Assembly (NCBI GenBank): GCA_000237975.1
Contig: CP003179.1
Span: 1,488,001 to 1,552,000, forward strand
From: Sulfobacillus acidophilus DSM 10332
GTDB lineage: Bacteria; Bacillota; Sulfobacillia; Sulfobacillales; Sulfobacillaceae
DNA length: 64,000 bases
Direction of reading: 5' to 3'
The translations under genes and the position numbers were made by a program. Below the pieces are notes generated by a model that saw nothing but the letters and a program-made list of their open reading frames with translations, made no database searches and was not told where the DNA came from. Of the stretch, positions 1 through 64,000 are shown piece by piece. Within the stretch, counting starts at the first letter, position 1. Every line of letters begins with the position of its first letter.

Positions 1-84
1 GGAGCAGTCGGGTTTTCGGTTAGTCTATCACGTAGCTCTATGGCGAAAACCCTCATCCTCCGATAGCCGGAAATAGGACCCAAA

Positions 85-93
85 TGGTATAAT
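85..93 (+). promoter_or_regulatory. extended -10 promoter before the MFS gene
   Basis: TGGTATAAT is a perfect -10 hexamer (88-93) with the TGn extension. No good -35 is seen 17 bases upstream, as is common for extended -10 promoters. It lies about 120 bases before the chosen start of the exporter gene. Confidence 0.55.
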
Positions 94-222
94 AACTTTT
101 GTTTTAAAAGCCACTAGGGATTTTAGGGACTGCATTCAGCCACAGGAATGGCACGAACCCGGGGATTAGGCCGCGGGCTCGTACTTTTTCTTTGGCCGGG
201 CGTCCGAAGGAGGATGAGCGTG

Positions 223-1713
223 ATGACATCACGTGCCAAAACGTGGATTGTGGTCTCCATTATGCTGGCCATGATGTTAACGGCGCTCGATATGACGATC
301 GTCGGAACGGCCATGCCCAGCATCGTATCTGATCTTCATGGAGTCTCGATTTACAGTTGGGTGTTTTCGGCCTATCTCTTGACGTCGACTACCCCCATCC
401 CTATCTATGGAAAATTGGCGGATATGCTTGGCCGTAAGCGCGTATTTATGGTGGGTACGGGCCTTTTTATGATCGGTTCCGCGCTTGCCGGCGTCTCCCA
501 GTCCATGCCGGAACTCATTCTATTTCGGGCATTACAAGGCTTGGGGGCGGCTGGCGTGTTACCGGTAGCCCTAACCATTGTGGGCGATATTTTTACGCTG
601 GAACAACGGGGACGCGTCCAAGGGCTATTTTCCGGGGTGTGGGCCTTGTCGGCGGTCATTGGCCCACTCACCGGGGCGGCCATTGTCGAACACGTGTCTT
701 GGCGTTGGGTCTTTTACATTAACGTGCCCTTAGGGATTTTGGTGATGCTCATTTTATGGTTGGCGTTTCACGAACAAGTGGAAAGTCACGGGCATGCGAT
801 CGATTATCCCGGTACCGTTATTCTGACCGCAGGCGTAACGCTCGTTTTGCTGGGGTTACTCGATACGGGCACGACCCGCGAGATATTATTGGGAATTGCT
901 CTTGTCACGCTGGTGGGTTTCGTATTTTGGGAGCAACACTTTTCGGAACCGGTTTTGCCGCTGAGTATTTTCCGGCATCGCATGATCCTCTTAGGCAATA
1001 TCATGAACTTTTTTGGCGGCATTATCATGTTTGGGCTGATTTCCTATATGCCTTTATTTGTTCAAGGGGTTCAGGGGCAATCGCCCACCGTGTCGGGCCA
1101 AGCGATTACCCCCATGATGATTGGGTGGCCGTTGGCCGCGCTTAGCATAGGATCGTTAATCAAAAAAGTGGGCTATCGGGTTCTGGGGATTTTGGGCGGA
1201 ACGCTCGTCATGTTGGGTACGGCCTGGCTGGGGCTTGTCGGTGACCGGACGACACTCGTGTTAGTCGGCTCGATGCTGGCGATTGGCGCAGGGCTCGGAT
1301 TTTCACTGACCAGCCTTTTAATCGGGGTCCAAAACGCGGTGCCCTGGAATCTTCGCGGCGTGGTAACCGGGTCGACCCAGTTCTTTCGGAATATTGGCGG
1401 GGCCATCGGGGTGGCAATTTTAGCCGCGGTATTTAACGAGGGCCTTTCACGGGCCATTAGCCGGGCTCCCCGATTACATGGATTGAATACCGCGTCGGTT
1501 ACCGAAACGCTTTTGGTGCCGCGGCTTCGCGATCGGTTGGCACCCACCTTACATCAGTTGTTGTTGAGCACTTTGAACCACGGATTGGCAGCCGTCTTTC
1601 TCACCATTTTTGGTATTGGCGTGCTGGCGTTTGTGACCATGCTGGCCCTACCGGCCAAGCCTCGTGCGTGGGATCAGGAAGCTGAAACCGCGCCGACCGA
1701 GGAAGTGGGCTAA
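223..1713 (+). CDS. MFS drug-type exporter (DHA2/EmrB-QacA family)
   Basis: Likely a proton-driven efflux permease of the 14-helix DHA2 class in the cytoplasmic membrane. The protein is hydrophobic throughout. It opens with a helix carrying LDMTIVGTAMPSI, the motif typical of this class, followed by a loop with GKLADMLGRKR, which matches the MFS motif-A loop. AAGGAGG at 207-213 is best spaced (9 bases) for ATG 223, giving 496 residues. ATG 214 or an upstream ATG at 148 are possible but worse placed. No regulator gene is adjacent and the substrate cannot be read from sequence. An extended -10 lies upstream and a hairpin terminator follows, so it is probably monocistronic. Confidence 0.88.
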   Translation: MTSRAKTWIVVSIMLAMMLTALDMTIVGTAMPSIVSDLHGVSIYSWVFSAYLLTSTTPIPIYGKLADMLGRKRVFMVGTGLFMIGSALAGVSQSMPELILFRALQGLGAAGVLPVALTIVGDIFTLEQRGRVQGLFSGVWALSAVIGPLTGAAIVEHVSWRWVFYINVPLGILVMLILWLAFHEQVESHGHAIDYPGTVILTAGVTLVLLGLLDTGTTREILLGIALVTLVGFVFWEQHFSEPVLPLSIFRHRMILLGNIMNFFGGIIMFGLISYMPLFVQGVQGQSPTVSGQAITPMMIGWPLAALSIGSLIKKVGYRVLGILGGTLVMLGTAWLGLVGDRTTLVLVGSMLAIGAGLGFSLTSLLIGVQNAVPWNLRGVVTGSTQFFRNIGGAIGVAILAAVFNEGLSRAISRAPRLHGLNTASVTETLLVPRLRDRLAPTLHQLLLSTLNHGLAAVFLTIFGIGVLAFVTMLALPAKPRAWDQEAETAPTEEVG

Positions 1714-1735
1714 CCCATAACACCCATAACAGCTG

Positions 1736-1784
1736 AAACCGCGGTTATCCGTTCTTGTTAAAACAGGGCGGGACCGCGGTTTTT
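1736..1784 (+). terminator. terminator after the MFS gene
   Basis: AAACCGCGGT (1736-1745) pairs with ACCGCGGTTT (1773-1782), with more T following. The loop is long (27 bases), so the hairpin is only moderately convincing. Confidence 0.45.
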
Positions 1785-1874
1785 GCCGGATGGGGGTTCT
1801 GATGGCGAAAGTGTGATCCTATTTAGGTAGGACCAAAATGCCGAACGTAGCACATCAGCTTGAGTATACCGGCC

Positions 1875-1920
1875 AACCCGGCGGGATCCCGGAAAAGGGC
1901 CGATAGGCCAACCGGGTTTT
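1875..1920 (+). terminator. second terminator-like hairpin in the 1714-2036 gap
   Basis: AACCCGG (1875-1881) can pair with CCGGGTT (1912-1918), followed by TT. Together with the previous hairpin this is all that I see in the 323-base gap before the mrr gene, apart from an A/T-rich stretch near 1997-2016 that may hold its promoter. Confidence 0.3.
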
Positions 1921-2036
1921 GCCGCTCGTCAAGTCCGGATGACCAGGCTGAGGTACGTCGATCGGCGCGAGATTTCGACTGAATGCCTAACCTAGGATAA
2001 TATGTTTTTTAAAAACAACGACTTGGAGTATAGAAT

Positions 2037-2960
2037 ATGGCTGTTCCTACCCTCAATGAACTACTGCCGGAATTCTTGTCCCAATTACAAGATGGGCAAA
2101 CGTATAAGATGTCGACATTGATTCAAACGATTACCGATCATTTGCGGCTTTCGGACGATGATCGGCACATTGTCCTGAAAACAGGTGAACCTCTGATTGC
2201 GAATCGGTTATGGTGGATCAATACGCATTGTTATCACGCCAAACTCATCGAAAGGCCAAATCGTGGAGAGGTTCGCCTGACTCCAAAAGGACAGCAGGTG
2301 CTACGGGAACGGATTCCGTTGACCATGACGTGGATTCGGCAGCAACCGGAGCATATTTTGTGGCGAATGGGAACTAAAGGATCGCGTCATCAGTCAAAAG
2401 CCGATCCCGCCGAAGAATTACACAATGATAGTTCCGACAAAACACCTCTCGAAATATTAGAGTCCAGCTATCGTGAAGTTCGTAAAACATTGGCGGAAGA
2501 TCTATTAGACCGCGTGCGGGCATCATCTTTCGAGGCTTTTGAACGTTTGGTCATCAAACTGTTGGTTGCAATGGGTTATGGGGGCGGATTTGAAGACGAG
2601 GCGGCACGCGTGGTTGGGCGGGTAGGCGATAATGGCATTGATGGAGTGATAAATCAGGATCCCTTGGGATTAGACGTTGTTTATGTGCAAGCCAAACGCT
2701 GGGATGACACCGTAGGCGAACCGGTCGTTCGCGATTTTGTCGGAAGTTTGGTTGGAAAGCATGCCAACAAAGGGGTCTTATTGACGACTAGCACTTTCTC
2801 CGAAAAGGCACTTCAATTTGCCGATAAGTTGGGCCAAAAAGTCATTTTGATTGATGGAGAGCGGCTCGTAGATCTCATGATTCAATATAAAGTTGGGGTG
2901 TCGGAAGTGACCCGATATGTGGTTTATCGTGTTGATGGGGATTTTTTTGACGCGTTATAG
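2037..2960 (+). CDS. mrr: Mrr-type restriction endonuclease
   Basis: A 307-residue protein with the two-part Mrr layout: an N-terminal winged-helix-like Mrr_N region (about 5-100) and a C-terminal PD-(D/E)xK nuclease domain (about 165-290). The catalytic core is visible as GIDG followed by YVQAKRW, i.e. the metal-binding Asp and the QxK motif. Mrr enzymes are usually type IV, cutting DNA that carries foreign methylation. No methyltransferase or specificity gene lies next to it, which fits a solitary type IV enzyme. TTGGAG lies about 9 bases before the ATG. Codon usage looks slightly more A/T-rich than its neighbours, a weak hint of transfer. Confidence 0.85.
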
Positions 2961-2974
2961 AATGCATTCAAAAC

Positions 2975-3006
2975 AAAAAACCACCGTGAATAGGTGTACG
3001 ATGGTT
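2975..3006 (-). terminator. terminator of the tRNA-Leu pair
   Basis: Read on the minus strand, AACCATCGT (3006-2998) pairs with ACGGTGGTT (2987-2979), followed by a run of T (2980-2975). It sits just beyond the 3' end of the tRNA-Leu(GAG) gene and just after the mrr stop codon, so it may serve both strands. Confidence 0.6.
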
Positions 3007-3023
3007 CTTTCTTTGGTGGTAAG

Positions 3024-3108
<85 letters not shown>

Positions 3109-3119
3109 GTATCCAAGAG

Positions 3120-3206
3120 TGGTGCCGAAGGTGGGACTTGAACCCACACGAGCTGTCGCTCACGGCGCCCTGAACACCGCGTGTCTGCCTATTCCACCAC
3201 TTCGGC
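3120..3206 (-). tRNA. tRNA-Leu (CAG)
   Basis: A second class II tRNA, 11 bases upstream of the GAG gene on the same strand. The acceptor arms GCCGAAG and CTTCGGC pair. The anticodon stem CGGTG/CGCCG encloses loop TTCAGGG, anticodon CAG (3170-3172 on the plus strand). CCA is encoded. The two genes probably form one transcript read CAG then GAG. Confidence 0.95.
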
Positions 3207-3226
3207 GCGCGTTATGCGCAGTGATG

Positions 3227-3255
3227 AGTATATCAGCTTTAGGATTAAGGCGCAA
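3227..3255 (-). promoter_or_regulatory. promoter of the tRNA-Leu pair
   Basis: On the minus strand TTGCGC (3255-3250), a 17-base spacer and TATACT (3232-3227), about 20 bases upstream of the first tRNA. Confidence 0.65.
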
Positions 3256-3412
3256 GGGATGCAGGATGGAAAATCTCTCGAGGAACTCATAGGCGAACCG
3301 TCTTTTGGGGATACTGGCCACAAAGCCAAGACGTGTGGTCAAAAGTTCATGAATTCTTAAGCTCAAGGTTTTGAACCCGAGGCGGTCATGGGCCAAACCC
3401 AAAAGAACCATA

Positions 3413-3421
3413 TGTTATAAT
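3413..3421 (+). promoter_or_regulatory. extended -10 promoter of the ccm operon
   Basis: TGTTATAAT is a perfect TATAAT (3416-3421) with TGn extension, 44 bases before the ccmE start. No clear -35. Confidence 0.6.
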
Positions 3422-3464
3422 CGCGAAAGAGATGAGAGTCCGTCGAAAGTGAGGACAAGACGCC

Positions 3465-3878
3465 ATGTCGAAAAAGCTTCGGCTCCAATTAGGAGCTTTT
3501 GTGATTCTGGCTGCACTTGTCTACTTGGTTCTACAAGGGGCCCACAATTTTTCCAGTTACTTCGTAACGGTCAACACCTATCGGGCCGACATGTCTCAAC
3601 TGGCTCATCAAACGGTACGGGTGCAGGGCACGCTTTTGGCGAGCAGCGTGAAATATGATCCGGCTACGGCCACTCTACGATTCACGATTGCCTCAAACGG
3701 GAAGACTTTACCGGTCATCTATCATGGGCCGATGCCCAATGAGCAATTCCAGGACGCGAGCGCGATATGTAAGGGACAGATGGGGCCCAACGGGGTTTTC
3801 GAGTGTCAAAAACTGGAGATTCAATGTCCCGACCATTACACCCCGGCTTCCGGATCGTCGACGACAGCCAACGGGTAA
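3465..3878 (+). CDS. ccmE: cytochrome c maturation heme chaperone CcmE, CXXXY type
   Basis: CcmE holds heme covalently outside the membrane and passes it to CcmF for attachment to apocytochrome c. The 137-residue protein has the usual plan: a short cytoplasmic start, one membrane anchor (about 8-26) and an outside OB-fold domain. The heme-binding site of classical CcmE is HxxxY, as in E. coli His130. Here the aligned site is C121-PDH-Y125. This CXXXY form is known from archaea and some bacteria and marks the System I* variant. It is the first gene of the ccm operon, followed by ccmF after 15 bases. Start ATG is preceded by AGTGAGGACAAG, a modest site. Confidence 0.85.
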   Translation: MSKKLRLQLGAFVILAALVYLVLQGAHNFSSYFVTVNTYRADMSQLAHQTVRVQGTLLASSVKYDPATATLRFTIASNGKTLPVIYHGPMPNEQFQDASAICKGQMGPNGVFECQKLEIQCPDHYTPASGSSTTANG

Positions 3879-3893
3879 CGAGGTGAGGTCTAA

Positions 3894-5930
3894 GTGACGA
3901 TGCCCGAATTAGGGCGATATGCGCTTTTGTTGGCCTTGCTGTTAGCGGTCTATGCGGTAAGCGTAGGACTTTGGGCCAATCGTACGGGCGATCCGCGCTG
4001 GCGCGAAAGTGTACGCGGGGCGGCGGTGGCTCTGACGTTAGCCATGACGACCGCGGTGATGACGCTGGAGTACCTCTTGGTAACGGGGGATTACGCGGTA
4101 CAAGCCGTGTATAACCACAGCGACCGGGCCTTACCCCTTTTATATAAATTGGGGGCCCTTTGGGGCGGAGACTCCGGTTCGGTGCTTTTTTGGGGATGGA
4201 TTTTATCTCTTTATACCGGGTACGTAGCTTGGCGCGGGTGGCCTCGTGAAGGCCGAATGACCCCTTTGGTGGTGCCGTTTTTAGCCTTGTTGTTGGTGTT
4301 TTTCACGGGGATGTCGAACGCCGTGGTTGATCCCTTTCGGTTGGTTCCCGGTCACCCAACCAACGGCAATGGGCTGGATCCGTTGCTCCAAAACTTGGTG
4401 ATGACAATTCATCCGCCTGCGATGTATACCGGGCTCATCGGGATGGCGGTGCCGGCTGCCTATATTTTGGCCGCGGTCTGGCAACGCGTTCCGTGGCGCG
4501 AATGGGTGCCGGTTGTCCGGCGCTGGATGCTCTTTTCGTGGATGTTTTTGTCGGCTGCGCTCGTATTGGGGGGCATGTGGGCTTATATGGAATTGGGTTG
4601 GGGAGGCTACTGGGAATGGGATCCGGTCGAAAATGCCGCCCTATTACCATGGTTAACGGCTACGGCCTTCCTACATGCCCTGCAGTTGGAAGAAAAACGG
4701 GGCATGTTTCGATGGTGGACGGCGTTGCTGGGAGTCGGCACGTTTTTGCTGACGTTGATAGGCACCTATATTACCCGAAGCGGCGTGTTGAAGAATTCGG
4801 TCCACTCGTTTACCGGAACCGGGGTGGGTCCCTATTTCGTCGGGCTCTTTTGGGCCGTGCTCGGAATAACCGTGGTCTTGTTTTGGCTGAGGCGAGAGAT
4901 GTTTCAAGACCGGATGGGGCTCGACGGGTCGTTTTCCAAAGAAGGCGTCTATCTTTTCATTAACGTATTCTTTACCGCGATTGCCGTCGTCGTTTTATTG
5001 GGCACATTTTATCCGGTGATTTCCAAAGCCTTTTGGGGGCAAACGATCGTGTTGAACGAGTCGTTTTTTAATGCGATGACCGCTCCCATGTTTTTGGTGC
5101 TGGTGTTGCTGTTGGGAATGGCTCCGGTTATGGGCTGGCGATTCGCCAAACCTGCCTCGGTGATGCAAAAGCTCCGGGTACCGTGGGGCATCGGCCTCGT
5201 TACGATGGTGGTGGTCTACTTTCATGGCTACCGCGCTCCTCTTCATTTTATCGGTGTCGGATTAGCCACATTTGCGCTGGCCTCCATGGTTCAAGAGTTT
5301 TACCGCGCGGCGCGGGTCCAACGTCTCGCGCATCATTATTCGTGGCTCGTCGCCTTTTTGACGGCGGTCAAAGGCAATCGGCGCCGATATGGCGGGTATT
5401 TGGCTCATATAGCGTTTTTAATTATCGTGTTAGGCGTCATCGGGTCTCATACCAACACCCTCTCGGTTACCGAAACCCTACGCCCGGGACAGGTCGTGAC
5501 GATGAGGGGCTATACGATTCAATACCATGGGTTACAAAATGTCGTCCATCCCGGGTACGAAACCACGGAGGCCCTCTTATCGGTGGCACATGGGACCGTC
5601 CGGCAGACAGCGACTCCAGGGCTATCATTTTTCCCGGGCTCCGCCCAACCGGTAGCCGGCGTTTACATTCAAGGCGGATTAATGCGCGATTTATATATCG
5701 TATTAGAAGGGAGTCCCGGCCAAAATCAGGCGCTTTTACAAATCATGATCAACCCGATGGTCAGTTGGATCTGGATTGGCATGTATATCTTGCTGGCCGG
5801 GACATTAATCGCCCTATCGGCACCGGCCGGCCGCGATGCGGCACCCGTGCGGCAGTGGGAGATTGAACCCCTCGAGGCTTGGAGACGGTCACAACCGGTG
5901 GCGGCCGGTGAAGGAGGCAAAAGTCCATGA
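3894..5930 (+). CDS. ccmF: cytochrome c heme lyase subunit CcmF
   Basis: CcmF is the membrane heme lyase that joins heme from CcmE to the CXXCH site of cytochrome c. The 678-residue protein is polytopic and carries the tryptophan-rich WWD signature as GGYWEWDPVENAALLPWL, the hallmark of heme-handling proteins. A soluble domain near 520-620 precedes a last membrane helix, as in the family. Length is normal. Start GTG 3894 follows AGGTGAGG. ATG at 3900 is in frame and would remove two residues. It overlaps the next gene by four bases, showing translational coupling. Confidence 0.93.
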   Translation: MTMPELGRYALLLALLLAVYAVSVGLWANRTGDPRWRESVRGAAVALTLAMTTAVMTLEYLLVTGDYAVQAVYNHSDRALPLLYKLGALWGGDSGSVLFWGWILSLYTGYVAWRGWPREGRMTPLVVPFLALLLVFFTGMSNAVVDPFRLVPGHPTNGNGLDPLLQNLVMTIHPPAMYTGLIGMAVPAAYILAAVWQRVPWREWVPVVRRWMLFSWMFLSAALVLGGMWAYMELGWGGYWEWDPVENAALLPWLTATAFLHALQLEEKRGMFRWWTALLGVGTFLLTLIGTYITRSGVLKNSVHSFTGTGVGPYFVGLFWAVLGITVVLFWLRREMFQDRMGLDGSFSKEGVYLFINVFFTAIAVVVLLGTFYPVISKAFWGQTIVLNESFFNAMTAPMFLVLVLLLGMAPVMGWRFAKPASVMQKLRVPWGIGLVTMVVVYFHGYRAPLHFIGVGLATFALASMVQEFYRAARVQRLAHHYSWLVAFLTAVKGNRRRYGGYLAHIAFLIIVLGVIGSHTNTLSVTETLRPGQVVTMRGYTIQYHGLQNVVHPGYETTEALLSVAHGTVRQTATPGLSFFPGSAQPVAGVYIQGGLMRDLYIVLEGSPGQNQALLQIMINPMVSWIWIGMYILLAGTLIALSAPAGRDAAPVRQWEIEPLEAWRRSQPVAAGEGGKSP

Positions 5931-6178
5931 TGGGGGGACTTTTAGCGGCGGTGTTAACCCTCGCGACTCTGACCTTGGTGATTTTACCTTGGTGGGCCGG
6001 GCGTCCCGTGTCTCCGAACGACGTATTAGAGCAACAGGACTGGGGAGAACTCGAGGCCTCGGTCGGTCGGCTGATCGAAACGTGGTACTGTTCTTTTTGC
6101 GGCGGCAAGCTGGAACGGTTGGATCAGACGGTGTGTAGCCATTGCGGTAGCCCGCTGCGGGAGGGAATGGGGCGATGA
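5927..6178 (+). CDS. small membrane-anchored zinc-ribbon protein in the ccm operon
   Basis: 83 residues: one N-terminal membrane helix (about 4-24), a short linker, then a CxxC pair at C55/C58 and another at C70/C73 spaced as in zinc ribbons. The N-terminal helix followed by a charged stretch recalls the start of CcmI, but the CcmI TPR part is absent. The cysteines do not match the LRCxxC motif of CcmH, so I do not call it CcmH. It overlaps both neighbours by four bases, so it is tightly coupled to ccmF and the following gene. A role in cytochrome c maturation is inferred from position only. Confidence 0.75.
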   Translation: MMGGLLAAVLTLATLTLVILPWWAGRPVSPNDVLEQQDWGELEASVGRLIETWYCSFCGGKLERLDQTVCSHCGSPLREGMGR

Positions 6179-7008
6179 TGCGACGGATGGGACTTTGGGC
6201 GCTTTTGTTGGCTGTCCTGGTGTGGGGCCCTCCGGTAAAGGCGGCCTCGTTACCGATCGGCGGTAAAGCCGAGATGGAAATGGTCGTCGTGATGCCCGAG
6301 CCCCATTATTTGGCCGTTTACCAACAATGGGTCATGAATATGGCGCAACCGGTGACCGTGGGTATTTTGACCGGGGCCCGTTCCCTATCGGGATATGGGG
6401 GCCGTATCGCCGCCACCGGTAACGGATATGCGGTCGTTCAACCGAATGGGACGAAATTTGCCGTTCGCTATGAAGTCGCGTGGAACGGCCAATCGGCCAG
6501 TTTAGCGATTCCCGCGTATGAAACCACGAATGCGTTGGTCATTTTAACGCCAACCAGTCTCACCGTACCGTCGGTTTTAAATCCTTCCTTGGCTCCGGCC
6601 GGGAAAGGTCGGATTCCCGGTATCCCCCATAGTCCCGTGTTTTATGAGTATGCCACCACGAATGTGGCTCAAGGGCAGACGGTACCGCTGGTCATCGAAC
6701 GGGCGGGATCGGCTTTAGCCGCTAATCCCGGTCTTTATCAGGGAACGGGCAATCATCCGGGGTGGGGTACCGGATTTTTGTTGGCCATCGGATTGGTGGC
6801 GTTGGGGGGAGTGGCGTTGGCGCTGAACTGGAAACCGGTTACCGGTTATCATCGCCGTCGATACGTGCGGGAACAACTGGTGTCGGAATTGGCAATTTTA
6901 GAAGCGAGCTATCGGCGCGGGGAAATCGCCGAAGATGCGTACCGCGCGGAACGGCAAACGTTATTATCGGCCTTGGCGGCCATTGGGGATGGACAAGCGG
7001 TTGGGTAG
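6175..7008 (+). CDS. secreted/membrane-anchored protein of unknown function in the ccm operon
   Basis: 277 residues. An N-terminal signal peptide (about 1-24) is followed by a beta-rich outside domain with no cysteines (about 25-195), one membrane helix (about 199-219) and a charged cytoplasmic tail. The tail contains a helical stretch, ELAILEASYRRGEIAEDAY, resembling short oligomerisation tails (SHOCT-like) or the first helix of CcmI. I do not recognise the outside domain. It lies between the zinc-ribbon gene and ccmA, where CcmG/CcmH-like proteins would be expected, but it has no thiol-redox motif. It overlaps the proposed ccmA start by 20 bases. Confidence 0.75.
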   Translation: MMRRMGLWALLLAVLVWGPPVKAASLPIGGKAEMEMVVVMPEPHYLAVYQQWVMNMAQPVTVGILTGARSLSGYGGRIAATGNGYAVVQPNGTKFAVRYEVAWNGQSASLAIPAYETTNALVILTPTSLTVPSVLNPSLAPAGKGRIPGIPHSPVFYEYATTNVAQGQTVPLVIERAGSALAANPGLYQGTGNHPGWGTGFLLAIGLVALGGVALALNWKPVTGYHRRRYVREQLVSELAILEASYRRGEIAEDAYRAERQTLLSALAAIGDGQAVG

Positions 7009-7744
7009 TCGATCACCGGTCATACGGGCGGTTCATCTGGCGAAAACCTTGGGCACCGCGACCGTATTACAAGACGTATCGTTTGAACTGGGGCCCGGCG
7101 CCGCGCTGGCCATATTAGGGCCCAACGGGGCGGGCAAGACCACCTTGCTGAAAGTTTTGGCCGGGGTATGGGCACCGAACGGAGGGGAGCTCTGGCGTTT
7201 TGGGCAATTATTACCGGACGGCGGCCATCCCGATCCCCGTATTGGATATTTGGGCCATCAGTCCCTGTTGTACCCGAGTTTGACCCTATTGGAGAACCTT
7301 CGGTTTTATGGACGGCTTTGGGGTATACCGCGTCTTTCCGAAACGATTGAGTCGGTAGTGGACCAAGTTGGGCTGGGCTGGTCACTGGATGACCCGGTGC
7401 GCACGTTTTCCCGAGGGATGTTGCAGCGGGCCGCGATTGCACGGGTTCTGCTGACGGCGCCTGAGCTGGTGTTATTGGACGAGCCGTATACCGGCCTTGA
7501 CTTACCCTCTCGCCACGTATTAGATGGCTGGATTCGCACGTTTCGGTCACAGGGCGGGACCGTGTTGATGATTACCCATCACCCCGATGAAGCGTATCGG
7601 CTCGTCGATGCCGTCGCGATTCTACATACAGGGAGGTTTATCTGGTGGTCACCCACACAGGAGATGCCCCTCGAACAACTACTCACGGTATATCAACGGC
7701 TCGTGGCACCGGGAGGGTATTCGCCATCCGTAAATTTTGGTTGA
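6989..7744 (+). CDS. ccmA: heme exporter ATP-binding protein CcmA
   Basis: ABC ATPase that, with CcmB and CcmC, drives release of heme-loaded CcmE. Walker A is GPNGAGKTTL, the ABC signature region is FSRGMLQRAAIA and Walker B is LVLLDEP, followed by the expected H-loop (MITHH). I chose ATG 6989, 20 bases inside the previous gene, giving 251 residues. The longer reading from 6935 has an unlikely basic leader. The 3' end overlaps ccmB by about 100 bases if ccmB starts at its well-placed GTG. Confidence 0.88.
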   Translation: MDKRLGSRSPVIRAVHLAKTLGTATVLQDVSFELGPGAALAILGPNGAGKTTLLKVLAGVWAPNGGELWRFGQLLPDGGHPDPRIGYLGHQSLLYPSLTLLENLRFYGRLWGIPRLSETIESVVDQVGLGWSLDDPVRTFSRGMLQRAAIARVLLTAPELVLLDEPYTGLDLPSRHVLDGWIRTFRSQGGTVLMITHHPDEAYRLVDAVAILHTGRFIWWSPTQEMPLEQLLTVYQRLVAPGGYSPSVNFG

Positions 7745-8391
7745 TCGTGCTGAAGGATCTCACGATTGAAGCCCGTACCAAAGACATGTGGGTGACCATG
7801 ATGGCCTTCGTATTAATGGTCATCTTCCTCTTTGCGTTTGCGGTAGGTGCCTCATCGGTCAATCTCCGGGGCGTTTTTCCCGGACTCATTTGGATGGCGT
7901 TTTTATTTGCGGGCATGATGAGTATTGGACGCGGGTTTCAGCGAGAAAGCTATGAAGACACGATGACCGGATTGGTTTTAGCGCCGGGGGATCGGTTGGC
8001 GGTTTTTTTGGCGAAACTTACTACAGCCTTTTTATTTATGTTCTTAATGGAACTTTTGTCCTCACCGATCTTTTTTGCGTTATTCAATGAACCGTGGTAT
8101 GGCCACTACGGCCTTTACGGCATTGTTCTTGTGCTGGGTACCCTCGGGTTTGTGGGGGTGGGCACCCTTTTATCCGCGATGGGCATGAATCTACGGGGAG
8201 GGGACTTACTCATGCCGGTGCTATTAATGCCCTTAGAGGTGCCGGTGATGATCACGGCAGTGCAGGCGACAACCGCGATTTTGAGTCGGCCGGCTGCCAA
8301 CCCCTGGCCCTGGCTCCATGGGCTCATGGCTTATGATGCGATTTTTCTCGCGTTGCCCATGGTGATTTACGAATACTTGTGGGAGGTGTAG
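7645..8391 (+). CDS. ccmB: heme exporter membrane protein CcmB
   Basis: 248-residue integral membrane protein with about six helices. The stretch VLKDLTIEARTKD before the first helix is typical of CcmB (KDL..E.RT). The start is GTG 7645 because AGGGAGG (7630-7636) lies eight bases before it. This gives about 27 extra N-terminal residues compared with the usual family start and a 100-base overlap with ccmA. No better ATG, GTG or TTG is found nearer the conserved part except TTG 7741. ccmC follows directly. Confidence 0.85.
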   Translation: MVTHTGDAPRTTTHGISTARGTGRVFAIRKFWLIVLKDLTIEARTKDMWVTMMAFVLMVIFLFAFAVGASSVNLRGVFPGLIWMAFLFAGMMSIGRGFQRESYEDTMTGLVLAPGDRLAVFLAKLTTAFLFMFLMELLSSPIFFALFNEPWYGHYGLYGIVLVLGTLGFVGVGTLLSAMGMNLRGGDLLMPVLLMPLEVPVMITAVQATTAILSRPAANPWPWLHGLMAYDAIFLALPMVIYEYLWEV

Positions 8392-8394
8392 GCA

Positions 8395-9078
8395 TTGAAA
8401 ACACGACAGGATGTGTGGATATGGGTTTTGTTGCCCGTCATGCTGGCGGCACTCTACCTGAATTTTGTCTGGAGCCCGGATGATGCGGTCTTGGGCCCGA
8501 GTCAACGGATTTTCTACTTTCACATGGGGTCGGCTACTGTGGCAGGCATCGCCTTTACGATTACCCTCGTGGCGTCTATCGGCTATTTAGCCACCCGAAA
8601 ACCGGTTTATGACGTCTGGGCAGCCGCTTCCGCGGAAATCGGGACCATTTTTACCACCATGCTATTAATTAGCGGGATTTTGTGGGGACGGGCGGCTTGG
8701 GGGATTTGGTGGACGTGGGACCCGCGTTTGACCTCCACCGTGATTCTCTGGGTACTCTTTTTAGCCTATCTGCTGATTCGGGAGTGGTCCGACAATCGCG
8801 AGCGGCGAGCCCGGTATTCGGCGATATTGGCCATTATTGCCTATATCGACGTGCCCATCGACTACATGACGATCCGCTGGTGGCATTCCATTCATCCGGT
8901 CGTCATTACCAGTCAAGGCATTCAAATGGCGCCGCGTATGATTGTGGCCATGTTTGGCTCCATGATAGCCTTGAGCTTGGTGTATATTGCGTGGATGGTC
9001 ATTCGGATGCGGCTGATGCGGGCCGAGCGGGGCATCGAAGATTTAAAGAACGCGTTCAAGATCGAATGGGAAAGGTAG
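8395..9078 (+). CDS. ccmC: heme-handling membrane protein CcmC
   Basis: CcmC presents heme to CcmE at the outer face of the membrane. The 227-residue protein has about six helices and the WWD motif as WGIWWTWDPRLT. Start is TTG 8395 with GGGAGG eight bases upstream. It lies three bases after ccmB and is followed by the ccmD-like gene. ResC/CcsA proteins share WWD, but the length and the A-B-C order support CcmC. Confidence 0.9.
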   Translation: MKTRQDVWIWVLLPVMLAALYLNFVWSPDDAVLGPSQRIFYFHMGSATVAGIAFTITLVASIGYLATRKPVYDVWAAASAEIGTIFTTMLLISGILWGRAAWGIWWTWDPRLTSTVILWVLFLAYLLIREWSDNRERRARYSAILAIIAYIDVPIDYMTIRWWHSIHPVVITSQGIQMAPRMIVAMFGSMIALSLVYIAWMVIRMRLMRAERGIEDLKNAFKIEWER

Positions 9079-9087
9079 TGAGACAGC

Positions 9088-9342
9088 ATGAATCCCCATT
9101 TAATGACCCCCTTGGAAAAAATGTACCTCTGGTTTCTGTTTTTTGCCTATAGCGCTATTTGGGTGATTATGTTTGGGTTTTTAGCCCGAATGGTCAAACG
9201 GTCCCGGAAAATCGAGGCCGACGTACGGCGGTTGGAACAGGAACTGCAACGTCAGCGTGAAAAGCCCGACCGGCCTCTGGAGCCTTCGGTGAATCCAACC
9301 GTCAGCGGTCCAAACCCCGGTTCCAACTCGACGGTGATATGA
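9088..9342 (+). CDS. ccmD: CcmD-like small membrane protein
   Basis: 84 residues with one membrane helix (about 13-33) containing YLWFLFFAYSAIWVIMFGF, followed by a basic, coiled-coil-like segment rich in R, E and L, and a Pro/Ser-rich tail. Position after ccmC, the single helix with an AY pair and the charged tail match CcmD, which helps CcmABC release CcmE. Such short proteins are poorly conserved, so this rests mainly on context. Confidence 0.65.
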   Translation: MNPHLMTPLEKMYLWFLFFAYSAIWVIMFGFLARMVKRSRKIEADVRRLEQELQRQREKPDRPLEPSVNPTVSGPNPGSNSTVI

Positions 9343-9392
9343 TATGCTGTCGTCGAAGGTGCAGTAATTCTGAATCATAAGAAGGGATAGCT

Positions 9393-10070
9393 ATGGCCGC
9401 CGGATTCATGTGGGCCGCTGCCGTATTGGCAGTAGGACTGGCGATAGAATTGGGGTTCCGCTATCGGCGCACCCATGCCCCGTTTTATTTTTGGTGGACC
9501 GGGTCTTTTCTCTTGTATGGCATGACCTTTATCGCCGAGGCCCTAAGCGTATCGCACAATTATACGGTCGGCGAATACGTGCTTTATATCGTCGGGTCGG
9601 CCGGGCTCGTAGGGTTCATGTCGGTGGGCACCACCTTCCTCGGCTTTCCTCGGCGTTTCGCTCGGGTCTATGCCGTGCTCATGTCGCTGGCCTTAGTGGG
9701 ATTGGTGGTCAGTGTGGTGCTTCACCCTCCCGTATTAGGGCACTACAGCTGGATTCTCTTAAATCAAGGGAAAGCGATTACCGGGGTAGCCCAGGCATTG
9801 TATATCCCCATCGCCGCCGTGGGAGGCACCTTGGTCTTTTTAGGGGCGGTGTGGTCCTGGTGGCGGACTCGTCGGGGATATAACCTTTTGATTGCGGTGG
9901 GGGTTCTGGTGTCCAGCGGGGCCGGTACATTGGCGTCTCAAGGCGCGGCCGGGGCCGCCTTCCCGTTGACGAATATTGTCGCCTTAGTTCTTATTTATCT
10001 TGGCTATCGTTATTCCCGGGCCAGTTCGGCCGGTCGGACGACCGCAGCCTCCCAAACGCACCAAGGCTGA
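9393..10070 (+). CDS. membrane protein with about seven helices, unknown function
   Basis: 225 residues, almost entirely hydrophobic, with roughly seven predicted helices and a short polar C-terminal tail. I do not recognise the family. It is separated from the ccmD-like gene by 50 bases and followed by a strong terminator, so it is probably the last gene of the ccm transcript. Start ATG 9393 has AAGGGA upstream. A role connected to cytochromes is possible only by position. Confidence 0.7.
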   Translation: MAAGFMWAAAVLAVGLAIELGFRYRRTHAPFYFWWTGSFLLYGMTFIAEALSVSHNYTVGEYVLYIVGSAGLVGFMSVGTTFLGFPRRFARVYAVLMSLALVGLVVSVVLHPPVLGHYSWILLNQGKAITGVAQALYIPIAAVGGTLVFLGAVWSWWRTRRGYNLLIAVGVLVSSGAGTLASQGAAGAAFPLTNIVALVLIYLGYRYSRASSAGRTTAASQTHQG

Positions 10071-10080
10071 CGGGGCGCAG

Positions 10081-10103
10081 AAAAGGGCCTGAGGCCCTTT
10101 TCT
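10081..10103 (+). terminator. terminator of the ccm operon
   Basis: AAAAGGGCC (10081-10089), loop TGA, GGCCCTTTT (10093-10101), then CTT. A compact, perfect hairpin that could work on both strands. Confidence 0.8.
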
Positions 10104-10163
10104 TATGCACGGGGGATGCGGTCATGTCATGCGTTACGTACTTTATAGGAGGAGGGATCTTCC

Positions 10164-10553
10164 GTGATTCGTGTACTAGTGGCCAAACCGGGGCTGGATG
10201 GGCATGATCGGGGTGCCAAGGTGATTGCCCGGGCACTGCGGGATGCCGGAATGGAAGTGGTATATACCGGACTCCATCAAACGCCCGAACAAATTGTCGA
10301 TGCGGCATTGCAAGAAGATGTGGATGTGTTGGCGCTGTCCATTCTATCCGGCGCTCATCCGACGCTGGTGCCGCGCATTATGGAACTCATGCGGGAAAAT
10401 CATTTGGATGATGTGTTGGTCTTGTTGGGCGGGATTATTCCGGAAGACGACGTCGAAAGCATGTTAGCCACCGGAGTGTCGCGGGTTTTTGGGCCGGGTA
10501 CGGACACGCGCGACATTATTCAATATATCCGGGAAAAGGTTGGCGAGCAATGA
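10164..10553 (+). CDS. methylmalonyl-CoA mutase-type cobalamin-binding subunit
   Basis: 129 residues corresponding to the C-terminal B12-binding domain of acyl-CoA mutases. The DxHxxG signature is present as DGHDRG (residues 12-17), whose His is the lower axial cobalt ligand. SxL (ALSILSG) and GG (LLGGIIP) motifs follow, completing the base-off binding fold. It is a stand-alone small subunit and no large catalytic subunit is in the window. Start is GTG 10164 after AGGAGGAGGG. It overlaps meaB by four bases, fitting a functional link. It could serve methylmalonyl-, isobutyryl- or another acyl-CoA mutase. Confidence 0.88.
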
Positions 10554-11524
10554 CATCGGTAGCGCAATTAGCCGAGAAAATTCAGGCAGGCGACAAACGT
10601 GCCATTGCCCGTGGCCTTACCTGGGTTGAGAAAGCGACGCCGGAAGGTCGGGAGTTGGTGCGGAGCATTTTTGCCAAAGGCGGTCAAGCCCACGTCATCG
10701 GGATTACCGGAGCCCCGGGAGTCGGTAAGTCCACTTTGGTGAACGCGCTCACGCTCACGCTCCGCGCTCGCGGCCATCGCGTGGGGATTTTGGCGGTGGA
10801 TCCTTCGAGCCCGTTTAGCGGGGGCGCTATCTTGGGCGATCGCATTCGGATGCAAGAATCCGTTATGGATCCGGGCGTTTTTATGCGCAGTTTGGCTAGC
10901 CGCGGGCATCTCGGCGGGTTGTCGCGAGCGACGTTTGGGGCTTTGGCCGTGTTGGATGCCGCCGGTTTCGACAAAATTTTGATCGAAACGGTGGGTGCCG
11001 GCCAGTCGGAAGTGGAAATCATGCAATTGGCGCATACCACGTTGGTGGTGTTGGCACCCGGCCTGGGAGACGATATTCAGGCCATTAAGGCGGGAATTTT
11101 GGAAATCGGGCAGATTTTCGTGGTGAATAAAGCCGATCGGGACGGGGCCGACCATACCGTTCGACAGTTAAAAACCATGCTGACTCTGGGGTCCGAGACA
11201 CTGGACTGGGTTCCTCCAATTGTGAAAACGGTGGCCGAAAAGTCTGAGGGAATCGGAGAGGTGGCGGATGCCATTGAGCAACACCGAACGTTTTTATTCC
11301 AACGGGGTTTATTTCAGGATAGGCGTTTAGTCCAGACGGAGCATATGATTGAGCAATCGTTGGCGGACGAGGTGGCTCGTCGCCTAGCGGACGCTCGACA
11401 GCGGCCGGTATGGCGGCAATGGATTGAAGCTGTGTCGCACGGTGAATTGGACGCCAGTCAAGCGGCCCTAGCCATCTTAGAGACCCGTGAGGAGGATTCC
11501 GATGGGCTTAAGCATCTTAAATGA
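10550..11524 (+). CDS. meaB: MeaB-type GTPase, mutase-protecting chaperone
   Basis: 324-residue G3E-family GTPase that loads and protects the B12 cofactor of acyl-CoA mutases. Walker A is GAPGVGKST. The [19 protein letters not shown] segment is diagnostic for MeaB/ArgK, and NKAD is the guanine-specificity motif. The start ATG overlaps the stop of the B12-binding subunit. The 3' end overlaps the next gene by about 20 bases. Older annotations call this family ArgK. Confidence 0.93.
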
Positions 11525-12665
11525 CGAGGAGAACGCGGTTCGCGACGCGATTCGGGCGCTCGTGAAAAAAGCCATCGAGCCCAAGTCGCAAGAGTACGAT
11601 ATCCTTGAAATTTACCCGCGGGACCATATGCGGTTATTAGGCCAACAGGGCTACCTGGGGATGATTGTGGATCCCGAGTACGGGGGGGCGGGTACGACCT
11701 ATTTGGCCCAGACGTTAGTGGTGGAGTCTATCGCGGAGGCTGACCCGGCGACGGCCGTCATCTATGAGGTGCACAACTCGCTGCATATTGAGGCCATTTG
11801 GCGGTTTGGCACCGAAGAACAAAAGCGGCGCTGGTTGCCGGCCTTGTGCCGGGGTGAGGCCATTGGGGCGTTTGCGCTTACTGAAGCCGAAGCGGGATCA
11901 AACGCCGCCGCCTTGTCCACGCGGGCCGTTAAAGTGGCTGGGGGATATGAACTGACCGGTCGTAAAATGTTTATTACCAGTGGCGGGGAAGCCGAACGGT
12001 ATATTGTGTTCGCAACGATTGACGCGACAAGGGGGGCGGACGGAATTACGGCTTTCTTGGTCGAAAAAGGCTCCCCTGGCCTTTCGTTTGGTCCCCCCGA
12101 AGATAAATTAGGCATTCGCGCTTCCCGGACGTCGGAGGTCATTTTGGATCGGGTATTTGTGCCGGAAGACCAACGCTTGGGCGATGAAGGCGCAGGATAT
12201 GAGATGGCGCTATATCTTCTGGACGGCGGACGGATCGGTATCGCCGCGCAAGGTGTGGGGATTATGGCCAAGGCATTGGAGCGGTCATTGGAATATGCCC
12301 GCCAACGCCAGCAGTTCGGGAAGCCCATCGGGATGTTTGAAGGCGTGCAATGGCGGCTGGCCAACATGGCCACGGACCTCCACGCCGCTCGGTTGATGAC
12401 CTATGAAGCCGCCCGTCATCGAGAAGAAGGGCCGGCCCAACGGCCACTTTTTGCCATGGCGAAGCTGTTCGCGTCGGAACATGCCGTCCGGCACGCCGAG
12501 GATGCCGTCCAAATTTTCGGCGGCTATGGCTATATGCGGGAATATGGGGTCGAACGGCTTTTACGAGATGCCAAGATTACCGAAATCTATGAGGGAACTT
12601 CGGAAATTATGCGCTGGGTCATTGCGTCTCGTCTATTGAAAAACTACGATTTGGACAATATTTAG
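11502..12665 (+). CDS. acyl-CoA dehydrogenase
   Basis: 387-residue FAD enzyme of beta-oxidation-type chemistry. Family landmarks are FALTEAEAGSNAA (substrate and FAD binding), the RQQFGKPIGMFEGVQ segment and EIYEGTSEIMRWVIA near the C-terminus, where the Glu of YEGT is the usual catalytic base. GAGGAGG (11489-11495) six bases upstream fixes ATG 11502. A longer reading from 11487 is less likely. The gene follows mutase genes, so branched- or short-chain acyl-CoA breakdown (isobutyryl, 2-methylbutyryl or butyryl) is likely. The exact substrate cannot be decided. Confidence 0.92.
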   Translation: MGLSILNDEENAVRDAIRALVKKAIEPKSQEYDILEIYPRDHMRLLGQQGYLGMIVDPEYGGAGTTYLAQTLVVESIAEADPATAVIYEVHNSLHIEAIWRFGTEEQKRRWLPALCRGEAIGAFALTEAEAGSNAAALSTRAVKVAGGYELTGRKMFITSGGEAERYIVFATIDATRGADGITAFLVEKGSPGLSFGPPEDKLGIRASRTSEVILDRVFVPEDQRLGDEGAGYEMALYLLDGGRIGIAAQGVGIMAKALERSLEYARQRQQFGKPIGMFEGVQWRLANMATDLHAARLMTYEAARHREEGPAQRPLFAMAKLFASEHAVRHAEDAVQIFGGYGYMREYGVERLLRDAKITEIYEGTSEIMRWVIASRLLKNYDLDNI

Positions 12666-12679
12666 TAAGGAGGCGCGGC

Positions 12680-13459
12680 ATGCCTAATACACAACCGATT
12701 CCGGTGGTTTTGGCGGGGGCGACCGGGAAAACCGGCAGCGCCGTCGGCAAAGCGGTCTGGGATGCTCACGACATGGAATTGGCTGCCGCCGTGGCACGCC
12801 GGCATCGAGGCGTATCGTTAGGGCTTTTGTGGGGAATTCCGGAATTGACCGTCACTTTGACGGCCGATCTGACGGAAATCGATCGGGATTATGCGGTCTT
12901 AGTGGATTTTACCGAACCGGAATCGGCTTATCCCCGGTTGGTCGAGGCGATCAGCCGAGGGTGGGACATAGTGGTCGGGACGACCGGTTTTAGCCGAAGG
13001 GAACGGGAGCATTTGGCGGAACTCGTGGAGAGCCGTCAGGTGGGGGCAGCCGTGATCGCCAATTTTTCGCTCGGAGCGTGGGTCGCCGAGCGTTTGGCGA
13101 TTGAGGCCAGTCGCTATTTAGGGCAGGTCGAGGTGATTGAGGGACATCATCAAACCAAGAAGGATCGGCCGTCCGGCACGGCCAAACGAATGGCGGAACT
13201 CTTGGCCGATGCCATGGGCCGGGATGTCGACAGTATTCCGGTCCATTCGATTCGTTTACCGGGGATGGTCGCCCACCAGGCGGTAGTATTTGGATCCAGC
13301 GGGCAACTGATTACGATTCGCCATGATGTGCATGACCGCAGTGCGTACGCGGCCGGCGTGTTGGCGGCTATTCGCCAGGTCCACACGTTTCGGGGCCGGG
13401 TGGTTAATGATCTGGGGGAGATTTTGGATCCGGGGCGACTTCGTCCTGACGGGCCATAA
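12680..13459 (+). CDS. dapB: 4-hydroxy-tetrahydrodipicolinate reductase
   Basis: NAD(P)H-dependent step of lysine and diaminopimelate synthesis, also leading to dipicolinate in spore formers. 259 residues. The N-terminal Rossmann motif is GATGKTGSA, the middle motif is GTTGF, and the active-site block EGHHQTKKDRPSGTA holds the catalytic His pair and Lys. The start follows TAAGGAGG. It is 14 bases after the acyl-CoA dehydrogenase gene and could be cotranscribed although unrelated. Its 3' end overlaps a convergent small gene by 56 bases. Confidence 0.93.
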   Translation: MPNTQPIPVVLAGATGKTGSAVGKAVWDAHDMELAAAVARRHRGVSLGLLWGIPELTVTLTADLTEIDRDYAVLVDFTEPESAYPRLVEAISRGWDIVVGTTGFSRREREHLAELVESRQVGAAVIANFSLGAWVAERLAIEASRYLGQVEVIEGHHQTKKDRPSGTAKRMAELLADAMGRDVDSIPVHSIRLPGMVAHQAVVFGSSGQLITIRHDVHDRSAYAAGVLAAIRQVHTFRGRVVNDLGEILDPGRLRPDGP

Positions 13460-13589
13460 ATTGGCGGGCGACTTCCCGAAACCGCGTACGATAGGGTGAG
13501 GATTTTAGTTGCAGTTCTTCGCGGACCAAATCGCGCAAAGCCTGGAGTCCATCACTGGCACCGGCAACTAACGGCTTTCGACGGGGCAT
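13404..13589 (-). CDS. small SASP-like protein (divergent alpha/beta type)
   Basis: 61 residues, MPRRKPLVAGASDGLQALRD at the start. The pattern MxRRxPLVxxAxxGLxxLxxxVxxELxL follows the beginning of clostridial alpha/beta-type small acid-soluble spore proteins, which coat spore DNA. The second SASP signature is only weakly reflected in EVARQFMARQ. A textbook ribosome binding site, AAGGAGGGG, lies five bases before the ATG on the minus strand, so the gene is very likely real even if the family is not. A sigma-G-like promoter is visible upstream. The tail overlaps the end of dapB. Confidence 0.6.
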   Translation of the reverse strand: MPRRKPLVAGASDGLQALRDLVREELQLKSSPYRTRFREVARQFMARQDEVAPDPKSPPDH

Positions 13590-13637
13590 GGTCTCCCCTC
13601 CTTAAGGGTGTTGATGACGGATGGTGTCGTATAGGCA

Positions 13638-13667
13638 TAGCTTGTCCTGTTCGTGATAAGGGTATGC
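13638..13667 (-). promoter_or_regulatory. candidate sigma-G-like forespore promoter
   Basis: On the minus strand GCATA (13667-13663), an 18-base spacer and CAAGCTA (13644-13638). This resembles the forespore consensus GMATR and CATnmTA, with one mismatch in the -10. It lies about 50 bases before the SASP-like gene. Confidence 0.35.
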
Positions 13668-13700
13668 GAATCATGAATTCAAAGTGGACGGTGATCTAGG

Positions 13701-15791
13701 GTGGAACTGACCTATGAGACGTTGGCGGCGTTTCCCCGGCCCGGTCAGGCGGTACCGATGGCGCCGCGGTTTAGTGCGGATGGCCGATGGGTGTATTTCT
13801 TGTGGGATGAACAACGGTCGGGGCGGCTATCGCTCTACCGCATGGAATTGACAGCCGGGGTGCCCGAGCGGGTGGTGGAGGCTCCCGCCGAGTCGGCCGA
13901 ACTGACGTTGGAAGAGCAGCTGGCGCGGGAACGTGGTCGGGTCGCCTGGGAGGGTATTACCCAATATCAATTACAGGGGGAGACTATCTTAATCCCTTAT
14001 CAGGGGGCCTTATGGCTGAAAGAGGGCCATCTCGCCCCCTTGCGCCAAATTCCCGATAGCCAGGGCCTTTTTGACCCTTATTTGCTCGCGGATCAAGAGA
14101 CGGGGATTGCCTGTAAGGACGGCACGTTGGTGCGTTGGCATCGAAGTCGGGGCCTCCTGGACACGCTGACCCCGCCTGCCGAAGAGGGATTGTCCTATGG
14201 TGTGGCCGAATATGTGGCGCAAGAAGAGCTTGACCGCCGTCGGGGCTATTGGGTGTCTCCTCATGAACAATGGCTGGTTTTTACCGAGGTAGACGAACGG
14301 CATGTGGCGCCTTATCCGATTGTGCACCAGGAGGCTGAACCGGTCACGGTTGAGTGGCACCGTTATCCGTTTACCGGTGGGGAAAATGCGCGTGTCAGGT
14401 TATGGGTGCGAAGTTTGCGGGACGAAAGCGAACCGATGCGGCCCTTAGGCTGGGCCCCAATCGACCGGTATTTATTGGATATCCTCTGGCTGACGGAAGA
14501 TGAGGTCGCAATCTTATCCATTTCGCGTGACGCGCGAGACCTCCAGTGGGAGCGATGGAATGTCCGGAGCGGAGAGCACCGGACGATTTATCGGGAAACC
14601 CAACCACGTTGGATTAATCGGCCTTCCCAGTCATGGGTATTGACCTCCGGAGATATTCTGACAACCACTGAACGGACCGGGTATCGCCAATTGCTTCGAA
14701 TCGCTCCAACCGGCGAGACGCGGGTGTATGTATTACCGGAGTTGATTACCGAGTTGGCGGGTGTCGACGAGTCGGCCGGGCGCGTGTATATCGTCGTGGC
14801 GCGCCAGCAATCGTTGGAGCGTACGCTGGTGTCCCTCGATCTGGGATCCGGGAGGGTGCAGGAATGGACGAGAGAACCCGGCTGGCATCGCGTCTGGGTA
14901 TCGCCGGTCGGCCCGTGGTTTTTGGATCAATGGAGCACCTTTGATCACGCCCCGGTGACCCGTTTAATGTCATTTGAGGACGACCGGCCGGCACGCATGA
15001 TTCACGTTAACCCGATCACCCGGGAAGAACTCGGATTAGCGACTCCGGAGCGGGTGGCGGTCGTGACCGCTTCCGTCGTATTAAACGGGCTTTTCTATGC
15101 ACCGTCGACACCCGGGCCTTGGCCTTTGGTGGTGTCGGTCTACGGCGGTCCGCATGCCCAAATGGTCCGGCATGATTGGGAGGAAACGATTGACTTAACC
15201 GCACAGTTCTTGGTCCGAAAGGGATACGCGGTGTGGAAATTGGACGGGCGAGGCTCGGCCTTTCGCGGTGTGGCCTTTGAACAAGCCCTCTTTCATCAAT
15301 TTGGTACCGTGGAACTGGAAGATCAAGTCACCGGGGTCCAATGGGTGCTGCAGCACTATCCGGTGGATGCTCGGCGGATTGGGATTATGGGCTGGAGCTA
15401 TGGCGGCTACATGACCATTCGTGCATTATTGCAGGCACCGGATCTGTTTAAGGTGGGAGTAGCCGGGGCCCCCGTCACCGATTTTCGGTGGTATGATACG
15501 GCCTACACCGAACGGTATATGGGGACACCGGAGGAGAATCCCGACGGCTACCGAAAGGCTTCCTTATTGCCGGACGTCGGCGCTTTGAAAGGGCACCTGT
15601 TGTTAATGCATGGGCTTATTGACGAAAATGTCCATTTTCGGCATACCGTACGATTGTTGCAGGCCTTTATCGATGCCGGCAAGGACGTCGACCTGGTTCT
15701 CTTGCCCGGCTCCCGTCATATGCCGAGGGGATGGACGACGACCGTGTACAGGATTCGCCGGACCATCGAATATTTCCTGACACATCTCTAA
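13701..15791 (+). CDS. S9-family prolyl peptidase (dipeptidyl peptidase IV type)
   Basis: 696-residue serine peptidase with an N-terminal beta-propeller (about 1-440) and a C-terminal alpha/beta-hydrolase domain. The catalytic triad is readable: Ser566 in GWSYGGYM, Asp641 in LIDENVHF and His673 in GSRHMPRG. The propeller has AEYVAQEELDRRRGYW, corresponding to the double-Glu motif that binds the free N-terminus of substrates in DPP IV. No signal peptide is seen, so it is probably cytoplasmic. Start GTG 13701 has only a weak TAGG upstream. Confidence 0.88.
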   Translation: MELTYETLAAFPRPGQAVPMAPRFSADGRWVYFLWDEQRSGRLSLYRMELTAGVPERVVEAPAESAELTLEEQLARERGRVAWEGITQYQLQGETILIPYQGALWLKEGHLAPLRQIPDSQGLFDPYLLADQETGIACKDGTLVRWHRSRGLLDTLTPPAEEGLSYGVAEYVAQEELDRRRGYWVSPHEQWLVFTEVDERHVAPYPIVHQEAEPVTVEWHRYPFTGGENARVRLWVRSLRDESEPMRPLGWAPIDRYLLDILWLTEDEVAILSISRDARDLQWERWNVRSGEHRTIYRETQPRWINRPSQSWVLTSGDILTTTERTGYRQLLRIAPTGETRVYVLPELITELAGVDESAGRVYIVVARQQSLERTLVSLDLGSGRVQEWTREPGWHRVWVSPVGPWFLDQWSTFDHAPVTRLMSFEDDRPARMIHVNPITREELGLATPERVAVVTASVVLNGLFYAPSTPGPWPLVVSVYGGPHAQMVRHDWEETIDLTAQFLVRKGYAVWKLDGRGSAFRGVAFEQALFHQFGTVELEDQVTGVQWVLQHYPVDARRIGIMGWSYGGYMTIRALLQAPDLFKVGVAGAPVTDFRWYDTAYTERYMGTPEENPDGYRKASLLPDVGALKGHLLLMHGLIDENVHFRHTVRLLQAFIDAGKDVDLVLLPGSRHMPRGWTTTVYRIRRTIEYFLTHL

Positions 15792-15793
15792 CA

Positions 15794-16564
15794 TCATTCG
15801 GCGTAAATCATTTTGACCGTCATACCGCCGTCAATCACCAGATTGGTACCGGTAATGAAGCCGGCTTGGGGCGAAGTAAGCCAAAGGCATGCCTGGGCGA
15901 TGTCCTCGGGCCGTCCCACGCGGCCGACGGGATGTTGCTGATGATCAATCGGGCGAAGCCCTTCGGCCTGGCGGGCGGCGGATTTTTTCCAGGCGGAGAC
16001 GTCAATCCAACCCGGGCTGATGGCGTTTACGCGTACCCGTGGGCCTAAAGACACGGCCAGCGAATGCGTCAGCGCCAAAAGACCGCCCTTCGAGGCCGAG
16101 TACGGCTCGGTGTGGGGCTCGGACATGAGAGCCCGGGTGGACGCGATATTAATGATCACGCCCGGTTGGTCATGGCGACCGAGAGCGTCGTACGTATACT
16201 TGGCCAAAAGATATGGACCGCGGAGGTTGACCGCAATCACCCGGTCCCACTCGGCGGTTGGTCGGCTGCCTAGCGTACCGGGCGCCGTTATTCCGGCATT
16301 GTTGATGACGATGTGAAGGCGTCCCCAGTGCTGAAGCGTGGCTTCTGTGAGGCGGATGACCGCCGCTTCGTCCGACACATCGGCGACGATGGGTAAAACG
16401 TGATCGCTCTGAGCGGCATGGGATTCGGTCCATTCGTCCAGTGCTTCGGGATCCGCATCGACCACGGTCACGAACGCGCCCGCGTCTAAATAGGCTTCCG
16501 TAATGGCCCGTCCAATCCCTTGGGCACCACCGGTGACGATGACCACGTGATTTTGATATTCCAT
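15794..16564 (-). CDS. short-chain dehydrogenase/reductase
   Basis: 256 residues, classical SDR. The NAD(P)-binding motif is TGGAQGIG (residues 11-18), followed by NNAG and the catalytic YSASK with an upstream Ser in NIAST. C-terminal ITGTNLVIDGGMT is typical of the glucose dehydrogenase/FabG-like group. The Asp at the end of beta-2 (VVDAD) suggests NAD preference. Substrate unknown. It converges on the peptidase gene with a two-base gap. The upstream side is a 417-base gap. Confidence 0.88.
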   Translation of the reverse strand: MEYQNHVVIVTGGAQGIGRAITEAYLDAGAFVTVVDADPEALDEWTESHAAQSDHVLPIVADVSDEAAVIRLTEATLQHWGRLHIVINNAGITAPGTLGSRPTAEWDRVIAVNLRGPYLLAKYTYDALGRHDQPGVIINIASTRALMSEPHTEPYSASKGGLLALTHSLAVSLGPRVRVNAISPGWIDVSAWKKSAARQAEGLRPIDHQQHPVGRVGRPEDIAQACLWLTSPQAGFITGTNLVIDGGMTVKMIYAE

Positions 16565-16981
16565 CGAATATCAACCGTCCTACTTTTATTGCCCATGCTA
16601 CCGCAGAAAGCTGGGACGCTCAAGTGGTTACGGTCGGAGGGCGTGGGGTACCGGTCATTTTATGACCGGACCGCCATGAGGATGAACCGCATGACGAGTC
16701 GTCCCCTTGCCGGGATCTGAGACATAGAAGCATCCGGCGAATACATGTGTGGCCGACGTTGTCCTAGACTTGCCTCTCGTCTTTGGTTAGGCTCCGAAAA
16801 GGTTGACCTTTTGATCATTTCGGAAGTTGTGCGCAGACGGTATATAGGACTCATTAGGCGGATTTGCATTGAGAGATCCCTGTGTCATGGATCTCGAGGC
16901 ATGGTCCCAGGACAGTAGCAGCACATCGGTTCATCGCGTGACGTGATAGGACGGCATTCATTATGGAAGGGGCTCTTTGAT
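16565..16981. other. 417-base gap with two inverted repeats
   Basis: No gene is seen. Two perfect inverted repeats stand out: CCGGTCAT (16651-16658), loop TTT, ATGACCGG (16662-16669), and GAGATCC (16873-16879), nine bases, GGATCTC (16889-16895). They lie between the divergent SDR and RidA genes and could be regulatory or relics. No convincing full promoter was found. Confidence 0.4.
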
Positions 16982-17371
16982 ATGGCAGATCAAATAAAAA
17001 TATCGACCGGCTCTTCATGGGAATCGCAAGTAGGCTACAGCCGAGCCGTTCGGATTGGAAATCATGTTGAGGTTGCGGGAACCACGGCTTTCAGGAATGG
17101 CAAAATCGTTGGGATCGGAGATGCTTATGCTCAAACGGTATGTGCCTTGGAGATCATAAAAGAATCCCTCGAAAAAGTCGGAGCAACATTATCGGATGTT
17201 GTCCGAACACGCATGTTCGTCACAGACATCTCGCGCTGGGAAGACATTGGAAAGGCGCATAGCGAATTTTTTCAAGATATTCTTCCCGTCACAACGATGG
17301 TTGAAGTGAAGTCGCTCATAAATCCGGAACTATTGGTTGAGATCGAAGCGGTGGCAATTATCAACGAATAG
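16982..17371 (+). CDS. RidA/YjgF family protein
   Basis: 129 residues. RidA proteins hydrolyse reactive enamine/imine intermediates, and related members act in degradation pathways. The fold signature RTRMFVTDIS with its conserved Arg, and the C-terminal VEIEAVAI, are present. ATG 16982 follows GGAAGGGG. An upstream in-frame start at 16943 is less well supported. Codon use is somewhat more A/T-rich than its neighbours and it stands alone between a long gap and tRNA-Pro, a weak sign of acquisition. Confidence 0.85.
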   Translation: MADQIKISTGSSWESQVGYSRAVRIGNHVEVAGTTAFRNGKIVGIGDAYAQTVCALEIIKESLEKVGATLSDVVRTRMFVTDISRWEDIGKAHSEFFQDILPVTTMVEVKSLINPELLVEIEAVAIINE

Positions 17372-17527
17372 CGCGCCATTGGGTGACACGAATCATGGTA
17401 CCATTATCGCTTCCGTTTGGATGACAACGAACGGCTCGGCTTTAGTCGTGTCCCCATTCCTTCGAATTTATGCGCTGGTCACAAGAGAGATGTACTTGCA
17501 TGCGGGGTAATGTCATTTTAAAAAAAC

Positions 17528-17604
17528 TGGTCGGAGAGACAGGATTTGAACCTGCGACCTCCTGCTCCCGAAGCAGGCGCGCTACCAAACTGCGCTACTC
17601 CCCG
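17528..17604 (-). tRNA. tRNA-Pro (CGG)
   Basis: A 77-base class I tRNA. Acceptor CGGGGAG pairs with CTCTCCG (one G-U). The anticodon stem CCTGC/GCAGG encloses TTCGGGA, anticodon CGG (17568-17570 on the plus strand). The T-arm contains GGTTCAAATCC. CCA is encoded. A T-run follows directly on the minus strand. Confidence 0.95.
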
Positions 17605-17617
17605 ACGCACATAGGTT

Positions 17618-17646
17618 ATTATATGTCGGGGATCGTCATTCGTCAA
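17618..17646 (-). promoter_or_regulatory. promoter of tRNA-Pro
   Basis: On the minus strand TTGACG (17646-17641), exactly 17 bases, then TATAAT (17623-17618), 14 bases before the tRNA. A near-consensus vegetative promoter. Confidence 0.8.
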
Positions 17647-17681
17647 CGACTTCCATCAAAGAGGAATTAGAGGAGAGTGAC

Positions 17682-18743
17682 ATGAAAGGACTTTTACTGG
17701 CGGGCGGGACAGGCAGTCGACTACGGCCCTTGACCTATACCGGGGCTAAACAGTTGATTCCGGTCGCCAATCGGCCCATTATTGAATACGCAGTGGACGC
17801 CATGGTGGCGGCGGGCGTCGTCGATATCGGGGTAATTGTCGGGGACACGGCGCCGGCCATTCAAGACGCCTTGGGTTCGGGCGAGCGGTTCGGCTGTCGG
17901 TTAACCTATATTCCGCAGTCGGCCCCGCTTGGCTTGGCCCACGCGGTCCGGGTCGCGGAAGCCTTTTTAGGCTCCGACCCCTTTTTGATGGTGCTGGGCG
18001 ATAACCTTCTGCGCGGGGGCCTCAGTGGCTTAGTGGACCGTTTTCGGTCGGGGGATTATGCGGCGTCGATTTTATTGACGGAAGTGGCCGATCCGCGTCA
18101 ATTTGGCGTCGCGGTCTTAGATGGAGACCGCGTCATCCGCTTGGTCGAAAAGCCGGTCGAGCCGCCTTCGGCATGGGCGCTCGTGGGTGCCTATTGTTTT
18201 GCGCCGGTCATTCATCGGGCCATTCGAGAACTTTCGCCTTCCTGGCGGGGGGAATATGAAATTACGGATGCCATCCAGCGCCTGATTGATTGGCAGCTTC
18301 CGGTGGATGCGGCGCGGGTGACAGGCTGGTGGAAAGATACGGGGCGCCCCGAAGACGTTGTAGAAGCCAACCGGCTGGTGTTGGAAGATCTGGAAGATGA
18401 CCGGCGGGGGATCGTCGATGCGGATAGCCAGTTAACCGGGCGGATTGGTTTGGCGGCAGACGCGCGCGTAATCCGATCGGTCATTCGTGGCCCGGTGTCC
18501 ATTGCGGCCGGGGCGGTTATCGAAGATAGTTATGTCGGACCCTATACGGCGATCGGACCCAACGTGGTCCTGCAGCGGACCGAAATCGAGAACAGCGTCG
18601 TCCTGGCCGATAGCCGGATCATCGATGTTGACCAGCGCATCGATCAAAGTCTGATCGGACGTGGGGTTGTGGTGACCGGCGGACAGCATCGGCCGCGCGG
18701 CATGCGGCTGGTTTTGGGGGATCAAAGTCGGGTGGAATTATAA
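17682..18743 (+). CDS. rmlA: glucose-1-phosphate thymidylyltransferase (long form)
   Basis: Makes dTDP-glucose from glucose-1-phosphate and dTTP, the entry to dTDP-sugar synthesis. 353 residues: nucleotidyltransferase domain with LAGGTGSRLRPLT at the start and KPVEPPS further on, then a C-terminal left-handed-beta-helix repeat region (about 245-350). This long form occurs in antibiotic- and cell-wall-sugar clusters and in many thermophiles. It heads an operon with rmlC and rmlB. GAGGAGAG precedes the ATG. Confidence 0.9.
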   Translation: MKGLLLAGGTGSRLRPLTYTGAKQLIPVANRPIIEYAVDAMVAAGVVDIGVIVGDTAPAIQDALGSGERFGCRLTYIPQSAPLGLAHAVRVAEAFLGSDPFLMVLGDNLLRGGLSGLVDRFRSGDYAASILLTEVADPRQFGVAVLDGDRVIRLVEKPVEPPSAWALVGAYCFAPVIHRAIRELSPSWRGEYEITDAIQRLIDWQLPVDAARVTGWWKDTGRPEDVVEANRLVLEDLEDDRRGIVDADSQLTGRIGLAADARVIRSVIRGPVSIAAGAVIEDSYVGPYTAIGPNVVLQRTEIENSVVLADSRIIDVDQRIDQSLIGRGVVVTGGQHRPRGMRLVLGDQSRVEL

Positions 18744-18765
18744 GAGAGACCTAAAGGAGTGGCTT

Positions 18766-19236
18766 ATGAGTCGGTTCGGTACGATTGACGGGGTACAAGT
18801 CAAAACGTTGGTTCGGCACCCCGATGACCGCGGATTTTTCCAAGAAATTTTACGGGATGACGACGGGTTATTGCGACGGTTTGGACAAGCATCCTTATCG
18901 ATGTCGTATCCTGGGGTCATCAAGGCGTTTCACTATCACGAACGCCAAGATGATTTATGGTTTTTTCCGGTGGGCATGGCGCAGGTGGTCCTGCACGATT
19001 TGCGCGAGCATTCGCCTACCCGGGGCATCACCCAGGTGCTTTATGCCGGGGAAGATTACCCGGTATTGATTCTGATTCCGGTCGGGGTCGCTCATGGATA
19101 TCGAGTGTTGGGCAATCAGCCGCTGATGATTGTTTACTTTACGACCGAGTCTTATAATCCTGCAGCGCCTGACGAAAAGCGGATCCCGTGGGACGATCCC
19201 GGGATCGGGTTTGATTGGACGACCCACTTTCGATAG
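18766..19236 (+). CDS. rmlC: dTDP-4-dehydro-6-deoxyglucose 3,5-epimerase type protein
   Basis: 156-residue cupin of the RmlC family, which epimerises C3 and C5 of dTDP-4-keto-6-deoxyglucose on the way to dTDP-rhamnose. The active-site His lies in GVIKAFHYHERQDDLW, and the general-acid Tyr region is TTESYNPAAPDEKRIPW. It is shorter than the usual about 180 residues and the HYHERQDD site differs from the common GLHYQ, so a variant 3-epimerase is possible. It lies between rmlA and rmlB. The start follows AAAGGAG. Confidence 0.82.
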   Translation: MSRFGTIDGVQVKTLVRHPDDRGFFQEILRDDDGLLRRFGQASLSMSYPGVIKAFHYHERQDDLWFFPVGMAQVVLHDLREHSPTRGITQVLYAGEDYPVLILIPVGVAHGYRVLGNQPLMIVYFTTESYNPAAPDEKRIPWDDPGIGFDWTTHFR

Positions 19237-19246
19237 GAGGACCAGC

Positions 19247-20275
19247 ATGCGCGTTGTCGTGACCGGAGGATACGGCTTTATTGGATCGCATGTCGTGAGA
19301 TGGCTGCTCCAACATGTGCCGACGGTGGAGGTGGTCAATCTCGATGTACTCACCTATGCGGGGAATCCGGCCAATTTGGCGGACGTTGCCAAGGATCCGC
19401 GATATCGGTGGATGCGGGTGTCGGTGAGCGACTACGCCGGCGTTTATCCCCTTTTTCAATCCCACCCGATCGATGCGGTGATTCATTTAGCGGCCGAATC
19501 CCATGTTGACCGGAGTATCGAAACCGGATTGCCCTTTGTGGAAACCAATGTCGTGGGCACCGAGGTGCTGTTGGAAATCGCTCGGAAAACGGGGGTCGGG
19601 CGTTTTCTGCAGGTGTCTACGGATGAAGTTTATGGAAGTTTGGGGCCTGACGGACTTTTTCGGGAAACCGACCCGGTGCGGCCGAATAGCCCGTATGCGG
19701 CCAGCAAGGCGGCCGCCGATTTGCTGGTGCAAGCGGCCCATCGCACCAATGGGCAAAACGTGGTGATTACGCGGTGCTCGAATAATTTTGGGCCCTATCA
19801 ATTTCCCGAAAAATTGATCCCCTTGTGGATAACCAACGCCCTCGAAGGGAAACCCTGGCCTATCTACGGCGACGGGCAAAACGTGCGCGACTGGCTTTAT
19901 GTCGAGGATCACGTGGAAGCACTCTGGCTCGCCTTAACCCGAGGACAAGCCGGCGAAATTTATAACATTGGCGGTCATAATGAAAAAACCAACTGGGATG
20001 TGGCCGACGCGTTGTTAAGTCGTTTAGGACTCACGCGGTCGGTGGTGGTGCCGGTACCCGACCGCGCCGGTCATGATCGCCGCTATGCGTTAGACGCGAC
20101 CAAGGCGGAGCAAGAACTCGGCTGGCGACCGCGGCATGATTGGGAGACGGCGTTGACCGCCACGGTTGCCTGGTATCAAACGCACCGCGATTGGTGGCAG
20201 TCTATTAAACAGGGCACGTATCAAGACGATTACCGGCGCCGCTATCCGACGTTGGCGGAGCCTCAAGGGGATTAA
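19247..20275 (+). CDS. rmlB: dTDP-glucose 4,6-dehydratase
   Basis: 342-residue extended SDR that converts dTDP-glucose to dTDP-4-keto-6-deoxyglucose. GGYGFIGSH binds NAD. STDEVYGSL holds the Thr-Asp-Glu catalytic set and YAASK the Tyr/Lys pair. RCSNNFGPYQFPEKLIPL is diagnostic for RmlB. TAGGAGG (19234-19240) six bases upstream fixes ATG 19247. The open frame extends further upstream but without support. No rmlD is seen in the window. Confidence 0.95.
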   Translation: MRVVVTGGYGFIGSHVVRWLLQHVPTVEVVNLDVLTYAGNPANLADVAKDPRYRWMRVSVSDYAGVYPLFQSHPIDAVIHLAAESHVDRSIETGLPFVETNVVGTEVLLEIARKTGVGRFLQVSTDEVYGSLGPDGLFRETDPVRPNSPYAASKAAADLLVQAAHRTNGQNVVITRCSNNFGPYQFPEKLIPLWITNALEGKPWPIYGDGQNVRDWLYVEDHVEALWLALTRGQAGEIYNIGGHNEKTNWDVADALLSRLGLTRSVVVPVPDRAGHDRRYALDATKAEQELGWRPRHDWETALTATVAWYQTHRDWWQSIKQGTYQDDYRRRYPTLAEPQGD

Positions 20276-20278
20276 GGC

Positions 20279-21634
20279 ATGCGGCAATGGATCGCCATAT
20301 GGGTGGGGCGGCTGGTCGGATGGCTGAGCCGCTGGACAGGGCGGGGCGGGAGTTCTTATCCCGGCGTGATTGCCCGCCGCATTGATCCCGCCATTTTGAC
20401 CCGGCAGGCCCGACGGCTTCGGCGGGGAGCCTTACTTATTACCGGCACCAACGGGAAAACCACCACGGCTGCCATGTTGCGCCACCTTATGCAACAGGGA
20501 GGGTTCCAAGTTGTCGCCAACCAGGCGGGAGCCAACCTGATTGCGGGGATTACGGCCACGTTCGTGCAGTTTCGGGGGCTAGCGGACTGGGCGCTTTTAG
20601 AAACCGATGAGGCGACCATGCCGCGAGCAAGCCAGGAAATCGAACCGGCCGCGATATTGGTCACCAATTTTTTTCGGGATCAATTAGATCGGTATGGTGA
20701 ACTCAGCACAACGGTTCAATACGTGCGGCGGGGGATCGAGAACATGGGGCCGCGCGGGCAATTGGTGCTAAACGCCGATGATCCCCAAGTGGCTTTTTTG
20801 GGCCATGCGCGTTCCGATGTGGTGTATTACGGCTTTACGGGCGTGCCCGAAACGTCACCCGATCAGGGATATGAAGCGGTGGATGCCCGCTTTTGCCCGG
20901 CGTGTGGGCATCCGTTGACTTATCGCGTACGGTATTATGCGCATTTGGGTGACTACTTCTGCGAAGCGTGCGGTTGGCAACGCCCCGAGGCGACGGTGGG
21001 GGTGGAATTTTGGGACCGCACGAGCCGTATCGCTCGGGTGCGGGTGGGCGACGTCCGGCAAGAAATTCCCTGGCGGTTGCCTGGACTCTATAATCTCTAT
21101 AATGAAGCGGCGGCATTGGCGGCGGGGTGGGCTCTAGGCATGGAGGCCCAAGCCATGGCAGAACATCTGGCCTCCTTTTCGGCAGCTTTCGGGCGCATGG
21201 AATGGCTTCAAATTGGCCACCGGGATATTTGGCTCGCCCTCGTGAAAAATCCGGTGGGTTTTGACCAGGTGTTACGGACCGTGGCGGAAGAGTCTCAGCC
21301 GATGGACGTGTTAATCGTGATTAATGATCGCTATGCGGACGGTCGGGACGTCTCGTGGTTGTGGGATGTCGACTTTGAACGCTGGGTTCCGCAAATGCCT
21401 GTTCGGCAATGGTGGGTCAGCGGTATTCGAGCTTGGGATATGGCAGTTCGGTTGAAGTATGCGGGCGTCACGCCACGGGCCGTGCGGGTGGTGGAGTCCC
21501 CGGCGGCTGCGATGGCAGCGGCCGTCAGCGAGGGAGAAGGCCCCTTGTTTGTGTTGCCGACGTACACGGCGATGTTGGAAGTCCGGCAATATCTCACAGC
21601 CCAGGGGCATGTGCGACATTTTCGCGAAGGATAA
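20279..21634 (+). CDS. murT: Mur ligase family protein MurT
   Basis: MurT is the ATP-binding, Mur-ligase-like subunit of the enzyme that amidates the D-glutamate of lipid II. 451 residues. GTNGKTTTA is the ATP-binding loop. A zinc ribbon (CPACG and CEACG, about residues 208-235) is inserted in the middle domain as in MurT. A C-terminal DUF1727 region begins at LVKNPVGFDQVL. Its partner, the GatD glutaminase, normally lies next door but is not found here. It follows rmlB after three bases. Confidence 0.88.
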   Translation: MRQWIAIWVGRLVGWLSRWTGRGGSSYPGVIARRIDPAILTRQARRLRRGALLITGTNGKTTTAAMLRHLMQQGGFQVVANQAGANLIAGITATFVQFRGLADWALLETDEATMPRASQEIEPAAILVTNFFRDQLDRYGELSTTVQYVRRGIENMGPRGQLVLNADDPQVAFLGHARSDVVYYGFTGVPETSPDQGYEAVDARFCPACGHPLTYRVRYYAHLGDYFCEACGWQRPEATVGVEFWDRTSRIARVRVGDVRQEIPWRLPGLYNLYNEAAALAAGWALGMEAQAMAEHLASFSAAFGRMEWLQIGHRDIWLALVKNPVGFDQVLRTVAEESQPMDVLIVINDRYADGRDVSWLWDVDFERWVPQMPVRQWWVSGIRAWDMAVRLKYAGVTPRAVRVVESPAAAMAAAVSEGEGPLFVLPTYTAMLEVRQYLTAQGHVRHFREG

Positions 21635-21648
21635 AGGATAGAAAAACC

Positions 21649-23529
21649 ATGGAACAATTATGGCGACCAGTCATTTTTGGGACGGCAGGCCACATTGATC
21701 ACGGCAAAACGACGTTGGTCCGTGCCTTGACGGGTGAAGATACGGACCGCTTGCCGGAGGAAAAAGCGCGGGGAATTTCCATTGATTTGGGCTTTGCCCA
21801 CTTTGTTTTGCCTGGCGGGCAACTGGCGGCATTTATTGACGTACCGGGGCATGAAAAATTTATCCGGAATATGGTGGCCGGGGTTCACGGTATGGATGCG
21901 GTGTTGTTGGTGGTGGCCGCCGATGAAGGGGTGATGCCTCAGACGCGAGAACACCTGGATATCCTGCAACTGCTGGGGGTTCAACACGGGCTGACGGTGA
22001 TGACAAAAGCCGACTTGGTTGACGAGGACTTGTTGGAGATTTCCCAAGAGGTGGTGCGGGAAGCCATCGCGTCGACATTTTTGGAACACTCTCCGATCTA
22101 TGTGGTGGACGCGATTTCGGGCCGTGGGCTCCCTACCCTATTAAATGCGTTAGCCGATTTGGCACGCCAGGTGACGCCACGACCGATTGAAGGCCCGGCC
22201 CGGTTACCCATTGACCGCGTGTTTACGGTCAAAGGATTCGGCACGGTGGTCACCGGGACGTTAGTTTCGGGGCAAATTCGAGTAGAACAGGGACTCGAAG
22301 TGGTCCCGGGAGACGTACCGGTACGGGTGCGGGGCATTCAATCGCATGGTCAAGCCCTGGAACAGGTGGTATCCGGTCGACGCGTCGCGCTAAATTTAGC
22401 CGGTATCGATCGCAGTCAAGTGGAACGGGGACAAGTTGTCGCAACCCCGGGAACGATACGGGCGGTCGATGTGATGACGATTCGGTTGACATTATTACCC
22501 TCCAGTCCCGAAATGAAGGCCAAGACGCGGGTCCATATCCATTCCGGCACGGCTGAGGCGTTAGGCCGAGTCTATTTTTATGATCGCGACGTTTTGCAGC
22601 CGGGAGAATCCACATTTGCCGAGTTGCGGCTGGAAACGGTCATGCCGGTGGCTCGCGGCGATCGGGTATTGCTTCGGTCCTACAGTCCCGTCGTCACCAT
22701 CGGTGGCGGTCGCGTAATCGACGCCGGGATTCACCATAAAAGACGTGAACCGGGCCTCTTGACCACCCTTCAATATCTGGCGGATGATCGGCTGGATATT
22801 TTGGTCGAAGCGGTGTTGAAAGGTGCGGAGCAACCCTTAACGGTTGAGGATGTGGCACAAAAAATCGGGGTAGCCGTGTGGGAAGTTCAACGGGTACTCC
22901 CGGAGCTTTCGGGGGTCCTAGGGTCCGACCCATACTATTGGCACGTCGTACCCCAGTCGGCTTGGCTCGAAGCCGTGGCCCAGGATCTTGCCGTCTTTCA
23001 TGAGACCCGGCCGCTCCGGGTCGGCCCGAGCCGAGAAGAGATACGGGCCCGATGGGCGGCGAAATGGCCGTCGCGCGCGTTTCAAGAAATGTTGGAGACC
23101 GGGCCCTGGATTTTGGATCGCGAGTGGGTGCGCTTGCCGTCGCATAAGCCGCATCCGCCCCAAGGCCGGGAAGCGGCCGTCGAAAAACTCTATACGACGA
23201 TTCGTTCGCAAGGGTTACGGCCCGAGCCCCTCGACAGCTGGGCGGACCTCGTGGGACTAACCGATCCGGAACTGGGGGATGCCCTCGACTGGCTAGCCTT
23301 AAACGGGCGCATTTGGCGCATCGATAACGCGCTTTATATCGCGGACGAGGCGATGACCGAAGCCGTCACCAAGATTCGTGCCGCGCTGGCCGACGGCCCG
23401 AAAAGTACCGGCGTGCTTCGCGAGGCCTTGAATACCAGTCGCCGCCACGCCGTTTCCATTCTGGAACTGTTGGATACCCGGCGGTTGACGCGACGGCAGG
23501 GCGACGAACGGATGTGGGTGGGGGGATAA
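21649..23529 (+). CDS. selB: selenocysteine-specific elongation factor SelB
   Basis: SelB brings selenocysteyl-tRNA to UGA codons marked by a SECIS hairpin. 626 residues. GTP-binding motifs are GHIDHGKTT (G1), DVPGHEKFI (G3) and TKAD (G4). ARGISIDLGFA is the SelB-type switch region. The C-terminal half holds winged-helix repeats, ending in TSRRHAVSILELLD, the typical last SECIS-binding domain. ATG 21649 with AAAGGAT upstream is chosen. The frame is open further upstream inside murT. No selA, selD or selC is in the window. Confidence 0.92.
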   Translation: MEQLWRPVIFGTAGHIDHGKTTLVRALTGEDTDRLPEEKARGISIDLGFAHFVLPGGQLAAFIDVPGHEKFIRNMVAGVHGMDAVLLVVAADEGVMPQTREHLDILQLLGVQHGLTVMTKADLVDEDLLEISQEVVREAIASTFLEHSPIYVVDAISGRGLPTLLNALADLARQVTPRPIEGPARLPIDRVFTVKGFGTVVTGTLVSGQIRVEQGLEVVPGDVPVRVRGIQSHGQALEQVVSGRRVALNLAGIDRSQVERGQVVATPGTIRAVDVMTIRLTLLPSSPEMKAKTRVHIHSGTAEALGRVYFYDRDVLQPGESTFAELRLETVMPVARGDRVLLRSYSPVVTIGGGRVIDAGIHHKRREPGLLTTLQYLADDRLDILVEAVLKGAEQPLTVEDVAQKIGVAVWEVQRVLPELSGVLGSDPYYWHVVPQSAWLEAVAQDLAVFHETRPLRVGPSREEIRARWAAKWPSRAFQEMLETGPWILDREWVRLPSHKPHPPQGREAAVEKLYTTIRSQGLRPEPLDSWADLVGLTDPELGDALDWLALNGRIWRIDNALYIADEAMTEAVTKIRAALADGPKSTGVLREALNTSRRHAVSILELLDTRRLTRRQGDERMWVGG

Positions 23530-24233
23530 TGTTTCGTATTCAAGTCGCTTGGAGTAAGATGCCTAAGGGCGGTGTCGGGACGAGTGGGGACAGTGTGGAA
23601 CTGGTAGAGCGCCCGTTAGGCGGGGTGACATTAATATTAGCCGACGGACAAGGATCAGGGCCGGCGGCCCGACGCATTAGCCGATTGGTGTCTATGAAGG
23701 CGGTGAGTCTCATAGCCGACGGATCCCGTGACGGCGCGGTGGCACGCGCGGTGCAGGACATGCTGTATACGGCCCGGGAAGGCCGGGTAACGGCAACCTT
23801 GGCGTTGTTGACGGTCGACTTTGCCACTCGAAGCCTCGTGATTAGTCGCAACAGCCCGGCGCCAGTCGTTGTCCGGCAGGAGGGCCGGGTGTTTCGGATT
23901 GACGGCGCCGCCGAGGTGATCGGCACCTATCGGCGGACCAAACCACAAGTCACGGAACTCGATTTAGTCGAGGGGACGATTTGTTTGACGTTTTCCGATG
24001 GACTAAGTCAGGCGGGTCGACGATATGGCCGGGAAATTGATTGGGCGGCCTGGGATGCCCGTTTGGCGGCTTCTGATGTCGATCAGCTGGCGGATTTGGT
24101 GGATGCCCTGATGCAAGATGCGGTAGATCTTGACCAAGGGCGGCCTGGCGACGACATCAGTATTATGGCATTAGGAGTGAGACGCGATGATCAATCATCG
24201 CTCAGACGTCTGTCCGCCAGCATCCCCTTCTAG
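23529..24233 (+). CDS. PP2C/SpoIIE-type serine phosphatase
   Basis: 234 residues matching the PP2C-like fold used by SpoIIE and RsbX, enzymes that control partner-switching or stress signalling by dephosphorylating Ser/Thr. Metal-binding Asp motifs are LADGQGSGP near residue 40, FSDGL near 158 and GDDISIMAL near the C-terminus. No sensor domain or membrane segment, so it resembles the small RsbX type. The start ATG overlaps the selB stop (TAATG). The 3' end overlaps the next gene by 47 bases. Confidence 0.8.
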   Translation: MFRIQVAWSKMPKGGVGTSGDSVELVERPLGGVTLILADGQGSGPAARRISRLVSMKAVSLIADGSRDGAVARAVQDMLYTAREGRVTATLALLTVDFATRSLVISRNSPAPVVVRQEGRVFRIDGAAEVIGTYRRTKPQVTELDLVEGTICLTFSDGLSQAGRRYGREIDWAAWDARLAASDVDQLADLVDALMQDAVDLDQGRPGDDISIMALGVRRDDQSSLRRLSASIPF

Positions 24234-24576
24234 TCCGGGCCTTATTTTGGTCGGGGTGTGTGCGGCAGGGAAAAGTACGGTCGCCAACCTATTGAAAGCC
24301 CAGGGGGTTCTGGCGCATGCGGTAGCGCAAGAGCATTCGTTAGTCCCGACCCTCTTTCAAAAACCGAACCATCGCGTGGTGTACCTTGCCGCCCGGTGGG
24401 AAACGGTCCACCGTCGGCGCCAGATGAGCTGGCATCGGGTTAATTATCTGGTGGAACGGGAGCGTCTTCGGCAAGCCCGGCAACAGGCAGGTTTAGTGGT
24501 GCATACCGACGGCTTGACCGCCGACGAGGTCGCTCAAATTATCCTTCGTTGGTTTATTCGATCGTCAAAAGCGTGA
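24187..24576 (+). CDS. small P-loop protein of unknown function
   Basis: 129 residues with a clear Walker A motif GVCAAGKST (about 23-31), as in shikimate/gluconate kinases and other small nucleotide kinases. No obvious Walker B or lid is seen. The middle part is rich in Arg (RRRQMSW, RERLRQAR). AGGAGTGAG upstream supports ATG 24187, although the first 18 residues overlap the phosphatase gene in another frame. It is probably cotranscribed with the phosphatase. Function not assigned. Confidence 0.65.
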   Translation: MINHRSDVCPPASPSSPGLILVGVCAAGKSTVANLLKAQGVLAHAVAQEHSLVPTLFQKPNHRVVYLAARWETVHRRRQMSWHRVNYLVERERLRQARQQAGLVVHTDGLTADEVAQIILRWFIRSSKA

Positions 24577-24591
24577 ATCGCGCCGGTCCTG

Positions 24592-24625
24592 CGGCCCCGT
24601 CGTCCAGCGGAGGGGCCGTTTTTTT
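24592..24625 (+). terminator. terminator after the P-loop gene
   Basis: CGGCCCC (24592-24598), 13-base loop, GGGGCCG (24612-24618), then seven T. Strong rho-independent form. Confidence 0.85.
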
Positions 24626-24695
24626 CTTCGATTTTTCTAGAGGGAGCCGTCTTTCGCTTTTCGCATGACAAATGCGACAGTTGACCCGAATTACA

Positions 24696-24724
24696 TTGAC
24701 AGACGACATAAAATACACGACAAT
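24696..24724 (+). promoter_or_regulatory. promoter of the DUF6671 gene with overlapping palindrome
   Basis: TTGACA (24696-24701), 17 bases, GACAAT (24719-24724). A palindrome ACGACA-ATCC-TGTCGT (24717-24732) covers the -10 and the expected start point, and a further GACGACA copy lies in the spacer (24702-24708). This arrangement suits repressor binding. Confidence 0.6.
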
Positions 24725-24822
24725 CCTGTCGTCAAAAATTGATCAGGATCCGTATGCTATGTCATGTAGGCCACTCTTTCATGGCATCTCATCTTTGGGC
24801 GAAGGCAGGCGATTCCACCACT

Positions 24823-25713
24823 ATGAGTCAAGCGAAACATGTTACGCCGATCGAAGCCCCTTATCAGGGGCGAACCGCCGTGTTGGCGACCAAACATCAA
24901 AAAGAGGCGGTATTGGGTCCTCTCTTTCATGAGGAATTAGGATTACGGCTGATTGTGCCGGCCGATCTGAATACCGACCTCTTAGGCACGTTTAGCGGCG
25001 AGATTCCACGCCCCGGCCCACCGCGGGAAGTTCTTTTAAAAAAGGTGCGATGGGGCATGAAGGTGACGGGCTTATCGCTAGGGATCGCCAGCGAAGGCAG
25101 TTTTGGTCCGGCTCCGGACCTGCCTTTTATGTCGGTTGATCATGAGATGCTGGCCTTTATCGACGATGATCTGGGGATTCAAATCGTGGAGCAAATCGTC
25201 AGTCCCGACACGAACTTTGCGTCTATTGCGGTGCGATCGGTCGACGACTTGACGGAGTTTCTCCCGCGCTGCGGGTTTCCTGACCATGGACTTATTGTAC
25301 GGCCGAACGTCCGCCAGGAACCCGATATGTTGTTTAAAGTGTTTAAAGGGATTACCACCCCGGCGGCCTTACAAGAGGCGGTCGCGTTTTCCGCCGGGGT
25401 ATCGGCCGACGGACTGGCGCGGGTGGAAACCGACATGCGGGCCCATATGAATCCGACTCGTCAGCGTGTTCTGCGGCAACTCGGCACTCAACTCGTGCGT
25501 CGGCTCGCATCCCGATGTCCTGCTTGCGGTGTTCCGGGATGGGGCTTGGTGGATGTTGTTCGGGGATTACCGTGCCAGGCTTGCGGCGAGGACACGGATT
25601 GGGTGAAGCAGGAAATCTGGGGATGTGCGCGATGTGAACACCAGGAAGCCCGCGACCGGAGTGACGGGCTAACGGCTGTCGGCCCGGAACATTGCCGCTG
25701 GTGTAATCCCTGA
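24823..25713 (+). CDS. DUF6671 family protein
   Basis: 296 residues from ATG 24823. In-frame starts at 24739 and 24781 are possible. The N-terminal half carries the family features YQGRTAVLATKHQKE, TDLLGTFSGEIPR and LGIASEGSFGP. The C-terminal quarter has four pairs of cysteines in CxxC spacing, likely zinc-binding, ending CRWCNP. The biochemical function of this family is not known to me. It has its own promoter with a palindrome and is flanked by a terminator upstream and a convergent gene downstream, so it is a separately controlled single gene. Confidence 0.78.
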   Translation: MSQAKHVTPIEAPYQGRTAVLATKHQKEAVLGPLFHEELGLRLIVPADLNTDLLGTFSGEIPRPGPPREVLLKKVRWGMKVTGLSLGIASEGSFGPAPDLPFMSVDHEMLAFIDDDLGIQIVEQIVSPDTNFASIAVRSVDDLTEFLPRCGFPDHGLIVRPNVRQEPDMLFKVFKGITTPAALQEAVAFSAGVSADGLARVETDMRAHMNPTRQRVLRQLGTQLVRRLASRCPACGVPGWGLVDVVRGLPCQACGEDTDWVKQEIWGCARCEHQEARDRSDGLTAVGPEHCRWCNP

Positions 25714-25724
25714 TCCTCCGACTC

Positions 25725-25758
25725 AAAGAAAAGTGGGGGAAGCGATGAACTTCCCCCA
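25725..25758 (-). terminator. terminator of the histidine phosphatase gene
   Basis: On the minus strand TGGGGGAAG, seven-base loop, CTTCCCCCA, then CTTTTCTTT. The T-run is only on this strand, just beyond the stop codon. Confidence 0.75.
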
Positions 25759-25762
25759 ACCG

Positions 25763-26371
25763 TCAACCGGCTGCAAGACACATGCCCAATTTCCAAGTCC
25801 AGGTCCCGTTTTCATCAACGTCGACGACCATGACGCCGCCGTTATCGATTTCGATGGCCCGATATTGCGATAAGGGCATCCCCAAGGCGCCGGCGATTAA
25901 TATCCGAATGGCGGTGTTGTGGGAGACGACCAACACGCGGCGTGGCCGCCGAGCCGTCCAATCCTGGATAACCGCTAACATACGGGTCAGCACCTCTTGG
26001 GCGGATTCCCCCCACCCGCCGGCGTGAACCGCTGTCGGATCCTCCGCCCAGGCATGCCAAAGATCCGGAAACGATTGTTGAATTTCCTGAGGGGTAAGAC
26101 CCTCCCAGTCACCAAATTCAATTTCTCTTAGACGTTCATCAATCTCCATCGATAAGCCGAGCCTGGTCAGTAGGGGTTGGGCGGTTTGTCGAGCGCGCAA
26201 CCGGGGGGAGACGACCGCGTGGTCAAAAGACAGTTGCCCAAGATTTTTGGCTAATTGATGGGCTTGTTGAAGACCGTCGGGTGTTAACGGAAGATCAGTG
26301 CGTCCGCAATAACGATTGCCTTCGCGGTTCCAAATCGTCTCGCCGTGTCGAACAAAGTAAAATCGAGTCAC
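25763..26371 (-). CDS. histidine phosphatase (phosphoglycerate mutase superfamily)
   Basis: 202 residues with the catalytic RHGET (8-12), a second active-site His in VVSHNTAIR and conserved Arg in SPRLRARQTA. Such proteins include cofactor-dependent phosphoglycerate mutases, alpha-ribazole phosphatase (CobC) and broad phosphatases. The short length and ESAQEVLTRM region fit the CobC/GpmB-like phosphatases rather than glycolytic GpmA. It converges with the DUF6671 gene. The start follows GGAAGGAGA on the minus strand. Confidence 0.85.
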   Translation of the reverse strand: MTRFYFVRHGETIWNREGNRYCGRTDLPLTPDGLQQAHQLAKNLGQLSFDHAVVSPRLRARQTAQPLLTRLGLSMEIDERLREIEFGDWEGLTPQEIQQSFPDLWHAWAEDPTAVHAGGWGESAQEVLTRMLAVIQDWTARRPRRVLVVSHNTAIRILIAGALGMPLSQYRAIEIDNGGVMVVDVDENGTWTWKLGMCLAAG

Positions 26372-26513
26372 GCCCTGCTGTCTCCTTCCCGTTAGGAAAA
26401 ATACCCCTCAACCGGGATATCGTCGGTTGGCTGAATGGATCAGATCAATAAAACGACATAATTATCACGAAAAATAGGTCGTAAGTCAACCGGGGTCGGG
26501 GTGGACCGGCCGA

Positions 26514-26542
26514 ACTTGTCTGTCGGCCGTATATGCTACAAT
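26514..26542 (+). promoter_or_regulatory. candidate promoter upstream of the secD leader region
   Basis: TGCTACAAT is an extended -10 (TACAAT at 26537-26542). TTGTCT at 26516-26521 is a -35 with short (15) spacing. It would start a transcript near 26549 through the hairpin-rich region described next. Confidence 0.45.
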
Positions 26543-26548
26543 ATTTTC

Positions 26549-26640
26549 ATGGTGGGTGACCCGCCCGACGTTCTCGCGATCGCGGGAGGTTTTACCTGGG
26601 GGCCAACAGCGTGCGGCGAAACCTCCAATATCGTAACCGT
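26549..26640 (+). ncRNA. candidate structured RNA before secD
   Basis: The region can fold into a stem GGAGGTTT (26585-26592) with AAACCTCC (26620-26627), enclosing a G-rich loop, and has a further palindromic segment CGCGATCGCG (26575-26584). It is preceded by its own extended -10. I could not match it to SRP RNA, 6S or a riboswitch I know. Together with the two flanking promoters this is what the 334-base gap 26372-26705 holds. Confidence 0.35.
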
Positions 26641-26646
26641 GCGGAT

Positions 26647-26676
26647 TTGACAGGATTTTTGGCACCGGTTTATAAT
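26647..26676 (+). promoter_or_regulatory. consensus promoter of secD-secF
   Basis: TTGACA (26647-26652), 18 bases, TATAAT (26671-26676): perfect hexamers, 29 bases before the secD start. Confidence 0.85.
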
Positions 26677-26705
26677 GAGTCGATTTTTTGACGGGAGGCG
26701 AGTTC

Positions 26706-27917
26706 ATGCGCCAACGCAGTTTGGTGACGTTGGTGGTGCTGGTTGCGATGATTATCGTGGCCGGCTATTATTTTGCGGTCCAAAACCCGATTACCAATCA
26801 CCTCAAATACGGGTTAGACCTCAAAGGGGGGGTCACGGCCTTATACCAAGCCGAACCGTCACCCGGTGCGCCCGTCAATGCCAATACGATGGCTAAAGCA
26901 ATTCAAATTCTATCTTACCGCATTAACAAACTCGGGGTTAGTGAGCCGGTTATTCAACAGGTCGGAAGCAACCGGATCATGGTGCAATTGCCCGGGGTCA
27001 AAAATCCCGAGCAGGCACTACAGTATTTAGGTCAAACGGCCCTGTTGCAAATTAAGAGTCCGACCGGCCAAGTGCTGTTGACCGGGAGCGATCTGTCGAA
27101 TGCGGTGGCGGCCATTTCGCAAGGTCAATACGTGGTCGATTTGACGTTTGACGCGAAAGGAACGCAACTTTTTAAAGACGCCACCACCAAATATCTCGGC
27201 AATATTTTACCGATTTACTTGGACGGTAAGCTGTTGGAAGCCCCCAAAGTGGATAGCGTGATTCCCAATGGACAGGCGGAATTAACGGGCGGATTTGCGA
27301 CGTTGAAACAAGCCCAGCAAATGGCCCTGTTATTACAATCGGGAGCATTACCGGTCAATTTGAAGGTCTTGTCCGTCCAGACCGTCAGCGCCACCCTGGG
27401 ACATGCCTCGATTGTGGCCAGTAAACAAGCGGCGGCGATAGCGATTATATTAATTGCCCTATTTATGGTGTTTTGGTATCGCCTAGCGGGGTTGTTCGCC
27501 GACATTGCCTTGTCCGTCTATATGTTTTTGCTGCTCGGCGCGTTGTGGGCCATCCATGCCACCGTCACGGTACCCGGGATCGCCGGGATGATTTTATCGG
27601 TCGGTATGGCGGTGGATGCCAATGTCATCATTTTTTCTCGGGTGCGAGAAGAGATGTTGGCCGGGAAAACCCCACGGGCAGCGATTGAAGCCGGATTTCG
27701 CAATGCGATCCGGGCCATTTTGGATTCCAACGCGACAACTTTCATATCCGCTCTGATTCTTTTCTTCTTGGGTAGCGGGGAAGTGAAAGGATTTGCGTTG
27801 ACGTTGATGATTGGTATCGTGATTTCCTTATTTACGGCCGTTATCGTGACCCGTGAGTTTATTCGGCTGGCCGCCGATGCCGGGTGGGCGCGGGTCCGCG
27901 CGGTGTTTCTAGGATAG
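26706..27917 (+). CDS. secD: protein translocase subunit SecD
   Basis: SecD and SecF use the proton gradient to pull exported proteins from the Sec channel. 403 residues: an N-terminal helix, an outside P1-type region with LKYGLDLKGGVTALYQ, and five C-terminal helices with the signature AVDANVIIFSRVREEM. Compact compared with proteobacterial SecD, normal for Gram-positives. GGGAGG (26693-26698) seven bases upstream selects ATG 26706. secF follows after 10 bases. Confidence 0.95.
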   Translation: MRQRSLVTLVVLVAMIIVAGYYFAVQNPITNHLKYGLDLKGGVTALYQAEPSPGAPVNANTMAKAIQILSYRINKLGVSEPVIQQVGSNRIMVQLPGVKNPEQALQYLGQTALLQIKSPTGQVLLTGSDLSNAVAAISQGQYVVDLTFDAKGTQLFKDATTKYLGNILPIYLDGKLLEAPKVDSVIPNGQAELTGGFATLKQAQQMALLLQSGALPVNLKVLSVQTVSATLGHASIVASKQAAAIAIILIALFMVFWYRLAGLFADIALSVYMFLLLGALWAIHATVTVPGIAGMILSVGMAVDANVIIFSRVREEMLAGKTPRAAIEAGFRNAIRAILDSNATTFISALILFFLGSGEVKGFALTLMIGIVISLFTAVIVTREFIRLAADAGWARVRAVFLG

Positions 27918-27927
27918 GGGGACCGGC

Positions 27928-28827
27928 ATGGCATTTCAGATAGACTTTTTGAAACGATGGAAGCTTTGGTTTGTCCTATCCGGCATCCTATTGCTCGTGG
28001 CGTTGGGCAGTTTGGCTTTCCGGGGGCTCAATTATGGCATTGATTTCACCGGGGGCACTCAACTCGACTTGCGATTTCACCAAACGGTCAGCTCGACGGC
28101 CATTCGGCAGGTTTTAGATCGCGATCATCTCTCCGGTAGCACGATTGAATTTTTGGGTAACGGCCAAAAAGAGGTATTAATCACCACGCCGGCCATCAGT
28201 GAATCGCAACGCAACCGGTTACTGCATCAATTGGCTCATGTGGGTTCCTATCAAGAAATTGCGACCAACCGGGTGTCGTCCATTATCGGGCAAGAGACCG
28301 AACGCACCGCAGTTTTGGCGGTGGCGATCGCCACCGTGGCCATTATTTTATACATCACGATCCGTTTTGAGCTTCGGTTTGCGTTGGCCGCGATTATTGC
28401 GCTTCTTCATGATGTGCTGATTACCGTGGGATTAATTGCGTTGATTCATATTCAACTGACTCAGTATTTCATTATGGCCGTATTGACCATTTTCGGATAT
28501 TCCGTCAATGACACCATTATCATCTTCGATCGAATCCGGGAGAATTTACATAAGCAGCGCAAAAACGAGCCGTTGCAGGATGTGGTGAATAAAAGTCTGA
28601 ATCAGGTCTTGGTTCGATCCATCAATACCAGTAGCACGGTGTTAATTGCGCTGGCCGCTCTTTTGATTTTCGGGGGGAGTAGCATTCGGGACTTTTCGCT
28701 CACGATGCTGATTGGCGTATTTCTCGGCACCTATTCGTCCATTTTTATCGCCAGTCCGGTCTGGATCTTGTGGCGTCAGCGGGATGACCGGCGGCGTCAC
28801 GAAGCCCGACGGCCTCGCCCCGTCTAG
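27928..28827 (+). CDS. secF: protein translocase subunit SecF
   Basis: 299 residues, partner of SecD. GLNYGIDFTGGTQLDLRF is the SecF N-terminal motif, and FGYSVNDTIIIFDRIREN in helix 4 is the family hallmark. Six membrane helices. Genes for SecD and SecF are separate here, unlike the fused Bacillus SecDF. GGGGGACC lies before the ATG. Confidence 0.95.
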   Translation: MAFQIDFLKRWKLWFVLSGILLLVALGSLAFRGLNYGIDFTGGTQLDLRFHQTVSSTAIRQVLDRDHLSGSTIEFLGNGQKEVLITTPAISESQRNRLLHQLAHVGSYQEIATNRVSSIIGQETERTAVLAVAIATVAIILYITIRFELRFALAAIIALLHDVLITVGLIALIHIQLTQYFIMAVLTIFGYSVNDTIIIFDRIRENLHKQRKNEPLQDVVNKSLNQVLVRSINTSSTVLIALAALLIFGGSSIRDFSLTMLIGVFLGTYSSIFIASPVWILWRQRDDRRRHEARRPRPV

Positions 28828-28886
28828 CCCAATGAGGAGTGAGGCCCCTCGGCATCGGCCACACTAATCCCCAGAGGAGGGGATTT

Positions 28887-29315
28887 ATGGTGATACGGTG
28901 GCCGGGGGCGATATTAATGCTGGCGCTCTTCAATGATTGGCCCTGGTTATTGCTGTTTATGGCGGTTCAATGGATGGTAGCCCGTCCTCATTGGCCGGGC
29001 GGACCGGCGCTGCTGGTGGGGGAGCTCACCGTGGTGGTGCTGGTTGAGGCCGGATTAGCCTGGGCCCTACCCCCTGAACACGGGCTCCCCCTGATTCGTC
29101 GCCTCTCTTTCAGTGGCGGGGTGTTAGGGGTTTTTAGCTTGTGGTTTGGGCTTTTACCGGCGATGGGACTTTGGCAGGTGATGCTGGGCGGCGATGCGCG
29201 ATCTCAAATGCGGCATCTCGGACAATGGACCAGGCGCATTCTTTGGCTTCGGGGCATTCGTGTGGGGGTTGGACTGATCCTCTGGTGGATTACGAGCCGA
29301 AACGGTCTATCATGA
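28887..29315 (+). CDS. membrane protein of unknown function
   Basis: 142 residues with about four membrane helices and no motif that I recognise. GAGGAGGGG a few bases upstream supports ATG 28887. It lies 59 bases after secF on the same strand and may be cotranscribed with it. Confidence 0.65.
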   Translation: MVIRWPGAILMLALFNDWPWLLLFMAVQWMVARPHWPGGPALLVGELTVVVLVEAGLAWALPPEHGLPLIRRLSFSGGVLGVFSLWFGLLPAMGLWQVMLGGDARSQMRHLGQWTRRILWLRGIRVGVGLILWWITSRNGLS

Positions 29316-29365
29316 CTCTGATACAATAAAAAGACCGGGGTGTACCGAAAGTAGGGAGAACCGTT

Positions 29366-30238
29366 TTGACGTCACATGAAGAAGCCAACCGGGGGAGTTC
29401 CTGGATCAACCTAATCAGCAATTTGGGATTAATGGGCTTTAAGTTGATTGTCGGCATTGTCGGCCACTCGGAAGCGTTAATCGCCGACGGGATTCACAGC
29501 GGGGCCGATGTCCTCTCGTCGGTGGCCGTGGTGATTGGACTTTGGGTGGCGGGTCGCCCGCCGGATGAAGGGCATAATTACGGGCATGCCAAAGCCGAGG
29601 CCATCAGCCAAAAAGTGGTGGCCGTCTTATTATTGTTGGCCGGATTGGAAGTGGCCAATTCGGCCTTACAGGCGCTTCATGCACCGCATGCCGTCCCCGA
29701 TCGGTTAACCTTAGGGGTGGCGTTATTGGCCATGGTGATTAAGGGCGTGATGGCCTGGTCCCAAACCCGTTTGGCCCGGGTGACCGGTAGCCATGCGATT
29801 TTGGCGTCGGCTGTCGATAACCGGGTGGACGCCGTCTCGTCCTTGATTGCCGCCGCCGGCATTGCCGCCACCCGTGGGGGATGGCGGCCGGGCGATGCGG
29901 TATCGGCGCTGTTGGTTGCCGCGATGATTATTTGGGGAGGCGTCAGCGTGTTTACCACGGCTGCCCAAGATTTGATGGATCCCGCGGCGGACGCCGAAAC
30001 GGTAGAACACATCCGGTCGGCGATTTTAGGGGTCCCGGGGGTCCAGGCGATTTCGTTGTTGCGGACACGGGTGAGCGGGACCATGGTGCTGGTCGATGTC
30101 GAAATCGATGTGGCCCGGGACCTCAGCTTGGTTGCGGCGCATGATATTGCCCACCGTGTCCACGATGTCGTGCTCGGCGTACCGCGAGTCAGTGCGGCGA
30201 CCGTGCATGTCAACCCGGCCGAGGACGAAAAGCGATGA
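29366..30238 (+). CDS. cation diffusion facilitator family metal exporter
   Basis: 290-residue CDF protein with about six helices and a C-terminal cytoplasmic metal-sensing domain. HSGAD in helix 2 and SAVDNRVDAVSS in helix 5 provide the conserved His/Asp metal ligands. YGHAKAEAISQKV is the usual following loop. Such proteins expel Zn, Fe or Mn in exchange for protons. Start is TTG 29366 with TAGGGAGAA upstream. Its stop overlaps the recJ start (ATGA). Confidence 0.9.
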   Translation: MTSHEEANRGSSWINLISNLGLMGFKLIVGIVGHSEALIADGIHSGADVLSSVAVVIGLWVAGRPPDEGHNYGHAKAEAISQKVVAVLLLLAGLEVANSALQALHAPHAVPDRLTLGVALLAMVIKGVMAWSQTRLARVTGSHAILASAVDNRVDAVSSLIAAAGIAATRGGWRPGDAVSALLVAAMIIWGGVSVFTTAAQDLMDPAADAETVEHIRSAILGVPGVQAISLLRTRVSGTMVLVDVEIDVARDLSLVAAHDIAHRVHDVVLGVPRVSAATVHVNPAEDEKR

Positions 30239-32556
30239 CGAGGCTTCGAAACCATTGGCTTTGGCAAACGCCGGTTCCACCGTCGGCCATCCAGGAACTG
30301 GCGGAGAGGCTCGAGGTGCCGCCGACGGTCGCAGAAATTTTATGGCGGCGTCAAATCCACACGGTAGAGGCTTACCAGGCCCTCCTGACCCAGGACGGGC
30401 CTCTCAGCGATCCCCGGCTTTTGCCGGATATGGCGGAGGCCGTGGCCGCAATTTCGGAGGCCATCGAGCGCCGGCGACCCATTCGCGTCTATGGCGATTA
30501 CGATGCCGACGGAGTGACCGCGACGGCGCTCTTGGTGCGCGGCCTGCGGGCCCTCGGAGGGAGAGTGGATTATTATATTCCCAACCGATTTGACGAAGGG
30601 TATGGCTTAAATTCCGACGCGGTCCAGATCGCCCACGATGAGGGGGTGGAGCTTCTCGTCACGGTCGATTGCGGATCGAGTTCGCCCGATGCGGCCCAAC
30701 TTGCCGATACCCTGGGTTTGACGCTTGTGATTACGGATCATCATGGATTGCCTGCTCGGCTGCCGCAGGCGCGGGCCTTGGTGAATCCTGAACGTCGGCA
30801 ACCGGTTGATCGGCTGTCGGGAGCCGGAGTCGCCTTACAGGTTTTACGCGCGCTGAGTCCGGTCAAAGAGGTTGACGATTGGTATTATGCCGTGGCATCG
30901 ATTGGCACGGTGGCCGATGTGGTGCCGTTAACCGGCAATAACCGACGGTTGGTGGCGCGCGGCTTGAAGGCGTTACAAGCGGGGCTGGTCCCGGGGGTTT
31001 CCGTGCTGCTGGCCCATCAACACCGGGATGTTCAGGCTTGCCAAGTGGACGATTTGGGTTTTTTTATCGGTCCGCGGCTTAATGCGGCGGGTCGCATGGG
31101 AGACGCCAAGGGGGCCGTCGAGCTGTTGCTGGCGGAGACGGCGGCGGAGGCGGATCCCTGGGCGCAACAATTAGCCGAGGCCAACGCCCGACGGCGGGCA
31201 GAGGAGCAAACGATTGTCGCCGAAGCGTGGCGCCAACTGCCGACCCGACTGGATGGCCGGCTCTATCCCTTTTGTGTGGTGGCTGGAGACGGATGGCATC
31301 ATGGGGTCATCGGGATTGTGGCTTCGCGGCTTAAAGACGTGGTTCGGCGACCCGTGGCGGTTATCGGGTGGGATGGTGGGGACGGTAAGGGATCCGCCCG
31401 TTCGGTGGAAGGTGTCCATCTTTTGGAGCATATGCGACAGGCTTCCGAACTGTTTCTGGCGTTAGGGGGTCACCGCGGGGCCGCCGGGTTTAGTCTTTTG
31501 CGGCAGCCGGCCGACGTTTTGAGTCGGCGGCTCTCGGACGGGCTATCCGAGGCGGCGCGCGTCCAACCCTACATTGGGGTGCGGTATGATGCGCGGCTCG
31601 AGGCATCGGAACTCACGGAAGAGTTGGCCGTCCGGTTGAAGGCGTTGGAGCCCTTCGGACACGGTTTTGAGCGACCGGTCTGGTTGATTCAGGGCGTGGT
31701 CGCCGACGCGCGCACCATGGGCTCGGACGGGCTTCACTTACGTTTGGCGCTTCGGGATACTTCGATGCGTATGGTGGGATTTCAACTCGGGATTTATGCC
31801 GACGGGCTCGAACCGGGGACGCCGGTACAATTTTTAGGCCAAATCGAGTGGAATTGGTTTCGGCAACGTTGGGTGCCGCAATGTCGGATCACGGAATGGT
31901 TATGGCCCTACCCGAGAAAGGCGGTCAGCTATCAATCCGGCCTGCCCTCCCTGGCCGAATCGGCTGAACGCCGCACCATTTATGTTACCGAATCGCCGCG
32001 CGAGGTTCGGGAGTGGGCCCGGATGCTTTCCGCCTGGTCGTTTTCGCCGTCTGAGCCGGTCGGTCAACTGGCTTACTGGGAGCAAGCGCTGTTACGCGGG
32101 CAATACAACCGGGTCGTGGTGTCGCAATGGCATTTTTGGCCTCGTCTTTGGGGATGGGCCGACGACGTGGTGTGGTTGACCTTTCCCCGCAGTCGACGGC
32201 GGTTCGAAGAATCGGCCGCTTGGCTTTCTCCGGCCGGGCAATTATGGTGGAGTCCCGATGGACAGGGCAATGCCCCTTCCGTATATCGGAAGTGGCAACG
32301 ACTGTTGCCTACCCGCGAACGGTTGGCTCGGAGTTGGCGGCATTGGGTCGAAGGTCGGCAGGGCCTTCAGATTGGCCGACAGGTCGTAAAAGACCTTGGG
32401 CTAAGCCCGGACTGGACTCCGCGGGACGGCAAGGTGCCGCTTGATCGGAGTTTTCAATATCGCTGGACACAGTATGAGTGGAACGATGCCCGGCAATGGC
32501 TGACGAAAGAGGGGAATCACGATGCAATGGCTGCAATACGTACGCGAAATACCTGA
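30235..32556 (+). CDS. recJ: single-stranded-DNA-specific exonuclease RecJ
   Basis: 5'-3' exonuclease of recombination and mismatch repair. 773 residues. DHH motifs are YGDYDADGVTATALL, TVDCGSS and TDHHGLP. DHHA1 motifs include GPRLNAAGRMGDA and the GGHRGAAGFSL block. An OB-like domain follows (about 460-560). The last 200 residues form the variable C-terminal region common in Firmicutes RecJ. The start overlaps the CDF gene stop and the 3' end overlaps apt by 35 bases. Confidence 0.93.
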   Translation: MTRLRNHWLWQTPVPPSAIQELAERLEVPPTVAEILWRRQIHTVEAYQALLTQDGPLSDPRLLPDMAEAVAAISEAIERRRPIRVYGDYDADGVTATALLVRGLRALGGRVDYYIPNRFDEGYGLNSDAVQIAHDEGVELLVTVDCGSSSPDAAQLADTLGLTLVITDHHGLPARLPQARALVNPERRQPVDRLSGAGVALQVLRALSPVKEVDDWYYAVASIGTVADVVPLTGNNRRLVARGLKALQAGLVPGVSVLLAHQHRDVQACQVDDLGFFIGPRLNAAGRMGDAKGAVELLLAETAAEADPWAQQLAEANARRRAEEQTIVAEAWRQLPTRLDGRLYPFCVVAGDGWHHGVIGIVASRLKDVVRRPVAVIGWDGGDGKGSARSVEGVHLLEHMRQASELFLALGGHRGAAGFSLLRQPADVLSRRLSDGLSEAARVQPYIGVRYDARLEASELTEELAVRLKALEPFGHGFERPVWLIQGVVADARTMGSDGLHLRLALRDTSMRMVGFQLGIYADGLEPGTPVQFLGQIEWNWFRQRWVPQCRITEWLWPYPRKAVSYQSGLPSLAESAERRTIYVTESPREVREWARMLSAWSFSPSEPVGQLAYWEQALLRGQYNRVVVSQWHFWPRLWGWADDVVWLTFPRSRRRFEESAAWLSPAGQLWWSPDGQGNAPSVYRKWQRLLPTRERLARSWRHWVEGRQGLQIGRQVVKDLGLSPDWTPRDGKVPLDRSFQYRWTQYEWNDARQWLTKEGNHDAMAAIRTRNT

Positions 32557-33037
32557 TTTTCCGGAACCCGGCGTCTTATTTCGGGATATTTTGCCGGTAT
32601 TGGCGCATCCCGACGGGTTGGCCGAGATTGTTCAAGAATTGGAGGCCCTCATCCGGCCCTGGCAACCGGAGGTGATTATGGCCCCGGAGGCGCGGGGATT
32701 TTTGCTGGCGGGTCCGTTGGCCTTCTCCTTGAATGTGGGACTGGTGGCGGTACGAAAGCCGGGGAAACTACCAGCCCCTGTCATTGACGAGGCATATACG
32801 TTAGAATATGGAGAAAACCATCTGCAAATGGAAGCCGGCTTACCGCTAGCCGGGAAGCGCGTGGTCATTGTGGACGACGTATTGGCCACCGGGGGAACGG
32901 TGGCTGCCGCTGCTCGTCTCGCCCACCGGGCGGGAGCCGAGGTGGTGGGGTTTGCGTTTCTGATTGAATTGGTGTCGCTTCAGGGCCGGAGTCGTTTAAG
33001 CTCCGAGGTTCCGGTGGGCGCATTGACGGCGCTCTAA
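32522..33037 (+). CDS. apt: adenine phosphoribosyltransferase
   Basis: Purine salvage enzyme making AMP from adenine and PRPP. 171 residues. PEARGFLLAGPLA is the type-defining loop, VVIVDDVLATGGT is the PRPP-binding motif, and IPDFPEPGVLFRDI is the adenine-side N-terminus. The order recJ-apt-rel is common in Firmicutes. GAGGGGAATCAC precedes the ATG, which lies inside the end of recJ. Confidence 0.95.
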   Translation: MQWLQYVREIPDFPEPGVLFRDILPVLAHPDGLAEIVQELEALIRPWQPEVIMAPEARGFLLAGPLAFSLNVGLVAVRKPGKLPAPVIDEAYTLEYGENHLQMEAGLPLAGKRVVIVDDVLATGGTVAAAARLAHRAGAEVVGFAFLIELVSLQGRSRLSSEVPVGALTAL

Positions 33038-33059
33038 TGCAACGAGGGGGGAGAAGACC

Positions 33060-35219
33060 ATGACTGGCACAGATTTTATTGAGCAGTTCGGTTTTCGACC
33101 CCATTCCCCGGAAGCCGACCAAATCATCCGGGCGATCGAATTTGCCGACGAAGCGCATCGAGGACAAAGCCGAGCCTCAGGCGAACCTTATATTGCCCAT
33201 CCGCTGGCCGTCGCAGGCATTTTGGCGGACCTCAAGATGGATACGCCGACGATTGTGGCCGCCTTGTTGCATGACGTGGTGGAGGATACGGCGTATACGC
33301 TGGCCGACATCGAGAGCCGATTTGGTACTGAAGTGGCGCAATTGGTGGATGGGGTCACCAAACTGGATCGGTTGGAAGTGCGGACGCAGGAAGAGGAACA
33401 AGCCGAGAATTTGCGCAAAATGTTTTTGGCCATGGCCAAGGACATTCGCGTCATTCTGATTAAGTTGGCAGACCGGTTGCACAACATGCGCACCTTGAAG
33501 CATTTGCCTCAAGACCGAGTCACCCGGATTGCCAAAGAGACGATGGAGATATATGCCCCGTTGGCGCATCGGCTCGGGATATTTCGGATTAAATGGGAGC
33601 TGGAGGATTTAGCGTTTCAATATCTCCAACCCGCCGCTTATCAGGAAATGAAAGAACTCGTGGCCAAAAAACGCCAGGAGCGCGAAGCGGCGGTCGACGC
33701 GGTGATTCAAGAATTGAAAGATCGGCTGGATGCGTCGGGTATGGTAAGTGAGGTGTCCGGCCGGGCCAAACATCTTTACAGCATTTATCAAAAAATGCAT
33801 AAACAGGGTAAAGATTTCGGCCAAATCTACGACTTGGTCGCCGTTCGCGTATTGGTGGAATCGGTGAAAGATTGTTATGCCGTATTGGGGTTGGTCCACT
33901 CGTTATGGAAACCGGTTCCGGGACGGTTTAAGGACTATATCGCGATGCCGAAGTCTAATCTCTACCAGAGCCTCCATACGACGGTCATCGGGCCTCATGG
34001 CGAGCCCCTAGAAGTACAAATCCGGACGTTCGAAATGCACCATACGGCCGAATACGGAATTGCTGCCCACTGGCGATACAAAGAAGGCAGCAGTAAAGCC
34101 GACCGTGATTTCGAGCAAAAGTTATCCTGGTTGCGGCAGTTGCTCGAATGGCAGCGTGACATGCGCGATGCCGCCGAATTCATGGAGACCTTGAAAGTCG
34201 ATTTGTTTAGCGACGAGGTCTTTGTGTTCACCCCGAAGGGCGATGTGATTGATTTGCCGGCGGGGGCCACGCCCGTGGATTTTGCCTATCGCATTCATAC
34301 CGATATCGGCCATCATTGTGTCGGGGCGAAAGTCAACGGGCGTATTGTGCCGTTGGCCACCCCGCTGGAAAGTGGAGATATCGTCGAGATCCTGGTGAAT
34401 CGGAAGTCGCCCGGCCCCAGTGTCGATTGGCTCAACATCGTCCGGACGTCGCAGGCCAAAACCCGGATTCGGCAATGGCTGCGGCGGGAGCGGCGGCAAG
34501 AGCATCTGGCTCGCGGACAAGAAATTTGGGAGCGTGAATTGAAACGGTCAGGTCTAACCGTGTCTCCGGAGCGTCTAGGCGACATGGTTCGACGGCTTGG
34601 GTATAATTCTCTCGATGACCTGATGGTGGGATTAAGCGAGGGCAGTGTAAATCCGCTTTCGGTTATCTCACGAGTCAAAGACGAGATTGCCCGGCAAGCG
34701 GCGCAAACCGCGGTTACGGTGAAGACGCCGCGGCCGGAGCCTCGTCGGCCCCGACCGGAAAGCGGCGGAGAAATTTTGGTCCGAGGTCAAGGGCGCATGT
34801 TGACTCGACTGGCCCGATGTTGTCAGCCGGTTCCGGGGGATCCGATTATTGGCTATTTAACCCGTGGCCGGGGGGTGTCGGTGCATCGGTTGGGATGTCC
34901 TAACGAAAAGGAGCTGAGCCGGGATCCGGATCGCCTGATAGAAGTCAGTTGGGATATTGCGGAAGCCGAGCAGGCATCTCATCCCGTCGAGTTACGGGTG
35001 TACGCCTGGGACCGGGCGGGACTTTTGGCGGATGTGGCCAACGTGGTCGCCGACTCAAATATTATTTCGGCGTCCGCCAAGGGATTTCGCGATCGGACGG
35101 CGGTGGTCGACGTGCGCCTGGAGGTCAAAAACTTGGCGCAACTCAACCAATTGATTGGACGGTTAGAAAACTTGCCTTATGTCCAGCGGGTCGATCGCGT
35201 GAGTCGGGAGCGTGCGTAG
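33060..35219 (+). CDS. rel: bifunctional (p)ppGpp synthetase/hydrolase Rel
   Basis: Stringent-response enzyme, 719 residues. The hydrolase domain has the HD motif in LLHDVVEDT. The synthetase domain has GRFKDYIAMPKSNLYQSLHT, whose RFKD loop is the bifunctional (Rel/SpoT) type. EVQIRT follows. TGS (VFTPKGDVIDLPAGATPVDF) and C-terminal ACT domains regulate it at the ribosome. AGGGGGGAG precedes the ATG. dtd begins directly at the stop. Confidence 0.96.
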   Translation: MTGTDFIEQFGFRPHSPEADQIIRAIEFADEAHRGQSRASGEPYIAHPLAVAGILADLKMDTPTIVAALLHDVVEDTAYTLADIESRFGTEVAQLVDGVTKLDRLEVRTQEEEQAENLRKMFLAMAKDIRVILIKLADRLHNMRTLKHLPQDRVTRIAKETMEIYAPLAHRLGIFRIKWELEDLAFQYLQPAAYQEMKELVAKKRQEREAAVDAVIQELKDRLDASGMVSEVSGRAKHLYSIYQKMHKQGKDFGQIYDLVAVRVLVESVKDCYAVLGLVHSLWKPVPGRFKDYIAMPKSNLYQSLHTTVIGPHGEPLEVQIRTFEMHHTAEYGIAAHWRYKEGSSKADRDFEQKLSWLRQLLEWQRDMRDAAEFMETLKVDLFSDEVFVFTPKGDVIDLPAGATPVDFAYRIHTDIGHHCVGAKVNGRIVPLATPLESGDIVEILVNRKSPGPSVDWLNIVRTSQAKTRIRQWLRRERRQEHLARGQEIWERELKRSGLTVSPERLGDMVRRLGYNSLDDLMVGLSEGSVNPLSVISRVKDEIARQAAQTAVTVKTPRPEPRRPRPESGGEILVRGQGRMLTRLARCCQPVPGDPIIGYLTRGRGVSVHRLGCPNEKELSRDPDRLIEVSWDIAEAEQASHPVELRVYAWDRAGLLADVANVVADSNIISASAKGFRDRTAVVDVRLEVKNLAQLNQLIGRLENLPYVQRVDRVSRERA

Positions 35220-35711
35220 GTGCGAGCAGTCATTCAACGGGTCACGGAAGCCACGTGTCGAGTGGACGGGCAGGTCACGGGTGCCATTCGGCAGGGCTTG
35301 GTGGTGTTGCTGGGGGTCGCCCCTTCGGATACCATCGAAGTCGCGGACTGGATGGCCGACAAGATTTGTCGGCTACGGGTGTTTTCCGATGACGACGGTA
35401 AAATGCGCTATTCGGTTCAGGACGTCGGGGGCAGCCTTTTGGTGATCTCCCAATTTACGTTGTACGGTGATATCCGTCGCGGCAACCGACCGGACTTTAA
35501 AGCGGCCGCCCCTCGGGAAGTGGCCGAGCCGTTATATGAACATTTTATTTTCGCGTGTCGGCAGCATCGGGTGACGGTGGCTACCGGAGTGTTCGGGGCT
35601 CATATGGACATTCAGTTGGTCAATTCCGGCCCGGTTACGATGCAAATTGACAGCAATGAGGTGATGTGGGGTGATAGCCCCCGAATATCAACGGCCCAAG
35701 GGCACGCGTGA
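35220..35711 (+). CDS. dtd: D-aminoacyl-tRNA deacylase
   Basis: Removes D-amino acids or glycine mischarged on tRNA. 163 residues. The active-site motifs SQFTLYGD and NSGPVTM are intact and the N-terminus MRAVIQRVTEA is typical. Start GTG 35220 lies right after the rel stop, so translation is coupled. The 3' end overlaps hisS by 41 bases and adds about 15 residues beyond the usual end. Confidence 0.95.
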   Translation: MRAVIQRVTEATCRVDGQVTGAIRQGLVVLLGVAPSDTIEVADWMADKICRLRVFSDDDGKMRYSVQDVGGSLLVISQFTLYGDIRRGNRPDFKAAAPREVAEPLYEHFIFACRQHRVTVATGVFGAHMDIQLVNSGPVTMQIDSNEVMWGDSPRISTAQGHA

Positions 35712-36942
35712 TGTGATTGCCCCGGAATCCTGGCAGTTTGAAGCCATGCGGCGGTTGGCCCTCGACCTGGCCGCCCGTTATGGCTATGATCCCATCGAAA
35801 CACCCATCTTTGAGCAGTCGCCGGTCTTTTTGCGGGTCGGCGAAAGTACGGATATTGTGCAACACGAAAGCTATCGGTTTGTCGATGTGGGGGGAGATGA
35901 CCTTACCCTCCGGCCGGAAGGCACTGCTGCGGTGGCCCGTGCCTACGTGCAACTGGGCTTGGCGACCGCCCCGCAGCCCGTTCGCCTCTGCTATTTTGGA
36001 CCGATGTTCCGCCGCGAACGTCCGGCCGCCGGGCGTTACCGACAACATACGCAATTTGGGGTGGAATGTTACGGATCCGAAGCGCCCGAGGCGGACGCCG
36101 AGGTGATTCTCTTGGCGATGCAGGTCGTGGATGCGGCCGGGCTGAAAGATCCCCAAGTGCGGCTGAATTCGCTGGGTTGTGCCGTTTGCCGTCCGCGCTA
36201 TCGTGAGGCGTTGATTGCGTATTATACCGATCGGCGTTCCGAGCTATGTGATGATTGCCAAGTCCGACTCAACCAAAATCCGTTACGGCTTTTGGATTGT
36301 AAAGTGGACGTGGGCATTCGCCAACAAGCGCCGGATATTCAGGATTACTGGTGCGACGGCTGCCGCACCCATTTTGATCGATTAACCGGTATTTTGGCCG
36401 CTTCCGGTCGTCACGTCACCCGTGACAAGCATTTGGTGCGCGGCTTGGACTACTATACGCGAACCGTGTTCGAGGTCGGGCATCCCAGTCTAGGCGATCA
36501 GGTCGCCTTATTTGGCGGAGGGCGCTATGACGGGTTAACCGCCAGCTTAGGGGGGCCGTCGGTACCGGCGGTCGGCTTCGGCATGGGCATCGAACGATTG
36601 TTGTCCGCGCTGCCGCAGGCGTTGGCCACGCCGGAACCGCGGCGCGTGTACTGCGCCCACTTACCCGGATTTGCGGAGCGCGCCTTTCTTTTGGCGGAAG
36701 CGCTGCGGCGTCAAGGGATCGCGGCCGAGGCGGATATCCTGAACCGCTCGTTGAAAGCGCAGTTAAAGGATGCCGGTCGGCGGGCATCGGTGGCGGTCAT
36801 CGTGGGTGGTCAGGAGTGGGACCAAGGGCAGGTGGTGGTCAAAGATCTGGCCGCCGGTCGCCAAATCACCGTGGACCGAACGGAATTGTTGACCTATTTG
36901 GCAGCAGACGGGGAAGAACAGGAGGATTCCAGGAACACATGA
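35671..36942 (+). CDS. hisS: histidyl-tRNA synthetase
   Basis: Class II synthetase, 423 residues. RPKGTRDVIAPE at the start, LRPEGTAAVARAY (motif 2 region), RGLDYYTRTVFEV (histidine-binding) and GFGMGIERLL (motif 3). Start GTG 35671 lies inside dtd. No T-box leader is possible because it is inside the operon. Its TGA stop overlaps the aspS ATG. Confidence 0.95.
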   Translation: MIAPEYQRPKGTRDVIAPESWQFEAMRRLALDLAARYGYDPIETPIFEQSPVFLRVGESTDIVQHESYRFVDVGGDDLTLRPEGTAAVARAYVQLGLATAPQPVRLCYFGPMFRRERPAAGRYRQHTQFGVECYGSEAPEADAEVILLAMQVVDAAGLKDPQVRLNSLGCAVCRPRYREALIAYYTDRRSELCDDCQVRLNQNPLRLLDCKVDVGIRQQAPDIQDYWCDGCRTHFDRLTGILAASGRHVTRDKHLVRGLDYYTRTVFEVGHPSLGDQVALFGGGRYDGLTASLGGPSVPAVGFGMGIERLLSALPQALATPEPRRVYCAHLPGFAERAFLLAEALRRQGIAAEADILNRSLKAQLKDAGRRASVAVIVGGQEWDQGQVVVKDLAAGRQITVDRTELLTYLAADGEEQEDSRNT

Positions 36943-38669
36943 CGGGACGATCGCATTATGCGAGTGAGGTAACGGAGGCGCTCATCGGGAAAACCGTTCG
37001 CGTGGCCGGTTGGGTTCATCGGCGGCGCGACCACGGTGGATTGGTTTTTGTCGATATCCGGGATCGCACCGGATTGGTACAGGTGGTTAGCGAACCCGAT
37101 AAGCCCGGTTTTGCCGCCTTGGAACAAGTTCGTAGCGAATTTGTCGTCAGTGTGGAGGGGGTGGTCCGGGCACGCCCGGCCGGTATGGTGAATGCCCAGA
37201 TTCGGTCGGGGGCGGTGGAAATTGTTCCGGTGGCGGTAGACATTTTGTCGACAGCCCAAACCCCGCCGTTTAATTTGGCCGAGGCGAACCAAGTCGACGA
37301 ACTTTTGCGGCTCAAATACCGGTATCTGGATCTCCGGCGGAGTGAGTTGGCCCAAAACTTTCTGCTACGGAACCAGGTATTGATGGCGGTCCGGCAGTTC
37401 TTTCATCGCGAGGGATTTTGGGACGTGGAGACCCCGTCGTTGGCGCGGTCGACTCCCGAGGGGGCGCGCGACTTTTTGGTTCCCAGCCGGTTACAACCGG
37501 GTTTGTTTTATGCCTTGCCGCAAAGTCCCCAGATATTTAAGCAGCTATTGATGGTAGCGGGGTTTGATCGCTACTACCAGATCGCGAAAGTTTTTCGGGA
37601 TGAAGATTTACGGGCCGACCGACAACCGGAATTTACCCAAATTGATGTCGAAATGTCCTTTATGGATCAAGAACAAATCCTGTCGTTGATGGAAGAGCTT
37701 TTGCGGTATGTGTTTGCTGAGACCCTTGGGGTCACGCTCCCCCCGTTCCCGCGACTGAGCTGGCATGAGGCCATGCACCTTTACGGGTCGGACAAGCCGG
37801 ATCTGCGGGCGGGGCCTCCATTGGTCACGTTAACCGATACCGCCCACCAGCTTGATTGGGCCTTATTGGCCGAGGCGCCCAGTGTGGTGGGGGTCGTCAT
37901 TCCCCAATATCAGCCGTCTCGTAAAGAGCTCGATCAGTGGGTGGAAGAGGCTAAAGATCTCGGGGTCGGCGGATTAATTTGGATCGTCTACGGCGACACC
38001 TTGCGATCGTCGGCCGCCAAATGGCTGAAAGACGAAGGGCTTAAAGGGTTTGCCGAGGCCAGCGGGTTGAAGCCCGGCGACACCTTGTTGGTGGTGGCCG
38101 GTGAACCGTCGGTTACCTATCCGGCGGCCGGGCAACTGCGCTTGGCGGTGGCCCGCAAAACCGAGCGTTTGAACGACGGTTGGCATTTTTTGTGGGTAAC
38201 GCAGTTTCCTTTATTTGAATGGTCCCAGGAGGAAAATCGGTTAGTGTCCGCGCATCATCCGTTTACTATGCCGATGGTGGAGGATTTACCGCGGTTAGAG
38301 ACCGATCCCTTGAGCGTCCGTTCCCAAGCCTATGATGTGGTGCTGAACGGCACGGAGTTAGCGTCGGGAAGCCTTAGAATCTACCAACCGGAACTCCAAG
38401 CCCGGATTTTTGAAATATTGGGGTTGAGCGCCGAGGAGATTGAGCAAAAGTTTGGCTTTTTGCTGAAGGCCTTTCAATATGGGGCGCCGCCGCATGGAGG
38501 TATTGCGTTTGGTTTGGATCGGCTTCTCATGTTGATGGCCGGAGCCCAAAGTATTCGCGACGTGATTGCTTTTCCGAAAACGGCGCGAGGTACCGATCCG
38601 CTCATGGAGGCACCGAGCCCGGTTGATCCTCGGCAATTGGAGGACGTGCATCTTCGCATCGTCCGGTAA
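36939..38669 (+). CDS. aspS: aspartyl-tRNA synthetase
   Basis: Class IIb synthetase of the bacterial type, 576 residues. OB-fold anticodon domain (VRVAGWVHRRRDHGGLVFVD), catalytic core with FRDEDLRADRQPEFTQIDVE, an inserted GAD domain (about 290-420) and motif 3 GIAFGLDRLLMLM. ATG 36939 overlaps the hisS stop. The upstream extension of the frame lies inside hisS and is rejected. Confidence 0.96.
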   Translation: MTGRSHYASEVTEALIGKTVRVAGWVHRRRDHGGLVFVDIRDRTGLVQVVSEPDKPGFAALEQVRSEFVVSVEGVVRARPAGMVNAQIRSGAVEIVPVAVDILSTAQTPPFNLAEANQVDELLRLKYRYLDLRRSELAQNFLLRNQVLMAVRQFFHREGFWDVETPSLARSTPEGARDFLVPSRLQPGLFYALPQSPQIFKQLLMVAGFDRYYQIAKVFRDEDLRADRQPEFTQIDVEMSFMDQEQILSLMEELLRYVFAETLGVTLPPFPRLSWHEAMHLYGSDKPDLRAGPPLVTLTDTAHQLDWALLAEAPSVVGVVIPQYQPSRKELDQWVEEAKDLGVGGLIWIVYGDTLRSSAAKWLKDEGLKGFAEASGLKPGDTLLVVAGEPSVTYPAAGQLRLAVARKTERLNDGWHFLWVTQFPLFEWSQEENRLVSAHHPFTMPMVEDLPRLETDPLSVRSQAYDVVLNGTELASGSLRIYQPELQARIFEILGLSAEEIEQKFGFLLKAFQYGAPPHGGIAFGLDRLLMLMAGAQSIRDVIAFPKTARGTDPLMEAPSPVDPRQLEDVHLRIVR

Positions 38670-38680
38670 ATCCCGCGACT

Positions 38681-38714
38681 GTCATCCAGGGCAACCAGGG
38701 TTGCCCTGGATGAC
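38681..38714. terminator. perfect 16-base inverted repeat between convergent genes
   Basis: GTCATCCAGGGCAACC (38681-38696) and its exact complement (38699-38714) separated by AG. No T-run on either strand. The position between aspS and a convergent gene suggests a bidirectional terminator or processing hairpin. Confidence 0.5.
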
Positions 38715-38724
38715 CAAGGCCGGG

Positions 38725-39057
38725 TCAACGCACAGCCGTCGGGATGAACAAATCGATTAACCCGATGATAAAGGCGGCAATCAGGGCCCCCAAAATCGTC
38801 ACATGCATGCCGGGTACCACGATTTGGGCGATATAGATTACTGCCGCCGAAACCAAAAAGCCCACGATTCCGCGTCCATACGGTGAAGCGGAGCGACCGA
38901 ACAACGCTTCTACGATATAGCCGATCAGCGCAATCACCAACGCGGCTAATAACGCGGACCAAAACGACAGATGGGAAAAACCGGGCACGATATAACCTAA
39001 CAACATCAAGACTAATGCCGCCACGATAAATCGAATGACGGCCCCCACCCAATTCAT
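38725..39057 (-). CDS. phage-holin-like membrane protein (superfamily IV / YvlD type)
   Basis: 110 residues with about four helices. RFIVAALVLMLLGYIVPGF at the start and an internal GLIDLFIP at the end match the PF04020 family, whose cellular members are not phage genes. Function is not established. GAGGAGG eight bases upstream selects ATG 39057 over GTG 39066. Confidence 0.75.
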   Translation of the reverse strand: MNWVGAVIRFIVAALVLMLLGYIVPGFSHLSFWSALLAALVIALIGYIVEALFGRSASPYGRGIVGFLVSAAVIYIAQIVVPGMHVTILGALIAAFIIGLIDLFIPTAVR

Positions 39058-39190
39058 TCCGTTCACCTCCTCTCAGTCGTGAGGCTAGTGTGGCTCCGCT
39101 CGACGGAGAATATTCCCCGTTTGTTTTTGGACAAGATGCGCACACTTCTTCTGAGCCTAAAGGCTCCACTCATGATGGGAGGCGATCGCT

Positions 39191-39445
39191 TTGGCTAATG
39201 GAGTGCCGTCGTCCTTTAAAGACTTGAAAAAGCGGGCGAAAGAGCGGATTCAGCAAGGCGACCATGATGTGAAGTCCGACATTATCGACATGGGTAATGC
39301 CATGTTACAGGCGGGGGTCGAACCAAAAAACGCCCAGGACCGTTTAGCCAAGAACGTGTGGCAAGCGGCCGGCCCGCAGGATAAAGAGATGTTGGCTGAT
39401 ATGGTTGCCCAGATGGCGAAAGACGAGGCTGGCCTGTCCGAGTGA
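39191..39445 (+). CDS. DUF3243 family small protein
   Basis: 84 residues, soluble, mostly helical. The end PKNAQDRLAKNVWQAAG, then EMLADMVAQMAKD, follows the DUF3243 pattern found in Bacillus YmfJ. Function unknown. Start TTG 39191 has GGGAGG at good distance. A hairpin terminator follows. Confidence 0.72.
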   Translation: MANGVPSSFKDLKKRAKERIQQGDHDVKSDIIDMGNAMLQAGVEPKNAQDRLAKNVWQAAGPQDKEMLADMVAQMAKDEAGLSE

Positions 39446-39452
39446 ACGGGAT

Positions 39453-39484
39453 CCGGCCAAGGTGGCATTGTCCACCTTGGCTGG
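39453..39484 (+). terminator. terminator after the DUF3243 gene
   Basis: CCGGCCAAGGTGG (39453-39465), loop CATTGT, CCACCTTGGCTGG (39472-39484), one G-U pair. The T-run is poor (GATTCCTT). Confidence 0.55.
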
Positions 39485-39496
39485 GATTCCTTATGA

Positions 39497-39525
39497 TTGC
39501 AATTGCCCGGTAAGCCCTCTATAAT
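39497..39525 (+). promoter_or_regulatory. promoter of 6S RNA
   Basis: TTGCAA (39497-39502), 17 bases, TATAAT (39520-39525). Transcription would begin near 39532. Confidence 0.7.
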
Positions 39526-39531
39526 GAAACC

Positions 39532-39731
39532 AACTTAAGAGAGCATTCCTGCCGTGTGCGAGGCCGGACCGATATGTTTTGAGCCAACACCAAAACATAG
39601 GGAACCTGATCTTAGTTAACGGCCGTCCTGCCCCAGCTTTTTAGGGGACTGCGAAAGTTAACGGGAGGTGCCCACCTGCCTAGCGCAGGTTCAAAACGTC
39701 GGGGTACTGCGGCATGGCGGGGGAAAGAGAA
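39532..39731 (+). ncRNA. ssrS: 6S RNA
   Basis: 6S RNA binds the housekeeping RNA polymerase holoenzyme by mimicking an open promoter. The closing stem pairs TCCTGCCGTGTG near 39547-39560 with the TGCGGCATGGCGGGG region near 39706-39723, allowing G-U pairs. The left arm has TTGAGCCAACACC and the right arm TGCGGCAT, both positioned as in known 6S RNAs. A near-consensus promoter precedes it and a very strong terminator follows. Length (about 200) is normal. The exact ends are estimates. Confidence 0.78.
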
Positions 39732-39770
39732 GCGTAATCGTAGCGGTTGCGGCTTCTCTTTCTTTATTTT
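39724..39770 (+). terminator. terminator of 6S RNA
   Basis: AAAGAGAAGC (39724-39733) pairs with GCTTCTCTTT (39752-39761). The stem continues with GTAATCG/CGGTTGC after a one-base bulge. CTTTATTTTTG follows. Confidence 0.88.
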
Positions 39771-39807
39771 TGTTGCTAAGATGGGAAGGAATTGGAGGGG
39801 TCATCTC

Positions 39808-40128
39808 ATGTCAGCACATGTCGTAAAGGCGGATCAACATACGTTTGACGCCACCATCAATCAACCGGGGCGCACCTATATCGTAGACTTCTGGGCGTCC
39901 TGGTGTATGCCCTGCCGGATGGTCGAACCGGTATTGGACGAAATTGCCCAAGAGCAGCCCGACCGGATTACCTTGGTCAAAGTCAATGTGGACGAAAATC
40001 CGGATATTGCGGCCCGGTATGGGGTTATGAGCATTCCGACTTTGGTCCGGATTGAAAATGGCCAAGAGGTGTCTCGTGCCATCGGGGCATTACCCAAGGC
40101 CCAATTGGTCCGGCGGTTGGGGTTATAG
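39808..40128 (+). CDS. trxA: thioredoxin
   Basis: 106 residues, one thioredoxin domain. The redox pair is C33-MP-C36 in WASWCMPCRMVEP. The usual thioredoxin site is CGPC, and CMPC is a known variant that can shift the redox potential. The cis-Pro loop is MSIPTLV. TTGGAGGGG upstream fixes ATG 39808, not the longer reading from 39781. It follows 6S RNA and is three bases before the aldolase gene. Confidence 0.9.
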   Translation: MSAHVVKADQHTFDATINQPGRTYIVDFWASWCMPCRMVEPVLDEIAQEQPDRITLVKVNVDENPDIAARYGVMSIPTLVRIENGQEVSRAIGALPKAQLVRRLGL

Positions 40129-40131
40129 TCG

Positions 40132-41148
40132 GTGGCGGTGGTCGATTTACGTTCCGATACGGTGACCAAGCCGTCGGCGGCCATGCGGCAAGCCATGGCC
40201 GAAGCCGAAGTCGGCGATGACGTGTATGGAGAAGATCCGACGATCAACCGGCTGGAAGAACAGGTGGCGCAGTTATTGGAAAAGCCGTCGGCGCTATTTA
40301 TGCCGAGCGGCACTATGGCCAATCAAGTGGCCATGCTCAGTCATACCGAGCGTGGCGATGAAGTGTTTATTCATCGGGAAGCACATGCGTATTTTTACGA
40401 GGGTGGCGCTCCGGCTCTGTGGGCCGGCGTGACCTTAACCCTATTAGAAGGGACGGAAGGTCTTTTCGATTCGGATACCTTGGCGGCTGCCCTTCGGCCC
40501 GAGAATATCCATCACCCGCGCCCGCGTCTGGTCTGGCTGGAAAATACGCATAACCGGGCCGGGGGTGCCGCATTCGGGCCGGAATTGATGGGGCCGGTGA
40601 TGGACATTGCGCATCGTCGGGGACTGGTGGTCCATGTCGACGGGGCACGGCTATTTAATGCGGCGGTTGCCTTAAATGTCCCGGCTGCCCGCCTGGTCCA
40701 CGATGCCGATTCGGTATCGGTCTGTCTATCCAAAGGCCTGGGTGCCCCTGTGGGATCCCTTTTGGTGGGTCCGACGGACTTTATCGATCGTGCACGCCGT
40801 TACCGGAAATGGCTCGGGGGTGGTATGCGGCAAGCCGGCGTGTTGGCGGCGGCGGGGCTCGTGGCGTTAACGCAGATTGACCGGTTAGCCGAGGATCATG
40901 AGCGGGCCCGGCGGTTGGCCGAGGGGCTTAGGGATTTAGGCTACCGGGCTTGGCAACCGTCCGTCCCGACCAACATGGTGATGGTCGATGTGGACGAGGA
41001 TGCCGGCGTGTTGGCGGAACGCTGTCGTGCTCTTGGAGTCCTGGTCAGTCCCATGGGCGCTCACCGGATCCGGTTGGTGACTCACTTGGATATCGACGAT
41101 TGCGCGATTTCGCGGGCGTTAGACGTTTTTCACGAGATGCGAGAATAG
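40132..41148 (+). CDS. ltaE: L-threonine aldolase (low-specificity type)
   Basis: PLP enzyme splitting threonine or allo-threonine into glycine and acetaldehyde. 338 residues. [12 protein letters not shown] at the start and the PLP-lysine region [15 protein letters not shown] are characteristic. [15 protein letters not shown] holds the PLP-ring Asp. Start GTG 40132 is three bases after the trx stop. rarA begins two bases after its stop. Confidence 0.92.
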
Positions 41149-41150
41149 CC

Positions 41151-42482
41151 ATGGCACACGATTTATTTGCGGAGTATGGTCAGGAGCGGCGTCGGCAGGC
41201 GGCGCCGCTGGCTGAGCGGTTGCGCCCCCAATCCATTGACGAGGTGGTGGGCCAACCGCACCTTTTAGGCCCGGACGGGCTTTTACGGGCAATGGTGAAG
41301 CGCCCCTTGCGCTCGTCGATCTTCTATGGGCCCGCCGGTACGGGCAAAACCACGGTGGCCGAGCTTTTGGCCCGTCATCAAAACCTATATTACGTGCGAT
41401 TGTCGGCGGTCCTGGCCGGGACCGGTGATATTAAAAAAGTGGCGGACCTAGCCACGGATCGCTGGAATTTGGAAGGTCGTGGCACCGTTTTGTTTTTGGA
41501 CGAGATTCATCGTTTTTCCAAAAGCCAACAAGACGTATTGTTACCGTTTGTGGAAGACGGCACGCTAGTGCTTCTGGGCGCCACGACGGAAAACCCCTGG
41601 GTCTCCCTGAACCGGGCATTGATTTCCCGTTGTCTGCTGGTGGAATTTCGACCCTTGGATGAGACCGCGGTGTTGGCCTTGTTGCAACGGGCGTGGGAGC
41701 GGCGCCAGGAGTGGTGGCACGCCGGGGACGTCGAACCCGAAGTTTTTTCCCAGATAGCTCGGCGCTCCGGGGGAGACGGTCGACTGGCCTTGACTATTCT
41801 CGAGCGACTGACGGTAGTTGCGGATAGCCACGAAAGTCCTCTTATCACACAGGAGCATCTGGCGCGGGTTTGGCAGGATTTTGCCCATTTTTACGACGAT
41901 CACGGCGACAATCATTATGATATGGCGTCGGCCTTTATTAAAAGCATTCGGGGATCCGATCCGGATGCCGCGCTCTACTGGATGGGGCGCATGTTAGCAG
42001 GCGGGGAAGATCCGCGGTTTTTGGTGCGCCGCCTCATTGTGCACGCGGCCGAAGATATCGGGCTGGCGGACCCGCAAGCCCTCTTGGTGGCCACCGCGGC
42101 GTGGACGGCGCTCGAAACGGTAGGCCTGCCGGAAGCGCGGATTCCGATGGCGGAAGCCGTCATCTATCTCGCGACCGCACCGAAATCCAACAGCGTGGTG
42201 GCGGCGTTGGCCGCGTTGGATCAAGCGCTCACCCGTTGGCCGCACGCCCCGGTTCCGGAGGCTTTGCGCGATCGGCATTATAATCCGCGGATTCAAGTTC
42301 CGTATCGGTACCCGCATGACGCGCCGGATCATTTTTTGCCGGATCCCCATGTACCGCCGGATATGGAAGGTATCGAATTATATGAGCCCACCCTGCAAGG
42401 CGAGGAATCCCGGATTGGGGAGCGTCTGAGCCGCTGGCGCGATTTGCGGCGGCAGTACCGACGGGATCGTGAAACCCCCTGA
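41151..42482 (+). CDS. rarA: replication-associated recombination protein RarA (MgsA)
   Basis: AAA+ ATPase that acts at stalled replication forks. 443 residues. Walker A GPAGTGKTT, Walker B FLDEIHRFSK, sensor ATTENPWVSLNRALISR and a C-terminal tetramerisation domain with VRRLIVHAAEDIGLADP and YLATAPKSNS. ATG 41151 is chosen. The upstream extension overlaps the aldolase gene and has no support. Confidence 0.93.
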   Translation: MAHDLFAEYGQERRRQAAPLAERLRPQSIDEVVGQPHLLGPDGLLRAMVKRPLRSSIFYGPAGTGKTTVAELLARHQNLYYVRLSAVLAGTGDIKKVADLATDRWNLEGRGTVLFLDEIHRFSKSQQDVLLPFVEDGTLVLLGATTENPWVSLNRALISRCLLVEFRPLDETAVLALLQRAWERRQEWWHAGDVEPEVFSQIARRSGGDGRLALTILERLTVVADSHESPLITQEHLARVWQDFAHFYDDHGDNHYDMASAFIKSIRGSDPDAALYWMGRMLAGGEDPRFLVRRLIVHAAEDIGLADPQALLVATAAWTALETVGLPEARIPMAEAVIYLATAPKSNSVVAALAALDQALTRWPHAPVPEALRDRHYNPRIQVPYRYPHDAPDHFLPDPHVPPDMEGIELYEPTLQGEESRIGERLSRWRDLRRQYRRDRETP

Positions 42483-42662
42483 ATCTTCTGGCTTCACTTA
42501 CAGTTCCGCCCTTAGCCGATGTTGTGATGTATACTGCCCTTAGACGTGCTGATGACGGCACGCATTAGACCCATGGTTTTGGCGAACCTTATCTCCATTG
42601 CCGGATGGTCCCGACACCTGGGGTGAGGCACAGAGAGCGAACACTATTGCGGAGGGGATGTT

Positions 42663-43421
42663 ATGGCTCAACCATTGGAGTCCGAAAAGCCCAAAGCCCG
42701 CACGGTCAAACGGCCACGGCCGTATTGGGTGGAACCCTTGGTGACCATGGTCATTTTGGGCGCTTGGATTTTATATTCGTTATGGGAAGTGCTGTTTCAT
42801 AACACGGGAACATATCACAACTACGTGTCGCCGTATTTTTCGCCACAAGTCGGTAACTGGTTCGGGTGGCATGTCTTAGATGCACTCTACGTTGCGTGGG
42901 TGCCTTTTTTGTTTCGTTTTTCTTGTTATTACTACCGCAAGGAATATTACCGGGGGTTTTTTTGGGATCCTCCGGCCTGTTATGCCGTAGATGCTCCGCG
43001 TCCCCGCTATAGCGGCGAGACCAAGTGGCCTTTGGCGATCAATAATTTGCACCGCTATTTCTGGTATCTGGCGCTCATCGTCCTTATTTTTCTATGGAAA
43101 GATGCCATTCAGGCATTTTGGTTCGGCAAAGCGGGGTTTGAAGTGCGGGTCGGCAACTTGCTGATGTTGGTCAACGCAGTCTTGCTCACCGCCTATACGT
43201 TTTCCTGCCATGCCTTCCGGCACATGGTGGGGGGCCGGAAAGACTGTTTCTCCTGCCAGGACGGCAAGCCAAGCACCAGCTACAAGCTTTGGCACAAAGT
43301 GTCGGAGTGGAATGTGTTTCATGGAACATGGGCCTGGGCGTCCTTGTTTTCGGTATGGGCCACCGATCTGTATATTCGGCTCTTGATTATGCACGTAATC
43401 CACGATGTGAGGTTGTTCTAA
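42663..43421 (+). CDS. sdhC: succinate dehydrogenase membrane anchor (cytochrome b subunit)
   Basis: 252 residues with about five helices. His residues suited to heme b binding occur in the helices or their edges (WFGWHVLDALY, NNLHRYFWYLA, FSCHAFRHMVGG, FHGTWAW, MHVIHDV). A single large anchor preceding sdhA and sdhB is the type B arrangement, where one subunit may bind two hemes and use menaquinone. GGAGGGG precedes the ATG. The family assignment rests mainly on operon position. Confidence 0.8.
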   Translation: MAQPLESEKPKARTVKRPRPYWVEPLVTMVILGAWILYSLWEVLFHNTGTYHNYVSPYFSPQVGNWFGWHVLDALYVAWVPFLFRFSCYYYRKEYYRGFFWDPPACYAVDAPRPRYSGETKWPLAINNLHRYFWYLALIVLIFLWKDAIQAFWFGKAGFEVRVGNLLMLVNAVLLTAYTFSCHAFRHMVGGRKDCFSCQDGKPSTSYKLWHKVSEWNVFHGTWAWASLFSVWATDLYIRLLIMHVIHDVRLF

Positions 43422-43422
43422 T

Positions 43423-45198
43423 ATGGCACGGGAAAACTATGAAACGCATGAGTATGACGTCATTGTCATTGGTGCGGGCGGCGCCGGATTGCGGGCCGCG
43501 GTGGAAGCGTCGGCGGTGCCCGGGTTAAAAGTCGCGGTTATCAGCAAATCACTCTTAGGCAAAGCCCACACGGTGATGGCGGAAGGCGGCGTGGCCGCAT
43601 CGTTCGGGAACCTGGACCACCAGGATAGTTGGGAAACCCATTTCTACGACACCATGCGCAGTGGCCATTTTATCAACAACTATCGTATGGCCGAAATTTT
43701 TGCGAAAGAAGCGCCGGATCGCGTGCTTGAGCTGGAAACGTGGGGGGCCGTGTTTGACCGGACCCCGGAGGGCCGCATTATGCAGCGGCCGTTCGGAGCC
43801 CACACGTTCCGCCGGTTGGCGCACATAGGGGACCACACCGGTATGGAGCTCCTCCGTACCATGCAATATAAAGCAATTCATAGCGGGATTGACGTGTTTC
43901 AAGAAGTGACCATGACGAAGTTGTTGATGGCGAATGGCCGGGTGGCGGGTGCCTTCGGGTATTTCCGGGAAGACGGCCGGTTTGTGCTATTTCGGGCCAA
44001 AGCGGTGATTTTGGCGACCGGCGGGCTGGGCCGGGTCTACAAGGTGACGTCCAACAGTTGGGAAAGCACCGGCGACGGGGCGGCGCTGGCTTTTCGGGCG
44101 GGTGCCGATCTGATGGACATGGAGATGGTACAGTTTCACCCGACCGGCATGGTGTGGCCGCCTGGTGTGCGGGGGATTTTAGTGACGGAAGGCGTGCGCG
44201 GTGAAGGCGGGCTTTTATATAACGCGGAAGGCGAACGCTTTATGCAGCGTTATGATGCCGAGAGGATGGAACTGTCGTCGCGTGACGTCGTGGCGCGGGC
44301 GATATTCCGCGAGGCGATGGCCGGTCGAGGCACCCCCCATGGGGGAGCCTGGCTAGACATTACGCACAAAGGCCCCGATTACATTAAGACCAAACTCCCC
44401 GGCATGTACGAACAGTTTTTGACTCTGGCCGACCTCGACATTACCCGGGAGCGGTTCGAGGTGGCCCCGACCTGTCACTACACGATGGGGGGCGTCCGAG
44501 TCGACCCCGAAACGTGTGCCACCAATTTGCCGGGCGTGTTTGCTGCGGGGGAAGTCGCCGCCGGCTTACATGGGGCGAATCGTTTGGGCGGCAATTCCCT
44601 GTCGGACATTTTGGTGTTCGGACGGCGAGCCGGTCTGGGCGCCCGGCAATACTTGGAGGGCATGGAGGGTGGATTGGCGGCCGTCGACGAGGCGGAAATC
44701 GATCACGAGATGAATCGGGTATTGGCTCCCTTAACGCGCGAGAAGGGGGTTAATCCCTACCACGTTCATGAACAGCTGCAAGAAATTATGACGACTTACG
44801 CCGGGATTATGCGTTCGGGCGAGACATTGCAAACCGGGTTGGAGAAGTTGCTGGCCCTTAAAGAAGAAGCCCAAACCATGGCGATTAACGGTTCGCGACG
44901 TTATAACCCGGGGTGGCACGCGGTGTTTGACGTGCAAAATATGTTGCTGTTGTCGGAGGGGATCATTCGTAGTGCCCTCGAGCGCAAGGAAAGTCGGGGC
45001 GCCCATTGGCGGACCGACTATCCGGACGAATTACCGGACTGGCAGCAGTTTAATTTTGTGGAGTCCTTCGACGGCGATGCCATTCACATTCGCAAAGAAC
45101 CGGTGCCCGAAATGCCGGAGCACCTGGCTCGGCTCTTTACCTACGGCAAGGCGCCAGGCTTAGTGCAGACTGCGCCTGGAAAGGAGTCTTCGAAGTGA
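43423..45198 (+). CDS. sdhA: succinate dehydrogenase flavoprotein subunit
   Basis: 591 residues. IGAGGAGLRAA binds FAD. AHTVMAEGGVAASFG is the covalent-FAD segment with His in SHT-like context. HTFRRLAHIGDHTG and CHYTMGGVRVD line the substrate site, and HGANRLGGNSLSDILVFG is the C-terminal FAD motif. It oxidises succinate to fumarate at the inner membrane face. The stop overlaps the sdhB start by four bases. Confidence 0.95.
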   Translation: MARENYETHEYDVIVIGAGGAGLRAAVEASAVPGLKVAVISKSLLGKAHTVMAEGGVAASFGNLDHQDSWETHFYDTMRSGHFINNYRMAEIFAKEAPDRVLELETWGAVFDRTPEGRIMQRPFGAHTFRRLAHIGDHTGMELLRTMQYKAIHSGIDVFQEVTMTKLLMANGRVAGAFGYFREDGRFVLFRAKAVILATGGLGRVYKVTSNSWESTGDGAALAFRAGADLMDMEMVQFHPTGMVWPPGVRGILVTEGVRGEGGLLYNAEGERFMQRYDAERMELSSRDVVARAIFREAMAGRGTPHGGAWLDITHKGPDYIKTKLPGMYEQFLTLADLDITRERFEVAPTCHYTMGGVRVDPETCATNLPGVFAAGEVAAGLHGANRLGGNSLSDILVFGRRAGLGARQYLEGMEGGLAAVDEAEIDHEMNRVLAPLTREKGVNPYHVHEQLQEIMTTYAGIMRSGETLQTGLEKLLALKEEAQTMAINGSRRYNPGWHAVFDVQNMLLLSEGIIRSALERKESRGAHWRTDYPDELPDWQQFNFVESFDGDAIHIRKEPVPEMPEHLARLFTYGKAPGLVQTAPGKESSK

Positions 45199-45953
45199 GC
45201 GACGAAATTGTTTTGAAAGTATGGCGGGGGGACCAAAACGGCGGGGAAGAAGTGGAATACCGGGTCCCTGCCGAGCCTGGCATGGTGGTATTAGACGCCC
45301 TTCATTATGTCCAACATAATTTGGCGCCGGACCTCGCCGTGCGGTGGAACTGCAAAGCGGCTCACTGCGGCTCATGCAGCGCCGAAGTTAACGGGTTTCC
45401 GAAACTTTTATGCAAAACCCGGTTAGACGATTATGTCGGGCAAGAGGTTCATGTACGGCCCATGGCCACTTTTCCGGTGATTAAAGATCTGGTCACGGAT
45501 GTCTCCTGGAATTATCAGGTGGCGAAAGAAATTCCGCTCTTTGACCCGGTCGAACCGGCGCCGTTCCATATGCAACAAATTGATGCGGACCGCGTCCAGG
45601 AATTTCACCGTTGTATCGAGTGCTTTTTGTGTCAAGATACGTGTCACGTTTTGCGTAACCATAACGGGAAGGATAAGTACTTCGGCCCGCGCTTCATGGT
45701 CAAAATCGCGGAATTTGAGATGCACCCCTTGGACGGAGAAGATCGGGTGCCGTTATTGGCCCACGAAGCCGGGGTCAACATGTGTAACGTGACCAAATGC
45801 TGCACCGAAGTCTGCCCGCAACACATCCGAATTACCGACAATGCGATTATTCCGTTAAAGGAACGGGTGGCTGACCGCTATTATGACCCGATTAAGATTC
45901 TCTTCCGGCGCTTAAGCGGAAAAGATCAGCAGAAATCGGCGGCAAAATCCTAG
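45195..45953 (+). CDS. sdhB: succinate dehydrogenase iron-sulfur subunit
   Basis: 252 residues carrying electrons from SdhA to quinone. [2Fe-2S] ligands are in NCKAAHCGSCSAEVNG plus LLC. The next clusters use CIECFLCQDTCH and CNVTKCCTEVCPQ. The usual Pro after the last Cys of the first ferredoxin motif is His here. GAAAGGAGTC precedes the start. A strong terminator follows, so the operon is sdhCAB. Confidence 0.94.
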   Translation: MSDEIVLKVWRGDQNGGEEVEYRVPAEPGMVVLDALHYVQHNLAPDLAVRWNCKAAHCGSCSAEVNGFPKLLCKTRLDDYVGQEVHVRPMATFPVIKDLVTDVSWNYQVAKEIPLFDPVEPAPFHMQQIDADRVQEFHRCIECFLCQDTCHVLRNHNGKDKYFGPRFMVKIAEFEMHPLDGEDRVPLLAHEAGVNMCNVTKCCTEVCPQHIRITDNAIIPLKERVADRYYDPIKILFRRLSGKDQQKSAAKS

Positions 45954-45962
45954 CCGGGAATG

Positions 45963-45992
45963 AAAAGGGCGCCCTCCCGCGGCGCCCTTTTC
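45963..45992 (+). terminator. terminator of sdhCAB
   Basis: AAAAGGGCGCC (45963-45973), seven-base loop, GGCGCCCTTTT (45981-45991). Perfect 11-pair stem. Confidence 0.85.
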
Positions 45993-46055
45993 GGTTCCAA
46001 GTCCGGCAACTCATTCGTTATAGCAGGAGAGAATGCGAAAGGAGTTTTTTACAGC

Positions 46056-47171
46056 ATGTTGCGTAAGAGACATCGCACGGGATGGGGAGCGGCGGCTCTT
46101 ACCGTGATTCTGAGCGCCTGCGGCACCGGCTCGTCCGCTCCGAAAGGGGCTGCGCCGGCTCCTAAGCCGCCGGCGGCTAACGCGCTTTGGCGGAGCCCGG
46201 GCCCGACGGCTAACATGCCGGGCGATATTTTAATCGCCGATGCCGGCAATAACCGTATCATCATGATTAACCCGCAAAAACAGATTATCTGGCAATATCC
46301 CAAACCGGGACAAGCCTCCTTGTTGCATGACGACGACGATGTGTTCTTCGGACCGCACTTTGATGAAATTATTACCAATCAAGAAGGATATAACGTCATC
46401 TCGATTCTCAACTTTAAAACCGGAAAAATCGTTTGGAACTATGGACACGGCAATATTCCGGGAGACTTGCCCGGCTACTTGAATACGCCGGATGACGCGT
46501 TTTTGTACCACACGCCGGCAGGCGACGTGATCACGGTAGCCGATATTAAAAATCAACGCATCCTCTTTATTAATCGGCAGACCCAAGCCATTATCCGCCA
46601 ATATGGGCAAACCGGGGTTCGTCTGAACAATCCGCCCTTCACATTTGCGGCGCCTAACGGAGATTTTCCGGCGCCGAACCACGGGATGCTGGTGACGCAA
46701 ATCGGGGCTAACGACGCGGTGCTGCTCAATCAAGGGGGACATGTGGTATGGACCGTCCATTTTCCGTCGACGTTTTATTATCCGTCAGACGCCAATTTGA
46801 CGCCGCACGGGAATGTGATTGTGGCGTTTTATACCTATCCCGGCGCAATCGTCAAAATGAGTCCGTCCGGGCGGGTGCTCTGGCAATATGACGTGGCCAG
46901 CGGTCCCGGTCAGCTGGATCACCCGTCGTTAGCCGTGGAACTGCCGAACGGGATGATTTTAGCCACCGATGATTATCATGACCGGATAGTCGAAATTAAC
47001 CCCAAGACCAATCAAATTATTTGGCAATATGGCCATACCGGTGTAGCGGGTACGGCTCCCGGTTATTTAAATGACCCCGACGGTCTGGATTTATTGCCTC
47101 CGGGGGTGATTCCGGGCGGTACCAATCCGATTGGGCACCATTTGTGGAGCTATCCCGGGAATGGGTACTAG
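46056..47171 (+). CDS. secreted beta-propeller lipoprotein
   Basis: 371 residues. Signal peptide with lipobox LSAC (Cys about residue 22), then a Pro/Ala-rich linker and repeated blades with the pattern DxxNxRIxxIN...IIWQYG, as in NHL/PQQ-type propellers (ADAGNNRIIMINPQKQIIWQY and ATDDYHDRIVEIN among them). Probably anchored on the outer face of the membrane. Ligand or substrate unknown. AAAGGAG (46038-46044) supports ATG 46056 over 45960. Confidence 0.8.
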   Translation: MLRKRHRTGWGAAALTVILSACGTGSSAPKGAAPAPKPPAANALWRSPGPTANMPGDILIADAGNNRIIMINPQKQIIWQYPKPGQASLLHDDDDVFFGPHFDEIITNQEGYNVISILNFKTGKIVWNYGHGNIPGDLPGYLNTPDDAFLYHTPAGDVITVADIKNQRILFINRQTQAIIRQYGQTGVRLNNPPFTFAAPNGDFPAPNHGMLVTQIGANDAVLLNQGGHVVWTVHFPSTFYYPSDANLTPHGNVIVAFYTYPGAIVKMSPSGRVLWQYDVASGPGQLDHPSLAVELPNGMILATDDYHDRIVEINPKTNQIIWQYGHTGVAGTAPGYLNDPDGLDLLPPGVIPGGTNPIGHHLWSYPGNGY

Positions 47172-47189
47172 CCGGGACGAATGTTGACC

Positions 47190-47201
47190 CCCTAGGTAGG
47201 G
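47190..47201 (+). promoter_or_regulatory. candidate Rrf2 autoregulatory site
   Basis: CCCTA-GG-TAGGG palindrome immediately downstream of a TTGACC -35-like element (47184-47189) and 42 bases before the Rrf2 gene. IscR-type regulators often bind such sites in their own promoters. Confidence 0.3.
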
Positions 47202-47242
47202 TATGATACGGTAGAGGAAAAGGAACCTGGGGGCAAAGTGTC

Positions 47243-47713
47243 ATGTTCAAGGTATCCAGTAAAGGGCGTTACGGGGTTAAAGCCGTCTATGAGTTGGCCC
47301 TTCACTATGGTGAGGGGCCACTAACGGTGGCTTTGATTGCCCATGCCCAAAACATCCCGGAACAGTACCTCGAGCAGCTTATGCCCTCGTTGAAACGCGC
47401 GGGGATAGTCAAAGGGATGCGAGGGGCCCAGGGGGGCTATGTGTTGGCGGATCGTCCGGACCAAATATCCGTCAAAGATGTGGTGAAAGCGGTGGAAGGC
47501 CCAATCTTGGTCGCCGATTGCGCCGGTGAAGACGCTCCCGGCTGTGATGCCAGTGATCGTTGCATTGGGCCTGACGTATGGACCCGGGTGCAAGAGGCGG
47601 TTGAAGAAACGATGGCCCAAATGACCTTTCAAAATTTAGTGGAAACCCAACGCCAACATTTAAAACGCTGGTTTTTGCGTTGGGAACAGGATTTGCAGAT
47701 GCACGGGGGGTAA
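47243..47713 (+). CDS. Rrf2-family regulator (IscR-like)
   Basis: 156 residues. N-terminal winged helix (SSKGRYGVKAVYELA, GIVKGMRGAQGGYVLA) followed by three Cys, C93-x7-C101-x5-C107, close to the [2Fe-2S] ligand spacing of IscR. It probably senses iron-sulfur status. CymR-type members lack this Cys set. It lies one base before mnmA. The cysteine desulfurase gene often found in between is absent here. Confidence 0.88.
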   Translation: MFKVSSKGRYGVKAVYELALHYGEGPLTVALIAHAQNIPEQYLEQLMPSLKRAGIVKGMRGAQGGYVLADRPDQISVKDVVKAVEGPILVADCAGEDAPGCDASDRCIGPDVWTRVQEAVEETMAQMTFQNLVETQRQHLKRWFLRWEQDLQMHGG

Positions 47714-47714
47714 A

Positions 47715-48773
47715 ATGAGCAAGATCGTAGTCGTGGGCTTAAGTGGCGGCGTCGACTCCTCGGCGGCCGCTCTTTTGTTGTTGGAGGCCGGTTATGACGT
47801 GATTGGCGTCACCATGCGTCATTTGCCGGCCGAGACAACGAATAGTTGTTGCGGGTTGGAAGCGATTGTGGATGCTCGCCGGGTGGCCAAGGCATTAGGC
47901 ATTCCGCATTATTTGGTCGATGTGGAGGCCTCCTTTTTTGAACGGGTGATTCAGCCGTTTGAAACGGGATATTTGGCCGGGCAGACGCCCAATCCCTGTG
48001 CGTTGTGTAATCGCTTTATCAAGTTTGGGGCGATGTGGGATTGGGCAAAATCTCAAGGGGCCGATTACCTGGCCACCGGCCATTATGTCCGGGTGACCTA
48101 TGAGGCGGGGCGCTATCGGTTGTGGCGCGCGGTTGACCGTCAAAAAGATCAAAGCTATTTGCTGTATACCTTAGGACAGGCGGATCTCCAGCATTTGTTG
48201 TTTCCGCTGGGGACCTTGACAAAGGACCAATCGCGAGCCTTGGCGGAACAACACGGACTGGTGACGGCCCATAAGCCCGACAGTCAAGAGTTGTGTTTCG
48301 TTCCGAATAACGACTACCACGCCTATTTGAGGGAACATCGGCCGGAAGCCGAGCGGCCGGGAGAAATTGTCGATACCGAGGGCCGGGTGTTGGGTGAACA
48401 CCAAGGCGTGGCGTTTTACACGATCGGGCAACGCCGGGGGCTTGGATTAGCCTTGGACGAACCGCGCTATGTGGTGCGCTTGGACGCCAAAGCCAATCGG
48501 GTGGTCGTCGGACGCCGTCCGCAAGTCGAGCGGGAATCGCTGTCTTTGCGGGATGTGCACTATGTTAGTGATGAACCGTGGACCGAGGCCGGACGGGGAT
48601 TGGTTAAAATTCGGTATAACATGGAACCGGCGCCGGCCACCTGGGAGCCTCAGGAGGCGAGCGCGGTCGTCCGATTCGACAGCCCGCAATGGGCGGTAAC
48701 CCCGGGGCAAATTGGGGTCTTATATCAGGGGGAGGAATTGATTGCGGGAGGAAAAATCGCGGCATCCGACTAA
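47715..48773 (+). CDS. mnmA: tRNA-specific 2-thiouridylase MnmA
   Basis: Thiolates wobble uridine of tRNA-Lys, Glu and Gln. 352 residues. The PP-loop GLSGGVDSSAAA binds ATP. The catalytic Cys are in NPCALCNRFIKF and SQELCFVPNNDY, and the TGHYVR region is conserved. GGGGGGT precedes the ATG. It follows the Rrf2 gene directly. Confidence 0.95.
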   Translation: MSKIVVVGLSGGVDSSAAALLLLEAGYDVIGVTMRHLPAETTNSCCGLEAIVDARRVAKALGIPHYLVDVEASFFERVIQPFETGYLAGQTPNPCALCNRFIKFGAMWDWAKSQGADYLATGHYVRVTYEAGRYRLWRAVDRQKDQSYLLYTLGQADLQHLLFPLGTLTKDQSRALAEQHGLVTAHKPDSQELCFVPNNDYHAYLREHRPEAERPGEIVDTEGRVLGEHQGVAFYTIGQRRGLGLALDEPRYVVRLDAKANRVVVGRRPQVERESLSLRDVHYVSDEPWTEAGRGLVKIRYNMEPAPATWEPQEASAVVRFDSPQWAVTPGQIGVLYQGEELIAGGKIAASD

Positions 48774-48785
48774 GGAGTCGGGTGT

Positions 48786-49262
48786 ATGATTAGCGGATGG
48801 CATATTGTTCATTTGCCGGTTCGGCTAACGGGTCGTTCCCGACCGGTGACGGTGGTTGAACAGGTCATTGTGTCCTGGCCGGATCTCTGGGTGGCCGGCT
48901 TTTTATTGGCGTCCCCTCCATTTCGCTTCCGGTTTTTACCGGCTCGGCAAGATTTGCGAATTACGGTGACAGGCGTGGAAATTCCTTCGTTAAAAGTGAT
49001 TGAAAGGCGTCCTCGCCGTTGGGTGCGTGAACAGCAAAAAGCCCAAAAGTGGTGGCAAAACTGGCCGGTGGAAAGCGGAGACGGACAAATGGTGGGGCGG
49101 GTGAAAGATTTTTTCTTCGATGAAAAATCGTTGGCGATCACCCATGTGGTGATATCCCGAGGCATCGTAGGGGACCTCTTGTCGGGCGCTTGGGTCCTTG
49201 AGCGGGAGGCCTTACAGTTTACCGACGAGGGGATTAAATTGCTCGGAGCCGGGGCACCCTGA
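48786..49262 (+). CDS. PRC-barrel domain protein
   Basis: 158 residues. A C-terminal PRC-barrel (DGQMVGRVKDFFFDEKSL, then THVVISRG) and a more divergent N-terminal barrel-like part. Such proteins occur in RNA processing (RimM-like) and in Firmicutes sporulation/cell-envelope contexts, e.g. YlmC/YmxH. Role here unknown. It lies 12 bases after mnmA. Confidence 0.72.
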   Translation: MISGWHIVHLPVRLTGRSRPVTVVEQVIVSWPDLWVAGFLLASPPFRFRFLPARQDLRITVTGVEIPSLKVIERRPRRWVREQQKAQKWWQNWPVESGDGQMVGRVKDFFFDEKSLAITHVVISRGIVGDLLSGAWVLEREALQFTDEGIKLLGAGAP

Positions 49263-49295
49263 AGATAGGGTCGGAGAGGGGAGGGACAAGCGCTC

Positions 49296-49487
49296 GTGGA
49301 AGTGGATCCGTTATGCCCCAATTGTGCGGGAAAAAATGTGGGCCGGGTCGGTACCGGACAATACTATTGTTGGGATTGCTTTATTGAATTTGCCGTCGGT
49401 CATCGCGGCGTACGCATGTACCGGGTTGAAATTGACGGGGAGCTGTCACGGTTGGAGCCGAGTAATTGGGAAGGGGTAGGATCATGA
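49296..49487 (+). CDS. small zinc-ribbon protein
   Basis: 63 residues with CPNC (7-10) and CWDC (25-28), a likely zinc ribbon, followed by a basic/beta segment. Start GTG 49296 with GGGGAGGG upstream. Overlaps the next gene by four bases (ATGA). Function unknown. Confidence 0.65.
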   Translation: MEVDPLCPNCAGKNVGRVGTGQYYCWDCFIEFAVGHRGVRMYRVEIDGELSRLEPSNWEGVGS

Positions 49488-49684
49488 AACGATATGTCAC
49501 AGGAATGGTGACCGGCACGCTGGTCGGGGCCGTGATTGCGGGATATTGGCTGTTAAAGCGTCCGAAAGCGGCGGCGGCCCAAGTCGCCTGGCGACAAGCC
49601 CGTCGAATTGCCCCGGCCGCTTTTCGGGTGGCGAAAAGTGGCGGCCGGCGGGTTATCGCCATGGCCCGAAAGCGCATCGGCTAG
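49484..49684 (+). CDS. small membrane-anchored basic protein
   Basis: 66 residues: one N-terminal helix (about 6-24) with Gly-rich GMVTGTLVGAVIAGY, then a strongly basic, Ala-rich tail. Similar in plan to YtxH-like small proteins, but no firm match. Coupled to the zinc-ribbon gene upstream and the permease downstream. Confidence 0.6.
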   Translation: MKRYVTGMVTGTLVGAVIAGYWLLKRPKAAAAQVAWRQARRIAPAAFRVAKSGGRRVIAMARKRIG

Positions 49685-49695
49685 AGGCGGGATCG

Positions 49696-50781
49696 GTGGC
49701 AGAATTTCCCGTCGTAACGAAAAGCCCTCTCCGCTGGGTACGGTGGGGGCTTTTACTTGGGGTGACGGCCGGGGCTATCGGGTTGGTCGACGCGGCCCAT
49801 GCCATACTCATGCCGTTTGTGGTATCCCTGGTGCTGGCCTACTTATTGGCCCCTTTGGTGGAACTTTTTGTCCGACATGGCCGTTTAAGTCGGGTATTGG
49901 CCATCCTCCTCGTGTATGGCTTACTAGGCCTCTTGTTGGCGGCTTTGTTGGTTTACATGTTGCCGGTATTGGTGCAGGAAAGTCTTCGGCTTATTCGTAT
50001 CGTCCCCGCCTTTGCCCAGGACTTGCAAAGCAGTTGGGACTATTGGCTTATGCGGTTTCATCAAGCCCCGATGCCGGCTCCCGTGCGTCAGAACATCCAT
50101 CAAACGGCGCTGCACTTGGAAAGTCTCCTCGTCACATCCGTTCAACGCTTTTTGCACGCATTGTTTGGATTGGTGCCGGGTGTCATCAGCATCCTGGTGG
50201 CACCGGTGATGGCGTTTTATGTCCTGAAGGATCTTAATCGGGTGCGCGAGCGATTCTGGACCGTCGTGCCCGTCAGTTGGCATGGCGCCATCTTCAAATT
50301 GGGGTTTGACATTGATCGGGCCTTAAATGGCTATATTCGCGGTCAATTAATGGTGGCGTTCATTGTGGGACTCTTGTCCGCCCTCTGGATGGTGATTTTA
50401 GGGATTCCTTTTGCCGCGTTAATTGGCGCCTTAGCCGGCATTACCGATGTCATCCCCTATGTCGGACCGATAGCCGGAGCCATTCCCGCGGTGGCTTTAG
50501 CCTTGGCCAAGTCCCCCTGGTTAGCCGTCTATACCGTATTCGGCTTTATTTTGATTCATCAGCTGGAGGGTACGGTGATTGCCCCCAAGGTGGTCGGCGA
50601 TTCGGTGGGACTCCACCCCTTGGTGGTGATTTTCGCCATATTGGCCGGCGGAGCGATTTTTGGATTTGTGGGGCTTCTTTTGGGGGTGCCCTTGGCCGCA
50701 GTCCTGAAAGTGGTCCTCAGCCATTTATATCGACGCCTGTCGGTAACCCTTGACCATGATTCGGTGACGTCGGTACAATGA
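49696..50781 (+). CDS. AI-2E family transporter
   Basis: 361 residues, about seven to eight helices with a long amphipathic middle region. GQLMVAFIVGLLSALWM, FAALIGALAGITDVIPYVGP and HQLEGTVIAPKVVGDSVGLHP are the family hallmarks (PF01594). Members export small molecules or act as Na+/H+ antiporters. A role in AI-2 is not implied. GAGGCGGG supports GTG 49696. alaS follows after 31 bases. Confidence 0.9.
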   Translation: MAEFPVVTKSPLRWVRWGLLLGVTAGAIGLVDAAHAILMPFVVSLVLAYLLAPLVELFVRHGRLSRVLAILLVYGLLGLLLAALLVYMLPVLVQESLRLIRIVPAFAQDLQSSWDYWLMRFHQAPMPAPVRQNIHQTALHLESLLVTSVQRFLHALFGLVPGVISILVAPVMAFYVLKDLNRVRERFWTVVPVSWHGAIFKLGFDIDRALNGYIRGQLMVAFIVGLLSALWMVILGIPFAALIGALAGITDVIPYVGPIAGAIPAVALALAKSPWLAVYTVFGFILIHQLEGTVIAPKVVGDSVGLHPLVVIFAILAGGAIFGFVGLLLGVPLAAVLKVVLSHLYRRLSVTLDHDSVTSVQ

Positions 50782-50812
50782 AGCATCACTTCCAATTCAA
50801 GGAGGAGCTTGG

Positions 50813-53431
50813 GTGAAGGCTTCGGATATCCGCCAAAAGTTTCTACAGTTTTTCGCCGCCCAAGGTCATCAGGTGGTTCCCAGTTCCCCGCTTGTGCCGG
50901 CCGGGGATCCGACATTGTTATTTACAAACGCCGGAATGGTGCAATTTAAGGACGTTTTTCTCGGAAAAGAGAAGCGGTCTTATTCGCGCGCCGTCACGGT
51001 CCAAAAGTGCATGCGGGCCGGCGGAAAACACAACGATTTGGATCAAGTGGGTCGCACCGCTCGGCATCAAACGTTTTTCGAAATGCTGGGCAACTTTTCG
51101 TTCGGGGATTATTTTAAGCGGGATGCGATTGATTACGCATGGCGTTTCTTGACCGGTGAATTGGGTTTGGATCCCGCCAAACTCTGGATTACGGTGTTCG
51201 AAACGGATGACGAAGCCTATCGGCTGTGGCAAGAGGTGGCCGGGGTGCCTTCCGACCGGATTGTCCGCATGGGAGAAAAAGACAACTTTTGGAGCATGGG
51301 CGATACGGGGCCGTGTGGTCCCTCGAGCGAAATTTTTGTGGATCGTGGGGAAGAATACGCCTGCGGTCCCCAGTGCGGTTTAGGTCAATGTGATTGTGAC
51401 CGGATTCAAGAGATCTGGAATCTGGTTTTTATGCAATACAACCGTGACGAAACCGGGACTTTGACTCCGTTACCGCGTCCCAGTATCGACACCGGCATGG
51501 GTTTGGAGCGGATTGCCGCTTATTTACAAGGGGTGGATTCCAACTTTGAAACCGACTTGATTTTTCCCTTGATTCGTACGCTGGAGGATATGACGGGAGT
51601 ATCTTACGACCCGGGACCGGAGGGCATGCCGTTTCGGGTTATCGCCGATCATATTCGAGCGATTACGTTTTTGTTAGCCGAAGGGGTGTCCTTCAGCAAT
51701 GAGGGTCGGGGATATGTGATGCGCCGGATTCTCCGGCGCGCGATGCGCTACGGTCGGTTACTGGGATTTGAGTCGCCGTTTTTATATCAGTTGGTACCCG
51801 TAGTCGGCGAGATCATGGGAGACGCATATCCGGAAGTGACCAATGGGCAGACGGTGATCCAAGAATTGGTCAAAAACGAGGAAAATCGTTTTCTGGCCAC
51901 GTTAAGCGCGGGGATGAGGGTGCTGGCGCAAAAACTGGAATCGCTCCAGCCCGGCGCTGTGTTGTCCGGGGAAGACGCGTTTCAACTGTATGACACGTTC
52001 GGCTTTCCGCTGGATTTAACCCGGGATGTGGCCGACGAACATCAGGTGCGGGTGGATGAAGCCCAATTTGAGGTTTTGATGCAAGAACAGCGCGAACGGG
52101 CGCGGCAAAACCGCGGAAAAACCGTGCAGCACCTGCCGGCGCCGGGCCCTACGACATTTTGGGGCTATGAGACGCTCGAGCTGGATAACGAACCGATTCA
52201 AGCCATTTTTTTGGGAGACGACCGGGTCGAACGGTTGGAAACCGGCGATCAAGGGTGGGTGTATCTCGCTCGGACACCGTTTTACCCCGAAGGGGGCGGC
52301 CAAGTCGGGGATACGGGCTGGATTACCACGGCCACCGGTCTGGCGGAAGTGTTGGATACGTTAAAGTCCGGCGAGACCATCTGGCATGTGGTCGCCGTTC
52401 GCCAAGGATTTGTCAAGTCGGGTCAACCGGCGCAATTGCGGGTTTCTGTCGAGAAACGGTTAGCTGCTATGCGTAATCACACCGGCACCCACTTGCTTCA
52501 TGCCGCACTGCGGCAGATTTTAGGCGAGGGGGTTCATCAAACCGGGTCGTTAGTGGCCCCCGATCGGCTCCGTTTCGATTTCTCCTATCCTCGGCCTTTA
52601 ACGCGGGAGCAAGTGACGGCTATTGAAGATCTTGTGAATGAATGGATTCTGCAGGATTTGCCCGTGCATAAAGCGGAAATGGGGAAAGACGAGGCCTTGG
52701 CGCAGGGGGCGTTGGCCTTTTTTGGCGACAAGTATGGGGAGCGGGTTCGCGTGGTCACGGTTCCGGGAGCCAGTCAAGAATTATGCGGCGGTACCCATTG
52801 TACCCGGACCGGCGAAATCGGCCTATTTGCCATTTTGGAAGACAGCAGCGTGGGCGCCGGCTCCCGGCGGATTGAAGCGGTGACCGGGCTTAACAGCCTG
52901 ACGGCGTTTCGGGAACGGCGGGCGGTGTCGGATGCGCTATTAACTCTCTTTAACGGGACGAGCTTAGCCGATATTCCCGATCGGGTCCGGCAATTGCAGG
53001 AGGAGGCCCGTCAATTGGCGGATGCCCTGCGGGAAAAGGAACGGCAGGCACGCCACGAACGCGGTCGTCAACTCGCGGCCGAAGCCCACCTCGTCGGGGG
53101 CTACCGGTGGTTGGTTGAGCGTGTGGAGGATACCGCGTCGGTGGAGGAATTGCGTGAGGTGTTGGATGGCGTCAAGGAGCGCGTCGATGGGGCGGTTTTA
53201 GTGGCAAATCATCACGATCGCGTCTCATTGATGGTATACTTTGGAGAGCGTGTTCGGCATTTGGGACACCGGGCACGCGATGTGGTGAAAGAATTGGCTC
53301 GCCCCATCCAAGGCGGCGGGGGCGGCCGCGATGACGTGGCCCAAGCCGGCGGGCGCAACCCGGAGGGGATTGCCCGGGTATTGGAACTGGCCCAGCATTG
53401 GGTGGCGGAAAATTTTGATCGGGCAGGATAA
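50813..53431 (+). CDS. alaS: alanyl-tRNA synthetase
   Basis: 872 residues, full length. Class II core ([43 protein letters not shown]), an editing domain with [13 protein letters not shown] and [13 protein letters not shown] zinc ligands, and a C-terminal C-Ala domain ending in [14 protein letters not shown]. Start GTG 50813 follows AAGGAGGAG. The gap to the upstream gene is only 31 bases, so no T-box leader is present. Confidence 0.97.
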
Positions 53432-53477
53432 TCCGGGCGCGAACGCGAATGGATTACCCGGAAAGGATGTGGGACGG

Positions 53478-53750
53478 ATGGGCGTGTCGGACGAAACCCG
53501 GCGACTGGGCGATTATCCAGACGCGGAAAACCAAGCTGATCTGGTGTTGCGGGAAGTGTACGCAGCCCTGAAAGACAAAGGATATAATCCGATTAGCCAG
53601 CTCGTAGGGTATCTCTTGTCCGGCGATCCCGCCTACATTACCAGTCATCGCGGAGCCCGTAACCTGATTCGCCGGCTGGAGCGGGACGAATTATTGGAAG
53701 AACTGCTGCGTCAATATGTCGCTCATTTGGAGGCCCCTCAGGACGTGTGA
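53478..53750 (+). CDS. ireB: IreB family regulatory phosphoprotein (UPF0297)
   Basis: 90 residues. In Enterococcus IreB is phosphorylated by the kinase IreK and affects envelope stress and cephalosporin resistance. [20 protein letters not shown] and [19 protein letters not shown] are the family core. The alaS-ireB-ruvX order is conserved in Firmicutes. Start ATG 53478. The stop overlaps the ruvX start. Confidence 0.92.
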
Positions 53751-54493
53751 AAAAGCGCATAATGGGGTTGGACGTGGGGGATAAATGGATTGGGACCGCC
53801 GTGAGCGACGAGCTGGGAATGATTGCGAGGTCCTTAGATCCGATTCGCCGTCGGGGGTTGCCGCAAGATGTGGCGGAAGTGGTTAAGTTGCTTCGCGCAT
53901 GGGACGCCGACACGATTGTGGTCGGGTTGCCGTTAAATATGAACGGCACCGTCGGACCCCAAGCCGAGAAAGTATTACAATTTCAACGGGCGTTGGAGAA
54001 AAAAAGCGTTGCAACCGTCATTAGCTGGGACGAGCGATTGACCACACGACAAGCGGAACGCATACTGTTGGAGGGTAACATGCGGCGGGAACGCCGCAAA
54101 GAGCTGGTCGACGGCGTGGCTGCGGCGCTCATACTACAAGCGTATTTGGATCGCCAACGGGCGATGCCCCAGAGAGAGGAGACTCACATGGCTGACGATA
54201 AGGATTTATTTGACCAGGCACTACCGGAAGACGAAGACGAAATTATTACGCTCACCGACGAGGAAGGCCATGAGCATGAATTCGTGGTGGACGTGATTGA
54301 GGTGACCGAAAAAGAGTACGCCATTTTGTTGCCCATCGACACGGAGGAGGACGAAGAGGCGGAAGCGGTCATTTTACGGCTCGAAAAGGATGCCGATGGG
54401 GACGACATCTTGGTGGATATCGAATCGGAAGAAGAATGGGAGCGGGTCGCCCAGGCTTACGAGGATTTGTTGGACCAAGAGCCTGAAGCCTAG
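53747..54493 (+). CDS. ruvX: RuvX (YqgF) resolvase-like protein fused in frame to a DUF1292 domain
   Basis: 248 residues. Residues 1-140 are Ruv[36 protein letters not shown] and [10 protein letters not shown], a RNase H-like fold acting in rRNA maturation. Residues 148-248 are an acidic DUF1292 domain ([29 protein letters not shown]-like segment). These are separate genes in most Firmicutes. Here no stop codon separates them. A perfect AGGAG (54177-54181) lies six bases before an internal ATG (54188), so a free DUF1292 protein can also be made. Start GTG 53747 overlaps ireB. Confidence 0.88.
54188..54493 (+). CDS. DUF1292 protein from an internal start
   Basis: Alternative 101-residue product of the same frame, from ATG 54188 with GAGAGGAG upstream. 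It is very acidic and belongs to the YrzB/DUF1292 family, which normally forms its own gene between ruvX and mltG. The strong internal ribosome binding site suggests that this is, or recently was, an independent gene. Confidence 0.7.
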   Translation: MADDKDLFDQALPEDEDEIITLTDEEGHEHEFVVDVIEVTEKEYAILLPIDTEEDEEAEAVILRLEKDADGDDILVDIESEEEWERVAQAYEDLLDQEPEA

Positions 54494-54510
54494 TTGGTCA
54501 TGCTAGCAGG

Positions 54511-55539
54511 GTGATTAGGTTCGCTGTGCACCGAAAGGTCACGAAACGGTTTTGGTGGGTAGTGTCGTTGGCGGCGGGCGGCCTTTTGGTGGGTCTGCTC
54601 GGAATCATGGTGACGCTCTGGGTGCCCAAAACGCCTGGTAGTCATATGGTGCGCTATGTATGGGTTAAGCCTGGACAAACGGCTACCGACGTCGGTTATA
54701 CGTTAGCCAAAGAGGGCATCATCCGTAGCGCCGCCGCGTTTGCCTGGTTAAGTCGTTTCAATGGACTGGCCAGGCATTTGACCAGTGGGGTTTATCGGTT
54801 GTCGCCCGGAGAAACCTTAGTCGCCATTCAGCAACAAATGCGGGCGGGCGATGTGGTCACCATCCGGGTGGTGATTCCCGAGGGGTTTACGGTACAACAA
54901 ATCGTCAATCGGCTGATTGCCCATCATATCGGGTCGCCGGCGGCATTTCGGACGTTGGTGGCCAAGCCCCTGCCGGGTATGCCGAACCCTCAGCCGGGGG
55001 TGCGCGATCCGCTGGAAGGGTACTTGTTTCCGGCTACCTATCAATTTCCCTATAATGTGACCCCCCGGCAAGCCCTCGAAATCATGTGGCAGACCTTTCA
55101 AGAAAAGGTGGCGGCCATTTCCGGCGGTGCACGGCTTAATCTGGGTGCGTGGGTGACGTTGGCCTCGATTGTCCAAAAAGAAACCCCGAATGCCGAGAGT
55201 GCCCCCATCATTGCCGCCGTCTTCAAGAATCGGTTGAAGGTGGGGATGCCGTTGGATTCGGATGCGACCGTGCGTTATGCGCTGAATCATGCCGTGCCGG
55301 GGGGGCTCAGCCTCGGGGACTTGACCGTGGCCTCGCCTTATAACACCTATCTTCATCCGGGACTGCCGCCGGGACCGATTTGTAATCCGGGTTTATCTAG
55401 CTTGACGGCCGCGCTCCATCCGGCCACGGTGCCCTATCTCTATTTCCTGACTCTACGGAATGGACGCGTGCTGTATGCCACAACTTACGCGGAACATTTG
55501 GCGAATATTGCTTGGGCTAATCAACACGGTGGCGAATAA
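54511..55539 (+). CDS. mltG: endolytic transglycosylase MltG
   Basis: Cuts growing glycan strands near the membrane and sets their length. 342 residues: one N-terminal helix (about 16-38), a LysM-like region, then the YceG fold with YLFPATYQFPYN, catalytic Glu224 in ASIVQKE and SPYNTYLHPGLPPGPICNPG. Start GTG 54511 has a weak GCAGG upstream. It closes the alaS-to-mltG cluster. Confidence 0.93.
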   Translation: MIRFAVHRKVTKRFWWVVSLAAGGLLVGLLGIMVTLWVPKTPGSHMVRYVWVKPGQTATDVGYTLAKEGIIRSAAAFAWLSRFNGLARHLTSGVYRLSPGETLVAIQQQMRAGDVVTIRVVIPEGFTVQQIVNRLIAHHIGSPAAFRTLVAKPLPGMPNPQPGVRDPLEGYLFPATYQFPYNVTPRQALEIMWQTFQEKVAAISGGARLNLGAWVTLASIVQKETPNAESAPIIAAVFKNRLKVGMPLDSDATVRYALNHAVPGGLSLGDLTVASPYNTYLHPGLPPGPICNPGLSSLTAALHPATVPYLYFLTLRNGRVLYATTYAEHLANIAWANQHGGE

Positions 55540-55573
55540 ATCGGTTTGACATTGCATGATATTGGAAAAACTA

Positions 55574-55604
55574 CTCCCTGAACATGGTTTCAGGGAGGTT
55601 TTTT
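55574..55604 (+). terminator. terminator-like hairpin carrying the next gene's ribosome binding site
   Basis: CTCCCTGAA (55574-55582), loop of six, TTCAGGGAG (55589-55597), then GTTTTTT to 55604. A textbook terminator for mltG. However, AGGGAGG in its right arm is seven bases before the GTG start of the next gene (55606). Confidence 0.8.
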
Positions 55605-55605
55605 C

Positions 55606-56820
55606 GTGCGGATATCATGGAATGTCGCTCGCCGGCCCTGGGTATTAGGAACGGCCTTTCTTCTGGCGGCCGGGGGTTCGGTGCTGTTCTGGCTATCGGG
55701 GCGCCCGTCGGCCGGTGACGGGCCGCGCTCGCTGCCCGGGCCGGGTCGCGTGGCTACGGTGGCGCTCATCGGCGCCGATGGGACACCGCTCGACCATTGG
55801 ACTCGGCGGGCGGGGATAGAGATTTTTCCGGCCCGTCTGCCCCTCTGGGCGAGAAAGAATCTTCGCCGACAGATTCCGGCCGTCTGGTTTCGTCAGCCGG
55901 TTTTTTTGTGGGTCCCCTCATCGGCGGTCGCCCGCACCTGGCGGCGGTTGAATGTGCCCGGCGTGCAGGCCGCCACCGTGGCTCAACTGGTACCGGACAA
56001 TGACCTGCCCTCGACGATGTGGACCGTATTACAACAAGAGGTCAAGGGAATGCGATCGGCCCGTTATCGCGCTCACGGAGCCATCTGGCAAGCGCCGGTG
56101 CAGGCGACGGTCCGGGTGAGTTGGGATGCGCTTTTAGCCCGGCAATTAACGCAGGGGATACCACTCGGGGGAGCGGTATGGGTCGAAGGAGGCCAGGGCG
56201 CGATCCGGGCGGCGGCGACGCGACCGTCGGGGCGACAAAAGCTCTGGCAACCGTTTCCGGCGGACATGGGGCTGGTGCCGCCTCTCCTGGCGGAGGCATT
56301 GACCGAACCGACACTTTGGAAAGCGCCCGCCTCATTAACCCAGATTGGCCGGCGGTGGGGGCGATCCGGACTCCGGGAGGCCTTTCAGGCCTTGCATCTC
56401 GGTCCGGGCGCGACCGTGACCGGTCAACCCTTGCCCAATCCGCCCTTGCCGTCGCTTTCGGCCGCCACGTTGGCTCAAGGCCGGGCACTATGGGTGACGG
56501 TTCCTGAACTGGTTAGTGCTTATAGTCCTTTCATCAATCAGGGCAACTGGATGCCGCCGACCGCCCTTCGTGTCGGCCACTTGCCCTTAAGTAATCCACG
56601 GCCTGCGCCTTCAGCGGATTTTCGGCAGGTTCTGGATTCGTTACCGAGCGAAGTGGTGGACGGCGACACGGTTTATCTGTGGCAAGTCGGCCCCCAGGGA
56701 CTCGTGGCCATTAGTAGTGGCCGGGCCCGGTTTATCGCGTTTTTGGCCGGTTCGGCGGCTGGCGCGAGTGCCCGCCTCCTACCGATCATCGTCGCCGATT
56801 TGTCGTCTCCGGTTCCATGA
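55606..56820 (+). CDS. penicillin-binding-protein-like protein, degenerate
   Basis: 404 residues with an N-terminal membrane anchor (about 12-30) and an outside domain. The part TLAQGRALWVTVPELVSAYS followed by FINQGNWMPP corresponds to the GQG..vTPlqla.aYa.iaNgG segment of PBP transpeptidases. FIAFLAG resembles the wFiGfaP strand. The preceding KTG motif is replaced (SSGRA) and no convincing SxxK or SxN is seen, so it is probably not a transpeptidase. It follows mltG. The ribosome binding site is inside the terminator-like hairpin. A structural or regulatory partner of cell-wall synthesis is a guess. Confidence 0.6.
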   Translation: MRISWNVARRPWVLGTAFLLAAGGSVLFWLSGRPSAGDGPRSLPGPGRVATVALIGADGTPLDHWTRRAGIEIFPARLPLWARKNLRRQIPAVWFRQPVFLWVPSSAVARTWRRLNVPGVQAATVAQLVPDNDLPSTMWTVLQQEVKGMRSARYRAHGAIWQAPVQATVRVSWDALLARQLTQGIPLGGAVWVEGGQGAIRAAATRPSGRQKLWQPFPADMGLVPPLLAEALTEPTLWKAPASLTQIGRRWGRSGLREAFQALHLGPGATVTGQPLPNPPLPSLSAATLAQGRALWVTVPELVSAYSPFINQGNWMPPTALRVGHLPLSNPRPAPSADFRQVLDSLPSEVVDGDTVYLWQVGPQGLVAISSGRARFIAFLAGSAAGASARLLPIIVADLSSPVP

Positions 56821-56821
56821 T

Positions 56822-57706
56822 ATGATCAGGGCAAATGGCGGGTTACCGCCTGTGGAACGCACGAAATCGGGGTGGCCGGCGGTGTGGATGGAAGATGAAC
56901 TGCGGTCCATGAATCCCTGGCGCTGGATGTGGCTCGGGGTTTGGGTGTGGTTATGGCCCGGGTTGGCCATGCTGTTTTGGACCGTGCGACAGGCACCGGG
57001 TGGGTGGCCCGGCATGTTATTGACGATCTTCTGGTTTTTGGGCGTCCTTTTATTACGGTATGTCGGCGCCCTGACGTATAACTGGTGGATTGGGCCCAAG
57101 GCGGGCTTTTGTTGGATTCGATCCGGGAACGACGTGTTATATATTTGCCAGCGCCGCGCGATCGGGGCCTTGACGGTATTTGCGGGACCGTGGGGCCTTT
57201 GGACCGGAGCGTTTGTCAATGTGGCAGGCTGGGCGCGCGTGATACCTCACCGATGGGCCGTGTTGTTGATCGCAGGGCCGATCGGGGCGTGGCTTATCGG
57301 CTGGTTGACTATTGTGTTGTATAACCGGCTGTCCGACATATTCGACGTCAGATTGGCCATCCGGTGGCTCCGGGAACCCGATGGGGAGTGGCGGGTGATC
57401 GCTTTCGATGCCGAGCGTGTACGGGCTTTGTCCTCGCTTCTTGGGTTTTCATGGACGATAGGGGGGATTTTAGCGACTGTCGTGCCGTTTCTGGTGGCCT
57501 TAACCATTTTGGCCCATCATATTCCGGCGGGGAATTTTGGGTTGAGCGTCATGGCGTTTGTCACGTTGACGGCGATGGGGGTCGGATGGCTTTTCGCTTG
57601 GGCCATGGGTTGGTGGTTTTATGGGGGCAGCGTTTTATACCGCTGGTGGGCCCGCCGGGGTGGCGGATTAACACTCGACGGTCATAGCCTGGACGTGGCA
57701 TTATGA
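56822..57706 (+). CDS. membrane protein of unknown function
   Basis: 294 residues from ATG 56822 with about six helices, rich in Trp and Gly. I see no motif that I recognise. The true start is uncertain: ATG 56888 and ATG 56909 are also in frame and no start has a strong ribosome binding site. mutY begins five bases after its stop. Confidence 0.6.
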   Translation: MIRANGGLPPVERTKSGWPAVWMEDELRSMNPWRWMWLGVWVWLWPGLAMLFWTVRQAPGGWPGMLLTIFWFLGVLLLRYVGALTYNWWIGPKAGFCWIRSGNDVLYICQRRAIGALTVFAGPWGLWTGAFVNVAGWARVIPHRWAVLLIAGPIGAWLIGWLTIVLYNRLSDIFDVRLAIRWLREPDGEWRVIAFDAERVRALSSLLGFSWTIGGILATVVPFLVALTILAHHIPAGNFGLSVMAFVTLTAMGVGWLFAWAMGWWFYGGSVLYRWWARRGGGLTLDGHSLDVAL

Positions 57707-57710
57707 CAAT

Positions 57711-58439
57711 ATGAAACGGGTGAAATATGAAGCCGACGTGGAACCCGAAGCCTTGGCGGTGTTTCGGGAAGGCGTATTGGATTGGTATCGGACCCATGGC
57801 CGTGATTTACCCTGGCGTAAGACGCGCGATCCATATCATATTTTGGTCTCTGAAATTATGCTGCATCAGACCACCGTTACCACGGTGGAACCGGTCTACC
57901 GGGAGTTTTTGGCCCGTTTTCCGACCATTCAGGCGTTGGCTCAGGCGTCGTTGGCCGATGTCAAGGCGATTACCGATCCACTAGGGTATAAGGTCCGTGG
58001 GCGTTGGCTTTGGGAAATCGCCCAAGAGGTCGTTCGCCGCTATGACGGGGTCGTCCCCGATCGACTGGACGACTTGTTGGCGCTGCCCGGCATTGGTCGC
58101 TATACCGCCGGGGCCATTCTATCGTTTGCCTACGGACAAGACGCCCCGATTTTAGATACCAATGTCAAGCGGTTATTGGGGCGCTATTTTCGTCTGGAAT
58201 ACCGGACCACGCGGGCCGAGATTTTGCATCAGTTATGGGCCTTGGCGGAAGCGGTCATCCCACCGGGCCAGGCCGCCGACTTTAACCAAGGTTTGATGGA
58301 CATGGGAGCCATGGTGTGTACCGCGCGGCGACCTAGTTGTACCATTTGTCCTTTGTGGGCGTATTGCGGGGTTCATCATGATGAGGCCGACCGGGCGGCA
58401 GAAGAGCCGTGGCAATATCGAGTGCGACCGCGGGCCTAG
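57711..58439 (+). CDS. mutY: MutY-like A/G-specific adenine glycosylase, short form
   Basis: 242 residues. The HhH-GPD core has catalytic Glu48 in SEIMLHQTT, LPGIGRYTAGAI (helix-hairpin-helix) and Asp149 in LDTNVKRLLGR. The Glu-Asp distance (101) equals that of E. coli MutY. A [4Fe-4S] loop C-x6-C-x2-C-x5-C closes the domain. The C-terminal NUDIX-like 8-oxoG-recognition domain of classical MutY (about 350 residues) is missing, so substrate choice may differ. Converges on and overlaps the patatin gene by four bases. Confidence 0.85.
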   Translation: MKRVKYEADVEPEALAVFREGVLDWYRTHGRDLPWRKTRDPYHILVSEIMLHQTTVTTVEPVYREFLARFPTIQALAQASLADVKAITDPLGYKVRGRWLWEIAQEVVRRYDGVVPDRLDDLLALPGIGRYTAGAILSFAYGQDAPILDTNVKRLLGRYFRLEYRTTRAEILHQLWALAEAVIPPGQAADFNQGLMDMGAMVCTARRPSCTICPLWAYCGVHHDEADRAAEEPWQYRVRPRA

Positions 58440-59326
58440 CCCGTCGGAGGCGATTGGCCCGCCGGGTCAAAAAACCGGCGAATATCCGGCAGCTCGGCCC
58501 GTACGGCGGCATAACCGATGGCAATCAGGCGCCGATAGTCACGAAAGCCGAAAAAAGGGATATGGCGGGTGTTGGGCGAAACGGTGAAAACCGGCAACCG
58601 GCGAGCCCGCAATCGCGAGAGTTCGTTGGTGGCATATTCCTCGCTGCGGCTTAAAATTTCTCCCATGCCCAAGTGGTCGGGGGATTGGGGAACTAAAGTC
58701 GCCACATTGACGGCCAGGACGGGTTGGTGGCCGGAAATGGCATAGGCCCAATCGGCCGGGAGGGTATCGGTCAGCCCTCCGTCGACAAACAGGTGGTTTT
58801 CCCAGCGAGGGGCGGTAAAGAGCCCCGGCATAGCCATCGTGGCCTTCAGGGCCAACTCGACGGGGACGCGGCGGAACACGGTCCAGTGTCCCTCGGGTTT
58901 GGCTTCGCTATGGGCAACGAAAGCAACGGACAGGATTTGGGCGATATCGACCGCGGTCAACGCGGTCGGCAGATACCAGTCTTCCAGCCGGGGCTGGCGA
59001 ATCGGGGCTAATGCCAATAAGCCTTGGATGAACCGATCCGGATTAACCAAACCGGTGGCCGGGGGCCCCAGGCGAGGCCATAAATCGTCCGCCAATCCGC
59101 GCCAATCGGCTCCAAAGTATCGTTCCGGGTGATCACTGACCGCTTGCCCAAATTGAATCAAGTCGTCGACCGAGACCTGTAAACTCATCATGCCGGCGAT
59201 GAGGCCGCCCGCCGACGTCCCCGCCACCCAGCGGGGGCGGTAACCGGCTTCCTCTAAGGCTTTTAAGGCCCCTAAATGGGCGGCCCCCAATAAACCGCCG
59301 CCGGACAAGGCGATGGCAATGTCCAT
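58436..59326 (-). CDS. patatin-like phospholipase
   Basis: 296 residues. LSGGGLLGAAHLG oxyanion loop, GTSAGG with the nucleophilic Ser and FVDGGLTD with the catalytic Asp give the Ser-Asp dyad. Bacterial members (RssA/YchK-type) are often cytoplasmic esterases of unknown substrate. GGAGGAGGA upstream selects ATG 59326 over 59347. Confidence 0.9.
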   Translation of the reverse strand: MDIAIALSGGGLLGAAHLGALKALEEAGYRPRWVAGTSAGGLIAGMMSLQVSVDDLIQFGQAVSDHPERYFGADWRGLADDLWPRLGPPATGLVNPDRFIQGLLALAPIRQPRLEDWYLPTALTAVDIAQILSVAFVAHSEAKPEGHWTVFRRVPVELALKATMAMPGLFTAPRWENHLFVDGGLTDTLPADWAYAISGHQPVLAVNVATLVPQSPDHLGMGEILSRSEEYATNELSRLRARRLPVFTVSPNTRHIPFFGFRDYRRLIAIGYAAVRAELPDIRRFFDPAGQSPPTG

Positions 59327-59485
59327 AGGATTCCTCCTCCGGGTCAAACCCGTACGTGACCTATTGTAGTGATATGGTATCGCCGACGGCGACCAAACGT
59401 GACGGCCGCGTCGCTGGACGAGCCGGGTTTTTTGCGGTAAGGTTTCAATGGCGGGCCTTATGCGTCCCGAAAGATTACTGGAGGA

Positions 59486-60880
59486 GTGGGTATCCTGGTG
59501 GGTGGCACCGGATCATATCGTGTGCTGGCAACCCTCCTGGCCATGGTTGGGGTGGCGCTGACCGTGGGGGCTTATCGTTTCTTTTTTGGCGGATTCCCCA
59601 GTGCGCCCGAACTGCTCGACCTCGGACTGGTATTGGTGTTTTTCACGGGCGTATTCTCGTTCGTTGTCTTCGGCCTCTTAGAGAGTCAGCAAAAAAAACT
59701 TCACGTGGCCTATGACGAATTGCAACGGCAACGCGACATTTTGCAGGGTTTATGGGATGCGACCGGAGTGGTGGCGACGCTGCCGGATCTGGGGGGCGTG
59801 TTACAGCAAATCGTCGATTTGTCGCGAACGTTGTTCGGCGCCGAGTATGCGGCGTTGGCGGTGCTGTCGGACGAAGATCCCTCGAAAATCCGTCAGTTTA
59901 TTACCTCCGGGCTTTCCGACGAAGAACGCCAGCGGATTGGCCAATTGCCGACCGGCAAGGGCCTATTGGGTAAGGTGATCCGGGAAAAACGCCCTCTCCG
60001 GATTCAGCACATTCTAGAGCACCCCGATTCGGCCGGTTTTCCGCCCCATCATCCCGCCATGGACAGTTTTTTAGGCCTTCCTCTGCTTTACCGCGGGACG
60101 GTCGTGGGTCATCTGTATATGACCAACAAACCGGGAGGATTTACTCCGCAAGATGAGATGCTCGCGCAATTATTTGGCCGGCAAGCCGCCGTGGTCATTT
60201 CCAATGCCCGTTTATATCGGGAGCGGGAAATGCTCGCGACCGCCCAAGAGCGGGAGCGCATAGGTCGTGAGCTTCATGACGGGGTTTTGCAAACCCTCTA
60301 TGGCCTGACTTTGTCGTTGGATTCGCTCCTCGATACGGAACCCGACCTCTCCCCGACCGCCCAAAAGGAATTATCGCGTATCACGGAAGTTTTGAGCCTG
60401 ACGATGACGGACATCCGGATGTATATTCAGACGCTGGCCCAGTCCGATGTCGATTTACGGGTGGCTTTGGTCGATATGCTGCAACGTGGCGGCGGAATGC
60501 AGGATATTGTGCTGGAATTTCGGGACAACCAGTATTTAGAATTAGATCCCGAAGTGGTGCACGATATTGTGATGTCGGTACAAGAGGCGGTTTCCAACGC
60601 GCGGCGGCATGGGGAAGCGAGCCGGATTGTGGTGGGCTGGGAAGCCTTAGAAGACTGGTACCGCGTGTGGATCCAAGATAACGGGCGGGGCTTCGATCCG
60701 GCGCAAGTGTCGACGGAGCACCATTTTGGGCTGCGTAACATGCGACGGCGGATGGAACATTGGCAAGCCCGTATGACAGTGGAAAGTCGGCCGGGATCCG
60801 GTACGACCGTGACATTTTGGTTCCCCCGGGATGACATGGGCAATACCGTGGAGGTAAAGGAGGATATACAACATGGCTGA
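59486..60880 (+). CDS. sensor histidine kinase, NarL-partner type with GAF domain
   Basis: 464 residues: two N-terminal helices (about 12-30 and 44-64), a short coiled coil, a GAF domain (about 90-245), HisKA_3 with phospho-acceptor His264 in RIGRELHDGVLQ, and HATPase with NARRHG and GLRNMRRR. Signal unknown. The GAF domain may bind a small ligand or heme. The start could be GTG 59486 or GTG 59498. GGAGGAG fits the latter better. The 3' end overlaps the response regulator. Confidence 0.9.
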   Translation: MGILVGGTGSYRVLATLLAMVGVALTVGAYRFFFGGFPSAPELLDLGLVLVFFTGVFSFVVFGLLESQQKKLHVAYDELQRQRDILQGLWDATGVVATLPDLGGVLQQIVDLSRTLFGAEYAALAVLSDEDPSKIRQFITSGLSDEERQRIGQLPTGKGLLGKVIREKRPLRIQHILEHPDSAGFPPHHPAMDSFLGLPLLYRGTVVGHLYMTNKPGGFTPQDEMLAQLFGRQAAVVISNARLYREREMLATAQERERIGRELHDGVLQTLYGLTLSLDSLLDTEPDLSPTAQKELSRITEVLSLTMTDIRMYIQTLAQSDVDLRVALVDMLQRGGGMQDIVLEFRDNQYLELDPEVVHDIVMSVQEAVSNARRHGEASRIVVGWEALEDWYRVWIQDNGRGFDPAQVSTEHHFGLRNMRRRMEHWQARMTVESRPGSGTTVTFWFPRDDMGNTVEVKEDIQHG

Positions 60881-61550
60881 GACCGCTGCGGATGTGGTCC
60901 GCGTGGCCATTGTCGATGACCATGAAGTGGTTCGGGTGGGCCTTCGCAATATGATCGACCGGCAGCCGGACCTGACCGTGGTCGCCGAGTGTGCGACCGG
61001 AACCGAGGCTATCCAAACCTTACCCCATCAAACCGATGTGGTGGTGTTGGATGTCCGGTTGCCGGACATATCGGGATTTGACGTATGCCGCGCCTTAAAA
61101 GAGGCGGATCCAAAAATTCAGGTGATTATGCTCACCTCATTCGGGAAAGAAGAAATGGTGCTGGATGCCATCGATGCCGGCGCGTCGGGCTATCTGTTAA
61201 AAGAGGCGCGGGGTCATACGGTGCTGGAAGGGATTCGCACCGTGGCTCAAGGCGGATCGCTATTCAGCCCGCAGGTGACCAATGCCCTTTTTCAACGCTT
61301 GCGTAATGGGGGCCGACCGCAAGATCCGATTGAGGAGTTAACCGATACCGAGAAGAAGATTTTAGAATTGGTCGCCATGGGCAAAACCAATCGAGAAATC
61401 GGGCAAGAGCTCTTTTTGAGCGAGAAAACCATTAAACATTATGTCAGCAACATTTTGAGCAAATTAGGCTATACCCGGCGGGCAGAAGCGGCCGCCCATT
61501 ATGCGCGGTATTATTCCGAGCGTGTCGAGTCGTCGGACGATCCCGGTTAG
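60873..61550 (+). CDS. response regulator, NarL/LuxR type
   Basis: 225 residues. Receiver domain with VDDHEVVR, phospho-acceptor Asp in VVLDVRLPDISG and Lys in YLLKEA, then a LuxR-type HTH (LTDTEKKILELVAMGKTN, SEKTIKHYVSNILSKLG). AAAGGAGG precedes the ATG inside the kinase gene, so the two are translationally coupled. Its own targets are not visible. The next genes could be candidates. Confidence 0.93.
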   Translation: MAETAADVVRVAIVDDHEVVRVGLRNMIDRQPDLTVVAECATGTEAIQTLPHQTDVVVLDVRLPDISGFDVCRALKEADPKIQVIMLTSFGKEEMVLDAIDAGASGYLLKEARGHTVLEGIRTVAQGGSLFSPQVTNALFQRLRNGGRPQDPIEELTDTEKKILELVAMGKTNREIGQELFLSEKTIKHYVSNILSKLGYTRRAEAAAHYARYYSERVESSDDPG

Positions 61551-61666
61551 TGGCGATGCGTTAAAGCATAGATGCCCCAGAGAATGAGGCCCCAGATGGC
61601 GATTTGAAACATCGCCATCATGACCCAGTCGCCCAAATGGGGGATCGACAACAGTCCGGTAATCAT
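61547..61666 (-). CDS. 39-residue membrane peptide
   Basis: MITGLLSIPHLGDWVMMAMF begins this 39-residue ORF, which contains one hydrophobic helix (about 14-34) and ends THRH. AAAGGAGG lies seven bases before the ATG on the minus strand, a near-perfect ribosome binding site. Its stop overlaps the end of the convergent response regulator gene. I know no family for it. Confidence 0.6.
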   Translation of the reverse strand: MITGLLSIPHLGDWVMMAMFQIAIWGLILWGIYALTHRH

Positions 61667-61845
61667 TCGGCGACCTCCTTTCGTGGGTTGATGATATTTA
61701 TCCTACGCCGATGAGACGATTTATATAGGGGCGACGGGTACCCACTCGTTGAGTCGAACGGCTATGATTCTACCGGTATCATAGGGGATCTCAGACACCC
61801 GCTAAAGGACCGGATGGGTGAGCCAGGATAGGCCAAACGGCCCTA

Positions 61846-61873
61846 TTGCAAAACCGGACATATTTTGTATAGT
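61846..61873 (+). promoter_or_regulatory. promoter of the R2-like gene
   Basis: TTGCAA (61846-61851), 16 bases, TATAGT (61868-61873). The leader from about 61880 to 61956 has two small hairpins (CCAGC-GT-GCTGG and CCGGC-AGAA-GGCCGG region). The rest of 61667-61845 shows nothing clear. Confidence 0.5.
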
Positions 61874-61956
61874 AGAGCACAATGGCTGATCCAGCGTGCT
61901 GGACCGGCAGAAGGCCGGCGAGGAACCAACAATTTGGATTTAGGGGAGAGAGTGGA

Positions 61957-62757
61957 ATGATTCAGGTCGATCCGCAGTTGACCGATGAACAATTCTTGCG
62001 GTTGTTCGAAAAAGGCATTACCCATCAATGGACCGCCGACGAAATTGATTGGGGCGCGGTGCAAAATATCAGCACCGCTCAAAAAGAGGCCATTGGGCAA
62101 CTGATGACACCGGTTTACCTTGGGGAACAAACCGCCATGCTGGGCGTCAGCGCGGTTATCCCGATGATCTTGAATCAAGGCCATCCGGAACCCGCCCTGT
62201 ACCTGTCCAGCATGGGGTTGGACGAGGCTCGGCACTTTCGGAATTTAAACCGGCTCTACCGTACGTTAGGGGTGGATCCTTTGCCGAGTCGGCGTATTCC
62301 CGAAATGTGGCGGTATCATGCCCGTCTGTTGCAGAAACGGGATCCGGTGCAATGGGTCTTTGGGATTTTAATTAGCGATTTGTTCGCGAAAACGTTTTAC
62401 GGGGGATTTGGCCGGCGGTTTCCGGATACCGTAGTTGGCCGGTTGTCGCGGCGCACCCTACAAGACGAGGCCCGACATCAAGCGTTTTCCGATCGGTACT
62501 TAAATGGGGTATTGCCGACCTTGGACCCCGATGCCAAAAAGGAACTCCTCTCCTTGCGGGACGATTTATTCCGCGTGATGGATAAACTGGGGGGACGGCT
62601 CCAACCCGCCATGGAAACCCTGGAATGGTCGAGCGAGGAGTTTCTCACCGAATTGTGGGATGACACCGAACGATGGGCGGTTCGACTCGGATTGGTCGAT
62701 CACACCACGAGCTGGACGGATCACCGGGAATCGATGTCGACCCCGGAGGGAGCGTAA
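61957..62757 (+). CDS. R2-like ferritin-type diiron protein
   Basis: 266 residues, all helical. E57 (LGEQTA), E90/H93 (DEARH) and E171/H174 (DEARH) have the spacing of ribonucleotide reductase R2 and R2-like oxidases (33 residues from E57 to E90). The Glu expected in helix 3 about 34-35 residues before E171 is missing. The nearest acid is D141. It could be an R2-like oxidase, a monooxygenase subunit or a ferritin-like protein. AGGGGAGAG upstream fixes ATG 61957. Confidence 0.75.
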   Translation: MIQVDPQLTDEQFLRLFEKGITHQWTADEIDWGAVQNISTAQKEAIGQLMTPVYLGEQTAMLGVSAVIPMILNQGHPEPALYLSSMGLDEARHFRNLNRLYRTLGVDPLPSRRIPEMWRYHARLLQKRDPVQWVFGILISDLFAKTFYGGFGRRFPDTVVGRLSRRTLQDEARHQAFSDRYLNGVLPTLDPDAKKELLSLRDDLFRVMDKLGGRLQPAMETLEWSSEEFLTELWDDTERWAVRLGLVDHTTSWTDHRESMSTPEGA

Positions 62758-62784
62758 ATAGCATTTTCCGTCCCAAACTGACCA

Positions 62785-62813
62785 TTGTAGGTGATACCCT
62801 ACAGCGGTATAGT
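62785..62813 (+). promoter_or_regulatory. promoter and palindrome before the rhodanese gene
   Basis: TTGTAG (62785-62790), 17 bases, TATAGT (62808-62813). TGTAGG-TGATAC-CCTACA (62786-62803) is an inverted repeat over the -35 and spacer, a possible repressor site. Confidence 0.45.
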
Positions 62814-62867
62814 ACTTAGTAAGGGGTCTGTCCCGGTTGACTTGGTCACATCATGGGGGGGCGGTCT

Positions 62868-63206
62868 ATGCTTAACTGGCTCTTTGGTCCACGGGTGCAG
62901 CATATTCATGCGGACGAGTTGAAGACGCTGATGAAAAGCGAAAATCCGCCGGTGATTGTGGACGTGCGGACCCATCCGGAATTTCGGGAATCGCACATAC
63001 CGAAGGCGGTCCATATACCGTTACCGGAAGTTCGGACGCGAATGGACGAGTTGCCGAAGGAAAAGGTCATTGTCACGGTCTGTCGTACGGGCCATCGGAG
63101 TTTGGTGGCGGCGCAGGCATTGCACAGTGCCGGGTATCAAGTTAAAAATTTACAGGGCGGGATGGAGTTGTGGACCGGGGACGTCGTACCCCGTTCACGG
63201 CGGTAA
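62868..63206 (+). CDS. single-domain rhodanese
   Basis: 112 residues. IVDVRTHPEFRESHIPKAVH and the catalytic loop VCRTGHRS with Cys persulfide site identify a rhodanese, a sulfur-transfer protein. ATG 62868 with a G-rich site upstream is preferred to ATG 62853. Standing alone with its own promoter and terminator, it may serve sulfide or thiosulfate metabolism, but this is inference. Confidence 0.9.
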   Translation: MLNWLFGPRVQHIHADELKTLMKSENPPVIVDVRTHPEFRESHIPKAVHIPLPEVRTRMDELPKEKVIVTVCRTGHRSLVAAQALHSAGYQVKNLQGGMELWTGDVVPRSRR

Positions 63207-63224
63207 TCTCGTCGGCGGTTTGGG

Positions 63225-63256
63225 ATCACGGGAGCGACGGCTTCCGTGATTTTTTG
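63225..63256 (+). terminator. terminator after the rhodanese gene
   Basis: ATCACGGGAG (63225-63234), loop CGACGG, CTTCCGTGAT (63241-63250), then five T. One G-U pair. Confidence 0.85.
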
Positions 63257-63384
63257 TTGCCGGTGGGGGTAACCAGGCGGGTCAAATATTCCGGTTATGG
63301 AAATTTTGCCGCCAGGACTTTACGGCGTTAGGAATTCGGATATTGTATTAAGGGAATGGTATCATTTGGTTGGGGAGGAAACCC

Positions 63385-64000
63385 GTGACACCCTGGGATG
63401 GTGGCATACAACAGTTAAAGCGGGACGCCTTATTTCGTGAACTGACCCTACGGACTCCCGGACCCCGATTTTCCGACGGGGATCGCCTGGTTACCAATTT
63501 TGCCACCAACGACTATCTAGGCCTCACCCAAGATGACCGGGTCAAAGCCGCCGCCTTAGAGGCCATCCGGCGATTCGGTACCGGAAGTGCCTCGTCTCGG
63601 CTTTTAGGCGGTCATTTTGCCGTTCATGAGGAATTGGAATCGGTTTTGGCGGAATGGAAAGGGACCGAAAAAGCCTTGGTGTTTTCCAGCGGGTATGCGG
63701 CCAATGTCGGGGTCTTGACGGCTTTGACCGGACCGGACGACGGGATTTTTTCCGACGCGTTAAACCATGCCAGCATTATCGACGGTTGTCGGCTGAGCCG
63801 GGCCACCGTTCAAGTTTATCCCCATGGCGATATCGACTATTTGGCCTCGCTCCTCGCGAAAACGCCTTTAAAGGGGCGCCGCTTCATTGTCAGCGATGGG
63901 GTATTTTCCATGGATGGCGACATTGCTCCGCTTCGGCAACTGATCGAGCTGGTCGAACGATTTGACGCTTGGCTGGTGGTCGACGACGCGCATGGTCATG
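63385..64000 (+). CDS. alpha-oxoamine synthase (bioF/kbl type), partial
   Basis: The first about 205 residues are in the window and the gene runs off the end. Start GTG 63385 with GGGGAGGA six bases upstream. NFATNDYLGLT, GTGSASSRLLGGH, FSSGYAANVG, DALNHASIIDG and FSMDGDIAPL, then DDAHGH, are the fold-type I motifs of 8-amino-7-oxononanoate synthase and glycine C-acetyltransferase. The short N-terminus and GTGSASSRL favour the biotin enzyme BioF, but the PLP-lysine region is outside the window. Confidence 0.88.
   Translation, partial: MTPWDGGIQQLKRDALFRELTLRTPGPRFSDGDRLVTNFATNDYLGLTQDDRVKAAALEAIRRFGTGSASSRLLGGHFAVHEELESVLAEWKGTEKALVFSSGYAANVGVLTALTGPDDGIFSDALNHASIIDGCRLSRATVQVYPHGDIDYLASLLAKTPLKGRRFIVSDGVFSMDGDIAPLRQLIELVERFDAWLVVDDAHGH

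Follow-up and report, generated by a model that had tools for sequence, protein, structure and literature searches.

The open reading frame at positions 55606-56820 (plus strand) of the window, the whole stretch of 64,000 nucleotides from Sulfobacillus acidophilus DSM 10332 that was analyzed, almost certainly encodes a protein of the class B PBP type that has lost its catalytic motifs. On balance, we favor the broader reading that it is a conserved pseudoenzyme of this type, which selection has retained as a non-catalytic partner of MltG and/or of the wall synthases. The term "pseudo-PBP" was used for this protein and its relatives throughout. The reading frame is intact, starts with GTG and encodes 404 amino acids. 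A Shine-Dalgarno-like GGGAGG (55593-55598) is located seven bases before the start codon. The genome comprises 3.56 Mb in two contigs, with 3,472,898 bases in the main contig.

Sequence homology and predicted fold

Used as a single sequence, the pseudo-PBP matched the Pfam transpeptidase family PF00905 over residues 246-353, below threshold (E 0.0078; 15.9 bits, cut-off 22.1), and the NCBIfam search with the window protein assigned no family. A phmmer search with the same sequence yielded 17 matches, with PhnH proteins in the top three places (5.2e-5 to 5.3e-5) and FtsI/PBP3 proteins in the following 14 (0.019-0.03). A relation to PhnH was rejected, as the profile of 25 members gave no PhnH at E<=1. 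Scanning the contigs with the single window sequence as query found no relatives, and a protein search found a match in 25 of 61 genomes, its own included. The 25 orthologues were aligned, and the resulting family profile (25 rows) was run against the PDB sequences. At E<=1, 48 distinct sequences were retrieved, all 48 named PBP, D,D-transpeptidase or peptidoglycan glycosyltransferase. The best E-value of 9.8e-10 (PenA/PBP2) was summed over two stretches (27.6 + 11.4 bits), and the best single stretch reached 1.2e-5. Sequence homology to the class B PBP transpeptidases was thus found with the family profile, while PF00905 itself was matched by only 9 of the 25 members even at E<=1. An hhalign comparison of the family with three class B PBPs of the window genome and one of G043, all four of the ordinary kind, showed colinearity over 280 columns (probability 84.5, E 7e-6), running from the pedestal to the TPLEVARAY stretch. 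The best-conserved transpeptidase stretch in the family alignment, the profile matches and hhalign was AQGRALWVTVPELVSAYSPFINQG (56473-56544, plus strand).

Structure prediction and comparison with PBP2/FtsI folds, one of the checks proposed in the first-pass annotation, revealed a related fold. The AlphaFold2 model of the window protein, built from the pseudo-PBP and nine orthologues, had a mean pLDDT of 69.5 and a pTM of 0.66; its confidence was moderate, with pLDDT 56-66 over residues 211-300, which include the SxxK place. A second model, of the orthologue L026, reached a pLDDT of 80.8 and a pTM of 0.77, with values of 85-87 in the SxxK region. Foldseek returned 267 PDB matches at E<=0.001 for the window model, the best being PBP3/FtsI with an E-value of 1.5e-13. 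The best 50 of these 267 were all PBP3/FtsI chains, with TM-scores of 0.41-0.52 by query length and rmsd values of 9.4-19.8. For the L026 model the best E-value was 1.3e-15 and the best 50 rows were again all PBP chains; for both models nearly all of these best 50 rows were repeat entries of Pseudomonas aeruginosa PBP3. VIA-align was run on the Foldseek candidates, with PBP2, PBP2a, PBP4 and PBP5 entries among its rows. The window model was aligned to PBP3 7kiv with Z 19.4 (rmsd 7.3, 334 aligned) and to 4ovd with Z 18.5 (rmsd 4.1, 285 aligned), and the L026 model to Neisseria gonorrhoeae PBP2 with Z 24.8 (rmsd 4.4, 313 aligned). Pedestal and transpeptidase fold were present in the predicted models, as judged from Z 19.4 over residues 52-402 of the window protein and Z 24.8 over residues 30-408 of the orthologue.

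Three parts can be delimited along the protein. A membrane helix is predicted at residues 12-31 (55639-55698, plus strand) from a model helix, with a pLDDT below 50 there, and from the hydrophobic sequence. A shortened pedestal follows at about residues 47-165 (55744-56100, plus strand), where hhalign sets in at residue 45 and the VIA-align rows start at about 42-52, one of them at 18. The degenerate transpeptidase domain covers about residues 166-404 (56101-56817, plus strand), based on the sub-threshold PF00905 match, the PDB profile matches and the fold. The transpeptidase pattern originally noticed in the C-terminal half is therefore real, but the homology is not confined to that half and covers the N-terminal pedestal as well.

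Catalytic motif positions

The stretch equivalent to the SxxK motif is FPADMGLVP (residues 217-225; 56254-56280, plus strand), which was aligned without gaps both by hhalign and, for the family consensus, by hmmsearch. In the gapless hhalign alignment of FPADMGLVPPLLAEAL with FPPGSIFKPVTAAAAL the Ser of SxxK corresponds to Met221 and the Lys to Val224, with the next residue, Pro225, kept. Column counts were made for the 34 members used. Lys was found at its column in 0 of 34, the residues there being L, V, T, I, W, S, M or F. At the Ser column the members differ widely, with twelve kinds of residue in all and Ser in 3/34. The Gly before the site is kept in 28/34 and the Pro after it in 31/34, and Gly198 is found in 34/34. 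With these residues kept and the Ser-Lys pair in no member, the scaffold is conserved while the catalytic pair is absent. No SxxK tetrapeptide was found anywhere in the window protein; 16/34 members contain such tetrapeptides elsewhere, none of them at the aligned site.

The other two motifs are likewise missing from the window protein. No SxN was found between its residues 226 and 262, and an SxN near the expected place was detected in 3/34 members (L010, L022, G009). Relative to the genome's own PBP, the pseudo-PBP lacks about 35 residues ahead of SxN. The window protein has a single [KR][ST]G, an RSG at residue 253, which is not where KTG belongs. Beyond the position of window residue 330 no [KRH][ST]G was found in 33 of 34 members, the window protein included (L016 ends before that place); the lone exception, G035, carries RSG at 544 of its frame, past the matched region. 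In the window model the C-terminal elements are strands 354-361, 365-370 and 376-381 and a helix at 385-400. In PBPs the C-terminal order is the KTG strand, the next two strands and the last helix. Given this likeness in order, TVYLWQV (VWRP in many relatives) would lie at the KTG strand, residues 354-361 (56665-56688, plus strand), and SSGRA in a later turn; we infer this register from the strand order in the model, in keeping with the family alignment, rather than from a residue-level superposition. SSGRA itself (residues 370-374; 56713-56727, plus strand) lies between strands 365-370 and 376-381 and is not conserved in the family alignment. It had been proposed as the replacement of KTG, which was a mis-registration. 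The initial description of a PBP-like protein without catalytic motifs and with neither SxxK nor SxN was borne out by the profile matches, the fold, Met221/Val224 and the missing SxN and KTG. Two outcomes that would have spoken against it, an unrelated fold and active motifs in better-aligned positions, were looked for and neither was found. An active PBP with misread motifs was rejected on the basis of the hhalign register, the SxxK column counts and the scans for SxN and KTG.

The same genome encodes six PBPs above the PF00905 cut-off, three of class B and three of class A by best NCBIfam match (2/6 over the curated cut-off), and 2 SEDS proteins. SxxK and KTG are intact in all three class B proteins, and SxN appears as SCN in one of them and as SSD or SDD in the other two. 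With six PBPs, two SEDS proteins and intact class B motifs, the genome does not need the pseudo-PBP for cross-linking as such. Having lost the catalytic residues, the protein probably serves not as an enzyme but as a regulator or partner.

Locus, leader hairpin and conservation

The local gene order is alaS, ireB, a fused ruvX-DUF1292 frame, mltG, the pseudo-PBP gene, an uncharacterized frame and a HhH-GPD DNA glycosylase; the name alaS and the MutY-like nature of the DNA glycosylase are what we take these genes to be from their sequences. mltG, encoding the endolytic transglycosylase (54511-55539, plus strand; PF02618 with E 1.2e-77, and TIGR00247), directly precedes the gene, as already noted in the first-pass annotation, and the neighborhood proved to be conserved, with mltG upstream in 32 of the 34 members. 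The IreB-family frame (PF06135) lies upstream of mltG at 53331-53750. The RuvX resolvase and the DUF1292 domain share one frame (53747-54493), whose alignment spans 240-248 amino acids in 9/9 loci (L026-L034) and only 133-146 in G008, G030, G036, G037, G039 and G040. The frame at 56717-57706 is tryptophan-rich, apparently of membrane type and without a Pfam match; frames of this type are weakly conserved (26-37%) in many relatives, between the pseudo-PBP gene (or mltG) and the DNA glycosylase.

Just before the GTG start lies a leader hairpin (55564-55604, plus strand) that carries the Shine-Dalgarno sequence in the 3' arm and has a T run. It obtained a terminator-like score on both strands, so that mltG and the pseudo-PBP gene need not be co-expressed. 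It may act either as a terminator or as a translational gate. The leader alignment comprised 23 rows, leaving out L021 (uncertain start codon), L025 and the members first found by profile scan. GGAAA was present in 20/23 rows and the exact GGAAAAACT in 13/23. Two of the pair statistics tended to favor the structure. Of the cells, 77.9% were paired versus 75.6%, with 6 of 500 shuffles reaching 77.9%, and the covariation score was 0.223 versus 0.179, reached by 0/500 shuffles and above all slid versions. Pairs with double changes (187/500 shuffles) and further pair types (206/500) showed no excess over the shuffles. The hairpin pattern occurs once in the window genome. Within 300 bases after mltG, GGAAA was absent from the six genomes that lack the gene at this place (G036-G040, G008) and equally from the members G035, G041, G009 and G030, so the leader element is not universal; G030 has a related hairpin with GGAGAAACT.

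In a profile scan, 37 of the 61 genomes matched at E<=0.01. The matches in G043, G051 and G055 were regarded as ordinary PBPs, based on an inspected protein for G043 only, which left 34 members; a duplicate of G041 (L025 and L071) had been removed beforehand. The G035 protein was taken as a stop-to-stop frame of 578 amino acids with flanking non-family sequence. The pseudo-PBP is present in 32/34 genomes of the window's family and in 2/8 others of the order (G041, G035), spread over 13 genera and three families of the order. The relatives found by the scan are Sulfobacillus (S. benefaciens, S. thermotolerans, Sulfobacillus sp.) or Bacillota bacterium MAGs. Of the two family genomes without a member, G024 (71% complete) has no detected mltG, and G008 (97% complete) has kept mltG; MltG hence does not need the pseudo-PBP everywhere. 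In G003 and G012 (L075, L076) the gene is found on a contig other than that of mltG, so that in this genus the linkage, or the assembly, is broken. The gap between the two genes is larger (about 200-370 bases) in G015, G028 and G041. Outside the order, the matches found were weak and lay within longer frames. The class-wide search of 154 genomes, with up to 12 candidates scored per genome, gave matches in 8 genomes beyond the 34 members (4.4e-7 to 8.0e-5, frames of 561-1100 amino acids), which were taken as ordinary PBPs without inspection. Apart from G000 and G002, the phylum-wide search of 398 genomes gave just 2 partial matches, both weak and in 559-residue frames; with at most 4 candidates scored per genome, it may have overlooked distant members. 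A link to spore formation was rejected, as SpoIVA was found in 57/61 genomes, with and without the pseudo-PBP gene.

Protein identity to the window was 24-31% for the pseudo-PBP (25-row alignment) and 50-64% for MltG in 33 loci (41-61% in a second locus set). For dN/dS, 24 genomes were compared, and 19 pairs with an MltG identity above 66% were considered. The 11 pairs with finite dS gave 0.12-0.44 for the pseudo-PBP, with 0.44 for the closest pair; these values are rough in six of the 11 pairs because of dS >1, and they describe the relatives, as the window gene has no close relative among the genomes compared and is not part of any pair. For mltG, 10 finite pairs gave 0.07-0.19. Retention in 32/34 and 2/8 genomes, mltG synteny in 32/34 members and the dN/dS range do not look like those of a decaying gene.

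Proposed role and comparison with known systems

In Bacillus subtilis, His-MltG was reported to pull down PBP1 and PBP2B, and surface plasmon resonance (SPR) gave a KD of 128 nM for MltG-PBP2B, while it could not confirm the PBP1 interaction (excerpted in PMC8135044). Catalytically inactive PBP2B still supported division, with PBP3 becoming essential (as summarized in PMC5656894). The short strands made by MltG are described in the former source as serving a yet unknown process. For Enterococcus faecalis, MltG phosphorylation is reported to affect cephalosporin resistance (PMC12369325). A dead class B PBP fixed beside mltG would, with the MltG-PBP2B binding and the precedent of inactive PBP2B, most simply be a binding partner of MltG and the synthases.

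In the model that follows, the topology in the membrane, the contact with MltG and the sense in which it is regulated are our inference, with synteny, selection and the published MltG-PBP binding as the basis for the role. The protein would descend from a PBP2/FtsI-type enzyme, whose Ser/Lys/KTG chemistry it lacks, and consist of a single membrane helix followed by a pedestal and a transpeptidase domain, both shortened. Selection would retain it as a non-catalytic binding partner, most likely of MltG, encoded immediately upstream, and via MltG it may contact the PBP/SEDS synthases, the nascent glycan of which is cleaved by MltG. It might occupy or present the class B PBP surface to which MltG ordinarily binds, and MltG could thereby be tethered to, or withheld from, active synthase complexes. 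More tentatively, and with doubts outweighing our inclination, we suggest that an order-level lineage evolved a naturally dead class B PBP beside mltG as a dedicated, non-catalytic MltG-PBP regulator, and that in many members a conserved hairpin in the leader gates it by masking the ribosome binding site.

Other roles were considered. The dead groove might still bind stem peptide or glycan and report the wall state as a non-catalytic sensor, with the adjacency to mltG reflecting shared localization. The predicted fold core is indeed kept while the catalytic residues vary freely, and the Gly and Pro flanking the SxxK site are conserved. However, the about eleven residues before the predicted membrane helix leave no room for a cytoplasmic signaling domain, and the shortening by about 35 residues before SxN, relative to the own-genome PBP, removes part of the usual active-site region, which makes a sensor unlikely. 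We give slightly less credit still to a decoy or spare class B PBP that partners SEDS glycosyltransferases (FtsW/RodA) without acting on MltG. In class B PBPs the membrane helix and pedestal carry the SEDS contact; both are predicted here in shortened form, and the top Foldseek rows include FtsI of FtsWIQBL complexes. Nevertheless, the number of SEDS proteins does not rise with the pseudo-PBP: exactly 2 were counted in 52/61 genomes with or without the gene, the window genome also having 2, and a link to an extra SEDS protein was rejected. A decaying or selfish gene without function would fit the fast divergence, the missing gene in G008, the sub-threshold Pfam match and one profile match (G028) that crosses a TAA, yet it is highly improbable in view of the open frames in the 34 members (L016 being cut by a contig end), the dN/dS range and the spread over the order; by the frames and dN/dS, a pseudogene was rejected. 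The PBP scaffold has been reused by other families for new chemistry, and the near-invariant Thr298 and Tyr306 of the 25-row alignment might hint at this, but an enzyme of different chemistry is equally hard to credit, given that Ser, Lys, Cys, His, Asp and Glu are all missing from the columns of that alignment that are invariant or nearly so.

Among the matches listed in a search of open-licence PMC titles and abstract openings on inactive or pseudo PBPs and the Sulfobacillus wall, no such family was described. A naturally dead class B PBP next to mltG would bear on the role of MltG at wall synthases and on the part of a class B PBP that it needs. It would offer a native setting for separating PBP structure from catalysis and would extend one of the best-studied families of drug targets by a branch of pseudoenzymes.

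Compared with known systems, the pseudo-PBP resembles class B PBPs of the PBP2/FtsI/PenA type (PF00905 plus pedestal) in the predicted order of helix, pedestal and transpeptidase fold, in the TPLEVARAYLPF-type stretch and, in most members, in the Gly before and the Pro after the SxxK site. It differs from them in the loss of SxxK, SxN and KTG in the window protein and the residues missing before the SxN place. The genome's own SpoVD/FtsI-like pair and PBP2 (G000:C1:1411256-1413996 and 284488-285480) belong to the same fold family and are colinear in hhalign; in contrast to the pseudo-PBP, these three have open frames of 623-720 instead of 404 amino acids, retain SxxK and KTG and are encoded elsewhere in the genome. 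PBP2B of B. subtilis, a larger protein, is catalytic in the wild type, whereas the pseudo-PBP family is devoid of the motifs by nature. The likeness between the two lies in the precedent of PBP2B for a non-catalytic, structural role (as outlined in PMC5656894) and in its reported partnership with MltG (as excerpted in PMC8135044).
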